Assembly: GCF_007994225.1 (NCBI RefSeq)
Contig: NZ_VLLL01000008.1
Span: 283,695 to 347,694, forward strand
DNA: 64,000 nt
Direction: 5' to 3'
Source of the DNA: Stackebrandtia albiflava
GTDB taxonomy: Bacteria > Actinomycetota > Actinomycetes > Mycobacteriales > Micromonosporaceae
The notes beneath the pieces were generated by a model. It worked only from the letters and a program-made list of their open reading frames with translations. It had not been told where the DNA came from and did no database searches. Below are positions 1-64,000 of this stretch, one piece after another. Within the stretch, counting starts at the first letter, position 1; each line of letters begins with the position of its first letter. Made by a program: the position numbers and the translations under genes.

Positions 1-1
1 C

Positions 2-364
2 GGCCTCGCGGGCCGTGAACCGACGCTGCTGTACGACGGTGTGGGCGGCGAGCCCGCCCGCCTGGCCATGGACATGCTCACGGTCGGCGGCAGGATCGTC
101 CTGTTCGGCTGGTCGTCCGGCGCGCCGATCGGATTCACCGCCGACGACCTGTTCGCCCGCTGCCTGTCCGCCCAGGTGACACTCGGCCCGGCGCTGCTGC
201 GCGGCACCGGCGGCCTCCGTCCACTAGAGACCAGCGCGCTCGCGGCGGCGGCCGAGGGACGGATGACACCACTGGTGCGGGAGTTCCGGTTGGCCGACGC
301 CGCCGCCGCGCACACCGCCTTGGAGGCGCGCGAGACGGTCGGCAAGGTGATACTCCGGACATGA
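2..364 (+). CDS. Zinc-type / quinone oxidoreductase-like MDR protein, C-terminal part
   Basis: The reading frame is open from base 2, so the gene begins before the window and only about 120 C-terminal residues are seen. The segment YDGVGGEPARLAMDMLTVGG followed by RIVLFGWSSG is the end of the nucleotide-binding Rossmann fold of medium-chain dehydrogenases of the quinone-oxidoreductase type. In these, a glycine-rich turn and a VLFG strand contact NADPH. The last residues (ETVGKVILRT) are the usual family ending. The substrate cannot be told from this part. It reads toward the LuxR-type gene 50 bases downstream, which has its own promoter-like sequence, so the two need not be co-transcribed. 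Confidence 0.8.
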   Translation, partial: GLAGREPTLLYDGVGGEPARLAMDMLTVGGRIVLFGWSSGAPIGFTADDLFARCLSAQVTLGPALLRGTGGLRPLETSALAAAAEGRMTPLVREFRLADAAAAHTALEARETVGKVILRT

Positions 365-377
365 CGGTCGTCCCGGC

Positions 378-408
378 TTGACTTACACCTAAGTGCAACC
401 CGCAGAAT
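378..408 (+). promoter_or_regulatory. Candidate MerR-type promoter of the LuxR-family gene
   Basis: TTGACT (378-383) and CAGAAT (403-408) form a -35/-10 pair separated by 19 bp. The spacer region carries the inverted repeat ACTTA-CACC-TAAGT (381-394). A long spacer holding a dyad is the hallmark of promoters activated by MerR-family proteins. The expected transcription start falls at or next to the ATG at 415, which lacks a Shine-Dalgarno sequence, so the mRNA may be leaderless. Seen: the sequences. Inferred: the regulator class. Confidence 0.45.
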
Positions 409-414
409 CGACGA

Positions 415-3201
415 ATGGCCACGACCGGAACCGTGACACTCGACGCCGCCCCGCCGACCGCCCCCGTCGACCACATGCCGCTCCACGGCAGGGAACCCGA
501 ACTGGCCCGCCTCGCCGGACTGCTCGACGCCGCCCGGCGGGGCCGCAGCGCCGCCCTGGTCGTCAGGGGCGAGGCCGGCCTCGGGAAGACCGCGCTGTTC
601 GACCGGCTCGCCACCGACGCCGCACCGGACATGCGGGTCGTCCGGAGCGCGGGGATCGAGGCCGAGGCCGACCTCGGGTACGCCGGTCTCCACCTGCTGC
701 TGCGCCCGATGCGGTCGAGGATCGACGACCTGCCCGAGGCACAGGCCGAGGCGTTGCACACCGCCCTCGGCCTGGCGTCGGGTGTCCCGGCGGACCGGCT
801 CGCGGTCGGGCTCGCCGTCCTCACCCTCCTGGCGGAACTGGCCGAGGAACGCCCGGTCCTGTGCATCGTCGACGACGCGCACTGGCTCGACCACGAGACG
901 GCGCAGGCCCTGCTGTTCGCGGCACGGCGCCTGGAGGCCGAGGGTGTCGTGCTGCTGTTCGGGGTGCGTGACCTCCACGCCCCGGAGTTCCCCGCCTCCG
1001 GTGTCGAGGAGATCGCCCTCACCGCGCTCTCCGACGCCGCCGCAGACGCGCTCCTCGCCGAGACTGCCCGGGACCTGCCCGAATACGTGCGGCACCAGAT
1101 CAGACTCCAGAGTGGAGGCAATCCGCTGGCGCTACGGGAACTCGCCGTGGCGCAACGGGAGGGCCAGCTCACCGCCGACCCGTACGGTGTCGCGCCGCTG
1201 CCGACGCACTCCCGGATCGTCCGCACCTTCACCGACCGGATCACGGCCCTGCCACAGACCACAAGGGACGGACTGCTGGTGGCCGCCGCCGCCGGAGTCT
1301 GCGACGTCACCAAGATCCTCACCGCCGCCGCCGACCTCGGCGTCCAGGCGGGGGACCTGGCGATCGCCGAGCGACGTGAACTGGTGCGGCTCACCGCCGA
1401 ACACTTCGAGTTCCGGCACCCCCTGATCCTCACGGCCGCCTACCAGTCCGCCACCCACGACCGGCGGATGGCGGCGCACAGGGCCCTCGCCGGCACCTTC
1501 GACGCAGAGGCCGACCTCGGCCGCCGGGCCTGGCACCTCGCCGCGGCCGCCACCGGCCCCGACGAGACGGTGGCGGCGGCCCTGGAAGCCGGCGCCGAAC
1601 AGTCCAGGGAACGAGGCGGATACTCGGCCGTCTCGGTCGGCTACGAACGCGCCGGCCGGCTCAGTCCCGACCCCAGGGAGCGGGCCCGCCGCCTCACCGA
1701 GGCCGCCAAGGCCGCCCTTGACGCGGGACAACTCGACCGGGCGGCGCGACTCACCGACCAGTCGAGCCGGCAGCACCGCGACACCGTCACCTGCGCCGAC
1801 CGGGCGATGGTCCAGGCGACCGCCGCCATGTGGCGGGGACACCCGATGGACGCGTACGAGACCTGGCGCGACACCGCGAGCGTCGTCGCCTCCGAGACCC
1901 CCGACCGGGCGAGCCACATGCTGTTCCACGCCGCCGAGGCGGCCTGGACCGCGGGACGGTTCACCCGGGTGCGGGAGGCCGCCGACCTGGCCGAACGCCT
2001 CGCACTGCCCCGAGCGCCGTGGGTCCGGGCGATGGCGAGGGTCGCCGCCGGGTTCAACGGCCACGCCGACGGATCCATGGCCGACGGTGTGGCGGCGCTG
2101 CGGGAACTGCTGGACGTCACCGAGCGGCGCGACCGGCTGCCACCGCAGGACGCGTCACGACAGGTGTGGTGGTACCTGATGCTCGGCGACCACGAACACG
2201 GCCGGACACTGGCGGAACGTCTGGTCGCCGAATGCCGCGCCACCGGCGCGGTGGGCGTGTTGCCCCGCGCGCTCGGCCTGCTGTCGAAGGCCCAGTTGTA
2301 CGGCGGGCGGTTGCGCGACGCGGTGGCCACCGCCGACGAGGCGCTGGCGATCGCAGACCCCAGCACGGGTAGGAACCTGGTGTCGGTGGGGGTGCCGGTC
2401 GGCGTCAAGGCCACGGTCGCGGCCATGCGCGGTGACGAGGCGGAGGTCCGCCGGGTGTTGGACGACTCGGTCGCCGACGTCAAGTACGGCATCGTGGTCG
2501 TCGACGGCGCCCGGGCGCTGCGCGACATGAGTCTCGGCCGCTACGACGCCGTGGTGGAACGCCTGGTGGGGCTCACGTCGAGTGAGAACCCCATGGACGT
2601 CCTCCCGATGGTTCCCGACCTGGTGGAGGCCGCCGTCCGCACCGGCGACGTCACACCCGCGCTCGGCCCGTACGAGTGGTTCCGGTCCTACGCCGAGGCG
2701 ACCGGTGCCGACGCGCCGATCGCCGTCGAGTTGCGGTGCCGGGCGTTGCTGGCGGGTGACGGCGAGGCCGAGGAACTGTTCCGGGCGGCGCTGGAGCGGC
2801 ACCGCGTGGCGGGGCGGCCGTTCGAGCAGGCCCGCACCGAACTGCTGTACGGGGAGTGGCTGCGGCGGAACCGCAGGCGCGTGGACGCGCGGGTGCAGCT
2901 CCGGGCGGCGCTCACCGGCTTCGAGCGGCTCGGAGTGGCGCCGTGGGCCGACCGCGCCGTGAACGAGTTGCGGGCGGCCGGTGAGGGCCGGGCGCACCCG
3001 GCGGAGCCCGGCCGGCTGGAGCGGTTGACACCCCAGGAACTCCAGGTGGTGAGGTTGGCGGCCAAGGGCATGACCAACCGCGACATCGGCGGCCAGTTGT
3101 TCCTGAGCCCCCGCACCGTCGGCTACCACCTCTACAAGGCGTATCCCAAGCTCGGTGTGACCTCTCGGGGTGAACTCGTGTCCCTGGACCTCTCCGCGTG
3201 A
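415..3201 (+). CDS. LuxR-family (LAL-type) AAA ATPase transcriptional regulator
   Basis: A 928-residue protein of the large ATP-binding LuxR (LAL, MalT-like) type. The N-terminus has a Walker A motif GEAGLGKTALF at residues 52-62 and a Walker B-like strand CIVDDAHWLD near residue 150, so it should bind ATP. The middle is a long helical, TPR-like region. The last 65 residues form a LuxR helix-turn-helix (LTPQELQVVRLAAKGMTNRD and then LSPRTVGYHLYKAYPKLGV). Such proteins usually switch on nearby metabolic or antibiotic genes in response to a ligand, but no obvious target cluster is adjacent. The upstream gene is an oxidoreductase. The ligand is unknown. The ATG at 415 follows a promoter that could give a leaderless transcript. 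Confidence 0.9.
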   Translation: MATTGTVTLDAAPPTAPVDHMPLHGREPELARLAGLLDAARRGRSAALVVRGEAGLGKTALFDRLATDAAPDMRVVRSAGIEAEADLGYAGLHLLLRPMRSRIDDLPEAQAEALHTALGLASGVPADRLAVGLAVLTLLAELAEERPVLCIVDDAHWLDHETAQALLFAARRLEAEGVVLLFGVRDLHAPEFPASGVEEIALTALSDAAADALLAETARDLPEYVRHQIRLQSGGNPLALRELAVAQREGQLTADPYGVAPLPTHSRIVRTFTDRITALPQTTRDGLLVAAAAGVCDVTKILTAAADLGVQAGDLAIAERRELVRLTAEHFEFRHPLILTAAYQSATHDRRMAAHRALAGTFDAEADLGRRAWHLAAAATGPDETVAAALEAGAEQSRERGGYSAVSVGYERAGRLSPDPRERARRLTEAAKAALDAGQLDRAARLTDQSSRQHRDTVTCADRAMVQATAAMWRGHPMDAYETWRDTASVVASETPDRASHMLFHAAEAAWTAGRFTRVREAADLAERLALPRAPWVRAMARVAAGFNGHADGSMADGVAALRELLDVTERRDRLPPQDASRQVWWYLMLGDHEHGRTLAERLVAECRATGAVGVLPRALGLLSKAQLYGGRLRDAVATADEALAIADPSTGRNLVSVGVPVGVKATVAAMRGDEAEVRRVLDDSVADVKYGIVVVDGARALRDMSLGRYDAVVERLVGLTSSENPMDVLPMVPDLVEAAVRTGDVTPALGPYEWFRSYAEATGADAPIAVELRCRALLAGDGEAEELFRAALERHRVAGRPFEQARTELLYGEWLRRNRRRVDARVQLRAALTGFERLGVAPWADRAVNELRAAGEGRAHPAEPGRLERLTPQELQVVRLAAKGMTNRDIGGQLFLSPRTVGYHLYKAYPKLGVTSRGELVSLDLSA

Positions 3202-3208
3202 TGTGACC

Positions 3209-3235
3209 TACGCCACTTACGCGGGAAGTGGCGTA
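3209..3235 (+). terminator. 10-bp perfect inverted repeat after the LuxR gene
   Basis: TACGCCACTT and AAGTGGCGTA are perfectly complementary around the 7-base loop ACGCGGG, eight bases after the stop codon. No T-run follows. It is most simply a transcription terminator of the T-less actinobacterial kind, though a palindromic operator for the toxin-antitoxin promoter just downstream is possible. Confidence 0.5.
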
Positions 3236-3277
3236 ACGATCACTCTCGGTCGGCCGTTGGGTGGGGTGTGACGATGC

Positions 3278-3300
3278 TATATTCTAGTCAGTCTGGTCAG
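3278..3300 (+). promoter_or_regulatory. Toxin-antitoxin promoter with tandem 9-bp repeat
   Basis: TATATT (3278-3283) is a good -10 element in otherwise GC-rich DNA. It is followed at once by two 9-bp direct repeats, TCTAGTCAG (3283-3291) and TCTGGTCAG (3292-3300). The repeats cover the likely transcription start, which is where Phd/YefM-type antitoxins normally bind to repress their own operon. No clear -35 box is visible. Confidence 0.5.
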
Positions 3301-3327
3301 AGGCTCCGGCTGTTCGGAGGTTCCATC

Positions 3328-3630
3328 ATGCACTGGCAGATACAAGAGGCCAAGGCACGCTTCAGTGAGGTACTGCGCGCCGCCGACGACGAGGGACCCC
3401 AGTACATCACCCGGCACGGCGAGGAATCCGCCGTGATCCTCTCCATACGGGAGTATCGCGAACTCAAGGGCATCCCCTCCTTCAAGGAGCTGCTGCGCGA
3501 ACCTCCGTACGTCGACATCGAGAGCGACCTGTCCGACCTTCGCGCGGAGGTGTACGCACCCCGATTCCCCGAGGCGGATTACTGCGGTGAGTTATCTGGT
3601 CGACACCAACGTGATATCCGAACTCCGTAA
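3328..3630 (+). CDS. Type II antitoxin, Phd/YefM family
   Basis: About 100 residues starting MHWQIQEAKARFSEVLRAA, the typical N-terminal DNA-binding segment of Phd/YefM antitoxins. It is followed by GPQYITRHGEESAVILSIRE, which matches the family's core sheet and helix. The protein should dimerise on the repeat-containing promoter upstream and cover the toxin with its flexible C-terminus. I chose the ATG at 3328 because residues before it are outside the family and the TATATT promoter lies in that upstream stretch. The stop overlaps the toxin gene by 44 bases, which implies coupled translation and a tight ratio of the two proteins. Confidence 0.85.
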   Translation: MHWQIQEAKARFSEVLRAADDEGPQYITRHGEESAVILSIREYRELKGIPSFKELLREPPYVDIESDLSDLRAEVYAPRFPEADYCGELSGRHQRDIRTP

Positions 3631-3997
3631 GACACGACCGAGCCACCACGTCATGACGTGGTACGACCACGCGGGCGACGCAGAGCTCTTCTTCAGTGTG
3701 CTCACTCTCGCGGAACTGCGGGTATGGGAGCACCGGCTGCGACTCCGCGACGAACGCGCCGCCGATTCGTTGCGAAGCTGGCTGGCGCGGATGATCGAGT
3801 TCGACCACCGCCTATTGCCCGTCACCCGGGAGATATGCGAATTGTGGGCTCGAATGAACGTTCCCGACAGGCTCCCGATCATCGACGGATTCCTCGCCGC
3901 GACGGCCCGGTATCACGGCCTCACCGTCGTCACCGGCAACGTCAAGGACTTCGCCCGCACCGGCGTCCCCGTGCTCGACCCGTTCGCACCACGGTAG
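3587..3997 (+). CDS. PIN-domain toxin, VapC type
   Basis: A 136-residue PIN-domain ribonuclease starting at a GTG inside the antitoxin gene. The acidic metal-binding residues are in place: Asp6 in LVDTNVIS, Glu43 in LAELR, Asp100 in IDGFLAATA, and Asp121 after TGN. VapC toxins cut tRNA or rRNA with Mg or Mn bound by this quartet. The 44-base overlap with the antitoxin and the lack of its own promoter make this a two-gene operon. The RNA target is unknown. A standard, apparently intact addiction or stress module. Confidence 0.88.
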   Translation: MSYLVDTNVISELRKTRPSHHVMTWYDHAGDAELFFSVLTLAELRVWEHRLRLRDERAADSLRSWLARMIEFDHRLLPVTREICELWARMNVPDRLPIIDGFLAATARYHGLTVVTGNVKDFARTGVPVLDPFAPR

Positions 3998-4227
3998 AAC
4001 TCCCCCGGCGATGATCACGGCGGCCGATCCGCACACGGCCGGCCGCCGCTCCGCCACTGCGGCCCCACCCCGGGATCGCCACCGGAAACGGCCCGAAGGG
4101 ACACCCTCGGTGTCTGATAACGGACACCCGGTCGCATAGCCCGCCATGCATGTGGCGCAACCGGTGCCGCGTAGTCTCGTAGGTGGGACCGATCACAACC
4201 GTTGCCATCGACAGGAGTGAATTGACT

Positions 4228-5370
4228 GTGTCCGGTGTACGAGTGCTAGTGGACGCCACCAGTGTTCCGGCCGATCGAGGCGGGGTCGGCCGCTACGTCG
4301 ACGGCCTGCTCGCCGCCTTGGCCGACACCCCGGACGAGGTGGAACTCTTCGTCGTCTGCCAGCGCACCGACGCCGAACGCTACGTCGGACTCACCCCCGG
4401 CGCCGAGGTCGTCGCCGCCCCCGCCGCCGTGGCACACCGGCCCGCCCGGCTCGCATGGGAACAGACCGGCCTCCCCCTGCTGGCACAGCAACTCGGCGTC
4501 GAGGTGCTGCACTCGCCGTTCTACAGCTGCCCGCTCCGGGCCGGCTGCCCGGTCACCGTCACCATCCACGACGCCACCTTCTTCACCGAACGGGAACACT
4601 ACGACCGGCACCGCGGCGCCTTCATGCGATCGGCCATCAAGACCTCGCTGCGGCGCGCCTCCCGCGTCATCGTCCCCTCCAAGGCCACCCGGGACGAACT
4701 CATCCGGCTGCTCGACGCCGACGCGCGCACCATGGACGTCGCCTACCACGGCGTCGACCCCAAGTCGTTCTACATCCCCAGCGACGCCGAACGCGCCAGG
4801 GTCGCCGCACGGCTCGGACTCGCCGACATCGGGTACATCGCCTTCCTGGGCGTCATGGAACCCCGCAAGAACGTCCCCAACCTGGTCCGCGGCTGGGTGG
4901 AGGCCGTCGCCGACCGCCCCGACCCGCCCGCGCTCGTGCTGGCCGGCGGCTCCGGACACGACGACGCCATCGACGAGGCGGTCGCGGAGGTCCCACCACA
5001 CCTGAAGGTGGTCCGGCCCGGCTACCTGCGGTTCACCGACCTGCCCGGCTACCTCGGCGGCGCCCGGCTCGTCGCGTACCCGTCACACGGCGAGGGATTC
5101 GGGCTGCCCATCGTCGAGGCCATGGCCTGCGGCGCACCCGTCCTCACCACCCCCCGGCTGTCACTGCCGGAGGTCGGAGGCGACGCGGTCGCCTACACCG
5201 GCGAGGACCCGGGCGACATCGGCAGCGATCTGGCGGCACTGCTCGACGATGAGCAACGCCGCGCGAAACTGTCGCTTCTCGGCGTCGAACGCGCACGCGA
5301 GTTCACCTGGGCACACAGCGCCGCCGCCCACCTGGCGACCTGGCGTCGTGCGGCGGGCAAGTCGGCCTGA
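4228..5370 (+). CDS. GT-B glycosyltransferase (GT4 family)
   Basis: A 380-residue glycosyltransferase of the GT4 type, probably a mannosyltransferase-like enzyme. RGGVGRY near the N-terminus, VIVPSKATRDEL in the middle, AFLGVMEPRKN, and the C-terminal nucleotide-sugar motif GEGFGLPIVEAMACGAPVL (the E-x7-E signature) define the family. I chose the GTG at 4228 because AGGAG lies at 4213-4217; a TTG at 4222 is too close to it. The next gene makes GDP-mannose, so GDP-mannose is a reasonable donor. In mycobacteria the gene beside manC is also a glycosyltransferase, but of another family, so the acceptor cannot be carried over. Confidence 0.85.
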   Translation: MSGVRVLVDATSVPADRGGVGRYVDGLLAALADTPDEVELFVVCQRTDAERYVGLTPGAEVVAAPAAVAHRPARLAWEQTGLPLLAQQLGVEVLHSPFYSCPLRAGCPVTVTIHDATFFTEREHYDRHRGAFMRSAIKTSLRRASRVIVPSKATRDELIRLLDADARTMDVAYHGVDPKSFYIPSDAERARVAARLGLADIGYIAFLGVMEPRKNVPNLVRGWVEAVADRPDPPALVLAGGSGHDDAIDEAVAEVPPHLKVVRPGYLRFTDLPGYLGGARLVAYPSHGEGFGLPIVEAMACGAPVLTTPRLSLPEVGGDAVAYTGEDPGDIGSDLAALLDDEQRRAKLSLLGVERAREFTWAHSAAAHLATWRRAAGKSA

Positions 5371-5403
5371 GCGCGGTCGCCACCGGTCGGCATACTGGGC
5401 CGC

Positions 5404-6492
5404 ATGTTGTATGCGGTGATCCCTGCCGGTGGCAGTGGAACCAGGCTGTGGCCGCTGTCTCGCTCCTGGAACCCCAAGTTCCTGCACCCGTTGACGGGGA
5501 GTGAACACTCCCTGCTCCAGGCCACGACCGCGCGGTTGAACCCGCTGTCCGATCCGGATCACCAGTACGTCGTCACCGGCACCCGGCACGTCGCCGCAGT
5601 CACCCGGCAGCTTCCCCACGTACCCGAGGACAACATCCTCGTCGAACCGTCCCCCATGGACTCGGCGCCCGCCATCGCGCTGGCCGCCGCGGTGATCGCC
5701 GAACGCGAACCCGCCGCCATGATGGGCGCCTTCGCGGCCGACCACCTCATCGCCGACTCCGACGAGTTCGTCCGCACCGTCACCAACGCCATGGAGATGG
5801 CCGCCGACGGACTCCTCATGACCATCGGCATCACCCCGACCGGCCCCGAGACGGGATACGGCTATCTCAGGAGGGGCGAACCCCTCGCCCACGGCAACGT
5901 CCTCGCCGAATACCAGGAGAAACCCGACCACGTCGCCGCCGTCGAGTACGTCTCCAGCGGCGACTACCTGTGGAACGCCGGAATGTTCGTGTGGCGGGTG
6001 GACGCGTTCCTCGCCGAGCTCGACCGGCAACGCCCGGCCATGCACGACGCCGTGCGCCGCCTCGCCGCCGCCTGGCACGGCCCCGACCGCGAAACCCTGC
6101 TCGCCGAACTGTGGCCCCGGCTCGAACGGATCTCCGTCGACTACGCCGTCATGGAGGGCGCCGCGGCGGCGGGCAAGGTGGGGGTCGTCCCCGGCGACTT
6201 CGGATGGAACGACGTGGGCGACTACGACACGCTGGGTTCCGTCCTGCCCGGTGACGACGCCGGGAACGTCGTCATCCCGAACGAGAGCGGCGACGCCGAC
6301 GTCGTCACCCTGGACGCCCGCCGCAACGTCGTCGTGGCGGCGTCCGGCCGCACCGTCGCCGCGGTCGGCGTCGACGACCTGGTCGTGGTCGACAGCGAGG
6401 ACGCGGTCCTGGTCTGCGCGAGAGAACGCGCGCAGGACGTCAAACAGCTCGTGGACGAACTCAAGGCGCGGGGCCGCACCGGCCTGGTCTGA
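5404..6492 (+). CDS. manC: Mannose-1-phosphate guanylyltransferase
   Basis: A 362-residue nucleotidyltransferase that makes GDP-mannose from mannose-1-phosphate and GTP. The N-terminal MLYAVIPAGGSGTRLWPLSR is the GTP-binding signature, followed by the conserved NPKF. VEYVSSGDYLWNAGMF and FGWNDVGDYDTL are typical downstream motifs of the family. It lacks the C-terminal isomerase domain of fused ManC enzymes, as is normal in actinobacteria. Together with manB (13661) and manA (18792) it completes the route from fructose-6-phosphate to GDP-mannose within this window. The ATG has no Shine-Dalgarno sequence, but CATACT at 5391-5396 would put the transcription start at the ATG, so a leaderless mRNA is plausible. 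Confidence 0.9.
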   Translation: MLYAVIPAGGSGTRLWPLSRSWNPKFLHPLTGSEHSLLQATTARLNPLSDPDHQYVVTGTRHVAAVTRQLPHVPEDNILVEPSPMDSAPAIALAAAVIAEREPAAMMGAFAADHLIADSDEFVRTVTNAMEMAADGLLMTIGITPTGPETGYGYLRRGEPLAHGNVLAEYQEKPDHVAAVEYVSSGDYLWNAGMFVWRVDAFLAELDRQRPAMHDAVRRLAAAWHGPDRETLLAELWPRLERISVDYAVMEGAAAAGKVGVVPGDFGWNDVGDYDTLGSVLPGDDAGNVVIPNESGDADVVTLDARRNVVVAASGRTVAAVGVDDLVVVDSEDAVLVCARERAQDVKQLVDELKARGRTGLV

Positions 6493-6617
6493 CCTCCGGC
6501 CGGTTCGTAACGGGCAGGCCGCGAACAGTGCGCGGCTCGGCAACGAAGCGGCCGCGCACGGAACCGGGAGCGGTCCCGGGCACTCCGATCGGTAGCCCTC
6601 TACCGAAGGAGACCTCC

Positions 6618-8072
6618 ATGAGACACAGGGGAACCGCCGTACTGCTGACCGCTCTCGGCGCGATCGTCCTGGCGGGATGCACGGGGACCGGGTCCACGGG
6701 CGGTGAGAACGCGGCCGTCGCCCCCGACTCCACCGACTCCGCGCCGGTGCCGACCGGTGAGGACGACGAGTCCACGTTCGCGGTCGACATCGACACCGCC
6801 TCGTACGAGTACGCCACGGAACAGATCCACAACGGACGACTACCCGACCCCGGTCTGGTGCGCCCCGAGGAGTTCGTCAACGCGTTCCGGCAGGACTACG
6901 CCGAACCCTCCGACCACGGTTTCAGCGTCACCGTGGACGGCACCCGCACTCCCGACTGGTACCGGCCCGCCGACTCGCCGAGTCACCTGTTGCGCGTCGG
7001 ACTCCAGACCGCGTCGGAGTCGGCGGAGGACCGCGACGACGCCCACCTGACCTTCGTCATCGACGCCTCCGGCTCCATGGAACCGGAGAACCGGCTGCCA
7101 CTCGTCAAGGAGTCGCTGCACCTGCTGATCGACCAACTACGGCCCGGTGACGCCGTCGGGATCGTCACCTACTCCGACACGGCGCAGGTCGTCACGGAAC
7201 TCACCTCCGCCGAGGACAAGGCCGGCCTGCACGCGGCGGTGGACGCCATCGAGATCGGCGGTTCCACGAACCTCGCGGAAGGCCTGGCCGCGGGATACCG
7301 GGTCGCCTCCGACGGTTACCGCGCCGACGCCACCAACCGGGTGATCCTGTTGTCGGACGGGCTCGCCAACACCGGTGCCACCGAGTTCGAGCCCATCCTG
7401 GAACAGGCGCGGCAGGAGGCCGCCGAAGGCGTCGCGCTGCTGTGCGTGGGCGTCGGCATGGGCTACGGCGACCAGTTGATGGAACAGTTGGCCGACAACG
7501 GGGACGGCTTCGCGGTGTACTTCGCCACCGCGACCCGCGCCCGGGAACTGTTCGTCGACCAGTTGCCCGCCACGCTCGCCGTGCGGGCGAAGGACGCCAA
7601 GGTCCAGGTCACCTTCGACGAGACGACGGTGGAGAGCTACCGGCTCATCGGTTTCGAGAACCGCGCCGTGGCCGACGAGGACTTCACGAACGACTCCGTA
7701 GACGGCGGCGAAGTCGGTCCCGGTCACAGCGTCACGGCGCTGTACGCGGTGACGCTGCACGAGGGCGCCGAAGGCCCGGTCGCGACGGCGGAGGTGCGTT
7801 GGCTGCATCCCGAGACCGGGGAGGCCGACACCCGCAGTGGACGGATCGAGGTCACCACGGCCGACGTCGCCCCGGAGGCCGCCGACCCGAGACTGCGGGT
7901 GGACGTGGTGGCGGCCGGGTTCGCGGAGTGGCTGCGGCAGGACGAACGCGGCGCGGAGTTGGACATCCGGGCGCTCATCGCGCAGGCCGAGGCGCTGGCG
8001 GTCGCGACCGAGGACCCCGACGTGATCGCACTGGCGGAGGCCATGATCGCCGCCGCCGAGTTGGCGGGCTGA
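6618..8072 (+). CDS. VWA-domain lipoprotein (YfbK-like)
   Basis: A 484-residue exported lipoprotein. The signal peptide ends in the lipobox LAGC with Cys21 as the lipidated residue. The mature part has an N-terminal domain common to YfbK-like proteins (FAVDIDTASYEYA), a von Willebrand A domain with the metal site in VIDASGSM and the strand VILLSDGLANTG, and a C-terminal domain ending LAEAMIAAAELAG. Such proteins sit on the outer face of the membrane and are thought to mediate metal-dependent protein contacts; no substrate is known. AAGGAG at 6606-6611 supports the ATG at 6618. It follows manC on the same strand after 125 bases, with no clear functional link. Confidence 0.85.
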   Translation: MRHRGTAVLLTALGAIVLAGCTGTGSTGGENAAVAPDSTDSAPVPTGEDDESTFAVDIDTASYEYATEQIHNGRLPDPGLVRPEEFVNAFRQDYAEPSDHGFSVTVDGTRTPDWYRPADSPSHLLRVGLQTASESAEDRDDAHLTFVIDASGSMEPENRLPLVKESLHLLIDQLRPGDAVGIVTYSDTAQVVTELTSAEDKAGLHAAVDAIEIGGSTNLAEGLAAGYRVASDGYRADATNRVILLSDGLANTGATEFEPILEQARQEAAEGVALLCVGVGMGYGDQLMEQLADNGDGFAVYFATATRARELFVDQLPATLAVRAKDAKVQVTFDETTVESYRLIGFENRAVADEDFTNDSVDGGEVGPGHSVTALYAVTLHEGAEGPVATAEVRWLHPETGEADTRSGRIEVTTADVAPEAADPRLRVDVVAAGFAEWLRQDERGAELDIRALIAQAEALAVATEDPDVIALAEAMIAAAELAG

Positions 8073-8174
8073 CGGCCGGTCCCGGCGACGCGGCGCGGCG
8101 CGTCCGGCCCCGGCTCCCGGACGCGCGGTGACCCGGTGGCGGGGCGCCGGTGGACCGGCCCCCGGCACGGACTC

Positions 8175-8290
8175 GGGGGCCGCCACTCCTCCTCCCCATG
8201 GCGTCGAGCCTAGGTGTCGTCCCGGCCGGCTGTCGAGCACCGACCGCGCGACCTGTGGACGAACCACCGGTTGTGGAAAAACCATAGTGG
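8175..8290 (-). repeat. Dispersed intergenic repeat, copy 1
   Basis: Read on the minus strand this stretch has three TCCAC words near its start, then a block ending TAGGCTCGACGCCATGGGGA and continuing GGAGGAGTGGCGGCCCCC (8175-8212). The copy at 60871-60988 has the same parts at the same spacing (78-79 bases from the first TCCAC to TAGGCT) and about 38 identical bases in the final block. Both copies lie between the 3' ends of convergent genes. TAGGCT looks like a -10 box and is followed by an ATG 13 bases after its first base, so a tiny leaderless ORF or a small RNA is possible. Confidence 0.7.
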
Positions 8291-8291
8291 A

Positions 8292-8930
8292 CTAGTTCGG
8301 TGACGGTCGGTGCCGTCCTCCGGAGTAGTGGGCTATGGCCTCCAGAAGCGCGACGTCCGAAGGTGTCACCTTCGTCAGTTCGCAGATCCCGAACGCCTCG
8401 AGTCTGTCGTCCCACGCCCGGTGCTGGTCGGGCGATCCGAGCCCGTGGCGCGATGACAGCCGAAGGACCAGGAGCGGGCCGCTCCACGTCGACTCGACGG
8501 AGAACGCCTCGATCTGATCCCACGCGAACCTCGCCGTGATCGGCGGCGTGAACCTGGGCGCCGGGATGTGGACGGTGAGTCCGGCCTCGCTCAGTTCGAT
8601 GTGCCGGAACCGGTCCAGGGGACCCAGTTGCCACAGGAGGAAGGCGATGACGCCCCCGCTCATCAGCGCGGGAATCCAGCCGACGGGTTCTTCGAAGTCC
8701 GCGGCCAACAGGAAGAAGAACCCCAGCAGGCATCCCGCGAGGACGGCGCCGATTTGCTCCCGGGTGTGGGACTGGGCCGCCCTGAACGACGACGTGTCAC
8801 CGGTACCGACGGTGGCCGGGTCGGAGGGGGGCGCCGCCGGTGGACGGGTCGAACGGAACTGTCGATACGCGTAGTACGCGCCGACCGCACCGACGAGCAC
8901 CCCCAGCGCCTGAAAAACCGTGTCCCACAT
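8292..8930 (-). CDS. Hypothetical membrane protein
   Basis: I do not recognise this 212-residue protein. It has one membrane segment at the N-terminus (VFQALGVLVGAVGAYYAY), a basic, Pro-rich linker, two close membrane segments (IGAVLAGCLLGFFFLLAADF and SGGVIAFLLWQL), and then a soluble C-terminal half. That half runs from IELSEAGLTVHIPAPRF to the end and resembles the PH-like sheet of small bacterial membrane proteins (inference). The ATG at 8930 has only a weak ribosome site. The 60-base gap to fbiB suggests it may be transcribed separately from the F420 genes. Confidence 0.6.
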   Translation of the reverse strand: MWDTVFQALGVLVGAVGAYYAYRQFRSTRPPAAPPSDPATVGTGDTSSFRAAQSHTREQIGAVLAGCLLGFFFLLAADFEEPVGWIPALMSGGVIAFLLWQLGPLDRFRHIELSEAGLTVHIPAPRFTPPITARFAWDQIEAFSVESTWSGPLLVLRLSSRHGLGSPDQHRAWDDRLEAFGICELTKVTPSDVALLEAIAHYSGGRHRPSPN

Positions 8931-9004
8931 GGAATCCAGGATGAGGCATCGGCGCCGTCCACGGGAGTCCCGGCCCCGCGCCGCCGGGAAACCCGGCCGC
9001 GCCG

Positions 9005-10297
9005 TCACCGGCGCAGTAGGAACCGTCCCGGATCGCGGTCCGGTCGTGGGCGCGGCTCCGACGCCGGATGCCCCACCGCCACCGCGCCCATCGGATGCCA
9101 GTCGTCCGGCAGCCCCAACTCCCTCCTGACGACACCGGGGCAGAACATCGTCGAGGACACCCAGCAGGCCCCCAGTCCCTCGGCGGCCAGCGACACCAGA
9201 AGGTTCTGTACCCCCGCGCCCATCGCGACCTGGAACATGGTGCGTTCGGCGTCGCGGCGGCGGTCGTCCGGGTAGTCGTGCGCGGCGTCGGCCACCAGGA
9301 CCGGGACGAGCAGTTCGGTGGCCCGCCACAGCACGTCGCCGCGTGACAGGCGCCGCGAGATCGCGTCCTCGGTGAAGCCGTCGGCGGTCAGGTCCGCCCG
9401 CCACGCCTCCCGCATCGCCGTGAGCAGGCGTTCCCGCGCGTCCACGACGTGCACGAACCGCCACGGCTCCGAATGGTGCGGCGCGGGGGCCGTCACCGCC
9501 GCCGCGACCGCCCTCGACAACGCCGCCGGATCGACCGGCGCACCGGTGAACTCCCGGACGGTGCGTCGCAAGCCGACCGCCTCCCGCCGCCCCAGTTCCC
9601 GTGCCTCGGCGGTGCCCAGCGCGAACATGTCCTCCTCGACCGGTCGGACGAGCGCCACCGCCCCGGGGCCGTCCACGCCGTCGGCGAACGGCAGGCCCCG
9701 CAACACCGCCACGGGCGTTCCCGAGGTCTTGCCCTTCACCAGGTCGGCCGCCGCGGCCACCTCGTCGGCGATCGCCGTCACCGTCACCCCCAGCGGATTG
9801 CCGTGGGTGTCGGTGCCGCCCCGCAGATCGAGGACGGGCGACATGCCCGCGACCCCGATCGCGGCGTCGGTCTGCCCGACGCGCCATGCCCGGCCCAGCG
9901 TGTCGGTGACCACGACGGCGACGTCGACGCCCAACAGTGACCGCAGCGCACCGCGCAGCCGACGCGCAGAGTCGTCGGGGTTCTTGGGAAGCAACACCAC
10001 CCGTCCCGGCTCCACGTTGGACGCGTCCACGCCCGCGGCGGCCGCCACCAGGCCGTGCGCGTTGCGGACGATGCGGGTGGGGCCCCGGCGGGCCACCACG
10101 GTCTCGGTCTCGGCGTCGATGGCGGCCTCACGGTCGCCGTCGAAGTACCGGCCCTCGGCCTTGCTGACGATCTTGCTGGTCACGGCCACGACGTCACCGT
10201 CGGCCAGCCAGGGCGCGGCCTCGGCGAGGATCGCGGCGAGGTCGTCACCGGGCAGCACCTCGCCGATCCCGGTGACCGGTATCAACTGGACGGTCAC
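9005..10297 (-). CDS. fbiB: Coenzyme F420:L-glutamate ligase fused to FMN reductase domain
   Basis: A 430-residue two-domain FbiB. Residues 1 to about 245 are the CofE-type ligase ([36 protein letters not shown]-like [12 protein letters not shown]), which adds glutamates to F420-0. Residues from about 250 are a nitroreductase-like domain ([25 protein letters not shown]) that reduces dehydro-F420-0 with FMNH2. The GTG start overlaps the stop of fbiA by four bases, so the two are translationally coupled. The fusion is the normal actinobacterial form. The archaeal enzyme has only the first domain. Confidence 0.93.
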
Positions 10298-11241
10298 GCC
10301 GTGATCCCCACCAGGTCGAGGCCGCGCCGCACCATGGCCTCGGTCGCCTCGGGAGACGACATCCACAGTGGTCCCGCCGACACCGCGACCCCGTCCACGG
10401 TGGTCTGGGCGTCCTCGTCGTCGACCAGCCAGCCGTCCAGCACCCCGTCGTCCCGGCGGGAGCCGTACATGCGGCCGACGCCCTGCGCCGTCACGGGCAC
10501 GTCGAGCGCGGCGAGGCACTTGTCCGCCATCCCGCGCACCGGCGCCCCGCCGATGATCGGCGACACCCCCACGACGGGGGCGGCGGTGGCGCGGACGGCC
10601 TCCCGCACCCCTGGAACCGCCAGGATCGGCGCGATGCTCACGACCGGGTTGCTGGGCGCCAGCAGGACGACGTCCGCGGCGGCGACCGCCTCGGTGACAC
10701 CGGGCGCCGGGCGCGCCTGGGCCGCACCGGTGAACACGAACCGCCGGGCCGGCAGCTCGCCCCGGTGCCTCACCCACCACTCCTGGAAGTGGATCGCTTG
10801 CGGGCCGGAGTCTCCGTCCACGACGACGTGGGTCTCCACCCGGTCGTCCGACATGGGCAGCAGCCGCACGCCCGGCTTCCAGCGGGCGCACAGCGCCTCG
10901 GTCACGGCCGACAACGGGTACCCGGCGTCCGTCATGCGGGTGCGCATCAGGTGGGTGGCGATGTCCTTGTCGCCGAGCGAGAACCACCGCCCCTCGGCGT
11001 CGTACGCGGCCAGCTCGTCGCGGACCGTCCAGGTCTCCCCGGCACGTCCCCAGCCCCGTTCCGGGTCGGCGCCGCCGCCGAGCGTGTACATGACGCTGTC
11101 GAGGTCGGGGCAGATCCGCAGCCCGTGCAGTGTCAGATCGTCACCGGTGTTGACGATCGCGGTAACCTCAGCGGGCAGCCGCCGTACCCCTTCCAGGAAA
11201 CGCGCGCCACCGATGCCCCCGACGAGTACGACGATTCGCAT
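10294..11241 (-). CDS. fbiA: F420 precursor transferase (CofD family)
   Basis: A 315-residue CofD-family enzyme that joins the activated enolpyruvyl/lactyl guanosine diphosphate to the deazaflavin Fo, giving (dehydro-)F420-0. It starts [19 protein letters not shown], the nucleotide-binding loop of the family, and also has [20 protein letters not shown] and [14 protein letters not shown], both highly conserved. The ATG at 11241 is chosen because the family always begins at this strand; the longer frame upstream is outside the family. It is the first gene of the fbiA-fbiB pair. The gene on the other strand starts only 48 bases away, so both promoters share a very short region. Confidence 0.93.
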
Positions 11242-11289
11242 CCGCTCATCCTCGCCTACCCGTCCGCGTCGCCGACAGAAAGGTGCCAG

Positions 11290-11814
11290 GTGTTCGCCAC
11301 GCCACACGAGACCGACCGGTTCCGCCGTCCCGCCGCGGTGATACTCCTGGCGGCGGCAGGGGTCTTCACGCTCGTCGCCCTGTCGCAGCTGTTCTTCGGG
11401 ACGGGCGTCGATCCACGGGACTCACTCGGTTCCCGGGCGGCCGGATTCGGGTTCACCGACCGCGCCCACGCCACCCTGTTCGGTGTGATCCCGCTGGCGC
11501 TGCCGCTGCTGGCCGGCCTGTTGTGGCCACGGCAGGCGATCCGGCTCGTCGCGGCGGTCCAGTACCTCGTGATGCTGGCGACGGGCGCCCTCATCGCGGT
11601 GACGGCCTTCGGTTTCGGTCTCGACGCGGGCGGGCAGCAGCGGAGCATGGGCGCGGGCGTGTTCATCGACGACCGGTTCGCCGTGGAACAGCTCGTGCTT
11701 GACGTGACCGTGCTGGTGCTCGCCGGTCTCGCCATGGCGGTAATGGTCCGGGCTTATCGGCGTGACAGGGCGGCTGCGCAACGGTTACGCTCGTGCACTA
11801 CTGTCCGTCATTGA
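11290..11814 (+). CDS. Small four-helix membrane protein
   Basis: A 174-residue integral membrane protein of unknown function. It has four predicted membrane helices: AVILLAAAGVFTLVALSQLF, ATLFGVIPLALPLLAGLLW, LVAAVQYLVMLATGALIAV and VLDVTVLVLAGLAMAVMV. An extracellular or cytoplasmic loop (DDRFAVEQ) lies between the last two. The GTG at 11290 is preceded by AAAGG (11279-11283). An in-frame extension upstream lies inside fbiA antisense sequence and is not credible. It is divergent from fbiA and upstream of whiB; no functional link is evident. Confidence 0.65.
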   Translation: MFATPHETDRFRRPAAVILLAAAGVFTLVALSQLFFGTGVDPRDSLGSRAAGFGFTDRAHATLFGVIPLALPLLAGLLWPRQAIRLVAAVQYLVMLATGALIAVTAFGFGLDAGGQQRSMGAGVFIDDRFAVEQLVLDVTVLVLAGLAMAVMVRAYRRDRAAAQRLRSCTTVRH

Positions 11815-11845
11815 CCGGTGTCCCATCGGTGCGGGCAGCGGGGCG

Positions 11846-11930
11846 GAAAAAAATAGTTGTGCCCAATACCAGGTTTGGCATGACAAAACGGGTATTACAC
11901 GCTTGTAATTTACCTGTGAGGTTATCGGCG
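11846..11930 (+). promoter_or_regulatory. AT-rich control region of whiB with a dyad
   Basis: This is the least GC-rich stretch for several kilobases and lies upstream of whiB. It holds the perfect inverted repeat ATTACA-CGCT-TGTAAT (11894-11909). In Streptomyces the whiB promoter is a target of BldD, whose box is a TnAC/GTnA inverted repeat. The dyad here resembles that, but has a six-base instead of five-base centre (TTAC-N6-GTAA), so BldD is only a suggestion. Confidence 0.45.
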
Positions 11931-12062
11931 GCGACATGGGTCGTCACCGCCACTTCACCGAACGGTCCGGCAGCGCGGTCGGCGGAAGACCGCGCCGGGC
12001 CACGTCAGTGGGGGCTTCGCGCCGGTCGCGAGACCGGTGCGTCAATGAGGAGGCGGACGTAC

Positions 12063-12431
12063 ATGGACGGCCAAGATTTCCTGGCCGATCTTTTGGGACA
12101 CGTCCCCGAGTGGCAGGAGCGCGCACTGTGCGCGCAGACTGACCCGGAGGCGTTCTTCCCGGAAAAAGGGGGGTCGACAAGGGAGGCCAAACGGATCTGC
12201 ACGAGGTGCGAGGTCAAGGCCCAGTGCCTTGAGTTCGCGCTCGCGCACGACGAGCGGTTCGGAATCTGGGGTGGATTGTCCGAACGCGAACGCCGGAAGG
12301 TGAAACGCGAGGCGAGGGAGGCGGCGCGGCTGGCGGCGGAGGCCGTCGTGATCCCGATGCCCGCGCGGATCGACGCGACGGAGAGTCTGGAACCGGCGCG
12401 GGACGGCGAGGCCGTCCCGGCGGCGGCCTGA
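12063..12431 (+). CDS. whiB: WhiB-family iron-sulfur regulator (WhiB/WhmD orthologue)
   Basis: A 122-residue Wbl protein. The four cluster-binding cysteines are Cys23, Cys46, Cys49 and Cys55, followed by the GIWGG turn (67-71) and a basic tail (ERERRKVKRE) that contacts DNA. WQERALCAQTDPEAFFPEKG is the signature of the WhiB/WhiB2 (WhmD) subgroup, which controls septation and sporulation in partnership with WhiA. GAGGAGG at 12047-12053 supports the ATG at 12063; an in-frame ATG at 12045 would lie on that site. In mycobacteria whiB2 is also next to fbiA, which backs the orthology. Confidence 0.93.
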   Translation: MDGQDFLADLLGHVPEWQERALCAQTDPEAFFPEKGGSTREAKRICTRCEVKAQCLEFALAHDERFGIWGGLSERERRKVKREAREAARLAAEAVVIPMPARIDATESLEPARDGEAVPAAA

Positions 12432-12483
12432 TCCGGGGCCACGCCCGCAGTGGCCGCACCACCGACCCCGTCCGGAATGCGGG

Positions 12484-12501
12484 CGGCCCGGTCACGGGCC
12501 G
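12484..12501. terminator. Hairpin between convergent whiB and peptidase-like gene
   Basis: CGGCCCG and CGGGCCG pair perfectly around the loop GTCA. The hairpin is 52 bases after the whiB stop and 16 bases from the end of the opposite gene. A bidirectional terminator is the likely role. Confidence 0.45.
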
Positions 12502-12517
12502 ACGGGGCGGAACGCCG

Positions 12518-12961
12518 TCAGTCGGCGTCCGGGTCGATCTCTCCGGGATCGACTCCGAGCAGATTGGCGACCTGTTCGACGATCACGCTGCGCACCAGCG
12601 ACGCCAGTTCCTCGGCGCCGTGGGCCCGCAGTTCGAGAGGACGCCGGTACACCACGATGCGTGGCTGTGGCCCGCCCGTGCCCGGCTGGGCCGGCAGCAG
12701 CCGCGCCAACGGGACCTGACGGTCCTCCAACACGTCGGTGTCGTAGGCGTTGACCTCGCCGGGAACGTCCTCGACGGCGAACTCGACGCCACGCAGCCGG
12801 GAACCGGGGAACCGGTCGCCGTCGTCGACGAAACGTTCGATGGCCTCGACGCTCTCGAGCACCATCTCGTCGAAGCTCTGCGCCCTGGTGCGCGACATGG
12901 GTACGGTGACCGGCACCAGCCGGCCTCGCAAGCCGCGTCCGCGGCGATCCCTATGACGCAC
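12518..12961 (-). CDS. Zincin-like metallopeptidase-family protein with degenerate active site
   Basis: A 147-residue member of the small metallopeptidase family that sits beside whiB2 in many actinobacteria. The N-terminal RDRRGRGLRGRLVPV and the following RAQSFDEMVLESVEAIE are conserved in the family, so the ATG at 12961 is preferred over the one at 12898. The helix that normally carries HExxH reads SVIVEQVANLLGVDP here: the first zinc histidine is Val, the glutamate is kept, and the second histidine is Ala. It is therefore unlikely to be an active zinc peptidase and more likely a structural or regulatory relative. Confidence 0.75.
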   Translation of the reverse strand: MRHRDRRGRGLRGRLVPVTVPMSRTRAQSFDEMVLESVEAIERFVDDGDRFPGSRLRGVEFAVEDVPGEVNAYDTDVLEDRQVPLARLLPAQPGTGGPQPRIVVYRRPLELRAHGAEELASLVRSVIVEQVANLLGVDPGEIDPDAD

Positions 12962-13148
12962 GCGGACTAGCGTAGGGGAGCGGCCGACACAGCTGACGCA
13001 TACCGGTCGCTTGGAGTGTCATGACACCACTGGAGGTGGTCGATATGGTCGAACCGACCGGCTCGCAACCCCTCCCGCCGCGCCGGTACCGGCGTGTCGG
13101 GGACATAACCGCTACCGGCCGCGCGCCGCGAACGATAGCGTTCCGCCC

Positions 13149-13556
13149 GTGAGATCGCATCGACGTTGTTCGCGCAACGGCTGCCGGCAGGGTGCGGTGG
13201 CCACGTTGACGTATGTCTACATCGATTCCACCGCCGTGGTCGGACCGTTGTCGACCACTCAGGAGCCGCACACGTACGACCTGTGCGAGGAGCACGCTCG
13301 CAAGCTGACCGCCCCGCGCGGATGGCAACTGGTCCGGCACGTGGAGGACTACGCCACCCCGATGCCGTCGGGCGACGACCTGCTGGCGTTGGCCGACGCG
13401 GTCCGTGAGGCGGCCCGTGCGAAACCGGAGCCCGCGGTGGAGCCCCCGCCGATGACGCCGCGCCGCCCCACCGGTCCCAGTGACCGTTCCTCACCCGGCA
13501 GGCCGCATCTGCGGGTGGTCAGCGATCACACCAAGACGTTCCCCGAACCGGGCTGA
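13149..13556 (+). CDS. DUF3499-family protein
   Basis: A 135-residue actinobacterial protein of unknown function. The N-terminus has RRCSRNGC, then VATLTYVYIDSTAVVGPL and YDLCEEHARKLTAPRGW. The two cysteine pairs (CxxxxC and LCxxH) suggest a small zinc ribbon. The C-terminal 50 residues are Pro-rich and probably disordered. I chose the GTG at 13149 because the family begins one or two residues before the first basic-cysteine motif. It lies between the peptidase-like gene and manB, the same place as in mycobacteria. Confidence 0.85.
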   Translation: MRSHRRCSRNGCRQGAVATLTYVYIDSTAVVGPLSTTQEPHTYDLCEEHARKLTAPRGWQLVRHVEDYATPMPSGDDLLALADAVREAARAKPEPAVEPPPMTPRRPTGPSDRSSPGRPHLRVVSDHTKTFPEPG

Positions 13557-13592
13557 CCCGGCCGCGATGCGGCGCGCGGCTCGGCCGGGCGC

Positions 13593-13620
13593 GTGACCGG
13601 CACGGTTCTTTCGGTAGGCT
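13593..13620 (+). promoter_or_regulatory. Candidate promoter of manB operon
   Basis: GTGACC (13593-13598) and TAGGCT (13615-13620) are separated by 16 bp and lie 40 bases before the manB GTG. This fits a primary-sigma-factor promoter for the manB, Trm112-like and SIS genes, which run with gaps of 14 bases or less. Confidence 0.45.
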
Positions 13621-13660
13621 CTGCGGCGGCGACGTCACAGATTCGAAAGGGGCGCTACCG

Positions 13661-15025
13661 GTGCCGGAACTGAACGAGATCGTCAAGGCGTACGACATCA
13701 GGGGGCTGGTGCCGGGGCAGTGGGACGAGACGGTCGCGGCCGCACTCGGGGCGGCGTTCGTGTCGGTGACCGGGCAGGACCGGATCGTGGTCGCCCGTGA
13801 CATGCGCGAGAGCGGCGTCGGGCTCGCCCGCGCGTTCGCCGAGGCGGCCGCCGCCGCGGGCGCCGAGGTCGTGGACGCCGGGCTGTGCTCCACCGACGAG
13901 ATGTACTTCGTCTCGGGCCGGTACGACATGGCGGGCGCCATGTTCACCGCCAGCCACAACCCGGCCGCGTACAACGGCATCAAGCTCTGCCTGCCCGGTG
14001 CCCGCCCGATCAGTCTCGACAGTGGGCTGGCGGCGATCCGGGACACCGCCCGGGACATCCTGAACGGGGTCCCGGCGCCGGAGGCGGAGAAGCCCAGCGA
14101 GGTCACCGCCCGCGACTTCCTCACCGAGTACGCCGATTACCTGCACGGCCTGGTGGACGTCACCACGGCCCGGCCGTTGAAGGTCGTCGTGGACGCGGGC
14201 AACGGCATGGCAGGGCACACGGTGCCGGCGGTGCTGGGCCGTGACACCCCCTTCGAGATCGTGCCGATGTACTTCGAGCTCGACGGCGAGTTCCCCAACC
14301 ACGAGGCCAACCCGCTCGAACCGGCGAACCTGGTGGACCTGCAGGCCAGGGTGCGCGAGACCGGCGCCGACATCGGACTCGCCTTCGACGGCGACGCCGA
14401 CCGGTGCTTCGTCGTCGACGAACGCGGCGAACCGGTGTCCCCGAGCGCGGTCACGGCACTGGTCGCGGAGGCGCAACTGGCCGCGCACCCGGGCGCCGTG
14501 ATCATCTACAACCTGATCACGTCCAAGAGCGTGCCCGAGATCGTCACCGAACACGGTGGGACCGCGATCCGCACCCGCGTCGGCCACTCGTTCATCAAGG
14601 CCCGCATGGCCGAACACGACGCGGTGTTCGGCGGTGAGCACTCCGCCCACTACTACTTCAAGGACTTCTGGTTCGCCGACACCGGGATGCTCGCCGCGAT
14701 GTACGTGCTGGCGGCGCTCGGACGCACCGACCTGCCGCTGTCGGAGCTGGTCGCCGGGTACGGGCGTTACGTGGCCTCCGGCGAGATCAACTCGACCGTG
14801 GACGACCAGGGCGGCACGATCGCCGAGATCGCCGCCCACTACGCGACCGTCGCCGGTGCCGAACTGGACCAGCTCGACGGCCTCACCGTGTCCATGCCGG
14901 ACGGTGACTGGTTCAACCTGCGGCCGTCCAACACCGAGCCGTTGTTGCGGCTCAACGTGGAAGCCGCCACCTCCGAGCGCATGGCACAGCTGCGCGACGA
15001 GGTTCTCGACCGTATCCGTCGTTAG
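13661..15025 (+). CDS. manB: Phosphomannomutase / phosphoglucomutase
   Basis: A 454-residue alpha-D-phosphohexomutase that interconverts mannose-6-phosphate and mannose-1-phosphate. TASHNP (96-101) holds the phosphoserine Ser98, and DGDADR (243-248) holds the three Mg-binding aspartates. GGEHSAHYYFKDF is the sugar-binding loop that favours mannose, and RPSNTEPLLRL binds the phosphate. All four domains are present at normal length. It begins with GTG after a GAAAGG-type ribosome site. Its product feeds manC, and manA supplies its substrate. The Trm112-like gene follows after 14 bases. Confidence 0.94.
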   Translation: MPELNEIVKAYDIRGLVPGQWDETVAAALGAAFVSVTGQDRIVVARDMRESGVGLARAFAEAAAAAGAEVVDAGLCSTDEMYFVSGRYDMAGAMFTASHNPAAYNGIKLCLPGARPISLDSGLAAIRDTARDILNGVPAPEAEKPSEVTARDFLTEYADYLHGLVDVTTARPLKVVVDAGNGMAGHTVPAVLGRDTPFEIVPMYFELDGEFPNHEANPLEPANLVDLQARVRETGADIGLAFDGDADRCFVVDERGEPVSPSAVTALVAEAQLAAHPGAVIIYNLITSKSVPEIVTEHGGTAIRTRVGHSFIKARMAEHDAVFGGEHSAHYYFKDFWFADTGMLAAMYVLAALGRTDLPLSELVAGYGRYVASGEINSTVDDQGGTIAEIAAHYATVAGAELDQLDGLTVSMPDGDWFNLRPSNTEPLLRLNVEAATSERMAQLRDEVLDRIRR

Positions 15026-15039
15026 GAGAGGCAAACCCG

Positions 15040-15234
15040 ATGCCACTGGACGCCACACTGCTGGAAGTTCTGGCGTGTCCCGACACTCACCACGCGCCGC
15101 TGGACTACGACGCCGGCGCGCAGACCCTGACCTGTACCGAGTGCCGCCGGGTCTTCCGCATCGACGACGGGATCCCGGTCCTGCTGCTGGACGAGGCGAC
15201 CCGGTCCGGTGACGTGGGCGAGGCCGGCGCATGA
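15040..15234 (+). CDS. Trm112-like small zinc-ribbon protein
   Basis: A 64-residue protein of the Trm112/DUF343 family. LLEVLACPDTHHAPLDY and LTCTECRRVFRIDDGIPVLL match the family. Members usually hold zinc with two cysteine pairs, CPxC and CxxC. Here the first pair has only one cysteine (CPDTH), perhaps with a histidine as substitute ligand, while the second (CTEC) is intact. Trm112 proteins stabilise methyltransferases, but no such partner is adjacent. It overlaps the SIS gene by four bases (ATGA), so the two are coupled. In mycobacteria the gene between manB and manA is likewise an isomerase-like gene. Confidence 0.8.
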   Translation: MPLDATLLEVLACPDTHHAPLDYDAGAQTLTCTECRRVFRIDDGIPVLLLDEATRSGDVGEAGA

Positions 15235-16430
15235 CCGTTCCCTCCGACCGTTCGGCCGCCGCGGGCGACCGGCACGCCGACCCCGCCCGGATCGACTCGG
15301 CGGAGGCGCTGGCGGCCGGCGACCCGAGCGGCGCGCTGCGCGCCGTCGCCGCCGCGGGTCCGCAACTGCGGGAGGCCGCCGCGCTCGCCGCCGAGGCGGA
15401 CCTGGCGTCACTGGCGGACGGGGGACGTCCCCGGGCCGTCGTGGTCGCCGGGGTGGGCACCGCCGCCCGCACCGGCGACATCCTCGCCACCGTCGCGGGA
15501 CCGCACTGCCCGGTCCCCGTGTTGGCGCACCGCAGCGCGGGCGTCCCGGGCTGGGTGGGCGCCGCCGACGTCGTCATCGCCGTCTCGGCGTCCGGCCGCA
15601 GCCCGGAGGCGTTGGCCGCCGCCGAGGCCGGTGGCCGGCGCGGCGCCCGGGTCGTCGCCATCGGGCCGCCCGACTCACCGTTGGAGTCGGTGGCGGCGCG
15701 CGCCCGCGCCCCGTACATCGCGGTTCCCCGCCGCGCCCCCGCCCGGATGAGCCTGTGGGCGTTGACGGTCCCGGTGCTGCTGGCGGGGCGTGCCTGCGGG
15801 ATGGTGCGCATCGCCGAGGCCGACATCGCCGAGACCGCGACCCGCCTGGACGTCGACGCCGAACGCTGCAAGCCCGGCAACGACTCGTTCGTGAACCCGG
15901 CGAAGTCGATGGCGCTGGACCTGGCGTGCGCGATCCCCGTCGTGTGGGGTGGGACGCCGCTGGCCGGGATCGCCGCCCGCCGGTTCGGGGACATGCTGGC
16001 CGCCAACGCCCGCTACCCGGTGCTGGCCGGGGAACTGGGTGAGGTAGGTCGTGGCCGGGTCGGTCTGCTCGACGGCGTCTTCGGTTCGCTGGCCGAGGGC
16101 GAACGGGACATCTTCGCCGACCCCGACGACGACTCCGAGGGCACCCGGCTGCGGATCGTGCTGTTGCGCGACGACGGCCTCGACGGCGACGACACCGCGC
16201 CGCCACCCGACACCCGACGCGCCGACGCGGTCGCCGAACTGGCCGAGCGACGCGGCATCCGGCTGGACATCCTGTCGGCCGAGGGCGGTTGCGCGCTCGA
16301 AAGACTGGCGTCGCTGATCGCCGTCCCCGACTTCGCGTCGGTGTACCTGGCGATGGCGCACGGCCTCGACCCGATGTCGGTACCGGCGGTCGGTGAGATG
16401 AAGGAGTACCTGGCGCGCACCTCCACCTAA
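15231..16430 (+). CDS. SIS-domain protein, phosphoglucose/phosphomannose isomerase-like
   Basis: A 399-residue protein with a sugar-isomerase (SIS) fold. VVVAGVGTAARTGDILATVA and VVIAVSASGRSPEALAAA are the two phosphate-binding strands of the first SIS domain. The C-terminal half resembles bifunctional phosphoglucose/phosphomannose isomerases (YLAMAHGLDPMSVPAV is the usual ending). It may interconvert fructose-6-phosphate and mannose-6-phosphate, or be the uncharacterised partner found between manB and manA in many actinobacteria. A classical manA is also present at 18792, so this gene need not supply that activity. Its stop codon lies at the edge of a MITE that begins at 16430. Confidence 0.8.
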   Translation: MTVPSDRSAAAGDRHADPARIDSAEALAAGDPSGALRAVAAAGPQLREAAALAAEADLASLADGGRPRAVVVAGVGTAARTGDILATVAGPHCPVPVLAHRSAGVPGWVGAADVVIAVSASGRSPEALAAAEAGGRRGARVVAIGPPDSPLESVAARARAPYIAVPRRAPARMSLWALTVPVLLAGRACGMVRIAEADIAETATRLDVDAERCKPGNDSFVNPAKSMALDLACAIPVVWGGTPLAGIAARRFGDMLAANARYPVLAGELGEVGRGRVGLLDGVFGSLAEGERDIFADPDDDSEGTRLRIVLLRDDGLDGDDTAPPPDTRRADAVAELAERRGIRLDILSAEGGCALERLASLIAVPDFASVYLAMAHGLDPMSVPAVGEMKEYLARTST

Positions 16431-16611
16431 GAGGCTGTCGTCGAACCTGCTGTTCTACTGCGCGACGACCGGTCGGCGCCTCGCGGCGTTGTCGAAGGGT
16501 CCTGCGTACAACACCGGTACGCACGGACCTTCTAAGGCATTGCGCCCTCCGCCTTGCGATCCACTCGACCGGACCGCCGCTCGTCACGAACGAGGTTCAA
16601 AGACAGCCTCT
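16430..16611. mobile_element. MITE-like element, copy 1
   Basis: A 182-bp element with perfect 10-bp terminal inverted repeats AGAGGCTGTC and GACAGCCTCT. The second copy is at 21993-22159. The interior is strongly conserved between them, for example the 20 bases beginning CTGCTGTTCTACTGCGCGAC. This copy carries about 15 extra bases near 16533. There is no transposase gene, so the element would need one supplied in trans. The ends resemble those of IS5/IS4-like elements. The left end touches the TAA stop of the SIS gene, so the insertion may have trimmed or replaced the original gene end. Confidence 0.85.
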
Positions 16612-16782
16612 GACGCCCCGGCCCGCCGCCGATCCGCCGCTCCCCTGTGGCGGGCGGGGCGGGTGTAGGCTCACTCACCGCCGTGACCGGAAACGGTCGG
16701 GCGCGTGACCGTCCGTCGCGCGTGCGGTCGCGGCGCCGACGGACCCGGACGCCCGGGCCGAGCCGAGTGGGAGAACACGTAC

Positions 16783-17742
16783 ATGAGCACCGAAGGCGGA
16801 ACGAAGGCGGTCGTCGCCGCCCTGCTTGCCAACCTGGGCATCGCCGTCACCAAACTGCTGGCCTGGGTCCTGACCCACTCGTCGTCCATGTTGGCCGAGT
16901 CGATCCACTCGCTGGCGGACTCCGGGAACCAGGCGCTGCTGTTGTTGGGCGGCAAACGGGCCAAGCGCGGCGCCACCCCACAGCACCCGTTCGGTTTCGG
17001 CAGGGAACGGTACATCTACGCGTTCATCGTGTCCATCGTGCTGTTCAGCGTCGGCGGGCTTTTCGCGTGCTACGAGGGCTACCACAAGATCGAGGAGACC
17101 CTCGCGGGACACCCGAACACGCTGCTGGAGTCGCAGTGGTGGTGGGTGCCGATCGCGGTTCTGGTCGTCGCGATCGGACTGGAGACCGCGTCGTTCCGGA
17201 CCGCCATCAGGGAGTCCCGCATCGCCAAGGGCAAGGCGAGTTGGACGGAGTTCGTCCGTCGCGCCAAGGCGCCCGAGCTGCCCGTCGTGCTGCTGGAGGA
17301 CCTGGCGGCGCTGCTGGGCCTGATCCTGGCGCTGTGCGGTGTCGGCCTGACCCTGCTGACCGGCAACGCCCTGTTCGACGGCGGTTTCACCTTGGCGATC
17401 GGTGTCCTGCTGGTCGTGGTCGCGATCGTCCTGGCCGTCGAGACAAAGAGCCTGCTGCTGGGCGAGGCCGCGTCCCCGGAGCACATCGCCGCGATCGAGG
17501 AGGCGATCTCCCGCACCGAGCACGTCGACCGGATCATCCACATGAAGACCCTCCACCTGGGTCCGGAGGAGCTGCTGGTCGCGGCGAAGATCGCAGTCGC
17601 CGCCGAGGACAACGCCGACAAGGTCACCGCCGCCATCAACAACGCCGAGGCGGGGATCCGCAAGGCGGTCCCCATCGCGCGGTCGATCTACCTGGAACCC
17701 GACATCTACCGGCCGCGCACCGACGAGACCGCCACACCGTAA
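16783..17742 (+). CDS. Cation diffusion facilitator transporter
   Basis: A 319-residue metal-ion efflux protein of the CDF family. It has helices at ALLANLGIAVTKLLAWVL, YIYAFIVSIVLFSVGGLFA, WWVPIAVLVVAIGLETASF, VLLEDLAALLGLILALCGVGL and GGFTLAIGVLLVVVAIVLAV. The transport site motif is SIHSLADSGNQ in helix 2, with a second acidic site LLEDLAALLG in helix 5. The cytoplasmic C-terminal domain (MKTLHLGPEELLVAAKIAV) is the ferredoxin-like dimer domain. It should export Zn, Fe or Mn in exchange for protons. The ATG at 16783 follows a GGGAG-like site. No metal regulator is adjacent. Confidence 0.9.
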   Translation: MSTEGGTKAVVAALLANLGIAVTKLLAWVLTHSSSMLAESIHSLADSGNQALLLLGGKRAKRGATPQHPFGFGRERYIYAFIVSIVLFSVGGLFACYEGYHKIEETLAGHPNTLLESQWWWVPIAVLVVAIGLETASFRTAIRESRIAKGKASWTEFVRRAKAPELPVVLLEDLAALLGLILALCGVGLTLLTGNALFDGGFTLAIGVLLVVVAIVLAVETKSLLLGEAASPEHIAAIEEAISRTEHVDRIIHMKTLHLGPEELLVAAKIAVAAEDNADKVTAAINNAEAGIRKAVPIARSIYLEPDIYRPRTDETATP

Positions 17743-17811
17743 ACCGCCGGCCCTCTCGTACCGGGCGGGACTATCGTTCGCGCGGGACCACCACGGACGA
17801 AGGAGCACGGA

Positions 17812-18581
17812 TTGCGCGAGCGGGGCGTGGACTGGCAGTACGGCGAACTGTCGGCGGCGGTGTACGAGCTGGACAAACCGGTGGGCAGGTCGCTGCACGG
17901 CGACATCGAGTTCTACACCCGGAAGCCGGCCGGTGTGGCCGGCGAGGTGCTGGAACCCGCCGTGGGCACCGGCAGGATGCTGATACCACTGCTGGCGGCC
18001 GGTCTCGACGTCGTCGGCTACGACACCTCCACGTACATGCTCGACATCTGCCGGCGAACCTGGCGTCGGCCGGTCGTACCGCCGAACTCGCGGTCGCGGA
18101 CATGCTGGAGTACCGGCGACCCGGCAGGTTCGAGGCGGCGATCCTGCCGACCGGTTCGATCATCCTGCTGCCGGACCGGGAGGCCGTGGTCACGGCACTG
18201 GGCAACCTCCACGACAGCCTGCGGCCCGGCGGAGTGCTGTACGTCGACGTGCCCGCGCCCCGGCTGTCCACCGACACCGGGCCGCTGCGGCGCTACTGGA
18301 ACGGCGACTCGGAACTGCTGACCCTCCAGAACATGCACACCGACGTCGACGCCGCCGCCCAGCGGGTCACGACGTGGCTGCGGTACGAACGGTGGCGGGA
18401 CGGCCGGTTGACCGACACTCGGCTCCAGATCGGCGGCATGTTGTGGTTCGGCATGGCCGAGTTCACCGATCTGTTGCGGCGAGCCGGTTTCGGTGACGTC
18501 ACCGTCTACGGCGACTACGGTGACGACGCCCCGGAGGCCGAGTCCGGCATGTGGACCTTCGAGGCGCGCCGCGCCGAGTGA
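17812..18581 (+). pseudogene. Class I SAM-dependent methyltransferase, frameshifted
   Basis: Two frames together give one normal methyltransferase. The first begins at a TTG (17812) with AAGGAG six bases before it and contains the SAM-binding strand VLEPAVGTGRMLIPLL and the acidic loop VVGYDTS. The second frame supplies the remainder (LRPGGVLYVDVPAPRL to the end at 18581). The shift is at 18051-18055, where TGCCGGCGAACC would need one more G to read CRANLASAGRTAELAV. It is either a recent one-base deletion or a sequencing error in a G run. If real, the protein would stop at 18321 without the second half of its fold. Confidence 0.8.
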
Positions 18582-18791
18582 CCCCCGGCGGCGTCGGGGT
18601 CATCCCTCATTTCCCCCCGGCTCGGTCACCGATTTCCCGGTGTCCGGCGTGTGAATGCCCGGTTATATCCCCGCCCGTCCGGTTTGGCCGTTTCGGGTTG
18701 CCGGTACATTCATGTGCTCAACCCGCCACGCCGCATCGCGGCGGCGCGCACGGCGTGGACGAAACCGACGAACCGAGGGAGACTGGTCAGC

Positions 18792-19997
18792 GTGGAACTC
18801 CTACACGGAGCCGTCCGCCCCTACCCGTGGGGGTCGCGTACCGCGATCGCCGCACTGCAGGGACGACGGATGCCCACGGAGCAACCGGAGGCCGAACTCT
18901 GGTTCGGCGCGCATCCGGCAGACCCGGCCACCCTCGACGACGGCCGTCCACTCACCGCGTTGATCTCCGCCGAACCCGGCGTGCTGGGGGAGGACCTGGT
19001 CAAGCGGTACGGCCGGCGGCTGCCGTTCATGTTGAAGGTGCTCGCCGCCGAACAACCGCTGTCGTTGCAGGCGCACCCCGACGCCGAGCAGGCCGAACAG
19101 GGCTACGCGCGGGAGAACCGCGAGGAGGTCCCGCTCGACGCTCCGGAACGCAGTTACGTCGACACGCACCACAAACCGGAACTGGTCTGCGCGCTCAGCG
19201 AGTTCGAGGCGCTGTGCGGCTTCCGGGACCCCCGGACCTCCGCGGACGCCCTGGGCGGCCTGGACGTCCCCGAACTGGCGTCGATCGTGGCGCTGCTGCG
19301 TCAGGACGACCCCGGCCAGGCGTTGCGTGAGGCGGTCACGACGCTGCTCACGCTGCCGCGCGAACACCGTACCGAGCTGGTCGGCAAGGCCGTCGCCGCC
19401 GCCGGGCGGGCCGAGGAGCACCCGGTGCACGGCCGCGAGTACACGATGCTCGTCGAGCTCGGGAAGCGGTACCCCAGCGACTCCGGTGTCCTCGTGGCGC
19501 TGCTGCTCAACCACGTGTTCCTGCGGCCGGGGGAGGCGCTGTTCATGCCCGCCGGCAACATGCACGCCTACCTGCGCGGTGTCGGCGTGGAGGTCATGGC
19601 CGCCAGCGACAACGTGTTGCGGGGCGGCCTCACCGGTAAGCACGTGGACGTTCCGGAACTCCTGAGGGTGTTGCGGTTCGAGGTGCTGTCCGATCCCCGG
19701 GTCGCCGACGTGCCGACGGGTCCCGGGGTGTCCGAGTGGCGGGTGCCGGTCGAGGAGTTCCGGCTCAGTCGGCTGCTGCTGGACGCGGGCGCGGCGCAGC
19801 AGTGGCTCGACGCGGCCGGGCCCGCGGTGGTGTTGTGCTGGTCGGGGCAGTTGCGGCTCGACGACGGGGAACGGCCCATCACGTTGCGTCCCGGGCAGGC
19901 CGCGTTCGTCCGCGCCGACTCGCCGAAGGTGTTCGTCTCCGGGTTCGGTGAGGGGTACTGCGCCCAGGTTCCGCGGGATACCGCCTCCGTCACGTGA
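18792..19997 (+). CDS. manA: Mannose-6-phosphate isomerase, class I
   Basis: A 401-residue zinc-dependent type I phosphomannose isomerase. It begins VELLHGAVRPYPWGSRTAIA, as the family does. Zinc ligands lie in LQAHPDAEQAEQGY (Gln and His) and DTHHKPEL (His and Glu), with a further His in FMPAGNMHAYL. The enzyme links fructose-6-phosphate to mannose-6-phosphate, the entry point for GDP-mannose. I chose the GTG at 18792 with GAGGGAG at 18775-18781; a longer frame upstream has no family residues. The 210 bases before the gene hold no other ORF I can support. Confidence 0.93.
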   Translation: MELLHGAVRPYPWGSRTAIAALQGRRMPTEQPEAELWFGAHPADPATLDDGRPLTALISAEPGVLGEDLVKRYGRRLPFMLKVLAAEQPLSLQAHPDAEQAEQGYARENREEVPLDAPERSYVDTHHKPELVCALSEFEALCGFRDPRTSADALGGLDVPELASIVALLRQDDPGQALREAVTTLLTLPREHRTELVGKAVAAAGRAEEHPVHGREYTMLVELGKRYPSDSGVLVALLLNHVFLRPGEALFMPAGNMHAYLRGVGVEVMAASDNVLRGGLTGKHVDVPELLRVLRFEVLSDPRVADVPTGPGVSEWRVPVEEFRLSRLLLDAGAAQQWLDAAGPAVVLCWSGQLRLDDGERPITLRPGQAAFVRADSPKVFVSGFGEGYCAQVPRDTASVT

Positions 19998-20123
19998 GGG
20001 CGACGTCACTTCCTGTGGCGTTCGAGTGGTGAGGTCTACGCGCGGCGCGCTAGTTTCGACCGATCGGCCGATTGAGTTTCGCCGGGTCGGCAGAGATTTT
20101 TTCCGAAATATCCGGCCAAACGC

Positions 20124-20151
20124 TTGACAATCTCAATCCGCTGAGTATTGT
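20124..20151 (+). promoter_or_regulatory. Strong consensus promoter of an orphan RNA
   Basis: TTGACA (20124-20129), a perfect -35 hexamer, is followed after 16 bp by TATTGT (20146-20151). Transcription should start near 20158. No plus-strand gene follows for more than 3 kb, so the product is probably a short RNA that ends at the hairpin at 20228-20259. Confidence 0.65.
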
Positions 20152-20157
20152 TCTAGA

Positions 20158-20262
20158 TACGCAGCGTCACCGAGACGAAGCCGAAGAGCCGAATCGGGAG
20201 ACGCAGCGGGGAACCAAACCGGGGGGAGTGCCGGGCAGTCTGGGGTGGCTGCCCGGCACGTT
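20158..20262 (+). ncRNA. Candidate small RNA resembling the 5' half of a c-di-AMP riboswitch
   Basis: About 105 bases lie between a consensus promoter and a strong terminator, with no ORF. It contains GCCGAATC, then after 12 bases GGGGAACCA. The same pair of words occurs in the two ydaO-type riboswitches of this window (GCCGAATC, then CCGGGGAACCA at 50123-50286; GCCGAGTC, then CCGGGGACCCA at 48294-48478). The second half of the aptamer (GGGGTGAATCC and CCGACAGCTAACCCGGTA) is missing and replaced by the hairpin. It could be a truncated riboswitch remnant or a stand-alone regulatory RNA. Confidence 0.55.
20228..20259 (+). terminator. Rho-independent-type hairpin ending the small RNA
   Basis: GTGCCGGGCAG and CTGCCCGGCAC form an 11-bp perfect stem around a 10-base loop. 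The bases GTTCGGTTT follow. It lies about 70 bases after the predicted transcription start. Confidence 0.7.
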
Positions 20263-20418
20263 CGGTTTCCGGGCCGGTTCGTTCCGCCACTGCTCGGCGA
20301 TTCCCGTCTTCACCGTCTCGCGGAGTCCGTGCCATGCGGCCGCCGTCGTTTCCAGTCGGCCGCGCGGCACCGAAACCACCGCCGGTTCCTGCCGCACCGC
20401 CGTGCCGGCGTCACGGGA

Positions 20419-20838
20419 TCAGGCGTCGCCGGCTTCGAAACGCAGCGACCGCCACGCACCCAGCGCCCAGTCCAGGTCGGAGGGCTCATCGGTCAGGTAG
20501 GCGGACTGGACGTATCGGCCACGGCGGATCGTGTAGCCGTACAACCCCCACTGCGTCCGTTCCTCCACGGTCTCCGGATACCAGGAGCCGTAACGCCGTT
20601 CCTCCGGGTCGGACCCGGGCTCCTCGAACCGCCGCACGGGATCGGGGTGAACGTTCTGGCAGATGAACTCCGTCAACTCCGCCACGGAACGCTCCGCCGA
20701 CGGCCGCCACACCGCCACCCAGATCGTGCGCACCGGTGGCCCCGGCGACACCAGTTGCAGGTCCTCGGCGACCACCCGGCCTCTGAAGGAGTCGTCGATG
20801 TCGATGCTCCACTCACTGGTCAACGCACGTCGCGGCAT
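20419..20838 (-). CDS. Hypothetical protein
   Basis: I do not recognise this 139-residue protein. It is soluble, without signal peptide or membrane segment, and rich in Arg, Glu and Trp. It has a run of strands (WSIDIDDSFRGRVVAEDLQL, VRTIWVAVWRP, WGLYGYTIRRGRYVQSAYL) that suggests a small beta-rich fold. The ending DLDWALGAWRSLRF resembles those of short actinobacterial proteins of unknown role that pair with secretion or immunity genes, but that is only an impression. Its neighbours (a small RNA and a toxin-antitoxin pair) give no hint of function. Confidence 0.6.
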   Translation of the reverse strand: MPRRALTSEWSIDIDDSFRGRVVAEDLQLVSPGPPVRTIWVAVWRPSAERSVAELTEFICQNVHPDPVRRFEEPGSDPEERRYGSWYPETVEERTQWGLYGYTIRRGRYVQSAYLTDEPSDLDWALGAWRSLRFEAGDA

Positions 20839-21059
20839 GACCGGACTCTACGAAGCCCGGTCCACTCGCCCCCCGCCACACGGCCCACGGCTTGGCGAGG
20901 CAGGGGGTGAGGTGTGTCTGCGGAAGGGCGTGGTCGTCCTCAGATGTACCGTCGCGCTTCCGAGGCGAATCGCGGTACACCTGATCGGTCCAGTACGCCG
21001 AGCAGTCCGGTCACGGACCGGGGCTCCCGTTTGTATCGGAGCGCCTGTCGTTCAAGCGC

Positions 21060-21485
21060 TTAGACCGTCAGCCTCGGATGAAGATCGAGTTGGTCCAGCA
21101 GAAAGTCGTCAGGAGAAACCGCCTCCATGTCATGAGGCTTCAGGCAGACCGGTGGAAAGTCTTTCAGATTGGCCGTGACTATCACCTGGGCTCCACCGCA
21201 GACCGCCGCAGCAAGAACATGCCGGTCCTTGGAATCGTTCGACATGTCATCGATGAGAACCTCATAGCCGGTCACCTCCGCGTCACGGAAGTGGCGACGC
21301 ATCTGGGCGACCCGTCGCGCTGAGGCCTCCGCGCCGATGCGGCTGCTCAGGTTTCGTTGCAACTCAGCGAGGATTTCCGCCGACCACAGCGGCCGGTAGA
21401 CGTCGTCCTCAGCCAGCGATAGAAGTGTGTCGCATAGGTAGGCGGGGAAGAGCACGCAGGTGTCGAGTAGTGCCGGGAATGCCAC
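21060..21485 (-). CDS. PIN-domain toxin of a second toxin-antitoxin pair
   Basis: A 141-residue PIN-domain protein. Conserved acidic residues are Asp8 in PALLDTCVLFPAYL, Glu37/Glu41 in SAEILAEL, Asp87 in NDSKDRHVLAAAV and Asp109 in TANLKDFP. This is the VapC-like group in which the antitoxin gene carries an excisionase-type helix-turn-helix instead of a Phd fold. The GTG at 21485 is chosen because the family starts two to five residues before the first Asp; it is 10 bases after the antitoxin stop. It probably acts as an RNase and is held by the upstream partner. Confidence 0.82.
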   Translation of the reverse strand: MAFPALLDTCVLFPAYLCDTLLSLAEDDVYRPLWSAEILAELQRNLSSRIGAEASARRVAQMRRHFRDAEVTGYEVLIDDMSNDSKDRHVLAAAVCGGAQVIVTANLKDFPPVCLKPHDMEAVSPDDFLLDQLDLHPRLTV

Positions 21486-21495
21486 TCGTGACCGC

Positions 21496-21966
21496 CTACC
21501 TGGTCGGGCCGGGTGGCTCGACGACGTCATACAGGCCCGCCGCCTCGCCGTCGGCCACCATGGCGTCGAGGCCGGCACGCCGTTGAGCACGACTGTGTTG
21601 TTGATAGTCGACCACGTCGCGAAGCAGTACTCTGCGGTGTCGCCCTCGCCGCGAATAGGGAATCTCCCCTTCTTGCAGCAACTTGACCAGCGTCGGTCGA
21701 GAGATGTTCAGTAGGTCGGCGGCTTCCTGGGTCGTCAGCATCGTGTTCTGGGGGGCGATCGTGATCGCCAGGCCCTGCGACAAGGCCTCCACCACATCGC
21801 GGAGTGCGTGGTAGACCTCTTCGGGAAGATCCAGGGTGGTTCCGTCCGGTGCCATCAGCCTTGCCCGATGGCGCGACGGAAGTGCGGCCAGCACCCGTGC
21901 CATTTCATCAAGTGCGAGATGCTCGCGAGGTGGAAGGATCGTACGTTCGTCCAGAGTCCCTACCAT
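21496..21966 (-). CDS. Excisionase-type HTH antitoxin
   Basis: A 156-residue protein with an N-terminal helical region of about 70 residues and a MerR/excisionase-type helix-turn-helix (MLTTQEAADLLNISRPTLVK, then LLQEGEIPYSRRGRHRRVLL). It is followed by a short tail that probably binds the PIN toxin. Such HTH_17 proteins act as antitoxin and autorepressor. A strong AAGGAGG ribosome site lies before the ATG at 21966. The region upstream of the gene is interrupted by a MITE whose end is only 27 bases from the start codon, so the native promoter may have been displaced or the MITE may now supply it. Confidence 0.82.
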   Translation of the reverse strand: MVGTLDERTILPPREHLALDEMARVLAALPSRHRARLMAPDGTTLDLPEEVYHALRDVVEALSQGLAITIAPQNTMLTTQEAADLLNISRPTLVKLLQEGEIPYSRRGRHRRVLLRDVVDYQQHSRAQRRAGLDAMVADGEAAGLYDVVEPPGPTR

Positions 21967-21992
21967 GATGCCGACCTCCTTCGTCCGATCTA

Positions 21993-22159
21993 AGAGGCTG
22001 TCTTCACACCTGCTGTTCTACTGCGCGACGACCGGTCGGCGCCTCGCGGCGTTGTCGAAGGGTCCTGCGTACAACACCGGTACGCAGGACCCCCTCCGCC
22101 TTGCGAATGCACTCGACCGGACCGCCGCTCGCCACGAACGAGGTGCAAAGACAGCCTCT
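21993..22159. mobile_element. MITE-like element, copy 2, in antitoxin promoter
   Basis: A 167-bp element with the same perfect 10-bp terminal inverted repeats (AGAGGCTGTC at 21993-22002, GACAGCCTCT at 22150-22159) as the copy at 16430-16611. The three bases outside each end are also alike in the two copies (CTA before, GAC after), so the element may extend slightly further or use a preferred target; I could not identify a clean target duplication. It lacks the 15-base insert of copy 1. It abuts the ribosome site of the second toxin-antitoxin operon. Confidence 0.85.
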
Positions 22160-22255
22160 GACATTATTCGAAAAAAACGAAAGTCGCCTCCGATGTTCTT
22201 CGACGGTTTCTCCGGCGGTTCGGGCGTTTCGATCCCGGCCTGGTGTCGTCGGTTG

Positions 22256-22978
22256 TCAATGTCCGGGGGGCCGGTACTGGATGTGGAGGGCCGCGGGTGT
22301 GCGTCGGTCCGTCCACGGCCGTGACCACGGCCCGGCCCGCAGTTCGACGCAGTAGTGCGAGGCGTTCGGGTACTCGTGCAGGTATGACGGCCCCTCCTCG
22401 ACGAGCCCGCGCAACGCGGCACCCGACGCCCGGAACGCACGGGCTCCACCGATCACGAACAGGGTGTGTGCCGCGACGGCGAACCGGAGGTGATCGCGGT
22501 ACTCCCGGTGATCCCGGCGCGCGTGGTCGAGATCGTCGGGCACCCGGGGATCGTGGGCGGGCGTGGTCGCGGTGCGGAGCTCACCCGCGCCCAGCCGCGC
22601 CCGTAGCCGTTTCCACGACGACACGGGGAACTGCAGCCGGTGGTGCACCAGGACCAGGTCGAGTGCCGTCGAATCCACACCGTCCGGCGTGTCGCGCGGG
22701 ACGGCACCGGCCCTGATCGGCAGGTACACCAGCGAGCGGGCGGATCGGGCGGCCAACGCCCACATCGCCAGCAGCCGCTCCGCCCCCGCCCGGTCGGCAT
22801 ACATCGACAACCAGTGATGATCGTCGCGCAACGCCAACCGGGCCGGCACCGGGTCCGCCCGCACCACGCGATACTCCGCGCGGCCCAGCCGGACCCCGTG
22901 CACCCGCACCCGGCTCGTCGGCAACCGCCTCAGCGCTCCGCGTTCCGGAGTGCTTCGTCGCCGCGCCGGAGCGACCAC
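22256..22978 (-). CDS. Hypothetical protein
   Basis: I do not recognise this 240-residue protein. It has no signal peptide or membrane helix, and is rich in Arg, His and Ala. The better-conserved-looking core starts at RVRVHGVRLGRAEYRVVRAD and includes LALRDDHHWLSMYADRAGAE and a hydrophobic helix RSARSLVYLPIRAGAVP. The start is uncertain: the frame opens at a GTG at 22978, but a GTG at 22909 is as likely and neither has a clear ribosome site. It lies between the MITE and the epimerase gene, on the same strand as both neighbours. Confidence 0.5.
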   Translation of the reverse strand: MVAPARRRSTPERGALRRLPTSRVRVHGVRLGRAEYRVVRADPVPARLALRDDHHWLSMYADRAGAERLLAMWALAARSARSLVYLPIRAGAVPRDTPDGVDSTALDLVLVHHRLQFPVSSWKRLRARLGAGELRTATTPAHDPRVPDDLDHARRDHREYRDHLRFAVAAHTLFVIGGARAFRASGAALRGLVEEGPSYLHEYPNASHYCVELRAGPWSRPWTDRRTPAALHIQYRPPGH

Positions 22979-23042
22979 TCGGACGGGGCGGCTTTCGGGA
23001 CTTGGGTGGTGAGACGGCGGGACCCGGGACCGGCCGGACCCG

Positions 23043-23468
23043 TCATGCCTTCTCGACCAGTTCGATCAACACACCGCCGGCGTCCTTCGGATGCACGAAG
23101 TTGATGCGCGACCCGGCGGTACCCCGCTTCGGCGCGTCGTACAGCAGCCGCAGGCCCTTGGCCCGCAGCGACTCGCTCGCGGCCTCGACGTCGTCCACCG
23201 TGAACGCCAACTGCTGCAGCCCCGGGCCGCGCGAGTCGATGAACTTCGCGATCGTCGAATCCGGGCGCGACGGCGCGAGCAACTGCACCTGCGCGCCGGA
23301 GCCGAATGTGATCATCGCCTCCGTGACGCCCTGCTCCTCGTTCTCCTCCACGTGCGCGCACCGGCCACCCAGCACGTCCTCGTAGAACCGGACCGCCGCC
23401 GCCAGGTCCGGTACCGCCACGCCCACGTGGTCGACCGCCGACAGCCCGACTGGCAATACCTCACTCAT
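23043..23468 (-). CDS. mce: Methylmalonyl-CoA epimerase
   Basis: A 141-residue vicinal-oxygen-chelate protein that interconverts the R and S forms of methylmalonyl-CoA. LSAVDHVGVAVPDLAAAVRF has the first metal histidine, GLQQLAFTVDDVEAA the second conserved region, and HPKDAGGVLIELVEKA the C-terminal metal-binding Glu, as in bacterial epimerases. It is divergent from the thiolase and meaB genes, whose products act in the same propionate and branched-chain catabolism, sharing the 87-base region between 23468 and 23556. The mutase genes themselves are not in this window. Confidence 0.9.
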   Translation of the reverse strand: MSEVLPVGLSAVDHVGVAVPDLAAAVRFYEDVLGGRCAHVEENEEQGVTEAMITFGSGAQVQLLAPSRPDSTIAKFIDSRGPGLQQLAFTVDDVEAASESLRAKGLRLLYDAPKRGTAGSRINFVHPKDAGGVLIELVEKA

Positions 23469-23555
23469 GCCCCTTAGTCTTGCTTAAGGTGGCGTGGTGG
23501 CCGACGGCGGACGCCACCTCCATGCCCGTGGAATACCGACTATTGGAGGTCGAAC

Positions 23556-24749
23556 ATGGCTGGCGACGAACGCACCACCAGTGTCGTGGTGGCCGGTGCC
23601 CGCACCCCGAACGGCAAGCTGCTGGGTGCGCTGGGGGACCTCTCCGCCACCAAGCTGGGCGGACACGCCATCGCCGCGGCGCTGGAGCGCGCCGGAGTCT
23701 CGCCCGACCAGGTCGACTACGTCATCATGGGCCAGGTGCTCCAGGCCGGCGCGGGCCAGATCCCGGCCCGGCAGGCCGCCGTCGAGGCCGGAATCCCCAT
23801 GACCGTGCCCGCGATCAACGTCAACAAGGTGTGCCTGTCCGGGCTCAACGCGATCGCGCTCGCCGACCAACTGATCCGCGCCGGTGAGGTCGACATCGTC
23901 GTCGCCGGCGGCATGGAGTCGATGACCGGCGCGCCCCACCTGCTCATGGGACAGCGCAAGGGCTACAAGTACGGACCGGTCACCATGGCCGACCACATGG
24001 CCCTGGACGGCCTGACCGACGCCTGGGAGAACATCCCGATGGGCGAGTCCACCGAGAACCACAACACGAAGCTGGGCATCGGCCGCGCCGAACAGGACGA
24101 GTTCGCCGCCCGCAGCCACGCCCGCGCCGCCGCCGCGCAGAAGAACGGCCGGTTCGACCGTGAGATCGCGCCGGTGACCATCCCGCAGCGCAAGGGCGAC
24201 CCGATCGTCGTGGACACCGACGAGGGCGTCCGCGCCGACACCTCCACCGAGGTCCTGGCCAAGCTGCGCCCCGCGTTCACCAAGGACGGCACCATCACCG
24301 CCGGCAACAGCTCCCCGATCTCCGACGGCGCGGCCGCCGTGGTCGTCATGAGCAGGGCCAAGGCCCGGGAACTCGGGCTGGACTACCTGGCCGAGATCGC
24401 CGCCTACGGCCAGGTCGCCGGGCCCGACAGCTCCCTGCACTCGCAGCCCGCCAACGCCATCAAGGCCGCCCTCGCCAAGCTCGACAAGGAACCCGGTGAC
24501 CTGTCGGTCATCGAGATCAACGAGGCGTTCGCCGCCGTCGGGCTCCGGTCCGCCCGCGAACTCGGCGTGGACGCCGACGTGGTCAACCCCAACGGCGGCG
24601 CCATCGCGCTCGGCCACCCGATCGGTGCCTCCGGCGCCAGGCTCGTCCTCACCCTCGCCCACGAACTGCGGGAACGCGGCGGCGGTCTCGGTGCCGCGGC
24701 CCTGTGCGGTGGCGGCGGCCAGGGCGACGCGCTCATCCTGAAGGTGTGA
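23556..24749 (+). CDS. Acetyl-CoA C-acetyltransferase (thiolase)
   Basis: A 397-residue thiolase II. Cys93 in [11 protein letters not shown] is the acyl-accepting nucleophile. [17 protein letters not shown] carries the conserved His, and [14 protein letters not shown] the second Cys. It condenses two acetyl-CoA or cleaves acetoacetyl-CoA. The substrate-binding loop [14 protein letters not shown] resembles that of short-chain biosynthetic enzymes. It sits between the epimerase and meaB and is spaced three bases from meaB, so the two are one transcript. It is a normal actinobacterial arrangement linked to ethylmalonyl-CoA or propionate metabolism. Confidence 0.93.
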
Positions 24750-24752
24750 GGC

Positions 24753-25685
24753 GTGGTCGAGGACGCGACGGTCGTCGCGCTCGCCGACAAGGCGACCTCC
24801 GGCGACCACCGGGCCATCGGCAGGCTCATCAGTCTCGTGGAGAACGGCGGCGACGGTGTCCGGCAGGTCGCCCGGGCGCTGCCGGTCTCCGACCGTAGGG
24901 CGCGCGTGATCGGCCTGACCGGTTCACCGGGCGTCGGCAAGTCGACGACGACGACGGCACTGGTGACCGCCTACCGCAAGGCGGGCCTGCGGGTCGCCGT
25001 CCTCGCGGTCGACCCGTCGAGCCCGTTCACCGGCGGCGCCATCCTCGGTGACCGGGTGCGGATGCAGGAGCACGCGACCGACCCGGAGGTGTTCATCCGG
25101 TCGATGTCGTCGCGGGGTCACCTGGGCGGCCTCGCCGCCGCCACGCCGCAGACGGTGCGGGTGCTGGAGTCCTGTGGTTTCGACGTCATCCTGATCGAGA
25201 CGGTCGGCGTCGGCCAGGCGGAGGTCGAGATCGCCGGACTCGCCGACACCACCCTCGTGCTGCTGGCCCCGGGGATGGGCGACGGCATCCAGGCCGTCAA
25301 GGCGGGCATCCTGGAGGTCGCGGACGTCTTCGTGATCAACAAGGCCGACCGGGACGGCGCCGACGCGACGTTCCGGGACATCCGCGCGATGATGGCCTTG
25401 ATCACCCGTGAACCACACGAGTGGCGGCAGCCGATCGTCAAGACCGTCGCCCACCGAGGCGAGGGTGTCGAGGAGCTGACCGAGGCGATCGACAAGCACC
25501 GCGACTGGCTCGCCGAGCACGGTGAACTCGACCGGCGCAGGCGCGAACGCGCCAAGACCGAGGTGACGGCGATCGTGCTGGGCGCCCTGGCGCGCCGGTT
25601 CACGGTGACCGACGACCTGTCGGCGCGGGTGGCCGAGGGCGAGGTCGATCCGTACGCCGCGGCCGACGAGGTGTTGCAGGGCTAG
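24753..25685 (+). CDS. meaB: Methylmalonyl-CoA mutase-associated GTPase
   Basis: A 310-residue G3E-family GTPase that loads and protects the cobalamin cofactor of methylmalonyl-CoA mutase. The Walker A motif GSPGVGKST is at 57-65, followed by VAVLAVDPSSPFTGGAILGD. The base-specificity strand is VFVINKADRDGAD. It starts with GTG three bases after the thiolase stop. The usual C-terminal dimerisation region is present. A strong hairpin follows the stop at 25699-25725. Confidence 0.93.
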   Translation: MVEDATVVALADKATSGDHRAIGRLISLVENGGDGVRQVARALPVSDRRARVIGLTGSPGVGKSTTTTALVTAYRKAGLRVAVLAVDPSSPFTGGAILGDRVRMQEHATDPEVFIRSMSSRGHLGGLAAATPQTVRVLESCGFDVILIETVGVGQAEVEIAGLADTTLVLLAPGMGDGIQAVKAGILEVADVFVINKADRDGADATFRDIRAMMALITREPHEWRQPIVKTVAHRGEGVEELTEAIDKHRDWLAEHGELDRRRRERAKTEVTAIVLGALARRFTVTDDLSARVAEGEVDPYAAADEVLQG

Positions 25686-25698
25686 ACCGCCGTCGTGT

Positions 25699-25725
25699 CG
25701 GCGGTGCGGGTGTCCCGCACCGCCG
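25699..25725 (+). terminator. Strong hairpin after meaB
   Basis: CGGCGGTGCGGG and CCCGCACCGCCG form a 12-bp perfect stem with the loop TGT, 13 bases after the meaB stop. It ends the thiolase-meaB transcript and can also serve the opposite gene that ends at 25829. Confidence 0.75.
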
Positions 25726-25828
25726 GTCCGCGAATCCGGTGGCGGCGTTCCGGACGTCGCCACTCGGCCGAAACGAAGTTCGGTGGGCGACGCACGTTGT
25801 CGGGCGTACCGGGCGGCCCGGTGACGGT

Positions 25829-26293
25829 TCAGCGTTTCGAGGCCGCCCGGTCGTAGCGGGCCGTCACCACGGCCGTCAGCATCGTGACCACCGCCGTCGC
25901 CAACAGCAGCCAGCCCAGGTTCGCGGCGTAGTCCTGATGGTTGACCGTCGGGTTCGGGTAGACGTTCCTCCGCAGCGCCAAGGGCACGCCCAGCAGCGTC
26001 AGCATCCCGGCCACCATCAGGCCGCCCATGACGACCTGCCGGACCCTCCGGGGCAGCACCGCGCTGGCGCGCCACACGACCGCCCCCAGCAGCAACTCCA
26101 GCGGCACGAGCACGCCGTCGTGGGCGACGACGGCACCGGCCAGCCACGGCAGCAGCTCTGCCGGCAGCGTGACCTCCCGCCACATGCCGGCGACGCCCAC
26201 GATCACCGAGACGACTCCCACCGCCCCGATCAGGACCCGCGCCTTCGACGTGGCACCACCGGCGGGCGCGCGACGCGGTGAACCGGTCGTCAC
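25829..26293 (-). CDS. Four-helix membrane protein coupled to the molybdoenzyme
   Basis: A 154-residue integral membrane protein with helices at VLIGAVGVVSVIVGVAGMW, VPLELLLGAVVW, VVMGGLMVAGMLTLLGVPLA and LGWLLLATAVVTMLTAVV. Its GTG start overlaps the stop of the molybdopterin oxidoreductase gene by four bases, so the two are translated together. It may be a membrane partner of that enzyme, but I recognise no haem ligands or quinone site. Function otherwise unknown. Confidence 0.7.
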   Translation of the reverse strand: MTTGSPRRAPAGGATSKARVLIGAVGVVSVIVGVAGMWREVTLPAELLPWLAGAVVAHDGVLVPLELLLGAVVWRASAVLPRRVRQVVMGGLMVAGMLTLLGVPLALRRNVYPNPTVNHQDYAANLGWLLLATAVVTMLTAVVTARYDRAASKR

Positions 26294-27465
26294 GGCAGCA
26301 CCTCCAACCGGTACACCCACTTGGTCTGGAGCACCCCCGGCCGGGCGGCGGTGATGATCCGCGCCGGATAACCGTGCTCGATGTGCAGGACCTCGCCGTC
26401 GAGCCGCAACGCCAACAGGCTCAACGGATCCCGTGTGAACTCCGGAGTCATGTGCGAGACCGCGTAGGAGCCGCGTGTCTGCAGCGACACCACGCGCAGC
26501 GCCGCGCCCGGTGGTGCGTCGGCGGCGTCCAGCAGGTCCCGGACGCGGACCCCGCTCCAACGCGCCGACTGGCTCCAACCCTCCACACAGGATATGGGCA
26601 GGTCCGCGTCGTGTTGCGGGAACGCGCGCAGCGCCGCCAGGTCGAAGGAGGCCGGGGTCGCACCCACGATCTCCAGCCGCCAGTCGTCGGGAACGGTCAC
26701 GGCCGCCTGGGCGGCGGTCCGGTTGACCGGCAGACCCTGTGGCCCCACCCCCGGCTGCCGGGGCGCCAGCAGTGCCAGCGGCCCCAGCGGAGTGAACGCC
26801 TGCCCGACCGTGGTCACGGTCACGGCCGCCGTGGTGGCGCCGACCGCGGTCAGGAAACCCCGCCGGGTCCACCCGGTGCCGGGATCACGTACCCGCCGCG
26901 GCCGTCCGGTACGCCGGTACCGCACGATCAGCGGCAGTTTCACCGCCACGTGAATCAGCAACGCCCCGACCACCACCCAGGCCAGCCAGAAGTGGACGGT
27001 CCGGAACGAGAACGGCCACGGATACCACTTCCAGGTGTTGAGCAGTCCCATGAACAGTTGGAGCACCGCCGACGACACCAGCAACGCCACCGACGCCCGC
27101 TCCAGACCGTGCCGGAGCGACGTCAGCGGCGGCCAGGCGAACAACCTCGGATACACCGTCCACAGTTTCGCCAGCAGCAGCGGAATCAACGCCGTCCCGG
27201 TCGCGACGTGGAGCCCGTGACTCACCCGGTACAGCCACACCGGCCGGGTCGGGAACACCTGCCACGGCAGCGGGTCCTGCAGGTAGTGGCTGTACAGGCC
27301 GGTGACCAGGCACAGCAGGAACCCGGCGATCAGCAGCCGCCCGATGACGGTCGCCACCCGTGGATGGTGCGGCATCGCGCGGAACGCACCCGGCCGGAAC
27401 GGCGAACCCCGGCCGCGTCGTGCCCGGTCCAGGGCGGCGCCGACCCGGTGGCTGATCGCGTTCAC
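26290..27465 (-). CDS. Membrane-anchored molybdopterin-dependent oxidoreductase
   Basis: A 391-residue fusion. Residues about 40-190 are a cytochrome-b561-like membrane part (VIGRLLIAGFLLCLVTGLYS, HGLHVATGTALIPLLLAKLW, WLAWVVVGALLIHVAVKLPL) with several histidines. Next comes a twin-arginine-like segment WTRRGFLTAVGATTAAVTV, and then a sulfite-oxidase-type molybdopterin domain. PISCVEGWSQSARWSGVRVR carries the cysteine that binds molybdenum. It is likely anchored with the catalytic domain outside the membrane. The substrate is unknown. The order with the neighbouring glycosyltransferase genes is common in actinobacteria. Confidence 0.85.
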   Translation of the reverse strand: MNAISHRVGAALDRARRGRGSPFRPGAFRAMPHHPRVATVIGRLLIAGFLLCLVTGLYSHYLQDPLPWQVFPTRPVWLYRVSHGLHVATGTALIPLLLAKLWTVYPRLFAWPPLTSLRHGLERASVALLVSSAVLQLFMGLLNTWKWYPWPFSFRTVHFWLAWVVVGALLIHVAVKLPLIVRYRRTGRPRRVRDPGTGWTRRGFLTAVGATTAAVTVTTVGQAFTPLGPLALLAPRQPGVGPQGLPVNRTAAQAAVTVPDDWRLEIVGATPASFDLAALRAFPQHDADLPISCVEGWSQSARWSGVRVRDLLDAADAPPGAALRVVSLQTRGSYAVSHMTPEFTRDPLSLLALRLDGEVLHIEHGYPARIITAARPGVLQTKWVYRLEVLP

Positions 27466-27653
27466 CGGGGGATCACATCACGGAACGCGTCGCCGTGACG
27501 CCACACCACGCGGAGCCGGTCCGTCCCGTCCGCCCTGCCGGGCACCGCGCACCACGACACCCCGGGTGCCGGTTCGTCGTCGCCCACCACCGGTACCCGC
27601 GGGTGAGCCGAAAACCGGTCACCGGCGGTGGCGGGGATGCCACCATATGCGGC

Positions 27654-29012
27654 ATGGCTTCCCCGGTCGAGCAGTCGCGCCGCACCGGACCGGCCGCCGA
27701 CGGCGGAGACCGGCCTCGGTCCCGGCCCCGGTGGATCGGCGGCGGTGTCGCGGTGTTCGCGGCGGTGCTGCTGGTCGCCGGATGCGCCGTGTGGGGCGGC
27801 TGGCTGGACGCGCGAGGCCACCACCTGCACCTGGGGAACGCCTGGCCGCTCTCCGGGCACTGGGAGCCGCGGATCACCCGGTGGGCCGTGGCGCCGGTGC
27901 TGGTGGCGGCGGTGTGGATCGCCTGGGGGCCACGGGTGGCGGCCCGGGCCCCGTGGCGGCGCTTGACGGCACTGGTCTACCTGGTCGCGGTCGCCTGGCC
28001 GGTGGCGTTGGCGTCCTGGGACGGTCCCGGCGCGCTCACCGCGCCGCTGACCACACCCTACGAGTACCTGCACGACGTCCCCCGAGTCACCGACCTGTCC
28101 ACATTCCTCGCCACCTACAACGACCACGTCATGGACCCGCCACGATGGACCACGCACGTGTCGGGGCACCCGCCCGGGATGCTCGGCTTGTTGACGGTCC
28201 TGGACCGGATCGGGCTGGGAGGCCCCGAGTGGGCGGCCGCGATGTGTATCGGAGCCGGGGCGTTCGCCGCGCCGGCGGTCCTGTCCACCGTGCGCGTCCT
28301 GTCCGGTGAGGAGACCGCGAGGCGTGCCGCCCCGTTCCTTCCGGCGGCACCCGCCGCACTGTGGATCGCGACCAGCGCCGACGCCTTCTTCGCCGGGGTG
28401 GCGGCGGCCGGAGTGTGCGCCCTCGCGCACGCCGCGGCGCGCACCGGCGCCCGCGGCGACGCCTGGGCCGTGGCGGGCGGCCTGCTGCTGGGCGGTTGCC
28501 TGTTCCTGTCGTACGGGTTGACGTTGATCGGTGTCCTCGCCGTGGCGGTCGTGGTGGCGCAGCGGCGATTCCGGCCCCTCGTGGTGGGCGGCGCGGTGGT
28601 GGTGGTGTTGCTGCTCGCGGCGGCCCTGGCGGGTTTCGACTGGTTCACCGGCCTGGATCTGGCGACTCAGCGGGTACGCGCCGGACGCGGCTGGATCGAA
28701 CGGCCCGAGTGGTACTTCTGGTTCGCCAACATCGCGGCGCTCGCCGTCGCGGTCGGCCCGGCGACGGTGGCGGGCCTCGCCTGGCTGCGGCGGGACCGGT
28801 TCGCGGTCCTTCCCGGGGCGGTGGCCGTCATCCTGGCGGTGGCGTTGGCGTCGGGCCTGTCGGTCGGTGAGACCGAGCGCATCTACCTGCCGTTCGCGGT
28901 GTGGCTGCTGCCGCTGGCGGGGCTGATCCCGGTGCGCGCCGCCCGGTTCGGGTTGGCCGCGCAGGCCGTCACCGCGATCGCCGTGACCGGATTCCTCGTG
29001 CTGTGGTGGTAA
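27654..29012 (+). CDS. Polytopic membrane protein, possible lipid-linked sugar transferase
   Basis: A 452-residue protein with about ten membrane helices, beginning GGGVAVFAAVLLVAGCAVWG. A large loop after the third helix (DLSTFLATYNDHVMDPPRW, then TTHVSGHPPGMLGLL) has aspartates and histidines like the first loop of GT-C glycosyltransferases, so transfer of a lipid-linked sugar is possible but unproven. The ATG at 27654 has no Shine-Dalgarno sequence. On the minus strand the methyltransferase frame stays open right through this gene, which is discussed with that gene. The hydrophobic pattern leaves no doubt the plus strand is the coding one here. Confidence 0.75.
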   Translation: MASPVEQSRRTGPAADGGDRPRSRPRWIGGGVAVFAAVLLVAGCAVWGGWLDARGHHLHLGNAWPLSGHWEPRITRWAVAPVLVAAVWIAWGPRVAARAPWRRLTALVYLVAVAWPVALASWDGPGALTAPLTTPYEYLHDVPRVTDLSTFLATYNDHVMDPPRWTTHVSGHPPGMLGLLTVLDRIGLGGPEWAAAMCIGAGAFAAPAVLSTVRVLSGEETARRAAPFLPAAPAALWIATSADAFFAGVAAAGVCALAHAAARTGARGDAWAVAGGLLLGGCLFLSYGLTLIGVLAVAVVVAQRRFRPLVVGGAVVVVLLLAAALAGFDWFTGLDLATQRVRAGRGWIERPEWYFWFANIAALAVAVGPATVAGLAWLRRDRFAVLPGAVAVILAVALASGLSVGETERIYLPFAVWLLPLAGLIPVRAARFGLAAQAVTAIAVTGFLVLWW

Positions 29013-29678
29013 CCGCAGTGCGACGAAGTGCCGGCCGTGACTGTGCCACCGTTCCACGATCCGCCACCGCGTGCTCCGGGCGTGACCGGCGAGCGCGCGC
29101 GGCCCCACCCGCGCCCACGCGAACCGCTTCCCGTGTTCACCGTGCGCGTTCTCCACGTGGACGGTCAGGCGCTCGTCCACGTCGGCGGCCGCGACCTCGG
29201 CGAGCAGTAGCCCGCCCGGGGCGACGATCGCCGCGACCCGCCGCAGCAACGCCGCCGGATCGCCACCGATCCCGATGTTGCCGTCCATGAGCAGCGCGGT
29301 GTCCCAGTCGCCCTCCCCGGGGACCCGGTCGTACACCGAACGGCACAGCGCCCGCCCGCCCGACCGGCGGGTGTGGTCCACCGCCGCGGCGCTGATGTCG
29401 ATGCCCAGCACCGGGCGGCACCGGCCGCGCAGCGCCGTCACGAACCTGCCGGGGCCGCAACCGATGTCGATGACCGCCCCACGACAGCGGCGCACCACCT
29501 CGTGGTCGGCGGCGGTGGCGGCACCGCACCACCGTTCGATGTCCAACGGCAAGGTCCGGCCGTCCGCGCGCCGCAGGAACAACGTCCCGCCTCCGGCGCG
29601 CAACGCCTTCGCGTACAGGTCCGACCGCCAGGTCAACGCCGGAGGCTCCGGCCCGGTGTCAAGTTCGGCTCGCAACAA
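29004..29678 (-). CDS. Class I SAM-dependent methyltransferase without a stop codon at its expected end
   Basis: A Rossmann-fold methyltransferase of about 225 residues. VIDIGCGPGRFVTALRG is the SAM-binding loop, VLGIDISAAAVDHT holds the acidic strand end, and IVAPGGLLLAEVAAADVDER is motif IV. It begins at a TTG (29678) with GGAG just upstream, and overlaps the end of the DUF2064 gene by 20 bases. The family part ends near GRHFVALRLPPQ. No stop follows there: the frame stays open to 27462, across the whole opposite membrane-protein gene. The end I give is therefore the limit of recognisable domain, not a stop codon. Confidence 0.7.
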
Positions 29679-30306
29679 AGGCTCCGATCCGGTCGGCTTC
29701 GGCGGCGAACGCCCCGTCCCGGGCCTGCGCGGCCACCACGGCGACGTCGGACGGCGTGTCGACGTCCCGCAGCGTCGGCAGGTCCCGTACCCGCAGTCCC
29801 GCGCGGACCAACCGGTCCCGCTGCACCGCTCCGGTGTCGTCCCGTGACATCGGTACGCCCCGCACCAGGTCCGGCCGGGGCGTCGCGAAGCCGAGCGCCC
29901 AGAAACCGCCGTCGGCGGCGGGACCGAACCACGCGTCGGTGTCGTGCCAGGCGTCCTCGGCGAGTACCGGCGCCAACAGGCCGGGCGTCACCTGTGGAGT
30001 GTCCATTCCGATCAACAGGCACGGTCCCGGGTCGACGCCGAACGCGTGGCCGAGCCGTTCGTCCAGGCCGTCACCGCGCTGCGGCACCACCTCGACCCCC
30101 TCGGGCAGCCAGTCACCGGCTTCACCGTCGAGCACCAGGACCCGCCGCCGGGCCGGGCAGTCGCACACGGTCCGCAGCGTGTCCCGCAGCGCCGCCTCCG
30201 CCAACGCCGCCGCCTGCACCGGTGTGAACCCGGGAGTCAGCCGGGTCTTGACCCGGCCGGGAACCGGCGCCTTGGCGATCACCAGCAGACAGGCCGCATC
30301 GGTCAT
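29659..30306 (-). CDS. DUF2064 / TIGR04282 family glycosyltransferase
   Basis: A 215-residue nucleotidyltransferase-like glycosyltransferase. LLVIAKAPVPGRVKTRLTPG is the start signature, and LIGMDTPQVTPGLLAPVLAE plus WFGPAADGGFWALGF are its conserved core. Relatives are annotated as arsenosugar-biosynthesis glycosyltransferases, but in actinobacteria the gene is found with a GT2 enzyme and a methyltransferase in clusters of unknown product. The ATG overlaps the GT2 stop (ATGA), so it is coupled to it, and its own end overlaps the methyltransferase start. Confidence 0.85.
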   Translation of the reverse strand: MTDAACLLVIAKAPVPGRVKTRLTPGFTPVQAAALAEAALRDTLRTVCDCPARRRVLVLDGEAGDWLPEGVEVVPQRGDGLDERLGHAFGVDPGPCLLIGMDTPQVTPGLLAPVLAEDAWHDTDAWFGPAADGGFWALGFATPRPDLVRGVPMSRDDTGAVQRDRLVRAGLRVRDLPTLRDVDTPSDVAVVAAQARDGAFAAEADRIGAFVASRT

Positions 30307-30968
30307 GACTGCAACACCTTCCGCATGTCGCGCACCGCGTGCCACGTGCCGGTCCACGTACCGGTCACCTTGGAACGCCCGGTGCGGGGCAGGTACGGCA
30401 CCGTCGTCTCCGCGATCCGCCAACCCGCGTCGGAGGCCCGGACGACCATCTCCAACGGGTACCCGGAACGCCGGTCCCGGATACCCAACGCCAATAGGTC
30501 GCGGCGCCGCGCGGCCCGCATCGGCCCCAGGTCGGGAAGCCGCAGGCCGGTGCGGTGCCGCAGCATCACCGACAACGCCCGGTTCCCCAACCTGGCGTGC
30601 AGCGGCCACGCCGTCCAGGTGGTGGGGCGGCGACTGCCCAGCATCAGGTCGAACCGGCCGGATTCGACCGTCCGCGCCAACGGGACCAGGGCCGACGGGT
30701 CCATGGAGGCGTCGCAGTCGCAGAAGCACACGATGTCGGCGGTCGCGGCGGTCAGCCCCGCGTGACACGCCGACCCGAAGCCCTTCCTGGGCTCGGAGAC
30801 CACCGTCGCCCCCAGGCGTGCCGCGACCTCCGCGGAGCCGTCCCGGGAACCGTTGTCCACCACGATCGCGCGCCACCCCGCCGGGATCCGGCCCAGCACC
30901 CACGGCAGCGCCTCGGCCTCGTCAAGGCACGGCAGGATCACGTCCACCGGTGCCGGTCCGGTCTCCAT
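30303..30968 (-). CDS. Glycosyltransferase family 2
   Basis: A 221-residue GT2 enzyme. VDVILPCLDEAEALPWVL is the nucleotide-sugar binding start, CFCDCDASMDPSALVPL has the metal-binding DxD, and YPLEMVVRASDAGWRIAE is a later conserved motif of dolichol-phosphate-mannose-synthase-like enzymes. No C-terminal membrane helices are present. I chose the ATG at 30968, with GGAGG five bases before it, over a GTG at 30980. First gene of a three-gene overlapping operon with DUF2064 and methyltransferase. Confidence 0.85.
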   Translation of the reverse strand: METGPAPVDVILPCLDEAEALPWVLGRIPAGWRAIVVDNGSRDGSAEVAARLGATVVSEPRKGFGSACHAGLTAATADIVCFCDCDASMDPSALVPLARTVESGRFDLMLGSRRPTTWTAWPLHARLGNRALSVMLRHRTGLRLPDLGPMRAARRRDLLALGIRDRRSGYPLEMVVRASDAGWRIAETTVPYLPRTGRSKVTGTWTGTWHAVRDMRKVLQS

Positions 30969-31052
30969 CACGGCCTCCACCCTACGGAACCGGGACGGAA
31001 CGGACGGCCGAAACGTGCATCGTGGCCGAGTCCCGCACGCCCGTACCGGGCG

Positions 31053-32105
31053 TCAGCCCGTGGCGCGCAGTTCCGCCTTCGCGAACTCCCGGATACCGGC
31101 GTCGAAACCGACCGCCGCCCGCCACCCCAGTTCGGAGGCGATCCGCCGCGTCGACGCGGTGATGTGGCGGACGTCCCCCAGCCGGAACTCCCCGGTCACC
31201 CGGGGGCTGGGCCCGCCGTGCGCCTCGGCGAGGGCCTCCGCCATCTCGCCGATGGTGTGGGGTTCTCCGCTGGCGACGTTGTACACCCGGAACGTCCCCT
31301 CACCGGTGTCCGCGAGGGACTCGGCGGCGGCGAGGTTCGCGGCGGCGACGTCGCGGACGTGCACGAAGTCGCGGCGCTGACGTCCGTCCTCGAACACGCG
31401 CGGCGCCTCCCCGCGTTCCAGCGCGGAACGGAAGAACGCCGCCACCCCCGCGTACGGCGTGTCCGCGGGCATTCCCGGCCCGTACACGTTGTGGTACCGC
31501 AACGCCGTCGCGCGTCCCCCGGTGGCGCGCGCCCACGACGACGCCAGGTGCTCCTGCGCGAGCTTGGTCGCGGCGTACACGTTGCGGGGATCGGCGGGGG
31601 CGTCCTCATCGACCAGTCCGTATCCGAGGTCGTCACCGCAGTCGGGGCAGCGCGGCTCGAAGGCGCCCCGGGACAGGTCCTCCACCCGGCGCGGACCCGG
31701 CCGGACCCGGCCGTGCCGCTCGCAGTGGTACTCGCCCTCGCCGTAGACCACCATGGAACCCGCCAGTACCAGCCGCCCGACCCGGTGCCGCGCCATCGCG
31801 GCCAGCAGCACCGCCGTCCCCAGATCGTTGCAGGCGACGTAATCCGGCGCGTCGTCGAAGTCCCGGCCCAGGCCCACCATCGCGGCCTGGTGGCACACCA
31901 GGTCCACTCCGGCCACCGCGGCGTCCACCGCGACCGGGTCGCGTACGTCGCCGCGCGTCAACCGTCCGTCCTGCGTCGGTGGCGCGACGGCGTGCGCGGT
32001 GGGCAGCAGGGCGTCCAGCACGGTCACGTCGTGACCGGCCGACGCGAACTCCGCCACGACCTGTGAGCCGATGAAACCGGCGCCGCCGGTGACCAGTACC
32101 CGCAT
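31053..32105 (-). CDS. NAD-dependent sugar epimerase/dehydratase
   Basis: A 350-residue short-chain dehydrogenase of the extended type. MRVLVTGGAGFIGSQVVAEF is the NAD-binding loop and VYAATKLAQEH the catalytic Tyr-x3-Lys. It has an unusual insert of about 35 residues (starting at EYHCERHG and ending in CPDCGDDLGYG) with Cys and His that look able to bind zinc. The substrate is probably a nucleotide-activated sugar. It lies 84 bases upstream of the GT2 gene on the same strand and may provide its donor. Confidence 0.87.
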   Translation of the reverse strand: MRVLVTGGAGFIGSQVVAEFASAGHDVTVLDALLPTAHAVAPPTQDGRLTRGDVRDPVAVDAAVAGVDLVCHQAAMVGLGRDFDDAPDYVACNDLGTAVLLAAMARHRVGRLVLAGSMVVYGEGEYHCERHGRVRPGPRRVEDLSRGAFEPRCPDCGDDLGYGLVDEDAPADPRNVYAATKLAQEHLASSWARATGGRATALRYHNVYGPGMPADTPYAGVAAFFRSALERGEAPRVFEDGRQRRDFVHVRDVAAANLAAAESLADTGEGTFRVYNVASGEPHTIGEMAEALAEAHGGPSPRVTGEFRLGDVRHITASTRRIASELGWRAAVGFDAGIREFAKAELRATG

Positions 32106-32319
32106 CCCGTCACGATACGGATCCCCGCCGCGCCCGGAAGGGATTCGAGACCGGCGGTGCGGTCGGCGCGGCGCCCGCGTGGGTATCGGTCCTGTGTTGG
32201 AGGGTGTTCTCGGACGAGCGCCGGCCCGGTCGGGTGGATCACGTGACCGCGACGGCCTCGCGAGACCGCCACCCGGAGACCGCCTCCGGAACCCGGAGGC
32301 AACGAGAGGACGAGACGAC

Positions 32320-33129
32320 ATGGCCGCACCCGGACCCGTGTCCCCGCCCGGCGCCGCGATCGCGGTCGTCGGCGGATCGGGACTGTATTCGCTGTTCGAG
32401 TCGCCGGTCCGCCGGACCGTCGAGACGCCGTACGGCGCGCCGTCCGACGACGTGGCGGTGGGGGAGCTGGCGGGCAGACCGGTCGCGTTCCTGCCCCGGC
32501 ACGGACCCGGGCACCGGTTCCCGCCACACCGGATCAACTACCGCGCCAACCTGTGGAGCCTGGCCGAGGCGGGTGCCCGGCGGGTGATCGGGGTCAGCGC
32601 CGTCGGCGGGCTGAGTCCCGATCTGGCGCCGGGCGGCCTCGTCGTGCCGGACCAGCTGGTCGATCGCACCTCCGGCAGGCCGCAGACCTTCTTCGACGGC
32701 CCGGAGACCGCGCACGCCCCGTTCGCGGACCCGTACTGCGGCCCCGGTCGCGCGGCGGTACTGGCGGCGGCGCGGTCCTGCGGCCGCCCGGCCACCGACG
32801 GCGGCACCCAGGTGGTGGTGGAGGGGCCGCGGTTCTCGACCCGGGCGGAATCCCGCTGGTACGCGGCGCAGGGCTGGTCGCTGATCGGGATGACCGCGCT
32901 GCCGGAGGTGTCGCTCGCCCGGGAACTGGGACTGTGTTACCTGCCGCTGTGCCTGGTGACCGACATGGACGCGGGCGTGGAGCAGGGCTCCGGAGTCACC
33001 CAGGACGAGGTCATGGAGTTGTTCGCCGCGAACCTCGCGGTGGTCGGCGACATCCTCGCCACCCTGGTGGCGGACCTGCCCGACGACCTCGGCTGCGACT
33101 GCGCCGACCTGGCGCCGAAGCCGCTGTGA
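32320..33129 (+). CDS. mtnP: S-methyl-5'-thioadenosine phosphorylase
   Basis: A 269-residue purine nucleoside phosphorylase of the MTAP type, which recycles methylthioadenosine to adenine and methylthioribose-1-phosphate. AIAVVGGSGLYSLFE and FLPRHGPGHRFPPHRINYRA form the phosphate and ribose site, and GTQVVVEGPRFSTRAESRWY and MTALPEVSLARELGLCY the base site. GAGAGGA lies at 32304-32310, ten bases before the ATG. It is divergent from the epimerase gene. A looser assignment as general purine nucleoside phosphorylase is possible. Confidence 0.87.
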   Translation: MAAPGPVSPPGAAIAVVGGSGLYSLFESPVRRTVETPYGAPSDDVAVGELAGRPVAFLPRHGPGHRFPPHRINYRANLWSLAEAGARRVIGVSAVGGLSPDLAPGGLVVPDQLVDRTSGRPQTFFDGPETAHAPFADPYCGPGRAAVLAAARSCGRPATDGGTQVVVEGPRFSTRAESRWYAAQGWSLIGMTALPEVSLARELGLCYLPLCLVTDMDAGVEQGSGVTQDEVMELFAANLAVVGDILATLVADLPDDLGCDCADLAPKPL

Positions 33130-33307
33130 CCGGCGCGCGCGGGCTCCCCTCGCCTCCCCGGCTCCGGGTGCTGGTGCGGCGAGGTCTCGCGGTGGTGGGT
33201 CAGCCCGTCCCGCCTCGCAGGGTGCGTCCGATGCCGTCCGCCGACCCGGCCGACCGGACGGCAAAACCCTGATGACGGCCGCGCGCCGCGATTCGTAGAC
33301 TTGTCTG

Positions 33308-35926
33308 GTGACGAATGAAGCGAAGCCCCAGGCCCGTACCGAACTACCCCCTCAGTACGCGCCCGCCGACGTAGAGTCGCGGCGCTATGCGCAGTGGGTA
33401 GCCGACGGCCGCTTCGCCGCGTCGGAGGACAGCGACAAGCCCGCCTACACGATCGTGATCCCTCCGCCGAACGTGACCGGAAGCCTGCACCTGGGGCACG
33501 CCCAGGACCACACCGTGATCGACGCCCTCACCCGGCGCGCCCGGATGCGGGGCTTCGAGGCGCTGTGGATGCCCGGCATGGACCACGCGGGCATCTCCAC
33601 CCAGAACGTGGTGGAACGCAACCTCGCCGACGAGGGCCTGTCCCGTCACGACCTCGGCCGCGAGGCGTTCGTGGAACGGGTGTGGCAGTGGAAGAACGAG
33701 TACGGCGGCAAGATCTCCGGCCAGATGCGCCGGCTGGGTGACGCCGTCGACTGGGACCGTGAACGGTTCACCATGGACGAGGGCCTGTCCCGCGCCGTGC
33801 AGACCATCTTCAAGCGGCTCTACGACGACGAGCTGATCTACCGCGCGGAACGCATCATCAACTGGTGCCCCCGCTGTATGACCGCGCTGTCGGACATCGA
33901 GGTGGAGCACACCGACGACGAGGGTGAGCTGGTCAGCATCCGTTACGGCGACGGCGACGCCTCCATCGTGGTGGCCACCACCCGCGCCGAGACGATGCTG
34001 GGCGACACCGCCGTGGCGGTGCATCCCGACGACGCACGCTACGCGCACCTGGTGGGAACCGAGGTGGAGTTGCCGTTGACGGGCCGCCGCATCCCCGTGA
34101 TCGCCGACGCGCACGTGGACCCGGAGTTCGGGACGGGCGCGGTCAAGGTGACCCCGGCGCACGACCCGAACGACTTCGAGATCGGCCGCCGCCACGACCT
34201 GCCGAACCTGACCGTCATGGACGAGCGCGGCACCGTCACGGCGCACGGCCCGTTCCAGGGTCTCGACCGGTTCGAGGCGCGCCCGGCGATCGTGGCGGCG
34301 TTGCGCGCCGACGGCCGCGTCGTCGAGGAGAAACGGCCCTACGTGCACGCCGTCGGCCACTGTGAACGGTGCAAGACGACGGTGGAGCCGCGGCTGAGCA
34401 AGCAGTGGTTCGTGAAGGTGGGGCCGCTGGCGAAGGCCGCCGGCGACGCGGTGCGGGACGGCCGGGTGCGGATCCACCCGCCGGAACAGGAGAAGCGGTA
34501 CTTCTCGTGGGTGGACAACATCCACGACTGGTGCATCTCGCGGCAGTTGTGGTGGGGTCACCGCATCCCGATCTGGTACGGCCCCGACGGCGAACAGGTC
34601 TGCGTGGGACCGGACGAGACCGCCCCCGAGGGCTGGCGGCAGGACCCGGACGTGCTCGACACCTGGTTCTCCTCGGCGCTGTGGCCGTTCTCGACACTGG
34701 GCTGGCCCGAGGACACCGCGTCGCTGCGGAAGTTCTACCCGAACACGGTGTTGTCCACCGGCTACGACATCCTGTTCTTCTGGGTCGTGCGGATGATGAT
34801 GTTCGGCATGTACGCCATGGACGGCACCCCGCCGTTCAAGGACGTGTTCCTGCACGGCCTCATCCGCGACGAGGACGGCAAGAAGATGTCGAAGTCGCGC
34901 GGCAACGGCGTCGACCCGCTCGACCTGATGGACGCGTACGGCAGCGACGCGCTGCGGTTCTTCCTGGCCCGCAACACCACCCCCGGCGGTGACCTGGTGG
35001 TCAACGACGAGTGGGTGCAGGCGGCGCGGAACTTCTGCAACAAGCTGTGGAACGCCACCCGGTTCGCGTTGATGTCGGGCGCGACCGTGGAGGGGCCGCT
35101 GCCGGACGACCTGTCCACCACCGACCGGTGGATCCTCTCCCGGCTGGCGCGCACCGTCGAGGAGGTGGACGCGCAGTACGAACGGTTCGAGTTCGCGAAG
35201 ATGTCCGCCGCGCTGTACCACTTCGCGTGGGACGAGGTGTGCGACTGGTACCTGGAGCTGTCCAAGCCGGTGCTGGCCGAGGGCGGCGAGGCCGCCGACC
35301 GCACCCGCAGGGTGCTCGGCCACGTGCTCGACAGCCTGCTGCGGCTGCTTCACCCGGTGGTCCCGTTCGTCACCGAGGAGTTGTGGCTGGCCCTGACCGG
35401 CGGCGAGGAACGGGGCGATTCCGTCATGGTCGCGGCCTGGCCGACGCCGGGCGAGACCGATCCGCAGGCCGAGGCGACCGTGGCGGCGTTGCAGGAACTG
35501 GTCACCGAGGTCCGGCGCTTCCGTTCCGACCAGGGACTCAAGCCGGGGCAGCGCGTCGCGACCCGGCTCTCCGGTCTCACCGAGGCGGGTCTCGCCGCGC
35601 ACGAGAACCTGATCCGTTCGCTGGCCAGGCTCGACGAGCCCGGTGACGACTTCACCGCCACGGCGACGCTGGCGGTCACCGACCACGTGACCGTGCGACT
35701 GGACACCCGCGGCAACATCGACGTCGCCGCCGAACGCGCCAGGCTCGACAAGGCGCTGGCCGCCGCCCGCAAGGAGTTGGACGGCTGCACCCGCAAGCTC
35801 GGCAATGAGGGCTTCCTCGCCAAGGCCCCCGAAGACGTGGTCGCCAAGATCCGGCAGCGGCAGGCGACCGCGGAGTCCGACATCACCCGGATCACCGCGC
35901 AACTGGCGGCGTTGCCGGCGGCGTGA
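33308..35926 (+). CDS. valS: Valyl-tRNA synthetase
   Basis: An 872-residue class I synthetase. HLGH (61-64) is the HIGH motif and KMSKS (526-530) the second ATP-binding motif. The editing domain ([19 protein letters not shown]) and the C-terminal coiled coil ([14 protein letters not shown]) are present. Length and domains are normal. The GTG start has no Shine-Dalgarno sequence; TAGACT at 33296-33301 would place the transcription start on the GTG, so the mRNA is probably leaderless. I looked for a T-box leader and found none in the 178 bases upstream. Confidence 0.96.
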
Positions 35927-36034
35927 CGCCGCCCGCCGTCACACGTGTACCCGGCGAAGTGCCCGGCCACCGGTCGTACCATGGTGGCCGGGCCACGTCG
36001 TGCCCACCGAGACCATCGCCAGACGGGGAGCCCA

Positions 36035-37378
36035 GTGACCAGCGCCGAGGAATACGCCCAGTACTTCGCCGTCGAAGCCGCGCTGGAGGCACGCGGTTAC
36101 AGCCGCGTCAACTTCGACATGCACCGGATCAAGCGGCTGCTGGAGCTGCTGGGTGATCCACACAAGACGTTCCGGGCGGTGCACATCACCGGCACCAACG
36201 GCAAGACCTCCACCGCCCGCATGGTGGAGTCGCTGCTTCGGGCGCACGGCCTGCGCACCGGCCGCTACACCAGCCCGCACCTCGACACCGTCCGGGAACG
36301 CGTCAGCGTCGACGGCGAACCGATCTCGCCGGAGCGGTTCACCGCGCTGTACCGGGAGGTCGAGCCGTTGGCGGCCATGGTGGACGCGGAGTTCGACGAG
36401 AGCATGACCTACTTCGAGATGACGACCGCGCTCGCCATGGCGGCGTTCGCCGACGCGCCGGTGGACGTGGCGGTCGTGGAGGTCGGGGTCGGTGGCGAGA
36501 CCGACGCGACCAACGTCCTGGCGGCCGAGGTCGCGGTCATCACGCCGGTGGGCATCGACCACACACAGTGGCTCGGCGACACGCTCACCGACATCGCCAC
36601 CATGAAGGCCGGGATAGTCCACAAGGGTGCGACTCTGGTCACCTCACTCCAGGAGCCCGAGGCGATGGTGCCGCTGGTGGAACGCTGCCACGTCGTCGGC
36701 GCGTCCCTGGTGGCCGAGGGCCGCAGGTTCGACGTGGAGGAACGCCGGGTCGCGGTCGGCGGACAGTCGCTGACACTGCGCATGCCGTCGGGAGCGGTCT
36801 ACGAGGACGTGTTCCTGCCCCTGCACGGGGGACATCAGGCCCACAACGCCGCCGCCGCGCTGGCCGCGGTGGAGGTGCTGCTGGGCGCGGGCGAGGCCAA
36901 GACCCTCGACGGTGACGTCATCGCGGAGGGCTTCGCGCAGGCGACGTCACCGGGACGCCTCGAACGGGTCCGGACCGCGCCGACCGTCCTGATCGACGCC
37001 GCGCACAACCCCGCCGGGATGCGGGCGACCGTGCAGGCGATGCGGGAGGAGTTCACGTTCTCCCGGTTGATCGGACTCGTCGCCATGTCGGGCGACAAGG
37101 ACTCACACGAGATGCTGACCGAACTCCACACCATCTGCGACCACCTGGTGGTCAGCCAGGCGAGCGTCACCCGCGCCAAACCGGCCGCCGAACTGGCCGC
37201 GGAGGCGCTACGGGTGTTCCAGCCCGAACAGGTGACGGTGGTGCCCCGGCTGGCCGACGCCATCGAGACGGCGGTGCGACTGGCCGAGGAGGGCGAGGCG
37301 GCGTTCGGCGGTGCGGGGGTCCTCATCACCGGGTCGGTGTACACCGCGGGGGACGCGCGCAAACTGCTCGTGAAGTGA
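36035..37378 (+). CDS. folC: Folylpolyglutamate / dihydrofolate synthase
   Basis: A 447-residue Mur-ligase-family enzyme that adds glutamate to folates. GTNGKTS (53-59) is the P-loop, VVEVGVGGETDATNVL the Mg-binding strand, and DAAHNPAGMRATVQAM the C-terminal domain signature. GGGGAG at 36025-36030 precedes the GTG at 36035. It follows valS by 108 bases, the usual actinobacterial order. A DUF4233 gene normally comes straight after; here a set of tiny Cys-rich genes on the other strand has been placed between them. Confidence 0.93.
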   Translation: MTSAEEYAQYFAVEAALEARGYSRVNFDMHRIKRLLELLGDPHKTFRAVHITGTNGKTSTARMVESLLRAHGLRTGRYTSPHLDTVRERVSVDGEPISPERFTALYREVEPLAAMVDAEFDESMTYFEMTTALAMAAFADAPVDVAVVEVGVGGETDATNVLAAEVAVITPVGIDHTQWLGDTLTDIATMKAGIVHKGATLVTSLQEPEAMVPLVERCHVVGASLVAEGRRFDVEERRVAVGGQSLTLRMPSGAVYEDVFLPLHGGHQAHNAAAALAAVEVLLGAGEAKTLDGDVIAEGFAQATSPGRLERVRTAPTVLIDAAHNPAGMRATVQAMREEFTFSRLIGLVAMSGDKDSHEMLTELHTICDHLVVSQASVTRAKPAAELAAEALRVFQPEQVTVVPRLADAIETAVRLAEEGEAAFGGAGVLITGSVYTAGDARKLLVK

Positions 37379-37397
37379 GCTCGCCGGGACGTGGGAC

Positions 37398-37425
37398 GGC
37401 CCGGCCGCGATCACGCGGCCGGGCC
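37398..37425. terminator. Bidirectional terminator between folC and the peptide array
   Basis: GGCCCGGCCGCG and CGCGGCCGGGCC form a 12-bp perfect stem with the loop ATCA. It lies 19 bases after the folC stop and 8 bases before the stop of the last Cys-rich gene on the opposite strand, followed by TCTCA. Confidence 0.8.
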
Positions 37426-37433
37426 TCTCAGAT

Positions 37434-37580
37434 TCAGCAGTAGCACATTCCGCAGACGCCGTCGCAGCAGCGACGGTAGCAGCCGCGGCCACAGGCGTAC
37501 GTCTGACAGGCCTGCGGGCCGACCGACTGGGGGGCCAGCTTGCCGAGCAGGCGGTCACCGAGCGCGTTGAGTCGTTTCAC
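37434..37580 (-). CDS. Eight-cysteine small peptide 1
   Basis: A 48-residue peptide: N-terminal part MKRLNALGDRLLGKLAPQSV, then a C-terminal part with cysteines at 25, 30, 34, 38, 39, 43, 46 and 48. It ends with a Cys-Tyr-Cys. GAAAGGA lies before the GTG. There is no signal peptide. The first 24 codons are almost identical to those of peptide 2, while the Cys-rich half differs except at the cysteines and the RRCCDG block. The pattern C-x4-C-x3-C-x3-CC-x3-C-x2-C-x-C recurs in all eight genes of the array. It could be a ribosomal peptide precursor, an antimicrobial, or a metal-binding peptide. I do not know a characterised homologue. Confidence 0.8.
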   Translation of the reverse strand: MKRLNALGDRLLGKLAPQSVGPQACQTYACGRGCYRRCCDGVCGMCYC

Positions 37581-37611
37581 GACGATTTCCTTTCAGGACG
37601 GGCGAGTGGGG

Positions 37612-37761
37612 TCAGCAGAAGCACATGGGGGCGCAGGTGCCGTCGCAGCAGCGGCGCCAGCAACTGGTACCGCACGGGATGATGTGACAGGCCTGCGGGC
37701 CGACCGATCGGGGGGCCAGCTTGCCGAGCAGGCGGTCACCGAGCGCGTTGAGTCGTTTCAC
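37612..37761 (-). CDS. Eight-cysteine small peptide 2
   Basis: A 49-residue peptide with the same leader-like half as peptide 1 (one substitution, Q to R at 18). Its Cys-rich half has cysteines at 25, 30, 34, 38, 39, 43, 47 and 49 (WRRCCDGTC block). The gene is 31 bases upstream of peptide 1, in the same direction, with GAGAGGA before the GTG. The near-identity of the first 24 codons against a changed core points to a recent tandem duplication followed by change in the core. Confidence 0.8.
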   Translation of the reverse strand: MKRLNALGDRLLGKLAPRSVGPQACHIIPCGTSCWRRCCDGTCAPMCFC

Positions 37762-38121
37762 GACGATTCCTCTCCGGGGGCCGTCACGACCGGCCGCCGT
37801 CCCCGGGCATGAGGACGCGGTCTACCGAAACTCGACCGGTGACGGGTGTGATCGGTGGCCCCCGGCCGGATGCCGTGGGCGTCGACCCGCACCCGGTGGG
37901 GCATACCGGTGCGATCCGGCGGGAGCGGCCCGGTCCGCATGCGTGGGCCGGCGCACGCCGAGACCCGACCGGGCAGCCATCCCACGCGGTCGGCCATCGA
38001 CGGGCGTTGATGGTGCGACCGGGAACCCGGTCGCGGCAATCATTGTGGCGGAAACCCATCCGGGGCGCAACACTCCGTCTCCGGTTCGCGGCGTCCCGTC
38101 GATGAGGCGTCCACACGGGAC
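37762..38121. other. 360-base gap between peptides 2 and 3
   Basis: No further Cys-rich ORF is present on either strand. The stretch is GC-rich with no long hairpin. On the minus strand a weak TAGACC box is found around 37830, within reach of peptide 2, so a separate promoter for peptides 1 and 2 may be here. I see nothing else. Confidence 0.4.
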
Positions 38122-38283
38122 TCAGGTGCAGAAGCAGCTCGGTTCGCACCGCACGCCGCCGCCCGAGACCGGACAGCAGCGGCGCCAACAGCTCGTGCCG
38201 CACGGCTGGTTGTAGCAGCGGGGGACCGAGGCGGGGGCGAGCCTCGCCAGCATCCGATCGGCGAGGGAATTGAAGAGACGCAA
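38122..38283 (-). CDS. Eight-cysteine small peptide 3
   Basis: A 53-residue peptide starting at a TTG that has TAGGAG six bases before it. N-terminal half MRLFNSLADRMLARLAPASV, then cysteines at 23, 28, 32, 36, 37, 46, 50 and 52. It shares GTSCWRRCC with peptide 2 but has a longer loop of eight residues between the CC pair and the next cysteine. The leader keeps the L-x2-L/V/A-x-DR-x-L pattern found in all members. Confidence 0.8.
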   Translation of the reverse strand: MRLFNSLADRMLARLAPASVPRCYNQPCGTSCWRRCCPVSGGGVRCEPSCFCT

Positions 38284-38307
38284 GGGTTCTCCTACGGGTA
38301 ACGGGGG

Positions 38308-38349
38308 CTCCCGGTGGTGGGGCTGCCACGGTTCCGTGGTCACCGGGAG
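38308..38349 (-). terminator. Two-part hairpin between peptides 3 and 4
   Basis: CTCCCGGTG (38308-38316) pairs with CACCGGGAG (38341-38349), and inside it CCACGG (38326-38331) pairs with CCGTGG (38334-38339). It lies just downstream of peptide 4, on the strand it is transcribed from, so it may end or attenuate transcription before peptide 3. Confidence 0.5.
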
Positions 38350-38374
38350 GCCCGGGAATGCGATGTCGGTGGGA

Positions 38375-38503
38375 TCAGGGGCAGACGCAGGCGCCGCAGA
38401 CGCCGTTACAGCAACGCCGGACGCAGCCCGGGAAGGCGCAGGCGTACGTGTCGCAGGCGGCAGGTTTCAGCAGCCGGTCGGCGGCTCCGTTGAGGTAGGC
38501 CAT
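38375..38503 (-). CDS. Eight-cysteine small peptide 4
   Basis: A 42-residue peptide, the shortest of the array: MAYLNGAADRLLKPAA, then cysteines at 17, 22, 27, 31, 32, 36, 39 and 41, and a final Pro. CGGAGAAC precedes the ATG at 38503. The leader half is six residues shorter than in the others, yet the L-x2-A-x-DR-LL pattern and the cysteine spacing are kept, which argues that both parts are under selection. Confidence 0.8.
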   Translation of the reverse strand: MAYLNGAADRLLKPAACDTYACAFPGCVRRCCNGVCGACVCP

Positions 38504-38538
38504 GTCGGTTCTCCGATGCGCTGTTATGTGGGTGGATG

Positions 38539-38685
38539 TCAGGGACAGGCGCAGGCGCCGCAGCGGCCGTCGCAGCAGTGGCGGATGCAGCCCCCGGGCG
38601 CGCACGGGTTGACCGTGCAGCCCTTGGCCCCGATTCCGACCATGCGGGCGAGGACGCGGTCGGCGAGACCGTGTAGACGTGCCAT
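38539..38685 (-). CDS. Eight-cysteine small peptide 5
   Basis: A 48-residue peptide: MARLHGLADRVLARMVGIGA, cysteines at 23, 28, 33, 37, 38, 42, 45 and 47, and C-terminal Pro. AAGGAG lies before the ATG. The first 17 codons are nearly identical in DNA and protein to those of peptide 6, 49 bases upstream. The cores differ outside the cysteines. It is followed by 35 bases before peptide 4. The gene is shorter than common ORF-calling limits. Confidence 0.8.
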   Translation of the reverse strand: MARLHGLADRVLARMVGIGAKGCTVNPCAPGGCIRHCCDGRCGACACP

Positions 38686-38734
38686 GTGGATACTCCTTCA
38701 CGAGGGGGTGTGGACCGGTGCTTTCCGGGGACGG

Positions 38735-38878
38735 TCAGGGGCAGGCGCAGGGGCCGCAGGAGCCGTCGCAGCAGTAGCGGATGCAGTCACCGCCGCAGCT
38801 GAACCATTCGCAGGCGTTCGGTTTGGCACCCACCATGCGGGCGAGGACGCGGTCGGCGAGACCGTGCAGACGTGCCAT
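38735..38878 (-). CDS. Eight-cysteine small peptide 6
   Basis: A 47-residue peptide: MARLHGLADRVLARMVGAKP, cysteines at 23, 28, 32, 36, 37, 41, 44 and 46, C-terminal Pro. GGAGGAACAC precedes the ATG at 38878. The leader matches peptide 5, and the middle (PNAC, CGGxC) matches peptide 7, so it looks intermediate between the two in the family's history. No in-frame signal peptide is present. Confidence 0.82.
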   Translation of the reverse strand: MARLHGLADRVLARMVGAKPNACEWFSCGGDCIRYCCDGSCGPCACP

Positions 38879-38919
38879 GTGTTCCTCCTGGAGAGATCGA
38901 TGACGGTTGGGGTCGGGAG

Positions 38920-38952
38920 GTACCGGGTGCGGTGTCTGACCGCACCCGGTAC
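38920..38952 (-). terminator. 14-bp perfect hairpin after peptide 7
   Basis: GTACCGGGTGCGGT and ACCGCACCCGGTAC pair perfectly around the loop GTCTG. On the coding strand the hairpin starts six bases after the peptide 7 stop and lies before peptide 6. It can end transcription from upstream, or act as a processing site that sets the relative amounts of peptides. Confidence 0.7.
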
Positions 38953-38957
38953 GGCGA

Positions 38958-39107
38958 TCAGACCGGGCAGATGCAGAGGCCGCAACCCTGGCCGGTGCAG
39001 CAGCGGCGGATGCAGTTGCCGCCGCAGTCGCGCCACTGGCACGCGTTCGGGGTGCCGCCGATAAGGCGGGCGAGCAGCCGGTCGGCGACTCCGTTGAGAT
39101 GGGCCAT
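38958..39107 (-). CDS. Eight-cysteine small peptide 7
   Basis: A 49-residue peptide: MAHLNGVADRLLARLIGGTP, cysteines at 23, 28, 32, 36, 37, 42, 45 and 47, ending Pro-Val. AAGGAG before the ATG (plus-strand CTCCTT at 39115-39120) is a strong ribosome site. It keeps the NAC and CGGxC features of peptide 6. Together with its own hairpin it could be a separate transcription unit. Confidence 0.82.
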   Translation of the reverse strand: MAHLNGVADRLLARLIGGTPNACQWRDCGGNCIRRCCTGQGCGLCICPV

Positions 39108-39319
39108 CGTGGGGCTCCTTCGTTCGACGGCCGTGACGGCCGTGTGGGGTCGGTCGGCCGGGCGGCATCGCCGTCCCCGGCCTCGAAAGGGTGGGTGCGG
39201 ATTCCGTGAACGCGGAAACGGTGGGCGGTGTGCGACGGGGTCGCCGCATCGTCGATCACCGACCTGGTGGGGGGACCCGCACCGGCGTTTCATTCCCTTC
39301 CAGCCGGGGACTCGTCGCG

Positions 39320-39475
39320 TCAGCAGAAGCAGGCGCTGCAGGTCCAGGTGCCGTTGCTGTAGCAGCACTGTTTCGTACATTGCGGAAGGTGGCAGCTACG
39401 GAACTCGCATCGGGTGGTCCCCGGCGGAGCGAGCCGGTTGAGCATCCTGTCGCCGACTGACTTGAGGAGTCGCAT
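39320..39475 (-). CDS. Eight-cysteine small peptide 8
   Basis: A 51-residue peptide and the first gene of the array in the direction of transcription. MRLLKSVGDRMLNRLAPPGT, then cysteines at 23, 28, 33, 37, 38, 46, 49 and 51, ending Cys-Phe-Cys. The loop between the CC pair and the sixth cysteine is seven residues long, as extended as in peptide 3. AAGGGA precedes the ATG. It is separated from peptide 7 by 212 bases without another ORF. Confidence 0.8.
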   Translation of the reverse strand: MRLLKSVGDRMLNRLAPPGTTRCEFRSCHLPQCTKQCCYSNGTWTCSACFC

Positions 39476-39886
39476 GGTTGGAAGTCCCTTCACACGTGAC
39501 CCCACGCCCGGCCGGTGGGCCGAGGCGCGCACGCATGCCGGTGACCGTTGCCGTTCCACGGTTACGACGGAACCCGCCGGTGGGTCCGGCGGTGGAGTGT
39601 GATCGGGAGGCGGCGGCGGATCGCGGCACGGTGCCACGGGGTCGTCTGGTAATCGGTCGTATACCGGTGTGACGGTGGCGTGGCCACCGCGCACTCCGGT
39701 AGATCGACCGGGCGGCCCATCCCGCGCGCTCGGTCGAATGCGAACATTCGCGAAGCCGAATCCGGCTTCGGCGCTCATTGTGTCGGATAGTTCACGCTTC
39801 CGCAAGACCCCCGCGAGCCGGGTGAGCCGTACCCCGTCGCACCCGGCCGGGTGAGGTGGCGCGGAGGCGTCGGCGACAATCGGGGA
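39476..39886. other. 410-base region between the peptide array and the DUF4233 gene
   Basis: No gene is supported here. It must contain the promoter for peptide 8 (minus strand) and that of the DUF4233 gene. On the minus strand, TATACG near 39660 is a possible -10 box. Two hairpins stand side by side: CGAATG-CGAA-CATTCG (39735-39750) and CGAAGCCG-AATC-CGGCTTCG (39751-39770), both perfect. They may be operators or structured leader sequences. Confidence 0.5.
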
Positions 39887-40306
39887 ATGACCGACTCCGA
39901 CCGGCCCGGCGCAACCGGGGAAGCGGGCACCGACGCGGCGGATCCGAACGCCAGCGGCCTGGCCGACCCAGGGCGGGCGATCACCGCGATGGGCGCTTCC
40001 GTGGTGGCGTTGGAATCGCTGGTACTGCTGTTGTGCCTGGTCCCGTTGCGGATGTTGCGGGTGGAACCGTTGTGGCCGGCCGTGACGTTGGTGCTGGTGT
40101 TGACCGTCGTGTGCGTCGTCCTCGCCGCGTTCATGCGGCGGCGCTGGGCATGGTATGCCGCCGCGGGTGTGCAGGTCGTACTGCTGGCCGCGGGGCTGTT
40201 GCACTGGTCGCTGGCGGCCGTCGGGTTGATCTTCGGGTTGACGTGGTGGTTCGCCGTGTCGATCCGGCGTCGCCTCTCCCGCCCCCCGGTCCGCGACGAC
40301 GCCTGA
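39887..40306 (+). CDS. DUF4233-family membrane protein
   Basis: A 139-residue actinobacterial membrane protein. After about 30 disordered residues it has four helices: SVVALESLVLLLCLVPLRML, WPAVTLVLVLTVVCVVLAAF, WYAAAGVQVVLLAAGLLHW and AAVGLIFGLTWWFAV, followed by a basic tail. The family is normally found between folC and ndk, apparently co-transcribed with folC. Here it is more than 2.5 kb from folC, and no ndk follows. The function is unknown. The ATG at 39887 is preceded by GGGGA. Confidence 0.78.
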   Translation: MTDSDRPGATGEAGTDAADPNASGLADPGRAITAMGASVVALESLVLLLCLVPLRMLRVEPLWPAVTLVLVLTVVCVVLAAFMRRRWAWYAAAGVQVVLLAAGLLHWSLAAVGLIFGLTWWFAVSIRRRLSRPPVRDDA

Positions 40307-40608
40307 CCGGTCCGCGCCCCGGTCACCCGAGCCGCCGCCGGGTCGGAACCGGCGGTGACGGCCCGCCGGGCCGGCCGGATCGAGGACCCTGGCACGACGC
40401 CGGTATCCGTTGCCGGGGCTAAGATCAAGAGCATCATCTATTCAACTGTCTCACTTTGCATCCGCCCTTCCGGCCGGGTCGCCGATACACCCCTGGTAGG
40501 CCGCATCGCTTCGGCGAATGCGTCGTTACTGTGAGCAGGGGATCGGCCACGTTGTGCGGCTGGAGGGGTGCCGCATGCGAACGGGACGGCCGGAGGTTTG
40601 GAGCAGAC
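40307..40608. other. 302-base gap before the SCO2525-like gene
   Basis: No ORF is credible here. The middle (40420-40460) is AT-rich for this DNA (GATCAAGAGCATCATCTATT) and is the likeliest promoter region for the methyltransferase gene and the four-gene set it begins. I found no clear -35/-10 pair. Confidence 0.35.
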
Positions 40609-41364
40609 GTGCCGGAACATGAACTCACCGAGGCGGTCAGGAACCGCGATTACGACTGGGACGGTTTCAACTCCCAATGGTATAAGCAGCACAACTACGA
40701 CGAACTGCGCAAGGACGACCAGCAGATCCTCGAGATCGTGCGCGACCACTTCGCGGCCGAATCAGGCCGCGGTCTCCGGGGAATCGACGTCGGTGCCGGA
40801 GCGAACCTGTACCCGGCGCTTGCGATGCTGCCGTATTGCGACCGTGTCGTGTTGTACGAGCGCTCCGCCGCCAACCGCCGTTGGCTCACCGGGCAGCTCA
40901 CCGCACCCGACGAGTCGTGGCGGTTGTTCTGGGACGTTCTGGCCGAACGCAGCCCGTACGGCGAGTTGGACGGGGTGCGGGCGCTGTTGCCGCGACGATT
41001 GAGCGTGGTGCCCGGTGACGTGTTGACCGTTACCGAGGTCGCCGAGTACGACATGGCGACCATGTTCTTCGTGGCCGAGTCGATATCCACGGAGCTGCGT
41101 GAGTTCTCCACGGCGGTGGAGCGCTTCCTGGGACTGATCAAACCCGGCGGCCGATTCGCCGCCGCCTTCATGAAGGAGTCCGCGGGATACCGGGTGGACG
41201 AGACGCTCTACCCGGCGGTGGCGATATCCGAAACCGATGTGCGCCAGCAGTTTCCGGCCGACCAGGTTACAGTGGATATACACCCGATCGAACTGGTTGA
41301 CCCGTTCCGCAAAGGCTACGGCGGCATGATCGTGGCAACCGGGACGGTCAACCCGATCATCTGA
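40609..41364 (+). CDS. SCO2525-family SAM-dependent methyltransferase
   Basis: A 251-residue methyltransferase of the NNMT/PNMT/TEMT type. DWDGFNSQWYKQHNYDELR is the substrate-cap start, GIDVGAGANLYPALAMLP the SAM-binding loop, and YDMATMFFVAESIS the motif near the catalytic pocket. The name comes from the Streptomyces coelicolor family, where five genes SCO2521-SCO2525 keep the same company. The GTG at 40609 has GGAG at 40600-40603. The substrate is unknown. Next gene begins 31 bases later on the same strand. Confidence 0.85.
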   Translation: MPEHELTEAVRNRDYDWDGFNSQWYKQHNYDELRKDDQQILEIVRDHFAAESGRGLRGIDVGAGANLYPALAMLPYCDRVVLYERSAANRRWLTGQLTAPDESWRLFWDVLAERSPYGELDGVRALLPRRLSVVPGDVLTVTEVAEYDMATMFFVAESISTELREFSTAVERFLGLIKPGGRFAAAFMKESAGYRVDETLYPAVAISETDVRQQFPADQVTVDIHPIELVDPFRKGYGGMIVATGTVNPII

Positions 41365-41395
41365 CCGATCAGGCCGGCACGTCCATGGTGGTGCG

Positions 41396-43225
41396 ATGAA
41401 GATACGTCCCCGACAGCAACTGCTCGAGGTGTGGAGATCACTCCTGGCCGCGTCGTGGTCCGACGGCCGATGGCGGTGGGCCGATCCCACCGGCAACGAC
41501 TCGGTCGTGGACGCACAGCAACTGCTCTGCCTGGTGTTCCCGCCGGTGGACATCGAGTCGCTGCGGTTCAGCAACCCGGACGCCACCTATGAGGACGTTC
41601 TCAGTGCGCTGCAGCCCCTCGGCGGCGCGATCCAGATTCCACGCGTGGTACTGGACATCCAGATCCAGTACCTGGAACGGCATCGCGACGACGAGGGGCC
41701 CCGCTTCGACGGCGCCGGGTACCTGGTGCTGTCGGACGGTGCCACCGTCACGCCGGAGACGGCCGACCGCGACATCGCCGAGGGCTTCGCGCTGTCGGTC
41801 ACCCTGACCCTGGCGATGCTCGCGTTCGCGCGGGAGTTCCGCCGGGTCGTCAACCGGGGCGAGGTCCTGGACAGTGTGCGGCGCCTGGAGGAACTCGCCA
41901 GCGAACGGTTGACGGCGGCGCTCGTGGGGCTGGTCCGAAGCTTCGCGGTGGACTCCTTCGAATACGACTCCAAAGAGGGCACCACGCTCCTGCAGATGCT
42001 CAACCAGACCGGTGCGTCACGGCGATCGGTCGCCAACGAACTGCGCCGCCGGCTGCAGACGGTCACCGCCAGTGTTCGCGACCTGCGACTGGGCATAGAG
42101 GAGCCCGGCGACCTCGACAACCCGAACCGGCTGTACCAGGTCGGTTGGTCGTGGGGTGTCGTCGAAGGCGTCGGTCCGATCGAGTTCATCGCCGAGAAGT
42201 CCTGGCAGCGGCCCGGTGACTCCTACCCGGCGCCGTACCTGTACTTCACGGTGGTCGTGATGGACGGTCTCGCCGACCTGTTCAGCCCACGCACCCGCCA
42301 GCTCGGCCTGCTCGACGACGTACAGCAGCGGCTCGCCCAGGCGCTTCAACTGCGCTGGGAACTGACCCAGCGGTACTGGTCCACGCTCGGCAGCTTCGGC
42401 GAGGGCAGGTGGCCGCTGGAAGACCTCCCGTGGCGCACCGTCGACACCGTCGAACACGACTACTACAGCCTTCTGGTCACCGCGATCATCGTGCGTGACC
42501 TCGCCAACCGGCAGATCCCGGAGCAGGACACCGCCCGCCTCGCCGAGGTACTGCGGGAACTCGGCAACCGGGCCCGCATCACCCGGCGCGCGCTCAGCGG
42601 CGATCCCGCCGTGGAGTCCCACATCTCGGGCATCCTCGTCGGCATGGACCGGGCGAAACTGTCCGAGGCCGAGAACCGGCTGCGCTGGACGACGGCCGAC
42701 TTCGCCCCACTACTGCTGAAACGCACCGTCCGGCTCCTCCAGGTGGTGGAGAACCAGGGGCTGCGCCGCACCATGATGGAGTACCTGGACGAACTGTGGG
42801 ACCACCTGGAGCGGCGGAAGCTCGGACCGCAGGCGGGACAGTCCCTTTGGGACGAACCCGTCCGCGCGTACCCCGGGTGGACCCACACCCGGGGAGTGCC
42901 CGCCTGGCAACCCACGCTCCGCGTGGTGGAGTCCCTGGTCCAGGCGGCGCAGCTCACCGCGAGCTCGCCGGTCCGCAATCCCGGCCTCGTCTCACAGGCC
43001 AGGGCCATGCTCGACGAGGCGGAGCACCTGTACGACCAGGAACTGCTGCGGCGCGGCGTCCAGGTCGCCCCGGCGATCCGGGAGATGCTCGATTCGGTAC
43101 AGGGCCAGTTGAACCGGGTGCGGGAGATCATCCAGGTGCGCCCGGCCAGCGCGGTGGCGTTGCTGACGCTGGCGTTGCACGAGTTGGACAGTCAGGACTC
43201 CGCCCGCGCCGGGGGAGAGGAGTAG
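41396..43225 (+). CDS. SCO2524-family protein
   Basis: A 609-residue soluble protein of the SCO2524 family, of unknown function. There is no signal peptide. It is mostly helical, with several Trp-rich segments (SLLAASWSDGRWRWADPTG, RLYQVGWSWGVVEG, RYWSTLGSFGEGRW). It may be a scaffold or binding partner of the small P-loop protein that follows, three bases away. ATG at 41396. The size is normal for the family as far as I can judge. Confidence 0.75.
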   Translation: MKIRPRQQLLEVWRSLLAASWSDGRWRWADPTGNDSVVDAQQLLCLVFPPVDIESLRFSNPDATYEDVLSALQPLGGAIQIPRVVLDIQIQYLERHRDDEGPRFDGAGYLVLSDGATVTPETADRDIAEGFALSVTLTLAMLAFAREFRRVVNRGEVLDSVRRLEELASERLTAALVGLVRSFAVDSFEYDSKEGTTLLQMLNQTGASRRSVANELRRRLQTVTASVRDLRLGIEEPGDLDNPNRLYQVGWSWGVVEGVGPIEFIAEKSWQRPGDSYPAPYLYFTVVVMDGLADLFSPRTRQLGLLDDVQQRLAQALQLRWELTQRYWSTLGSFGEGRWPLEDLPWRTVDTVEHDYYSLLVTAIIVRDLANRQIPEQDTARLAEVLRELGNRARITRRALSGDPAVESHISGILVGMDRAKLSEAENRLRWTTADFAPLLLKRTVRLLQVVENQGLRRTMMEYLDELWDHLERRKLGPQAGQSLWDEPVRAYPGWTHTRGVPAWQPTLRVVESLVQAAQLTASSPVRNPGLVSQARAMLDEAEHLYDQELLRRGVQVAPAIREMLDSVQGQLNRVREIIQVRPASAVALLTLALHELDSQDSARAGGEE

Positions 43226-43227
43226 CG

Positions 43228-44145
43228 GTGCTGGTCTTCGCCACCTCGGACAAGGGGGGCACCGGCAGGTCCGTCACCAGTTGCAACCTGGCCTACCAGG
43301 CGGCACTGCACGGCCGGAACGTCTGCTATCTCGACTTCGACTTCGGCTCGCCCACCGCGGGCACGATCTTCAACATCGACGACGTGTCACAGGGGACTCC
43401 GCACGGGGGACTCCACGCCTACCTCCGCGGGCTGTGCGAGGCTCCCCACCGGGTGAACGTGTGGCTGGACTCCGAACGGGAGGCGATCCGGCGGCGCCCG
43501 GACGAGGCCGGTGAACTCGTGCTGTGCCCCGGTGACGTCGGCGGCGGTGAGTTCGAGGGCGACCCCCAGGTGGTGTCGCGGTGCGCGGACCTCTTCCTCG
43601 CCCAGGAGGCGGAGTTCGACCTGACGTTCGTGGACCTGTCGGCGGGACGTTCCTACGCCACCCAGATCGCCCTCCAGGTGCTCGCGATGCCCGCGTTGGA
43701 ACCCGTGGCGGCGCGGTGGCTGGTGTTCCACCGGTGGACGAGGCAACACCTGCTCGCCGCCGACGGACTCGTCAACGGCGAGCGGGGGCTCATCAAGACC
43801 GGGACCTCGCTCGGGCATGACGAGCAACGGCTTCGCGACATGATCCGCTTCGTGCGGACCGCCGTGGTGGACCCGGATTCGCGCTCGCTGGCGGGCCTCA
43901 CCGCGCCGCAGGTGGCGTGGCTGCACGAGTGCAACGACGAGTTGCACGAGATGGCGGGCAGGCTCGGCGCCGGCAGGACCGGTTCCATCGGCCGGATACC
44001 GCACGATCCGGTGTTGCAGTGGCGTGAACAGATCCTCACCAACGCCGACACCCGGACCCGTAAGACCGCCAATCTCGCGACGGTACGGGCGTTCGTCGAC
44101 CTGACCGAGAAACTGACACCCGAGTACTCGTGGGTGTCGCTGTGA
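43228..44145 (+). CDS. SCO2523-family variant P-loop protein
   Basis: A 305-residue ParA/MinD-like protein. It begins VLVFATSDKGGTGRSVTSCN: the deviant Walker A of the family reads KGGTGRS, with Arg in place of the usual second Lys, so nucleotide hydrolysis may be weak or absent. YLDFDFGSPTAGTIFN holds the Walker A-prime Asp, and LTFVDLSAGRSYATQIAL the Walker B strand. GAGAGGAG precedes the GTG. It presumably forms a complex with its SCO2524 and SCO2522 neighbours, as the genes are always together. Confidence 0.82.
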   Translation: MLVFATSDKGGTGRSVTSCNLAYQAALHGRNVCYLDFDFGSPTAGTIFNIDDVSQGTPHGGLHAYLRGLCEAPHRVNVWLDSEREAIRRRPDEAGELVLCPGDVGGGEFEGDPQVVSRCADLFLAQEAEFDLTFVDLSAGRSYATQIALQVLAMPALEPVAARWLVFHRWTRQHLLAADGLVNGERGLIKTGTSLGHDEQRLRDMIRFVRTAVVDPDSRSLAGLTAPQVAWLHECNDELHEMAGRLGAGRTGSIGRIPHDPVLQWREQILTNADTRTRKTANLATVRAFVDLTEKLTPEYSWVSL

Positions 44146-45122
44146 CCGAACCGGCGGCGGTGGCCCGTTTCGACGAGGACGAGGCGACACCGCGCACCGA
44201 CGGGCAACCACTGTCGCACCTGTCGGTGGAACTCGGACACCTCTACCGGGAGGACTACGCGCGGGACGACGCGGCGCTCGTCGAATACTTCCGGCGGGTC
44301 GGGTCCTGGTACGAGGCCGCGCGCGACATCGCGGCCCGGGAACTGGCACCGGTGCGACCGCGCGTCTGTACGACGTTCCTGGTGGACGACTACTCGGGCG
44401 GGATCCCCCCGCCGAACGAGTTGATACCGCGGGTGGTCCGCCTCGCCGGTGAGGCGGGCGTGACGATCGACTACGTCGCCAGGGAATCCGGATGCGCGCA
44501 CACCGGTGACTCCGCGGTGGCGCCCCTGGTGGCCGCCCGGTTGGTGGACGAACCCCCGCCGGGCACGACGGGGGTGCGGCCTCCGGCGTCGGTCACCGGT
44601 TGGCTGAGCAACGGCGAGCGATCCACGGCGGGGGCGGGGCGACCCGCGATGGCGCCGTCACCACAGTGGACCCCACCTCGGGAGAACGCCGGCAACCCGC
44701 ATTCGGTGTTCGTGGACGTGGAGATGTGGAATCTCGGCGCCGACCGGCTCCCACGCTGGTCCTGCGCGTTCCTGGCCGCGGTGTGGCAGTTGCTGCGCCT
44801 GGGCCTGTTGCGCGACGAGGGCCGGTTGGTGGCCGTCCCGGAGCCGGTCCCCGAACGGCTGGACGTCCCGTGGCGGGATCTGCCGGCCGTGATGCGGTCG
44901 ACACCGCGACCGGCGCCGTTCGCCGCCTACCGGACTCTGTCGATCATGGACTCCCGTTTCCTGAAGACGGAACACGCCGTGCGCACCCTGATCGGCGCGT
45001 TCGCCGCGCAGCGGCCGGTCCTGGAGCAACTGGCGCGCCGGGCGGGCCAGGAGGGGATCGGCCTTCCCGACGTGGTCGCCGACCGGATCGGGTACGTGTT
45101 CCTCGGGCCGTCGTGGCGGTGA
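44142..45122 (+). CDS. SCO2522-family protein
   Basis: A 326-residue protein of the SCO2522 family, unknown function. I chose the GTG at 44142, which overlaps the stop of the P-loop gene by four bases; an in-frame GTG at 44130 is possible. Landmarks are TTFLVDDYSGGIPPPNELIP (a DxD-like acidic loop), VFVDVEMWNLGADRLPRWSC, and YRTLSIMDSRFLKTEHAVRT. No membrane segment. Last gene of the plus-strand set; the next gene lies on the opposite strand and converges. Confidence 0.78.
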   Translation: MTEPAAVARFDEDEATPRTDGQPLSHLSVELGHLYREDYARDDAALVEYFRRVGSWYEAARDIAARELAPVRPRVCTTFLVDDYSGGIPPPNELIPRVVRLAGEAGVTIDYVARESGCAHTGDSAVAPLVAARLVDEPPPGTTGVRPPASVTGWLSNGERSTAGAGRPAMAPSPQWTPPRENAGNPHSVFVDVEMWNLGADRLPRWSCAFLAAVWQLLRLGLLRDEGRLVAVPEPVPERLDVPWRDLPAVMRSTPRPAPFAAYRTLSIMDSRFLKTEHAVRTLIGAFAAQRPVLEQLARRAGQEGIGLPDVVADRIGYVFLGPSWR

Positions 45123-45152
45123 CCGTACCCGTCCGGTCGGCGTCTCGGGGCT

Positions 45153-46214
45153 TCAGAACTGGTCGCTCACCTCGGTGGCGATCTTCCACAGCGTCTCGAA
45201 GTGCTTGAGGTGTTCGGCGGTCCTGGTGGGGTCGACGCCCACGCGCGTGGAACGGATGTAGGGCGCGGAACCGAGGTCCGCGCGGCTGGCCGAGATGGTC
45301 TCGTAGGTCACCTGGTCGTCGAACACGATGAAGTCGTACAGCGCGTTGGCGTTGACCTCGGCGCGGTGCATCGACAGCGGGTTCAGGACGCGCACCTCGA
45401 CGCCACGGGCGCGCTGCCGTTGCAGGACGTCGGCGAGCGGGCCGCGGGGGTTGAGTTGAGGGATGTCGATGATGAAGATGCGCTGGACGGTCACTCCGCG
45501 CCGGATGGCCTGTTCCTGGTAGTCGAGGTAGCGCATCCCCAGGTCGGTCTGCCACAGGCCGCCGTCACCGGCGCCGGTTCCCGAGTCCACTGTCGCCAGG
45601 CTGGTGGCCTTGATGGAGTTCTCGGCCAGTTTGGCGAGGTTGAGCAGCCAGTCCCGGTCCTCGCCGTCGTAGGACCCCGCGCCGTTGTGCAGTTCCCGCA
45701 TGAAGGTGAGGCCGCGCCGGATCTCGGACTGGATCACCTGGGACGTCAACTCGGGCGTCTCCTTGGAAACCTGGACGGCGGCACGCACCCAGTCCGACAC
45801 CGCCTGGGCGGGTAGCGGTGAGTCGCTGACCAGAGCGTGCAGTTCGGTGGCCTCGCTGATCTGCCGGAACGTGCGCCGGATGTGCCCGTCCAGCTTCCGC
45901 TGGTGGTTCGAATGGGCCTCACGGAGCGCTTCGAGGTGTTCGGCGTTGTCGCGTCGCAGCGCGGCGATCTCGTGTTCCAGTGACCGTTGCAGGCCGTCGA
46001 GTTTGCGTTCGGTGTCGACGAGGAACTGCGTCACGAAGGCGACGCCGCCGAGGAACACCGAGGCCATGACCGCGAGCGGCCCGTCGTTGAGGGCGTTCTC
46101 GGTGAGCATGTACCCGAAGACGCCTACGACGACGGTGACTATGACCTTGCGTGCGACTATCGACACTCGCTGCTTGATCGGGGTCCTTTCCGTGGCGGAT
46201 GGTTCCATGGGCAT
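45153..46214 (-). CDS. Membrane-anchored coiled-coil protein linked to SCO2521-2525 set
   Basis: A 353-residue protein with two N-terminal membrane helices (KVIVTVVVGVFGYML and LAVMASVFLGGVAFVTQFL), a coiled coil of about 60 residues (KLDGLQRSLEHEIAALRRDN and onward), and a C-terminal domain. In that domain RRGVTVQRIFIIDIPQLN, GVEVRVLNPL and YDFIVFDDQVTYETI resemble the sheet of phospholipase-D-like or sensor domains without their HKD motif. It starts at the ATG at 46214 (46208 possible), 10 bases after the SCO2521-family stop, so they are co-transcribed. Function unknown. Confidence 0.65.
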   Translation of the reverse strand: MPMEPSATERTPIKQRVSIVARKVIVTVVVGVFGYMLTENALNDGPLAVMASVFLGGVAFVTQFLVDTERKLDGLQRSLEHEIAALRRDNAEHLEALREAHSNHQRKLDGHIRRTFRQISEATELHALVSDSPLPAQAVSDWVRAAVQVSKETPELTSQVIQSEIRRGLTFMRELHNGAGSYDGEDRDWLLNLAKLAENSIKATSLATVDSGTGAGDGGLWQTDLGMRYLDYQEQAIRRGVTVQRIFIIDIPQLNPRGPLADVLQRQRARGVEVRVLNPLSMHRAEVNANALYDFIVFDDQVTYETISASRADLGSAPYIRSTRVGVDPTRTAEHLKHFETLWKIATEVSDQF

Positions 46215-46224
46215 CTCGCATTCG

Positions 46225-47157
46225 TTAGAAGGGAGACGAGGCGCGGCTGGTCCGGCCGAGCATCGCAAGGGTCAACTGATCTCGGATCCGGTTGACCAAC
46301 GCGGTCCACTGCCGGCTGAAGCCGGGGGTCCGCTCCAGATCCCGCCATCGCTGCCGCATTGCCCCATTGCAGTGTGCGGCCGGCATCCACAGATGCAGGA
46401 GATGGTCGACGACGGGTTTGAGTCGTGTGATGGTCGCGTCCCGGTCGGCGCCGCCGATCCGGGCCTGCGCCACCAGGGAGATGACACTGCTGAGCAGCCA
46501 GTCGTGATAAGCGATGTCCTCACACAACACGGTGACGTCCGAGACCGCCAGGTCCGGTTGCCGGATCAGCAGGGTGCGGTGATGCGATCGCCTCACGGTG
46601 AGGTGGAGCCCGGCGGGTTCGGATCCGGAGACCTCGCGCGCGACCCAGCTGAGCCGGGTGACGGGCAGCCGCAGCGGTGGGCGCCGGTCGAGCCGGTCGC
46701 TGCGCAACACGTTCTTGTAGGCGTGGTCTCCGATGGCGGACAACCGGAGCTGTCCGTCGTGCCGTGGGCCCGCGAGCAGCCCTTCGGCGAGCGCGTCGTC
46801 GGAGCGGGCGGTGAGCAGTTCGACCCTGCCGGGACGGGAGAGGTAGTGGGGCCAGCTCAACCTGCGTGGTGCCGGGGAGTCCGCGATGTGGGCGAAGGCG
46901 GAGCCCTGGAGGACGTGTCCGCCGGTGATGACGGCGCGGCTGAGGACGGTGCCCACCGCGCGGGTGGCCTTGCCCGCGACCGGGATCTCGCAGTCGACAC
47001 CGGTGAGCAGTTCGGGGGACTGGGCCCGTGACAGAGGCCGGTGGGAGCGCCGCACCGGCTCGCCGGGCACCAGGTCGAGGAGGGCGGTGGCGCCGTCGGG
47101 GGTCAAGGCCACGGAGTGCTGCAGTAGTCCAGTGTGTACCTCGCCGGTCACCATCAT
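46225..47157 (-). CDS. SCO2521-family protein
   Basis: A 310-residue soluble protein of the SCO2521 family. The start MMVTGEVHTGLLQHSVALTP is typical; LPVTRLSWVAREVSGSEPAG and YHDWLLSSVISLVAQARIGG are internal landmarks. The far C-terminus (FSRQWTALVNRIRDQLTLAM) is helical and positively charged. It stands on the strand opposite to the SCO2525-2522 genes. In this genome the set is split into two converging transcripts. It is divergent from the D-amino-acid-oxidase-like gene, with two palindromes between them. Confidence 0.78.
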   Translation of the reverse strand: MMVTGEVHTGLLQHSVALTPDGATALLDLVPGEPVRRSHRPLSRAQSPELLTGVDCEIPVAGKATRAVGTVLSRAVITGGHVLQGSAFAHIADSPAPRRLSWPHYLSRPGRVELLTARSDDALAEGLLAGPRHDGQLRLSAIGDHAYKNVLRSDRLDRRPPLRLPVTRLSWVAREVSGSEPAGLHLTVRRSHHRTLLIRQPDLAVSDVTVLCEDIAYHDWLLSSVISLVAQARIGGADRDATITRLKPVVDHLLHLWMPAAHCNGAMRQRWRDLERTPGFSRQWTALVNRIRDQLTLAMLGRTSRASSPF

Positions 47158-47213
47158 GCGCCGAAACCCCCTGTCGTGCCGAAAATCCCGAAGATTACAG
47201 CCTATCCCCAAAA

Positions 47214-47251
47214 TGACACATCTACATGTGTCAAATTGCTGACAGTTGTCA
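47214..47251. promoter_or_regulatory. Two palindromes between SCO2521-family and oxidase genes
   Basis: TGACACAT-CTAC-ATGTGTCA (47214-47233) is a perfect 20-base palindrome. TGACA-GT-TGTCA (47240-47251) is a shorter one with the same half-site. Their centres are 22 bases apart, two helical turns, so they lie on the same face of the DNA. The stretch is AT-rich relative to its surroundings. A dimeric repressor controlling one or both divergent genes is the simplest reading. Confidence 0.6.
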
Positions 47252-47277
47252 CCATGGACGGTCACTAGCGTAATGAC

Positions 47278-48258
47278 ATGACCGGAAGCAGCGACAACGA
47301 GGCGATCGTCATCGGTGCCGGAGTCTCCGGTCTCACCACCGCCGTGGTGCTGGCCGAAGCCGGGATCCGCACCACCGTCGTCTCCGACAGGCCACCGTCC
47401 GACACCACCTCCGCCGTCGCCGGAGCCAGCTGGGGACCCTACCTGGCCGGTCACGACGACGTACTCCGCTGGAGCGCCCTCAGCCGAGACACCTTCACCG
47501 GCCTGGCACGTGACCCCGACTCCGGAGTGCGCATGGTCCCCGGCGTGGAGGCCTACGACGACCTCGACGAGGCGCCACAGTGGGCCAGGGACGTCCCCGG
47601 ATTCCGCATGTGCCTGCCGCACGAGGTCCCACCCGGCTACACCGGAGGCTGGCGCTACACCATCCCCATGGTCGACATGCCGCGTTACCTGACCCACCTG
47701 GAACGGCGACTCGGCGACCTCGGCGGAACCCTCCGGTACGGACATGCCGTCACGTCCTGGCGCGACCTGGAGGGCGTCGTCGTCAACTGCACCGGCCTGG
47801 GCGCCGAGGAACTCGCCGACGACGACCACATGGTCCCCATCCGCGGCCAGCTCGTCCTCGTGGAGAACCCCGGGATCACCGAGTTCTTCCAGGACAACGT
47901 CGCGGGAAACGACCTCACCTGCATCTTCCCCCACCAGGACTATGTCGTGCTGGGTGGGACCTCGGCGCCCGGGGAACGGTCCCTCGAATGGGACGAGGAC
48001 GAGGCCGCCGCGATCACGGCCAGATGCGTCGCGATCGAACCCCGGCTCGCCGGCGCCCGCGTCGTCGGACGGCGGGTCGGGCTGCGCCCCGGCCGGTCCG
48101 CGATCCGCGTGGAACGCGACCCCGACGACCCCCGGGTCATCCACAACTACGGCCACGGCGGTTCCGGAGTCACCCTGTCGTGGGGATGCGCGCAGGACGT
48201 CCTGCGGTTGCTGACCGGCCCCGTCGTGGCCGGTCCGCCACGGAATGTGGACCGTTGA
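47278..48258 (+). CDS. D-amino-acid-oxidase-like FAD enzyme
   Basis: A 326-residue FAD-dependent oxidoreductase. IVIGAGVSGLTTAVVLAEAG is the dinucleotide-binding start, and AVAGASWGPYLAG the next conserved turn. VVNCTGLGAEELADD and VPIRGQLVLVENPG match D-amino-acid oxidases, and IHNYGHGGSGVTLSWGCA is the C-terminal FAD signature. It should oxidise neutral D-amino acids to keto acids with H2O2 formation. TAGCGT at 47266-47271 would start transcription at the ATG (leaderless). It is divergent from the SCO2521-family gene. Confidence 0.88.
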   Translation: MTGSSDNEAIVIGAGVSGLTTAVVLAEAGIRTTVVSDRPPSDTTSAVAGASWGPYLAGHDDVLRWSALSRDTFTGLARDPDSGVRMVPGVEAYDDLDEAPQWARDVPGFRMCLPHEVPPGYTGGWRYTIPMVDMPRYLTHLERRLGDLGGTLRYGHAVTSWRDLEGVVVNCTGLGAEELADDDHMVPIRGQLVLVENPGITEFFQDNVAGNDLTCIFPHQDYVVLGGTSAPGERSLEWDEDEAAAITARCVAIEPRLAGARVVGRRVGLRPGRSAIRVERDPDDPRVIHNYGHGGSGVTLSWGCAQDVLRLLTGPVVAGPPRNVDR

Positions 48259-48283
48259 GCGGGTGAATCGCATGCTCTAGGCT
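48255..48283 (+). promoter_or_regulatory. Promoter of first c-di-AMP riboswitch transcript
   Basis: TTGAGC (48255-48260) and TAGGCT (48278-48283) are 17 bp apart, inside and just after the end of the oxidase gene. Transcription should start near 48290, four bases before the first strand of the riboswitch P1 stem. Confidence 0.65.
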
Positions 48284-48293
48284 GTCGCGGAGC

Positions 48294-48478
48294 CTTCGTT
48301 CCATTCACGCCGCGGTCAGGGCGGCGACGGGGCTCCCGCCGAGTCGTGCTCTCAGGAGGACGAACCGGGGACCCAACGGCACCACCGCGGTGGAGTCCCG
48401 GGGTGAATCCGCGCAACCGCGCGGTAGGGCGTTCTTCGGCCCGAACCCGACAGCTAACCCGGTAGGCGGTCGACGAAG
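48294..48478 (+). ncRNA. c-di-AMP (ydaO-type) riboswitch 1
   Basis: The characteristic pieces of the aptamer occur in order: GCCGAGTC, CCGGGGACCCA, CCCGGGGTGAATCC, AGGGCG and CCCGACAGCTAACCCGGTAG. The outer P1 stem is formed by CTTCGT (48294-48299) and ACGAAG (48473-48478). This class senses cyclic di-AMP; in actinobacteria it is found before wall-hydrolase and resuscitation-factor-like genes, which binding usually switches off. It ends 14 bases before the GTG of the secreted coiled-coil protein. Confidence 0.93.
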
Positions 48479-48492
48479 AAAGATCCCGCTAC

Positions 48493-49500
48493 GTGACGAG
48501 ATTTCCCCTCAGGCGCAGGCTCACGGTGCTCATCGCCGCCGCCGGTGCCTGTTCCCTGCTGTTCTCCGTCGGAACCGCAGCCGCCGACCCGTCCGAGGAA
48601 CAGGGCATCGACTCCGAACTGTCCCAGGCCATCGACGACTACATCGCGGCCGAGTCGGAACTGAACGCCGCCGAGGAACGCCAGGACGAGATCAAGGACG
48701 AGATCGTACGAACCAAGGAGGACATCGAGAGACTCACCGTCCAGGTCAACGAGTTCGCGGTGGCCGCGTATCTCAACGGCGGCATCCCGTCGGCGGTGTC
48801 GGTGCTGGCCACCGGAGACCCCGCCAGCGCCGTGGACGGGCTCACCACCGTGAGCTACCTGGGAGACCAGAGCGGCCAGCACCTCCAGGACCTCGTCGAC
48901 GCCAAGGAGGACCTGGCGGCGGAGGAGGTCGCGTTGGAGGACGAGGTGATCGCCGCCGAGAACGCGCTCGCCGACATGAAGGCCGCCCGGGACGCCGCGG
49001 CCCGCGCCGTCGCCGCGGAGGGCGGCGGCACCTCGGCCGGTCCGACCGGAAGCGACGCCCCCGCACCCGAACCCGCCCCCCGCAACACCGACGGCTCCTT
49101 CCCGTACGAGAGCTGCTCGGTCGACGACCCCACCACGGGCGGCTGCATCACCCCGCGCATGGACCACGCGCTCACCCAGGCCATCCTCGTCGGTTTCGAC
49201 CGCTACACCAAGTGCTATCGCTCCGCCGAGGACGGTGGTGAACATCCGCGCGGCAGGGCGTGCGACTTCTCGGCCGCCGTCGGCGGTTTCCACGGGTACG
49301 CCGTCGGCGGTGACAAGGCGTACGGTGACGCGCTGGCGGGCTGGTTCGTCGAGTACGGCAGCGAACTCGGCGTCAAGTACGTCATCTGGTTCAACATGAT
49401 CTGGGAACCGGCGCTGGGCGGCTGGCGCGAGTATCCCGGCTGCGGCGGTACGAGCCCGTCGTGCGACCACACCGACCACGTCCACGTGTCCATGGTGTGA
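48493..49500 (+). CDS. Secreted coiled-coil protein under c-di-AMP riboswitch control (paralogue 1)
   Basis: A 335-residue exported protein. A signal peptide (RRRLTVLIAAAGACSLLFSV, cleavage near GTAAADP) is followed by a long coiled coil (residues about 40-180), a linker rich in Pro and Ala, and a C-terminal domain of 130 residues. That domain has two probable disulfide cysteines and the motifs RGRACDFSAAVGGFHGYAVG and CDHTDHVHVSMV, the latter with His and Asp like the ARB_07466/VldE-type wall-enzyme fold. A close paralogue is at 50299. It is probably a cell-wall remodelling factor whose amount falls when c-di-AMP is high. Confidence 0.82.
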   Translation: MTRFPLRRRLTVLIAAAGACSLLFSVGTAAADPSEEQGIDSELSQAIDDYIAAESELNAAEERQDEIKDEIVRTKEDIERLTVQVNEFAVAAYLNGGIPSAVSVLATGDPASAVDGLTTVSYLGDQSGQHLQDLVDAKEDLAAEEVALEDEVIAAENALADMKAARDAAARAVAAEGGGTSAGPTGSDAPAPEPAPRNTDGSFPYESCSVDDPTTGGCITPRMDHALTQAILVGFDRYTKCYRSAEDGGEHPRGRACDFSAAVGGFHGYAVGGDKAYGDALAGWFVEYGSELGVKYVIWFNMIWEPALGGWREYPGCGGTSPSCDHTDHVHVSMV

Positions 49501-49508
49501 TGGGATCT

Positions 49509-49546
49509 GCGTCGGCGGTCCGGGCGGTGACCCGGGCCGCCGACGC
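49509..49546 (+). terminator. Strong hairpin after paralogue 1
   Basis: GCGTCGGCGG and CCGCCGACGC pair, followed by a T-G wobble and CCGGG/CCCGG, giving a 16-bp stem around CGGTGA. TTCT follows. It ends the riboswitch-controlled transcript 9 bases after the stop. Confidence 0.8.
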
Positions 49547-49581
49547 TTCTCACCGGCGGGAAACCGGCGAAAAGGGGTGGC

Positions 49582-50040
49582 ATGACCGATCACGACCTGG
49601 CCGCGAGCCTCAACCTGCTACTGCGCGACCTCGTGCTGGCGCTGCGCGCGACGCCGCACGAGGGCGTGAGCCCACCGCAACTGACCGTCCTGGCGACCCT
49701 GGAGGACGGGCCGCTCCGGATGACCGCGCTGGCGGCCCGCCACGGCGTCAAACTCCCCACCATGACCGCCCAGGTGAACCGGCTGGAACGCGACGGCCTG
49801 GTCGTCCGGCAGCGACGCGACCGCGACGCCAGGGTGGTGACGGTGGAGCTCACCGGGACCGGCCGGATCACGCTCCGGCGCGGGATCGCGCACCGCACCC
49901 GGTTCCTCGCCGAACGTCTCGCCGGACTCGACGACACCGAACGGGACGCCATAGCGGCCGCGTTGCCCGCCCTCGCCCGGCTCGCCCGCCGCGACGACCC
50001 ACCCGCCGACCCGCCGCGACACCGCGACTACCAGCGGTGA
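49582..50040 (+). CDS. MarR-family transcriptional regulator
   Basis: A 152-residue winged-helix repressor. The recognition part is LRMTALAARHGVKLPTMTAQ VNRLERDGL, then the wing RQRRDRDARVVTVELT. The N- and C-terminal helices form the dimer. AAAAGGGG precedes the ATG. It lies between the two riboswitch-controlled paralogues but is preceded by a strong terminator and followed by a separate promoter, so it is probably its own unit. Ligand and targets unknown. Confidence 0.87.
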   Translation: MTDHDLAASLNLLLRDLVLALRATPHEGVSPPQLTVLATLEDGPLRMTALAARHGVKLPTMTAQVNRLERDGLVVRQRRDRDARVVTVELTGTGRITLRRGIAHRTRFLAERLAGLDDTERDAIAAALPALARLARRDDPPADPPRHRDYQR

Positions 50041-50067
50041 CATTCACGCACTCCCCGGGGGCGGTGG

Positions 50068-50096
50068 TTGCCGCCGCCACCGCCGGGCAATACAGT
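50068..50096 (+). promoter_or_regulatory. Promoter of second c-di-AMP riboswitch transcript
   Basis: TTGCCG (50068-50073) and TACAGT (50091-50096) are 17 bp apart, 26 bases before the first strand of the second riboswitch. Transcription should start near 50103. Confidence 0.6.
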
Positions 50097-50122
50097 GGCC
50101 CCGGGCCGCCGTCCCCAACCGG

Positions 50123-50286
50123 TCGTGTCATGTGGAGGCGACCGCGACGGCCCACCGCCGAATCACCCCATGGGTGAACCGGGGAACCACCGCCACGTCA
50201 ACACGGCAGGGGTGAATCCGCTCCGCGCGGAAGGGCAGTCTCGCCGCCCGAACCCGACAGCTAACCCGGTAGGCGGAACGAGACGA
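50123..50286 (+). ncRNA. c-di-AMP (ydaO-type) riboswitch 2
   Basis: The aptamer pieces are GCCGAATC, CCGGGGAACCA, CAGGGGTGAATCC, AGGGCAG and CCCGACAGCTAACCCGGTAG, the same as in riboswitch 1 with minor changes. The outer stem is less perfect: TCGTGTCAT (50123-50131) against ACGAGACGA (50278-50286), with two mismatches. The segment ends 12 bases before the GTG of paralogue 2, close enough for control of transcription end or ribosome access. Confidence 0.9.
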
Positions 50287-50298
50287 AAGACGGACCCT

Positions 50299-51288
50299 GT
50301 GCGAAACACACCCCGTTGGCGACGGCTCGCCGTCGTGATCTCGGCGGCCGCCGCGCTCGTGGCCGCACCGATCGCCGGACCCGCCGCGGCCGATCCCGAA
50401 GACGACGGCCACAGCATCGAAGAGGAACTCGAACAGGCCCTGGAGGAGTACGTCGAGGCCGAGAAGGAACTCGAAGACGCCCTCGAACGGCAGGAGGAAC
50501 TCGAAGAGCGCATCGCCGACAACGAGAAGCGCATCGAGGAACTCAGCGTCGAGGTCAACGACTTCGCCCACATGGCCTACACCAACGGCGGCCTGCCGTC
50601 GGCGACGGCCATCCTGACCACCGGGTCACCGGACTCGGCCATCTCCGGTCTGTCCATGGTGAACTACCTGGGCGACCAGAGCGGCCGGCAGCTTCAGGAG
50701 CTGGTCGACGCGCGGGAGACCCTCGCCGCCGACGAACAGGCACTGGAGGACGAGGTCGAGGCCGCCGAGAAGGCGTTGGCGAAGAAGGAGAAGGCCAGGG
50801 ACGCCGCGCAACGCGAGGTGGACGCCCAGAGCGGCCCCTCCGGCGGCGACTACGGTTCCGCGGAACCGGCGCCCCGCAACTCCGACGGCTCCTGGCCCTC
50901 CGAGAGCTGCGCCGTCGACGACCCCACCACTGACGGATGCATCACCGCGCGCATGAACCACGCCCTCAACCAGGCCCGGTCGGCCGGATTCGACCGTTAC
51001 ACGTCGTGCTACCGGCCCACCGAGGACGGCGGCGAGCATCCGCGAGGCAGGGCGTGCGACTTCTCCGCGCAGGCCGGCGGCTTCGGCGGCGTCGCCTCCG
51101 GCGGCGACAAGACCTACGGCGACAACCTGGCGTACTGGTTCACCGAGAACGCCGACTCGCTCGGCGTCATGTACGTGATCTGGTACAACCAGTTCTGGGA
51201 TCCCGCGAACGGTTGGGGTCCCTACAGCGGCGGCAACGGCACCCCCTCGGGTGACCACACCAACCACGTCCACGTGTCGATGTTCTGA
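50299..51288 (+). CDS. Secreted coiled-coil protein under c-di-AMP riboswitch control (paralogue 2)
   Basis: A 329-residue paralogue of the product of 48493. The signal peptide (RLAVVISAAAALVAAPIAG, cleavage near PAAADP) is followed by a Glu/Lys-rich coiled coil (to about residue 180) and the same C-terminal domain (RGRACDFSAQAGGFGGVASG, then GDHTNHVHVSMF). The central linker is shorter. The conserved Cys, His and Asp of the C-terminal domain are kept. The GTG at 50299 is chosen because it follows the riboswitch and begins the signal peptide. Likely partner or duplicate of paralogue 1 in wall remodelling. Confidence 0.82.
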   Translation: MRNTPRWRRLAVVISAAAALVAAPIAGPAAADPEDDGHSIEEELEQALEEYVEAEKELEDALERQEELEERIADNEKRIEELSVEVNDFAHMAYTNGGLPSATAILTTGSPDSAISGLSMVNYLGDQSGRQLQELVDARETLAADEQALEDEVEAAEKALAKKEKARDAAQREVDAQSGPSGGDYGSAEPAPRNSDGSWPSESCAVDDPTTDGCITARMNHALNQARSAGFDRYTSCYRPTEDGGEHPRGRACDFSAQAGGFGGVASGGDKTYGDNLAYWFTENADSLGVMYVIWYNQFWDPANGWGPYSGGNGTPSGDHTNHVHVSMF

Positions 51289-51296
51289 CCCGGCCC

Positions 51297-51330
51297 CGGG
51301 TGGTGCCGGCGCGGTCGGCCGCACCACCCG
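51297..51330. terminator. Hairpin between paralogue 2 and the next convergent gene
   Basis: CGGGTGGTGC (51297-51306) and GCACCACCCG (51321-51330) form a 10-bp perfect stem around a 14-base loop, 8 bases after the stop codon at 51288. Confidence 0.65.
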
Positions 51331-51346
51331 AGACCGTGGTGGGCGG

Positions 51347-51763
51347 TCAACCCCGCCGCCGCCGCAGCAGGGCCGCCACGATCAGCAGGGCCGCGGGGAC
51401 CAGGCCGGACAGGAAACCGCTCGGCCCGATCAGCCACGTACACGCCAGGCACCACACGGCGATCACCGGACCGAAGTACCCCGGCACCGCCGCGCCCGCC
51501 CGGGCGTCCCGCAACACCATCAGGCCCAACAGTGCCAACGTGACCACGAAACCGCCCGGAAGTGCCCAGAACGTCGCCAACGACTCCGGGTCCACACCCG
51601 CCTGCCGCAACCCGCCCGAGATCCAATGCTCCCAGTACGGGTGCGGCGCGAACACGGCGGTGTGGGCGGCGGCGATGAACAACATGAAGCCACCGGCCCA
51701 GTAGGTGAGGGTGCGGGCGGCACCGGACAGGGCGGGAAGCGCCCGAGGCGAGTTCGTCGTCAT
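51347..51763 (-). CDS. Small membrane protein (DUF6463-like)
   Basis: A 138-residue protein with four membrane helices (LTYWAGGFMLFIAAAHTAVF, ALPGGFVVTLALLGLMVL, PVIAVWCLACTWLIGPSGFL and LVPAALLIVAALL). The first helix contains AAAHTAVF, as in DUF6463 proteins. Function unknown. ATG at 51763. It converges with the coiled-coil gene and has no clear link to it. Confidence 0.6.
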   Translation of the reverse strand: MTTNSPRALPALSGAARTLTYWAGGFMLFIAAAHTAVFAPHPYWEHWISGGLRQAGVDPESLATFWALPGGFVVTLALLGLMVLRDARAGAAVPGYFGPVIAVWCLACTWLIGPSGFLSGLVPAALLIVAALLRRRRG

Positions 51764-51824
51764 GGCTTCAGTTTCGGCCCGCGACGCCGCCACGCCCTCC
51801 CTCGCGAGAGGGAACGCCTCCCCC

Positions 51825-52211
51825 TCACGGGTGGTTCCCGGCCCGGGACGCGTCACCGAGACCCGACCGCCCGGTTCCCCCGGCGCCGTCCGGTAACACC
51901 GCGGCGGCGTCCTCCGAGGACCGTTCCGCCGGGTCACGTCTGGCCCGCCACTCCGCCGCGACCAGGCCGGCGGCCGCCGCCGCGAACGACAACGAGAGCG
52001 CGCCGATCCACGCACTGCCCGCGCCCAGGGCCATGGCCGCGGTGAACCCGGCGGCCGGGGACAGCAGCAGCACCCCGGTGGCGCGACGGGTGTCCCACCG
52101 GGGTTTCCGGCTGCCGTTGAGGATGCTGCCGATGGCCCCTCCGGCGGCGTGCTGCCGCCCGTACCGGGCCGCCACCGTCCGCCGCGACGGGCGCGCGGAT
52201 CCCTCGGTCAT
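51825..52211 (-). CDS. Hypothetical protein with a hydrophobic helix pair
   Basis: A 128-residue protein of unknown function. The N-terminal 45 residues are basic and probably disordered. Two hydrophobic stretches follow (TGVLLLSPAAGFTAAMALGAG and LSLSFAAAAAGLVAAEW), consistent with a membrane hairpin, and the C-terminus is polar and low in complexity. The ATG at 52211 was preferred over an in-frame upstream start at 52244 because the upstream residues have no ribosome site. Confidence 0.5.
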   Translation of the reverse strand: MTEGSARPSRRTVAARYGRQHAAGGAIGSILNGSRKPRWDTRRATGVLLLSPAAGFTAAMALGAGSAWIGALSLSFAAAAAGLVAAEWRARRDPAERSSEDAAAVLPDGAGGTGRSGLGDASRAGNHP

Positions 52212-52379
52212 ATGAACTCCCACCGGTCGACACGTCGCGGTCATCCTAGTGGCCGTTCGATCGCTCGTGAACGGGCGAGGGCGGTACCCATACCTCCACA
52301 GTGGCGTGACGGGCGGCGCGGCGGGTGCCGCACTCGGGACACCGGACGACCTGACACGCCGGTCTGGAGTCCCGCGCCC

Positions 52380-54551
52380 TCAGTCTTTCTGTGGCACCTC
52401 GGTGATCTGAACGTCGAACTCCTGCAGCAGTTCGGTGAGCGCGTGCTCGTAGAACCCGGACTCCTGCGACGGGATGTTCTGCACACCGGGCAGATCCGCA
52501 TTCCGCACCGACTCGATGACCTGCGCGTACAATTCGACCTGTTGCGTGTACTCGGCTCGGAGGTCCGCCCACTGATCCTGATTCAGCCCACTCTCACGGA
52601 TCTGCTGCTTCCTCCTGACCTGTTCATCGACGATCGGATTGATGAGGAACTCCGGTATCGATGACGCCGTGACCGCTCCGAGGAACGGCCGGCTCGGCAT
52701 CGCGATGGAGGCCAGATACCCGACGGTGATACCCAGCCCCAGCTTCAGCCAACGAGCGCTCGTGGCGTCGGCCTCGTTGAGAGCCGCCACCTCTTCCCGC
52801 CCCACCGCAAACCTACCATTGTGGACCTGTCCCATCAGGCGGGCGAACCCGTTGAGCGCGTTGATGGCGACCGCGCTGTCGCGGCCCTCCCTGGCGATCG
52901 ACTTCGCCAGCTCGACCTGCGCGAGCGGAAGGGCCGCTCCCGTGATGACCGCGCGGCCCTCCTTCGAGAACGAGGCGAGCTTCATGAAGTCGTACAACGG
53001 TTGTTTGTCATCACCCCTCAATCCGCTCCACTGTGCGAGGTCCAATGGCGCACCGCGCGGCTTCAGGTCGGTGGGCAGCTTCTCCGTGTTCGGAGTGTTG
53101 AACCCGATGTAGAAGTCCTCTATGTATTCGGCCGCGATCAGGGCCATGTCGTTGCGGAAGGCGTTGAGTTCCGGAGTGTCGGAGCGGAGCAGGTTCGCCT
53201 GGTCACCCACCAACGCCACGATCTGGGCAGCCGCCTTCGCCTGCCAGGTATTGTGCTCGCCCGACCGCGGTGACGCCGCGTCGAGGGCGTCGTAGCCGGT
53301 GGCGGCGACCCGCAGGAACCGCCCCGTCAGTGAGATGTCCACCGGGCTCCCCGGCACCCGTTCCCCCGGCTGCGTCAGGACGTGCTTCAGGACGTCGGGT
53401 CGGGTGAGCGCGAACGTGGTCGCCGCCGAGGGATTGTTCGCGAGTCCCGTCAACACCGAACCCAGCGGGCTCAACGCCTCGGGGCCGATCACGTCGAAAC
53501 CCGCGGCCATCCGGGCGTTCAGCGGGCTCACCGCGTTGTAGATATCGGAGGCGACCGGTACGAGGAAGGTGGACTCGAAGTCGCCGGTCTCCAGCAGCGG
53601 AGCGATGAGACCGTGGCCGGGCACCAGTTTCGTCTCACCGTCGTCCTCCAGCGCGACATGCGCTCCGACGAGATCGCGCATCCGCTGCCCGAAGGTGGGA
53701 TCGACACGGTGGGGATTGACGGGATCCATCGCCGCCGACAGCAGACGCCCCATCCCGGCCTGGAAGTCCGGGGTGAGGCCACCCTCCAACGCCACGTTCC
53801 CGTACGCCTTGAGCAGCCCCTCAGGTCCGAGCTTCGCGAGCAGTGCACCCGCGAACTCGAAGTCCTGCGAGTTCTGGCCGACCAACTCCTGAAGCCGCCG
53901 CACCTCGGCGGGCGACAGCCTGCCGCCGCCCGCCTCCGTGAACAGTCGCAGCGCCGTCTCGGCGTCCTCGGTATCGGCGTCGGTCCCGAAGGCGCCTTGG
54001 TAGGCCGCCTTCGCCTCGGCCGGGGTATCGATGCGCGCCAAGGCGTTCGACGCGTCCCTGTCGAACCGGTTTGCCTGTTCCACGATCTGCCTCAACGCCT
54101 CGGTCATCGACTCGGCGTCGGCCTGGTTCCTGGCGAACGCCGCCTCGTACGACGCCTTCTGGCTCGGCGACTCGAAGGTCGTCGGCCACTCGTTCGGCCA
54201 GAACGCGGTGACGACCCCGGTGGACATGTCCACGGTCGCGGGGATCGTCTTGGCCGTCTCGATGGTGTCGCGCAGCACCTCCTGCGACTGCCGTAGTCGT
54301 TCCGCGAGCTGATCGGTCACCCGGCTGACCATCCTGAACACCTGACCGAAGTCCTCCAGGGGTCTCCTGGTCGCGGCCAGTGCCGTGTGCGCCTTACGGG
54401 CGTCGGGGCCGTGCCAGATCTCGCTCAGCGCCTTGTTGTGCTCCCGCATCGCGTCGGCCTGCGCGTCGAACCCCGACCCCGCCTGCGAGGCGGAGTCCCG
54501 GGCGCTGTGCAGTACACCCGTGTCGAGCTGGAGGAGTTCCGAGAAGTTCAA
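52380..54551 (-). CDS. Large ESX-associated protein with WxG-like N-terminus (possibly DUF6571)
   Basis: A 723-residue protein at the edge of the type VII locus. Residues 1-100 are helical with a WHG turn (HNKALSEIWHGPDARKAHTA), like a WXG100 helical hairpin, and a coiled-coil region follows. The middle (SDIYNAVSPLNARMAAGFD, GLTPDFQAGMGRLLSAAMD) resembles the DUF6571 proteins of actinobacteria. A Gly-rich hydrophobic stretch near residue 620 (LGLGITVGYLASIAMP) could insert in a membrane. A secreted effector or toxin is possible. It begins at a TTG (54551) next to the preceding EspC-like gene. Confidence 0.65.
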   Translation of the reverse strand: MNFSELLQLDTGVLHSARDSASQAGSGFDAQADAMREHNKALSEIWHGPDARKAHTALAATRRPLEDFGQVFRMVSRVTDQLAERLRQSQEVLRDTIETAKTIPATVDMSTGVVTAFWPNEWPTTFESPSQKASYEAAFARNQADAESMTEALRQIVEQANRFDRDASNALARIDTPAEAKAAYQGAFGTDADTEDAETALRLFTEAGGGRLSPAEVRRLQELVGQNSQDFEFAGALLAKLGPEGLLKAYGNVALEGGLTPDFQAGMGRLLSAAMDPVNPHRVDPTFGQRMRDLVGAHVALEDDGETKLVPGHGLIAPLLETGDFESTFLVPVASDIYNAVSPLNARMAAGFDVIGPEALSPLGSVLTGLANNPSAATTFALTRPDVLKHVLTQPGERVPGSPVDISLTGRFLRVAATGYDALDAASPRSGEHNTWQAKAAAQIVALVGDQANLLRSDTPELNAFRNDMALIAAEYIEDFYIGFNTPNTEKLPTDLKPRGAPLDLAQWSGLRGDDKQPLYDFMKLASFSKEGRAVITGAALPLAQVELAKSIAREGRDSAVAINALNGFARLMGQVHNGRFAVGREEVAALNEADATSARWLKLGLGITVGYLASIAMPSRPFLGAVTASSIPEFLINPIVDEQVRRKQQIRESGLNQDQWADLRAEYTQQVELYAQVIESVRNADLPGVQNIPSQESGFYEHALTELLQEFDVQITEVPQKD

Positions 54552-54561
54552 TGCCCGATCC

Positions 54562-54858
54562 TCAATTCGTGCCGACCCGGTGGTCCCGGGCCTTCGCCGC
54601 CTCATGATCCCGGTGCCTGGCACCCGCCGAGCGCACCCGGCCACCCACACCGCCGACCTGGTCGGCGATCCGATCGGCGGCTGTCCGCCACGCCCCGGCC
54701 AACTCGGACAACGCGGTGGCGGTGGCCAGTCCTGGTGCACTCACCTTCACCCCGTCGAGTCGTTTCGCGGTGGACGACACCGCTGCCGCCGACTCCGATA
54801 TCGCCCCGGCGACCTTGTCGACGCCTTCCGGTGGGACCCGGAAATCCAGTCCGCTCAC
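54562..54858 (-). CDS. EspC-like type VII secretion partner
   Basis: A 98-residue protein of the ESX secretion-associated (EspC-like) type. Two helices, with SAAAVSSTAKRLDGVKVSAP and ALSELAGAWRTAADRIADQV, have the usual turn and a Trp at the expected place (AW). The C-terminal tail is charged and probably disordered. Such proteins are co-secreted with a larger partner; here the 723-residue protein downstream starts 10 bases after this gene. The upstream neighbour ends four bases before it. Confidence 0.75.
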   Translation of the reverse strand: MSGLDFRVPPEGVDKVAGAISESAAAVSSTAKRLDGVKVSAPGLATATALSELAGAWRTAADRIADQVGGVGGRVRSAGARHRDHEAAKARDHRVGTN

Positions 54859-54862
54859 GCCG

Positions 54863-55864
54863 TCACCGCCACTCGGTGGAGCCGATCACGGTGGGGGCCG
54901 CGTCCGTGGCGGTCCAGGTGACCTGGTCCTCCGTCAACCACGTCTCGTCGCCCTCCTCCTCGTCATGGGCCGCACCGCCACCCGTGGCCGGGAACAGGCC
55001 CCCGCGCCCCGACCTGTCACCGCCCGACCGGGCGGCGGCACCGGCACCGGCCGGTCCCCAACCACCCGACGCTCCGGCACCCGCGAGCCCCGCCACCGGC
55101 GGCGGCGTGTGCGGCTGCCCTCCGACGCCGGCAGTGGCCCCGGCCAGTCCGGCGGTGGCGGCGGGAGCCGACGCGGTGGCGGTGCTCGACCCGGCGGAGG
55201 CCAACCCGCCCCCGGGGGCCGTGACACCGGTGCCGCCGGTGTACTGCGGTGCTCCGGCGTCGCCCGTGTAACCGTCCCACGAAGGCGGACCGTCCGAATA
55301 GGGCGACACCGGACGGGAGTCCCGTGGCGCCTCGGCCACCGGCAGTGTCGCGTCGAAGTCCGGGTCCTCGGCCGCCCCGTCGTCGGGGAGGTTGTCCGGT
55401 GCGGCGGCCGGATCGTGCCACCAGGTGTCCATCACGTCCCGGTACGCGTCGGCCAACGCCTGCATGATCGCCGCCAACTGCGGCTGCAACCGCTTCTTCA
55501 GCTTCTCCCGTTTCACGGGATCCGTCTCGGCCTCCACCTGTTCCCGCAACGGGGTGGCGGCCTCCTGCGCGGTCCGCAGCGCCGCGGCGGCCCGCTGCGC
55601 GCCCCGCCGGACGTCGGCGGCGTCCTCGGACAGTTCGGCGGCGAACCCCGACAGGTCCGTCATCGCCTGACCGTGCGCGTCGGCGTCACCGCCACGCCAG
55701 TGCGGGCGCAGCGCCTTGAGCCGGTCGTCGAGGGTCGTCCTCACCTCGGCCAGCGACTCCATGACCTTCCGCCATTCGTCGGCGGTGGTGTCCAGTGCGC
55801 CGGGCCGGCCGCAGAAGACGTACCGGATCAGCGTGTCGAAGTCGGTTCCCGAATAGTCGGCCAT
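54863..55864 (-). CDS. Candidate ESX substrate with TWLTED C-terminal motif (A)
   Basis: A 333-residue protein. Residues 1-170 are helical and have the WRGGD turn (RLKALRPHWRGGDADAHGQA) of WXG100/PPE-like ESX substrates. After about residue 190 the protein is a Pro/Gly/Ala-rich, probably disordered tail. It ends with TWLTEDQVTWTATDAAPTVI followed by GS. The same pattern (TWLTED, eight residues, AAP-x-VIGS) ends the protein at 59469, which suggests a shared secretion or recognition signal. ATG at 55864, 14 bases downstream of the neighbouring gene at 55879. It lies in a run of five minus-strand genes. Confidence 0.75.
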   Translation of the reverse strand: MADYSGTDFDTLIRYVFCGRPGALDTTADEWRKVMESLAEVRTTLDDRLKALRPHWRGGDADAHGQAMTDLSGFAAELSEDAADVRRGAQRAAAALRTAQEAATPLREQVEAETDPVKREKLKKRLQPQLAAIMQALADAYRDVMDTWWHDPAAAPDNLPDDGAAEDPDFDATLPVAEAPRDSRPVSPYSDGPPSWDGYTGDAGAPQYTGGTGVTAPGGGLASAGSSTATASAPAATAGLAGATAGVGGQPHTPPPVAGLAGAGASGGWGPAGAGAAARSGGDRSGRGGLFPATGGGAAHDEEEGDETWLTEDQVTWTATDAAPTVIGSTEWR

Positions 55865-55878
55865 TGTCGGTTCTCCTG

Positions 55879-56322
55879 TCAGCGGGTGCCGGGGACGTGG
55901 GCGGTGGCCATCACATGACCGGTCAGCGACTCCTCGTCGACGTGCCGGGCGAGCGCGTCCCGGGTGTCCCGGTCGGCGGTGTCGATCGCGGTCGCCAGTC
56001 GGCGGAGCCGTTCCAGATGCGCGGCCTTCAACCGCGAGTGCACGCCCTGCGCCTCGGTGGCCTCGGCGAACTCGCCGAGACCGTCGGCCACGGCGGCGTC
56101 GACGCCGGAACGGGCCGCCTCCGCGTGGCCGCGCAGGGTGTCGAACACGGTCGCGAACTCCGCGATCGCGTCCACGTCGACATAACTGTCGAAATCGCCA
56201 CCGGAAACGGGTGTCGACGCATTTCCCGACGGAATCGACAGAATTGCGGGAGCGGGTACCACCGCCGCCTGGGGCGGCTGCGGAATGTCCATTCCCGCAC
56301 CGGTGTTCGGCGAATTCATCAT
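55879..56322 (-). CDS. Small ESX-locus protein
   Basis: A 147-residue soluble protein, not recognised. The first 40 residues are Pro-rich. The remainder (DVDAIAEFATVFDTLRGHAE, then LEFAEATE-like helices and LKAAHLERLRRLATAIDTAD) is a two-helix hairpin like those of ESX-secreted small proteins. GAAGGGAA precedes the ATG at 56322. Its position between eccB and the candidate substrate suggests a secreted partner or a chaperone. Confidence 0.6.
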   Translation of the reverse strand: MMNSPNTGAGMDIPQPPQAAVVPAPAILSIPSGNASTPVSGGDFDSYVDVDAIAEFATVFDTLRGHAEAARSGVDAAVADGLGEFAEATEAQGVHSRLKAAHLERLRRLATAIDTADRDTRDALARHVDEESLTGHVMATAHVPGTR

Positions 56323-56361
56323 ATGTGGATTCCCTTCATAGAATCGATGGACATCGAAGGC

Positions 56362-57723
56362 TCACGGCGGGACGGGGGCCATGGCGGCGACCTCGTCGAG
56401 GGTGGGGCCGGTGGGGATGAGGGCCAGCAACGCCGGCGGCACCCTCACCGCCGGCAGATCCGCCAGGCCCAGCCGCTCCGCCGCCACCGGCGTCATCGGG
56501 TACCTGGTGCCGGTGTCGTCGATCAGGTACCGCGTGCCGGTGTACGTCGCCTGCGGCGCGGCCTCGTCCACCAGGGCCGCGGACCCACCCGGCAGCCACA
56601 CGTGGTCGGCGGTGTCCACGTCGTCCCTTTCGGACTCGCCGGGCGTCGTCACCGGAGTGTGCAGGTAGTCCGGCAGCGCCGGCTCCAGGGTCACCGTCAC
56701 CGGCCCCGACTCGCTCGCGTAGTCGGCGCACACCCGCTCCACGACCGCCGGGTCGGCGACCTCCGGCATCTCCGACGGGAAACCCTCCGGCTGCACCGTC
56801 GTCGTGCCGTGCTCCTGCACGACACCGGCGGACACCACCCGGGCCGCCGCCGAACCGGTCAACACCAGCAGTTGCGCCATGACCTCACCCACCTCCGCGA
56901 ACCCGTCCTCCGTCAACACCCAGACGGTCTCGTTGAGAGAGAACAGGTCGCCGTACCGGGCGGGGCGGCCGCCGATGTCGCCGGCCGCCTCACCGTCCCC
57001 GGGGATGTCGGGACGTGCGAACTCCGGACCGGTCGCCAACGCCGCGGTGAACACCGGCGTCACGTGACTCACCCGGTCCGGGTTCAACCCGACCACGTAC
57101 AGCGACTCCACATCGGGCACCGGGAGCCTGGTGTCGTTCCACAACAACCAGGTCCGGTCGCCGTCGAACACGGCCAGCGCGCGCTCCCCGAGCGGCGTGC
57201 CCTCCGCCGCGCCACCGAGCAGCACGTGACTGCGGCGGAGCGCCGAGTTGCCGGCGTCGGGGACACTGCACACCCGCCACGGCAGTCCGACCAGCTCGTC
57301 CCCGGTCGGCAACTGCCTCGGCGCGCCAACGATCCCGACCTCCCAACCCACGTCCACACCGGACAGCTCCGCGCTGGTCACGTGGTACACCGCCACGTCC
57401 GCGTCGAACAACAACCGCGCCGACACCAGGTTCGGCACCGGGAACAACGTGAACTCCCGGAACGCGTACACCGCCCCGGTCTCCTCGTTCACGATGATCG
57501 AGTTGTTGCGCTCCGCGAAGTCCGTCGCCGGCGCCGGCCACAACATCCCCACCAGCGCGAAACCCGCGAACACCAGCAGGGCGATCAACGCGCCGCCCAC
57601 GACCGACGCCGCGGTGCGCCGCATCGGCAACTCCATCGATTCGGGATTCCCCGACACCAGCGCCGACACGATCCGGCGGGTCACGAACCGGTGCGCCTGC
57701 ACCTGTTCACGTCTGGTCCGCAT
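56362..57723 (-). CDS. eccB: Type VII secretion protein EccB
   Basis: A 453-residue core component of the ESX membrane complex. A cytoplasmic N-terminus (MRTRREQVQAHRFVTRRIVS) is typical of EccB. It is followed by one membrane helix (VVGGALIALLVFAGFALVGM) and a large extracytoplasmic domain with the repeated beta units that form the periplasmic-side ring (FVAEAN-like segments not quoted at length). Shorter than mycobacterial EccB. It is divergent from eccE, with the palindromic element at 57795-57811 between them. Confidence 0.9.
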   Translation of the reverse strand: MRTRREQVQAHRFVTRRIVSALVSGNPESMELPMRRTAASVVGGALIALLVFAGFALVGMLWPAPATDFAERNNSIIVNEETGAVYAFREFTLFPVPNLVSARLLFDADVAVYHVTSAELSGVDVGWEVGIVGAPRQLPTGDELVGLPWRVCSVPDAGNSALRRSHVLLGGAAEGTPLGERALAVFDGDRTWLLWNDTRLPVPDVESLYVVGLNPDRVSHVTPVFTAALATGPEFARPDIPGDGEAAGDIGGRPARYGDLFSLNETVWVLTEDGFAEVGEVMAQLLVLTGSAAARVVSAGVVQEHGTTTVQPEGFPSEMPEVADPAVVERVCADYASESGPVTVTLEPALPDYLHTPVTTPGESERDDVDTADHVWLPGGSAALVDEAAPQATYTGTRYLIDDTGTRYPMTPVAAERLGLADLPAVRVPPALLALIPTGPTLDEVAAMAPVPP

Positions 57724-57794
57724 TCCGCGACCTTACTGTGGAAAACACCCCGGAATGGCCGCCGAACACCGTCGAAAAGCCGATTCCGGCACCA

Positions 57795-57811
57795 TTGCAG
57801 ACTTTCTGCAA
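57795..57811. promoter_or_regulatory. Palindromic element shared by ESX promoters, copy 1
   Basis: TTGCAGA-CTT-TCTGCAA is a perfect 17-base palindrome between eccB and eccE. A near-identical one (TTGCAGA-CAT-TCTGCAG) occurs at 62526-62542 before eccC. Similar bases follow on the right in both: ACCATTACGG here, CACTTGCGG there. A common dimeric regulator of the ESX locus is the simplest explanation. Confidence 0.7.
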
Positions 57812-57909
57812 CCATTACGGCGCTCATCGGACGGTCCGCATTGATAGCGTCGCCGAAACGGGGACCACACCCCGATTCCCCACCCCCGAAGCCGCCCGAA
57901 AGGACGCCC

Positions 57910-59058
57910 ATGGCCACCACCGGCTTGACCGCGCACCGGGCGCAGCCGGGCTTCGGACCCGTCAGCACCGCACGCGTCATGGCCGCGCAACTCGTCCTCG
58001 CCGCCGCGATGCTCGGCCTGCGGCTCCCCGCCCCGACCGGATACCTCACCGCCGTCGCGGTGGGCTGCCTACTGCCAGTCGTGCTGTGGCCGGTCTCCCT
58101 ACCACGACGGCGAACCCGCGCCGCCGACACCACCGACGCCACCGACGCCCTCGCGGCACTGGCCCCCCGGCTCCACATCGCGGCCGTCACCGAACGCGAC
58201 ACCGAGTACGGCGTCGGCTTCGACGGACGCGGCTGGTTCGCCGGAATCGCCCTGGAATCCGGACCCGACGCCCCCGGCGGCCTCTCCTCGGCGACGCTCG
58301 GGGCGGTCGGCGCGGTCCTGCTCGACCCGCACATCACGGTGTCGGCGGTACAGATAGTGGAACACCTCGTCCCCAGCCCCAGCGCGGAACTCGAACCCGA
58401 CGCCGCGTGCATCGAGAGCTACCGGGAACTCCTCGGCGACGACTCCGTCGTCTCACACCGCACCACCTGGCTGGCGGTGAGGCTCGACGTCGACACCGCG
58501 GTCACCGTCGCCGGCGAACGCGGCGGCGGCGTACCCGGGGCGCGCCGCGCCGTCACCGCGGTCGCCGGGAGGCTCCGCAAACGCCTCACCGACGCCGGTG
58601 TCTCCCACCGGGTCCTCGGCGCGGACAGCCTCCGCGTCGCACTCACCCACTCGGTGTCCGGCGAGACGATCTCGGCGGCACTGGCGCAACGCGCCGAGGA
58701 ACACCCCCACCTGTGGCGGCTCGGCGCGCTCGCGCAGGTCTCGTTCGGAGTCACCGGCAGGATCCGCGACGTCGAGTCGCTGCGCCGGCTGTGGTCGGCG
58801 ATGGGAATGGTGTCGGCGTCGTTCAGCACCGTGTCGGTGACACTGCGGCCGTTGCGGCGCGGCGACACCACCGAACCCGGGGCGGTACTGCACACCATGC
58901 TGCGGGTCGCCTTCGACGACGAGGTCGACGACGGCATCCCCGACGAGGTGACCCAGTTGGCGACGGCGTGCGGCATCCGGCTGCGGCGGTTCGACCGGCG
59001 ACAGGCGGCGGCGACCTACGCGTCGGCCCCCACCGGCGGCGGATACCCCGGCCGTTGA
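57910..59058 (+). CDS. eccE: Type VII secretion protein EccE
   Basis: A 382-residue membrane component of the ESX complex. Two N-terminal helices (VMAAQLVLAAAMLGLRLPA and YLTAVAVGCLLPVVLWPVSL) precede a cytoplasmic domain of about 300 residues. It contains YGVGFDGRGWFAGIALE and WLAVRLDVDTAVTVAGERGG, which match EccE proteins. GAAAGGA precedes the ATG at 57910. The frame is open far upstream, but those residues lie in eccB antisense sequence and are not coding. EccE stabilises the EccB-EccC-EccD complex. Confidence 0.85.
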   Translation: MATTGLTAHRAQPGFGPVSTARVMAAQLVLAAAMLGLRLPAPTGYLTAVAVGCLLPVVLWPVSLPRRRTRAADTTDATDALAALAPRLHIAAVTERDTEYGVGFDGRGWFAGIALESGPDAPGGLSSATLGAVGAVLLDPHITVSAVQIVEHLVPSPSAELEPDAACIESYRELLGDDSVVSHRTTWLAVRLDVDTAVTVAGERGGGVPGARRAVTAVAGRLRKRLTDAGVSHRVLGADSLRVALTHSVSGETISAALAQRAEEHPHLWRLGALAQVSFGVTGRIRDVESLRRLWSAMGMVSASFSTVSVTLRPLRRGDTTEPGAVLHTMLRVAFDDEVDDGIPDEVTQLATACGIRLRRFDRRQAAATYASAPTGGGYPGR

Positions 59059-59076
59059 GGACATGAAGGAGAAGCG

Positions 59077-59466
59077 ATGAACGACACCCCGGCGGCGTCG
59101 CCGCCCGTTGCCAAGTACCTCGCCGGTCAGGACGCCGGCACCTACGTGTCACCCGACGAACTGTTCTCCCAGGTGAAGGCCATCGACGGCACCGTCGAGA
59201 CGATCGGCGTGAGCCTCGTCCAGGGGCGCCAGAAGGTCCGGATGGTGGGGACGCACGTGGAACGACTGGCGTCGGCGTCCGCGCTGGTCGACCTGGTCGC
59301 CAAGTGGGCCGAGCAGTGCGACGCCCAGTCCCGGCTCGTCGCCGAGACCGGCCGGCTCATCGGCACGGGGGGACAGCAGCACACGACGCAGGAGGCACTG
59401 CAGGACCGCAACTGGGCGCGGGCCCAACTGCCCACCGCCCAGACCGGGAAACTCGCGGGGGAGTGA
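59077..59466 (+). CDS. Small ESX-locus protein
   Basis: A 129-residue soluble protein of unknown function. The core (FSQVKAIDGTVETIGVSLVQ, then VGTHVERLASASALVDLVAK) is helical and resembles small ESX-associated proteins, but no WXG turn is seen. It follows eccE after 18 bases and precedes the candidate substrate B by two bases, so the three are one transcript. Possibly a chaperone or a secretion partner of substrate B. Confidence 0.6.
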   Translation: MNDTPAASPPVAKYLAGQDAGTYVSPDELFSQVKAIDGTVETIGVSLVQGRQKVRMVGTHVERLASASALVDLVAKWAEQCDAQSRLVAETGRLIGTGGQQHTTQEALQDRNWARAQLPTAQTGKLAGE

Positions 59467-59468
59467 CG

Positions 59469-60722
59469 ATGGACTACAAGACACTGCGCGACCTGGAGGT
59501 GTCCGCCATCCACGCCGCCGGGTTCCAGGCGGGCCGGTTCGCCGACTGGCTGGAGACCGGGGGAGAGGCCGTACGCAAACACGGCGACGGCGTCACCGAG
59601 TACATGTACGACAAGGCGGGCACCAAGGCGGGACGGCAACTCGTCACCCTGGCCGGCCCGCTGCGGGAGGCCGCCGCCAGGTTCCTCGACGTCCAGGGCA
59701 TCGTCACCGGCCTGTACTCCCAGATGCAGGCGTACCGCGACCGGCTGCGTGAGATCGAAGCCGAGGTACAGGGCCGTGAACACCTCCGCATCGACACCGC
59801 CACCGGCCACGTCACCGTCGACCCGAAGACACCCCCGGAACAGCGGCAGGCGTACCAGAAGCTCGCCGACGAGTACAACAAGCTGATCAGGGACATGCTC
59901 GACAAGGCCGAACAGGCCGACCGCGACACCCGCGACGCCCTGGCGGCCCTGGCCCCCAAGGGCTCCGGGAAGAACGGCACCGGCGACACCGGCGGCGGCG
60001 ACACCGGTGGAGGCCCGGGCGACCCCGGTCAGGTGGAGGGGCACCCACCCGCCGACGACAAGAGCGGTGACGGCCCGCCGAAGACCGAGCGGACCGACCT
60101 GAACGGCGACGACCCGTCGAAGGACCAGCCGCCGTCCGAGTCCGGGCCGCAGGAATCCGGGCCGGTCGAATCCGGGCCGGTCGAATCCGGGCCCGCGGAG
60201 GAACCGCCGGGCGACGAGCAGGGAGGATCACCGACCGAACCCGGCGGCCCCCTCACACCCCCCACCGACCCGTACGACCCCGACGCGTACGAACCCGCAC
60301 CGTACGAGCCGTACGACCCCGAGGAGTACGAGTCCGAACCCGGCGGCGGCCTCGCGGGTGCCGGCGTGGGCGGCGGCTCCGGCGGCGGGATCGGCGGCGC
60401 GGCGGCCGGTTCCGGTCCGGCGAGCGGCGTGGGCCCCGCCTCCGGAGGCACCGGCGGGCTACCGGCCGGCACCGGGACCGGCGGTGGCGGCACCGGCGCC
60501 ACCGGCATGGCCGGTCGCGGATTCGGCGTACCCATGGGCATGATGGGCGGCGGTGGACACGGGATGGGTGGGGACTCCGCCGAATCCACCTGGTTGACCG
60601 AGGACGACGACCCGTTCGGCACCGGGGAGGCGGCGCCCGGTGTCATCGGTTCGCTGCCGCAACCGGCGGCGGCCGGCCCCGATCCGGCCGCACCGCCCGC
60701 GAACGGGCGGGTGACCCTGTAG
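59469..60722 (+). CDS. Candidate ESX substrate with TWLTED C-terminal motif (B)
   Basis: A 417-residue protein. Residues 1-165 are helical, with two long helices (LETGGEAVRKHGDGVTEYMY and LREIEAEVQGREHLRID) that could form a PPE-like hairpin. Residues 170-400 are a low-complexity tail rich in Gly, Pro, Glu and Ser, including four ESGP-type repeats. The C-terminus has TWLTEDDDPFGTGEAAPGVI then GS, the same pattern as substrate A (54863). No signal peptide. It is probably secreted by the ESX machine or displayed at the cell surface. Confidence 0.72.
   Translation: MDYKTLRDLEVSAIHAAGFQAGRFADWLETGGEAVRKHGDGVTEYMYDKAGTKAGRQLVTLAGPLREAAARFLDVQGIVTGLYSQMQAYRDRLREIEAEVQGREHLRIDTATGHVTVDPKTPPEQRQAYQKLADEYNKLIRDMLDKAEQADRDTRDALAALAPKGSGKNGTGDTGGGDTGGGPGDPGQVEGHPPADDKSGDGPPKTERTDLNGDDPSKDQPPSESGPQESGPVESGPVESGPAEEPPGDEQGGSPTEPGGPLTPPTDPYDPDAYEPAPYEPYDPEEYESEPGGGLAGAGVGGGSGGGIGGAAAGSGPASGVGPASGGTGGLPAGTGTGGGGTGATGMAGRGFGVPMGMMGGGGHGMGGDSAESTWLTEDDDPFGTGEAAPGVIGSLPQPAAAGPDPAAPPANGRVTL
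60138..60197 (+). repeat. Four 15-base tandem repeats in candidate substrate B
   Basis: Units GAGTCCGGGCCGCAG (60138-60152), GAATCCGGGCCGGTC twice (60153-60167 and 60168-60182), and GAATCCGGGCCCGCG (60183-60197) encode ESGPQ, ESGPV, ESGPV, ESGPA. In-frame repeats allow easy change in the length of the tail. Confidence 0.85.
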
Positions 60723-60781
60723 GCCCCGAGGCGTCGCCGATGTAGCCCCACGAGCGCCGTGCACCCTGCCAAGCACGGCAC

Positions 60782-60818
60782 GACCGGCCCGTCGCGGTCC
60801 GACCGCGACGGGCCGGTC
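60782..60818. terminator. Very strong bidirectional hairpin after substrate B
   Basis: GACCGGCCCGTCGCGGT and ACCGCGACGGGCCGGTC form a 17-bp perfect stem with loop CCG, 59 bases after the stop. CCTTCC follows. It separates the plus-strand transcript from the convergent eccD gene. Confidence 0.85.
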
Positions 60819-60870
60819 CCTTCCGGACTCGCACCGGCCGGGGGTATGCGGGCACACCGGACGGCATCGG

Positions 60871-60988
60871 TCCACAGTGGGTTTTCCACGACCGTGCCGT
60901 CGTCCACAGCCCCGCCGCCGCGCACTCGACACCCCGCCTGCGCGGCCCGTAGGCTCGACGCCATGGGGAGGAGGAGTGGCGGCCCCCC
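60871..60988 (+). repeat. Dispersed intergenic repeat, copy 2
   Basis: Same architecture as 8175-8290 read on the minus strand: TCCAC words at 60871, 60885 and 60903, then TAGGCT at 60950 followed by a conserved 38-base block (60950-60987) that ends GGAGTGGCGGCCCCC. It again lies between convergent 3' ends (substrate B and eccD). TCCACA-containing words resemble DnaA-box half-sites (TTTTCCACG and TCGTCCACA here; TTTTCCACA and TCGTCCACA in copy 1). Confidence 0.7.
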
Positions 60989-61008
60989 GACACCGGGCGG
61001 GGCGGCCG

Positions 61009-62400
61009 TCAGGCCCGGATCCACCAGTACGCGTCCCACACCCACAACGTCATCGGGATCACCGACACGATCAGGACGACCTGCACGATGTCCCCGATCC
61101 GCCCCCACACCGGGGACGTGCGCCGACCCGCCAGCGCGATCCCGTGCACCAGCATCACCGCCGCCACCAGCAGCAGCACACCGCCTATCACCGTCAGCCG
61201 CATCGTCCCCGTCAACCGGAACGCCCAGGCCGTCACCGGAACCGCCAGGGCCGTGAACCCGGCCGCCAGCAACGGAAGACGCTGCCGGACCACCTGGAAG
61301 TCCCGGGACTTCAACAGGCCGATGAGCCCCAGGATCACCGCCAGTATCACCGACGGCCAACGGCGTTCCGTCCCGATCCACACCGCCGCCACCGCCGTCG
61401 CCGCCGCGCAGGTACCCAGCAGGCACGTCAGGATCCGGTCGGCCAGGACACCACGCGCCAACGCCAGTTCCCCGTCCAGCGGCGGGATCTCGTCGCGAAG
61501 CTCCTGCGGAGTGCGGGGGATCTCGGGACCGGGCAGCTTCGCGAACCGGTAGGACAGCATCGGAAGCGCCGGAATCGCCGCCACCGCCACCGCCGCGACC
61601 GTCGCGGCGGCCGCCGCCTCGGTGACGCCGAGCCACGTGGTCAACGCCGTCCCCGCCACCAGGCCACCGGCGGCCACCACGATCGCGGCGAACAACGGTG
61701 CCGACTTCGGCAACAGCACGGTCGCCACCACGGCGTACACCGCCAGCAGGCAACCGCCCGCCAACAGATGCGCCGCACCCGCCTCCCGGAACGCGTTCCC
61801 CGTGGTCAACATGACGACACCGCCGACGAAGCCCGCGCCGGTTCCCAACAGGCCCAGGTACACGGCCGCGTCGGGACGGTCGAACGCGCGGGCCAACGCC
61901 CACGCCAGCGCCAACAGGACCGCGCCCGCCGTCAGCACGGCCGCCGCCGCGACCGGCCCACCCACCGACACCGCGACCGCCGTGCCGCCGGTCACCGCCG
62001 CACCGGCGACCACCAGGCCGAGCCGGCGGCTGGCGGCGGCCTGCCACCTACCGGCCCGTGACGAGGCCGCGGAGGCGATCGCGTCGATGACGTCGTCGAA
62101 GACCGCGGCGGGCGCGGTGTCCGATGCGGGCCGGAAGTAGAGCTCCTGGCCGTCGACCAGTCCCAGTTGCGCGGGCGTGAGGTCGGCGTCCAGTGGGGGT
62201 TCGCCGAGCCGTGCCAGCGTCCAGCCGCCGGACTTGACGCCGTCGTTGACGAAGTACTCGCCCTGCGGTGAGGCGGCGACCTGTGCCAGTAGGTCGGCCT
62301 GGAGTTCCGCGAGCGGTACGTGCGCCGGCAGCGCGACGTCCATCCGGGTGTGGGGGGCGACGACGGTGACCCGGCACAGCCCGGTCGCGGTGTTGGCCAT
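61009..62400 (-). CDS. eccD: Type VII secretion protein EccD
   Basis: A 463-residue channel component of the ESX complex. An N-terminal ubiquitin-like domain (LCRVTVVAPHTRMDVALPA, ending before LYFRP) is followed by eleven or so membrane helices (from LGLVVAGAAVTGGTAVAVSV to VVLIVSVIPMTLWVW). This is the standard arrangement. EccD is the main membrane-pore candidate. The ATG is at 62400 with GGGGATCAC before it. It is divergent from eccC, and the palindrome at 62526-62542 lies between them. Confidence 0.92.
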   Translation of the reverse strand: MANTATGLCRVTVVAPHTRMDVALPAHVPLAELQADLLAQVAASPQGEYFVNDGVKSGGWTLARLGEPPLDADLTPAQLGLVDGQELYFRPASDTAPAAVFDDVIDAIASAASSRAGRWQAAASRRLGLVVAGAAVTGGTAVAVSVGGPVAAAAVLTAGAVLLALAWALARAFDRPDAAVYLGLLGTGAGFVGGVVMLTTGNAFREAGAAHLLAGGCLLAVYAVVATVLLPKSAPLFAAIVVAAGGLVAGTALTTWLGVTEAAAAATVAAVAVAAIPALPMLSYRFAKLPGPEIPRTPQELRDEIPPLDGELALARGVLADRILTCLLGTCAAATAVAAVWIGTERRWPSVILAVILGLIGLLKSRDFQVVRQRLPLLAAGFTALAVPVTAWAFRLTGTMRLTVIGGVLLLVAAVMLVHGIALAGRRTSPVWGRIGDIVQVVLIVSVIPMTLWVWDAYWWIRA

Positions 62401-62525
62401 GTGATCCCCTGTGGAGGGAGAAGGGTCGGGATGCGGTGAGAGTACCCGCCGTCGCGGCCCGTCGTCGTCGGCGAATGCCGCGTAACCGGTCGAAACGGGC
62501 GAACCGGCCTCGAATCGGTGCCGCT

Positions 62526-62542
62526 TTGCAGACATTCTGCAG
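62526..62542. promoter_or_regulatory. Palindromic element shared by ESX promoters, copy 2
   Basis: TTGCAGA-CAT-TCTGCAG, a near-perfect palindrome (one mismatch in the outermost pair) between eccD and eccC, matching the copy at 57795-57811. TAGCGT (62554-62559) stands 20 bases from its centre and may be the -10 box of eccC; in the eccE promoter the comparable TAGCGT (57845-57850) is 42 bases from the centre, i.e. two helical turns further away. Confidence 0.7.
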
Positions 62543-62620
62543 CACTTGCGGACTAGCGTGGCCGCGACGTGAGCCGGGCGGGAGCGCGGACGCCGCCCCG
62601 TCGGCCTGTGAGGAGTCCCC

Positions 62621-64000
62621 TTGACCACAGTGGTGTACCGCCGACGGCAGCGCAAACCTGGGCCACCGTTGCCCGGTGGGCAACTGGAACTGGAACCGCC
62701 ACCGGACCTGCCGGTGCCCTCGCCACGCAGTATCGGCCAGTTGCTCATCATGCTTCCGATGCTCGCCATGGTCGGCGCCATGATGCTGATGTACGTCGGG
62801 CGCGGCGCCGGCGCCTCCGGCGGTCCCATGTGGATCGTCGGTGGGCTGTTCGGGGTCGCGATGCTCGGCATGATGGGCGGATCGTTCCTGCAGTCGGGCG
62901 GTTCCGACCGGCAGAACCTCACCAACGAACGCCGCGACTACATGCGTTACCTGGCCCAGTCCCGCCGCCGGGTCCGCCGCGCCGCCGACCAGCAGCGCCG
63001 CGCCATGGTGTGGCGCCACCCCGCGCCCGAACACCTGTGGACAGTGGCCGCGTCGGTGCGCCTGTGGGAGCGCCGACCCGTCGACGCCGACTTCTGCGAG
63101 GTGCGGGTGTCGGTGGGTGAACAGCGGCTCGCGGTCGCCCTTAAGACCCCCGAGACGAAACCCGTCGAGGACCTGGAACCCATGAGCGCCATGGCGTTGC
63201 GCCGGTTCGTCAAGGCCCAGTCCAGCGTCCCTGGGATCCCCATCGCGGTGCAGTTGCGGGCGTTCCGCCGCATCATGGTGCGAGGCGACGACGACACCGC
63301 GCGGGGACTCGTGCGCGCCGCCCTGGCCCAGTTGGCGACCTTCCACGCCCCCGACGACCTGCTGATCGCCGTGGTGGCCGACCCGGCGCGGCGCCGCGAC
63401 TGGGAGTGGCTGAAATGGCTCCCGCACAGCCAGCACAGCGGGGAACAGGACGCGGTCGGTCCCCGCCGGCTCGTCGTCGGTCAGCTCGCCGAACTGGAGG
63501 ACCTGCTGGCCGAACCGCTGTCGGGCCGCAACCGGTTCGACTCCGGCGTGGCCGCCGTCCACCAGGGCTGCCACGTCGTCGTGGTCCAGGACGGCGGCGA
63601 GGTCGGCGGCAACTGCCGGCTGACCGGGCCCGGCGTGTCCGGGACCACCGTCATCGAGTTCCATCCCCAACCGCCCCGCCGGATGCAGCCGTGGCTGCTG
63701 TGCCTGGACGTGCGGCCCGACACCGTCACCATGACGCACGGCGACACCGACACCCCGTTGGGGGCACCCGACGTCCTCAGCGTGACCCGGGCCGCCGCGC
63801 TGGCCCGGCAACTGTCCCGGTTCCGGCTCGCCACGGCCGTCTCCACCGGCGAACCCCTGTCGGTGTCGATGGAGCTTCCCGACCTGCTGGGGATCGGTGA
63901 CGCCGGAGCCCTGGACGTACGGCGCACCTGGAGTCCCGACCGGCGCGACAACCTGCGCCTCACCATCCCCGTCGGACTCGATCCGCAGGGCGGCCGGGTA
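62621..64000 (+). CDS. eccC: Type VII secretion ATPase EccC, N-terminal part (gene runs off the window)
   Basis: 460 codons are visible and the frame is open to the last base. It begins at a TTG with AGGAG at 62611-62615. Two membrane helices lie early (SIGQLLIMLPMLAMVGAMM and GPMWIVGGLFGVAMLGMM). They are followed by the helical stalk SDRQNLTNERRDYMRYLAQS and the degenerate domain up to VGLDPQGGRV, the point just before the first Walker A motif of EccC proteins. The ATPase domains are therefore beyond the window. EccC is the motor that recognises ESX substrates. Confidence 0.93.
   Translation, partial: MTTVVYRRRQRKPGPPLPGGQLELEPPPDLPVPSPRSIGQLLIMLPMLAMVGAMMLMYVGRGAGASGGPMWIVGGLFGVAMLGMMGGSFLQSGGSDRQNLTNERRDYMRYLAQSRRRVRRAADQQRRAMVWRHPAPEHLWTVAASVRLWERRPVDADFCEVRVSVGEQRLAVALKTPETKPVEDLEPMSAMALRRFVKAQSSVPGIPIAVQLRAFRRIMVRGDDDTARGLVRAALAQLATFHAPDDLLIAVVADPARRRDWEWLKWLPHSQHSGEQDAVGPRRLVVGQLAELEDLLAEPLSGRNRFDSGVAAVHQGCHVVVVQDGGEVGGNCRLTGPGVSGTTVIEFHPQPPRRMQPWLLCLDVRPDTVTMTHGDTDTPLGAPDVLSVTRAAALARQLSRFRLATAVSTGEPLSVSMELPDLLGIGDAGALDVRRTWSPDRRDNLRLTIPVGLDPQGGRV

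Follow-up and report, generated by a model that had tools for sequence, protein, structure and literature searches.

We found that eight tiny genes in a 64,000-nucleotide stretch of the Stackebrandtia albiflava genome (hereafter, the window) encode peptide precursors with a shared leader and variable, eight-cysteine cores. We consider it probable (roughly 0.7) that these precursors are exported, cleaved, and disulfide bonded in trans by a single distant cassette of four genes. The array and its flanking genes are as follows.

39320..39475, minus strand: precursor gene 1, 51 aa, ATG start; intact ORF with a DRxL leader and eight cysteines
38958..39107, minus strand: precursor gene 2, 49 aa, ATG start; intact ORF with a DRxL leader and eight cysteines
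38735..38878, minus strand: precursor gene 3, 47 aa, ATG start; close paralogue of gene 4
38539..38685, minus strand: precursor gene 4, 48 aa, ATG start; intact ORF with a DRxL leader and eight cysteines
38375..38503, minus strand: precursor gene 5, 42 aa, ATG start; shortest leader of the array
38122..38283, minus strand: precursor gene 6, 53 aa, TTG start; intact ORF with a DRxL leader and eight cysteines
37612..37761, minus strand: precursor gene 7, 49 aa, GTG start; leader DNA nearly identical with that of gene 8
37434..37580, minus strand: precursor gene 8, 48 aa, GTG start; leader DNA nearly identical with that of gene 7
35945..37378, plus strand: flanking gene, which we take to be folC-like (folylpolyglutamate synthase); marker of the syntenic site, outside the system
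39851..40306, plus strand: flanking gene, presumably DUF4233-like; marker of the syntenic site, outside the system

The initial annotation had described eight minus-strand ORFs of 42–53 aa with a common N-terminal half and eight cysteines, each with its own ribosome site. All eight proved intact, and a purine run resembling a ribosome site precedes each of them. M1, D9, R10, L12, and the eight cysteines are invariant, third-position GC is 0.82–0.92, and the intergenic gaps from gene 1 to gene 8 are 212, 79, 49, 35, 91, 360, and 31 bp. Across six frames, the window holds 10 ORFs of 35–70 aa with at least eight cysteines, exactly 8 of which carry [AG]DR-x-L near the start. Chance ORFs were rejected as the source of the array, since 60 first-order Markov shuffles of the window yielded no ORF combining this motif with at least eight cysteines. 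A scan for Sigma-70 sites returned none; the same scan marked three terminator-like sites on the other strand. A search for a common promoter motif returned words from the ribosome site, plus dyads of low count and without correction, and nothing else. AlphaFold models of two peptides, A1 (mean pLDDT 70.8, pTM 0.36) and A6 (72.5 and 0.43), consist of a leader helix predicted with low confidence and a two-stranded core predicted with moderate confidence; Foldseek searches with both models gave nothing at E ≤ 0.001.

The reading of these genes as leader-plus-core precursors was borne out by profile searches across actinobacteria, in which the N-terminal half recurred in about 41 genes of the same genome and in other genera, always before a different cysteine-rich core. 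The own-genome search with model A2 placed 40 matches at E ≤ 0.05; reading the loci gave 32 precursors outside the window and 8 inside, with a further one at locus L144. By sequence, the products are thus ribosomal precursors with a leader and a core, as in RiPPs. A phylum-wide search with A2 matched 6 of 396 genomes, one of them convincing besides our own (G222), and a class-wide search with A5 matched far more (31 of 394); because these searches scored 16 to 35 candidates per genome, the counts are model dependent and represent lower bounds. We collected 78 peptides, 70 outside the array and 8 from it. Comparison with Pfam and NCBIfam yielded at most isolated hits, below cut-off or chance-like: Pfam had no match for the eight array peptides, and 50 members gave a single CBM_19 hit; neither set matched Nif11 or any other leader family in these databases. 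A literature search with leader words found nothing, and a PDB sequence search found no match for A5 or for MauE.

Candidate maturation genes emerged elsewhere in the genome. The initial annotation had reported neither a signal peptide nor a modifying enzyme beside the array; this held, by eye, at the array itself, where peptides with eight cysteines have no cassette gene, MauE included, nearby. It did not hold for the genome, which carries once, away from the array, a full operon encoding MauE, a MauD-like thioredoxin, an ABC exporter, and an S26 signal peptidase. At this locus (L038), the cassette lies beside a precursor with 8 or more cysteines. Dedicated genes thus adjoin precursors in relatives and one precursor at home, and those for the array peptides, which likely lie away from it, could act only in trans. 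A second own-genome MauE-MauD-S26 set (L144, L270) has no ABC gene in view. Pfam E-values for the cassette are 2.8e-23 for MauE (PF07291), 2.5e-12 for Redoxin, 8.4e-29 for ABC_tran, and 7.8e-16 for Peptidase_S26. The S26 protein exceeds the TIGR02227 cut-off (48.8 vs. 47), and Ser and Lys motifs, scored with patterns that we assume to be the correct ones, occur in 23 of 24 S26 hits; family score and dyad together mark a type I signal peptidase. The thioredoxin, at 32.6 bits far under the TIGR02661 equivalog cut-off of 188.6, is by this measure MauD-like, not MauD. CxxC is present in all 20 MauD sequences and C-x-CFG in all 16 MauE sequences.

Linkage of this cassette to the peptides extends well beyond Stackebrandtia. 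Among 20 class-level loci, MauD and S26 were each present in 20, ABC in 19 (missing from L244), and MauE in 19 (missing from L249). Family loci chosen by peptide had both MauD and ABC in 12 of 15 cases, the others being L191, L194, and L197, of which L194 is probably a false match. In reverse, loci chosen by MauE had MauD and ABC in 10 of 15 cases, and 7 of those 10 had such a peptide. The Streptomyces clavuligerus plasmid pSCL4 carries two such peptides together with the cassette. Over 200 family genomes, MauE-like genes occurred in 17 of 19 with a peptide match vs. 59 of the 181 others (Fisher P = 1.7e-6); the comparison is rough, since the search missed peptides in five of the genomes and some MauE-like genes have no cassette.

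We infer the following route. The amphipathic N-terminal leader, M-x3-x3-[AG]-D-R-x-L, would bring the reduced precursor to the dedicated ABC exporter; outside the cell, the membrane-bound S26 peptidase would remove the leader, normally after A-x-A; and the MauD-like thioredoxin, with the membrane protein resembling MauE, would oxidize the cysteines pairwise. Most of the genomes examined carry the precursor and the four cassette genes as one operon; in Stackebrandtia, one cassette would serve many unlinked precursors, about 41 in its own genome.

The proposed cleavage site is where the array departs from the family. A-x-A lies ahead of the core (residues 13–40) in 70 of 70 nonarray members, whereas 500 shuffles averaged 27.7 such members and never exceeded 38; the sample is biased toward the motif because the search model includes an A-x-A column. 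Its last Ala falls 14 residues past the leader Asp in 57 of 71 members. No hydrophobic signal core before A-x-A was seen, on inspection by eye, in array or own-genome peptides. The array peptides lack an in-register A-x-A; two of the eight pass a loose test, one through A-P-A within the leader and one through A-C-A spanning a core cysteine. The single precursor at the corresponding site of a sister species (G066) has A-I-A. Since the motif is out of register, cutting of the array products by the cassette S26 peptidase is doubtful. The array may even have left the system, with loss of A-x-A leading to use of another protease, retention of the leader, or an end to export while the rest of the family behaves as proposed. 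This reading, which we judge rather unlikely, draws on the missing motif (against 70 of 70 elsewhere), the absence of linked maturation genes, and array leaders that are a few residues shorter. However, eight intact copies have been retained with D9, R10, L12, and every cysteine invariant, and coding constraint is seen in the array comparisons except in the core of genes 2 and 3.

Cysteine counts speak to the chemistry of the products. The number is even in all 77 collected members that have cysteines (the remaining member, L101, has none) and in 46 of 47 peptides found later (the odd one is L179); among control ORFs from the same loci, it is even in 244 of 347 with at least 4 cysteines and in 51 of 154 with at least 5. 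Together with linkage to the MauE/MauD redox genes, this parity lends indirect support to the earlier suggestion of disulfide-rich peptides, whereas the parallel suggestion of metal-binding peptides gained nothing. Cytoplasmic, metallothionein-like peptides would account for the dense cysteines, the small size, and the lack of a classical signal peptide by eye. We considered and rejected this reading as very improbable: counts are even over differing core types, the linked genes encode an exporter, a signal peptidase, and thiol-redox proteins, and Pfam is blank for the eight peptides, with the CBM_19 hit alone in 50 members. It is also improbable, if less so, that MauD/MauE-type proteins help install another cross-link (a thioether or an aromatic, TTQ-like bond) and that the product is not a simple disulfide peptide. 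Both proteins are known from methylamine dehydrogenase maturation (PMC7794033), and many cores are rich in Trp or Tyr; however, disulfides alone predict even cysteine numbers, and no further modifying enzyme recurs among the annotated cassette neighbors.

Synteny within the genus suggests how the array arose. In G066 (L051), the folC/DUF4233 site holds one precursor vs. eight in the window; the adjoining folC-like gene is 76% identical, and the DUF4233-like gene is 60% identical over 115 aa. From these alignments, local expansion of one scattered precursor, still single in the sister species, appears to be the best explanation of the array. Synteny of scattered precursor genes is kept in several cases; at L055, a possible match on the tRNA-synthetase side came to 32%, and only to ValS, and was discarded. 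Elsewhere in the genus, G046 lacks MauE, MauD, a close ABC (best 35%), and peptides, and keeps an S26 gene. G083 retains ABC and S26 at the cassette site, where MauD and MauE have been lost, and shows no peptides by A2; it still has part of the system, in the form of another MauE-MauD-S26 set accompanied by a small leader-like ORF. Peptides, ABC, MauD, and MauE are all unlinked in G007 and G026, an arrangement that fits action in trans and gives no linkage support.

The ORFs also bear the mark of coding constraint, the lack of which was to have counted against them: synonymous change per site exceeded nonsynonymous change in 34 of 36 leader or core comparisons (18 hand-chosen pairs), the exceptions being the cores of array genes 2/3 and of L128a/b. 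Within the array, nonsynonymous change was greater in the core than in the leader in three of four pairs. Toxin families often combine a conserved leader with variable cores, and the peptides could on both grounds serve as bacteriocin-like weapons, with an arsenal diversifying in the array. We think this somewhat unlikely: between species, the core was more conserved than the leader at nonsynonymous sites in 10 of 10 hand-chosen pairs, and the scattered genes keep their synteny in the cases above; no immunity gene was apparent on reading through the neighboring genes. Our guess is that the scattered members, whose cores are conserved between species, act outside the cell, each binding a conserved target of its own, and that the array is a diversifying set. 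Gram-positive disulfide bacteriocins are likewise exported, leader-bearing cysteine peptides with a thiol oxidoreductase helper. Their leaders are usually cut at a double glycine by the exporter's C39 domain (PMC6363468), unlike the A-x-A motif and separate S26 peptidase found here.

Other known systems overlap in part. The decRiPPter study reported MauE clusters with precursors of at least 8 cysteines in Streptomyces, as candidates only, with a MauD homologue also in one family, and suggested that MauE helps form the disulfides of methylamine dehydrogenase (Kloosterman 2020, PMC7794033). Those precursors are likely, if unproven, to be identical with the present peptides; the sections of that paper on these families describe neither a leader or cleavage motif nor an S26 peptidase or unlinked precursors, and relative to them, the shared leader, the cleavage motif, the cassette, and the one-cassette/many-precursor layout are new. 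The mau system similarly links MauE (PF07291) and a MauD-like thioredoxin to small cysteine-rich proteins, but our peptides have no Pfam match to the methylamine dehydrogenase light chain and the thioredoxin falls far below the equivalog cut-off. None of 50 peptides has a light-chain domain, and the idea that they are mau enzyme subunits was rejected. The prochlorosins of picocyanobacteria (PMC10783134) also pair many precursors of conserved leader and variable core with one maturation system (ProcM). They are, however, lanthipeptides of the Nif11 family and products of a LanM enzyme, whereas the enzymes linked here are redox proteins and the leader has no Nif11 match.

We give about even odds that these peptides form a separate class, defined by the D-R-x-L leader, A-x-A, and the MauE/MauD-like/ABC/S26 cassette, and that Stackebrandtia runs a one-machine, ∼41-product system, likened to conotoxin or prochlorosin libraries, whose array spawns new disulfide cores. 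If so, a small operon of Streptomyces plasmids and many actinomycetes would be an export and oxidation machine for disulfide-rich peptides of many core types, and scattered "hypothetical proteins" would become a defined, searchable family. One host would then offer ∼41 natural substrates for testing leader rules and disulfide folding together, and S. clavuligerus, with peptides and cassette on pSCL4, would provide a tractable test host.

All eight ORFs described in the initial annotation were found on the minus strand at 37434..39475, each with the leader and Cys-rich core layout described there. The leader motif with at least eight Cys occurred eight times in the window and not once in 60 shuffles. 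The intergenic gaps (212, 79, 49, 35, 91, 360, and 31 bp) suggest that the array could be transcribed as three units (gene 1, genes 2–6, and genes 7 and 8). An HMM of the eight peptides, as that annotation had proposed, matched 19 of 200 family genomes, including that of the window itself, in which it found 15 places at E ≤ 0.01. A search of the class with another profile, A5, matched 31 of 394 genomes, again including that of the window. Profile A2, an alignment of 50 members, was used on a genus sample of five genomes. At E ≤ 0.05, it found 40 places in the window's own genome, 21 in genome G004, 13 in genome G066, and none in G046 and G083. From fetched loci and the window, 78 members were read (8 from the array, 32 from the same genome beyond the window, 21 from G004, 12 from G066, 3 from G026, and 1 each from G007 and G222), and 72 of them had a four-base ribosome-site core within 17 nt of the start. 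A further member in locus L144 brings the own-genome total to about 41.

The N-terminal half is short, amphipathic, and helix-like, with [AG]-D-[mostly R]-x-L, usually followed by V/A/L-P and then A-x-A, which was present in all 70 members outside the array. The core after A-x-A has 4, 6, 8, or 10 Cys in many spacings. Cys number was even in 77 of 77 Cys-bearing members of the first set (the member in L101 has none) and, counting from residue 19 onward, in 46 of 47 of a second set; these members are related and the trials not independent, yet they span many core types, and the counts exclude later peptides from plasmids and MauE-picked loci. With the same residue-19 cut, array gene 5 alone is odd in the first set, the first of its eight Cys being at position 17. 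Control ORFs from the same loci had even Cys in 51 of 154 cases (at least five Cys) and 244 of 347 (at least four Cys). Structure prediction modeled the leader as a helix with low confidence and the core as two-stranded with moderate confidence, and comparison of the predicted structures with the PDB gave no confident match. The cores of L096/L123 and L100/L129 show C-G-x-W-x-x-C with a closing C-C, which by eye we take to resemble thrombospondin type 1 repeats.

Members recur beside a cassette for MauE, a MauD-like thioredoxin, an ABC exporter, and an S26 signal peptidase, as in locus L038 of the own genome.

Gene run in L038 (coordinates descend along the run)
9102-8926, precursor, first gene of the run
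8795-8271, MauE
8232-7708, MauD-like
7705-5837, ABC exporter
5767-5183, S26 signal peptidase

Among family loci chosen by peptide, 12 of 15 had MauD and ABC; another, L191, had ABC and S26. At L193:5756-6072, counted among the 12, the ABC gene adjoining the peptide and MauD matches solely as short pieces in different frames; this ABC gene may be disrupted there, or its sequence may have been misread. In 20 of the better-scoring class-level places, from 16 genomes, MauD and S26 were present in all 20 and ABC and MauE in 19 each. Cassette and peptide occur together in Streptomonospora sp. PA3 (L199). A plasmid search with one ABC protein as the query matched 29 records; the two examined, a Streptomyces sp. 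NBC_01727 plasmid (peptide WP_327129478.1) and S. clavuligerus pSCL4 (WP_003953191.1 and WP_009999284.1), both carry the cassette with peptides annotated as hypothetical proteins. In the reverse test, 10 of 15 loci chosen by MauE had MauD and ABC, and 7 of those 10 had a peptide. No peptide was found in L187 and L258, which have MauD and ABC and lie near contig ends, and L255 gave a weak partial peptide match alone.

The own genome, G004, and G066 each have one close ABC protein (100, 80, and 78% identity), one close MauE, and one close MauD vs. 40, 21, and 13 precursors, and no precursor was seen in the cassette neighborhood of G004 or G066; this layout would fit maturation in trans. The ABC and MauD relatives in G007 (Actinorhabdospora filicis, name inferred; 65 and 47%) and G026 (Phytomonospora endophytica, name inferred; 68 and 44%) are on other contigs or distant from the peptides. 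G046, with zero peptide matches, has no close MauE, MauD, or ABC but retains S26. In G083, the syntenic place retains ABC and S26 but has neither MauD nor MauE; a second MauE-MauD-S26 set in this genome (L145) has its own leader-like small ORF. A second such set is also present in the own genome.

Features of L144 (own genome, contig C2, about 688–693 kb)
6134-6574, S26
7089-7646, MauE
10602-10784, peptide of the leader/A-x-A/Cys type

This set lies 3 kb from the peptide, and no ABC gene was seen in the locus; the own genome may therefore carry two maturation sets.

We infer that the simplest path using all four linked genes is export, cleavage, and oxidation: the ABC protein would export the precursor, S26 would cut the leader off at A-x-A, and the MauD-like and MauE proteins would form the disulfides. 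The path leaves the cut of the array products unexplained, as these lack the A-x-A; alternatively, the array may have left the system after loss of A-x-A, its products being matured by another protease, retaining their leader, or no longer being exported. We class the peptides as RiPP-like leader–core precursors, candidates for RiPPs proper. PMC7794033 links MauE with precursor peptides, and the kind was therefore predicted earlier. It was the only report tying the two in our open-access search, whose coverage excludes most subscription journals and bioRxiv proper; in that literature we found no description of a leader shared by these peptides, of the A-x-A/S26 link, or of an expansion of precursors unlinked to the cassette.

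At the syntenic site in G066, between folC-like and DUF4233-like genes, lies a single precursor (L051:7998-8168) with A-I-A ahead of its core; identities to the window flanks are 84% for ValS, 76% for FolC, and 60% for DUF4233. As this site has one precursor, the array is a local multiplication. Small precursor arrays occur also outside Stackebrandtia: in other actinomycetes, two to three tandem precursors adjoin one cassette (L232, L234, and L237). At L125:5084-6573, a scattered precursor is flanked by two small genes with products alike in sequence. In array genes 7 and 8, 2 counted positions differ between the leaders and 21 between the cores, which suggests leader homogenization or core replacement. 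Nonsynonymous change was higher in core than leader in three of four chosen array pairs; in all 10 chosen cross-species pairs, the core changed less than the leader at nonsynonymous sites, and the scattered members thus look like separate conserved products. The cross-species conservation in L099/L130, L100/L129, and L117/L092, stronger in cores than in leaders, points to separate conserved targets.
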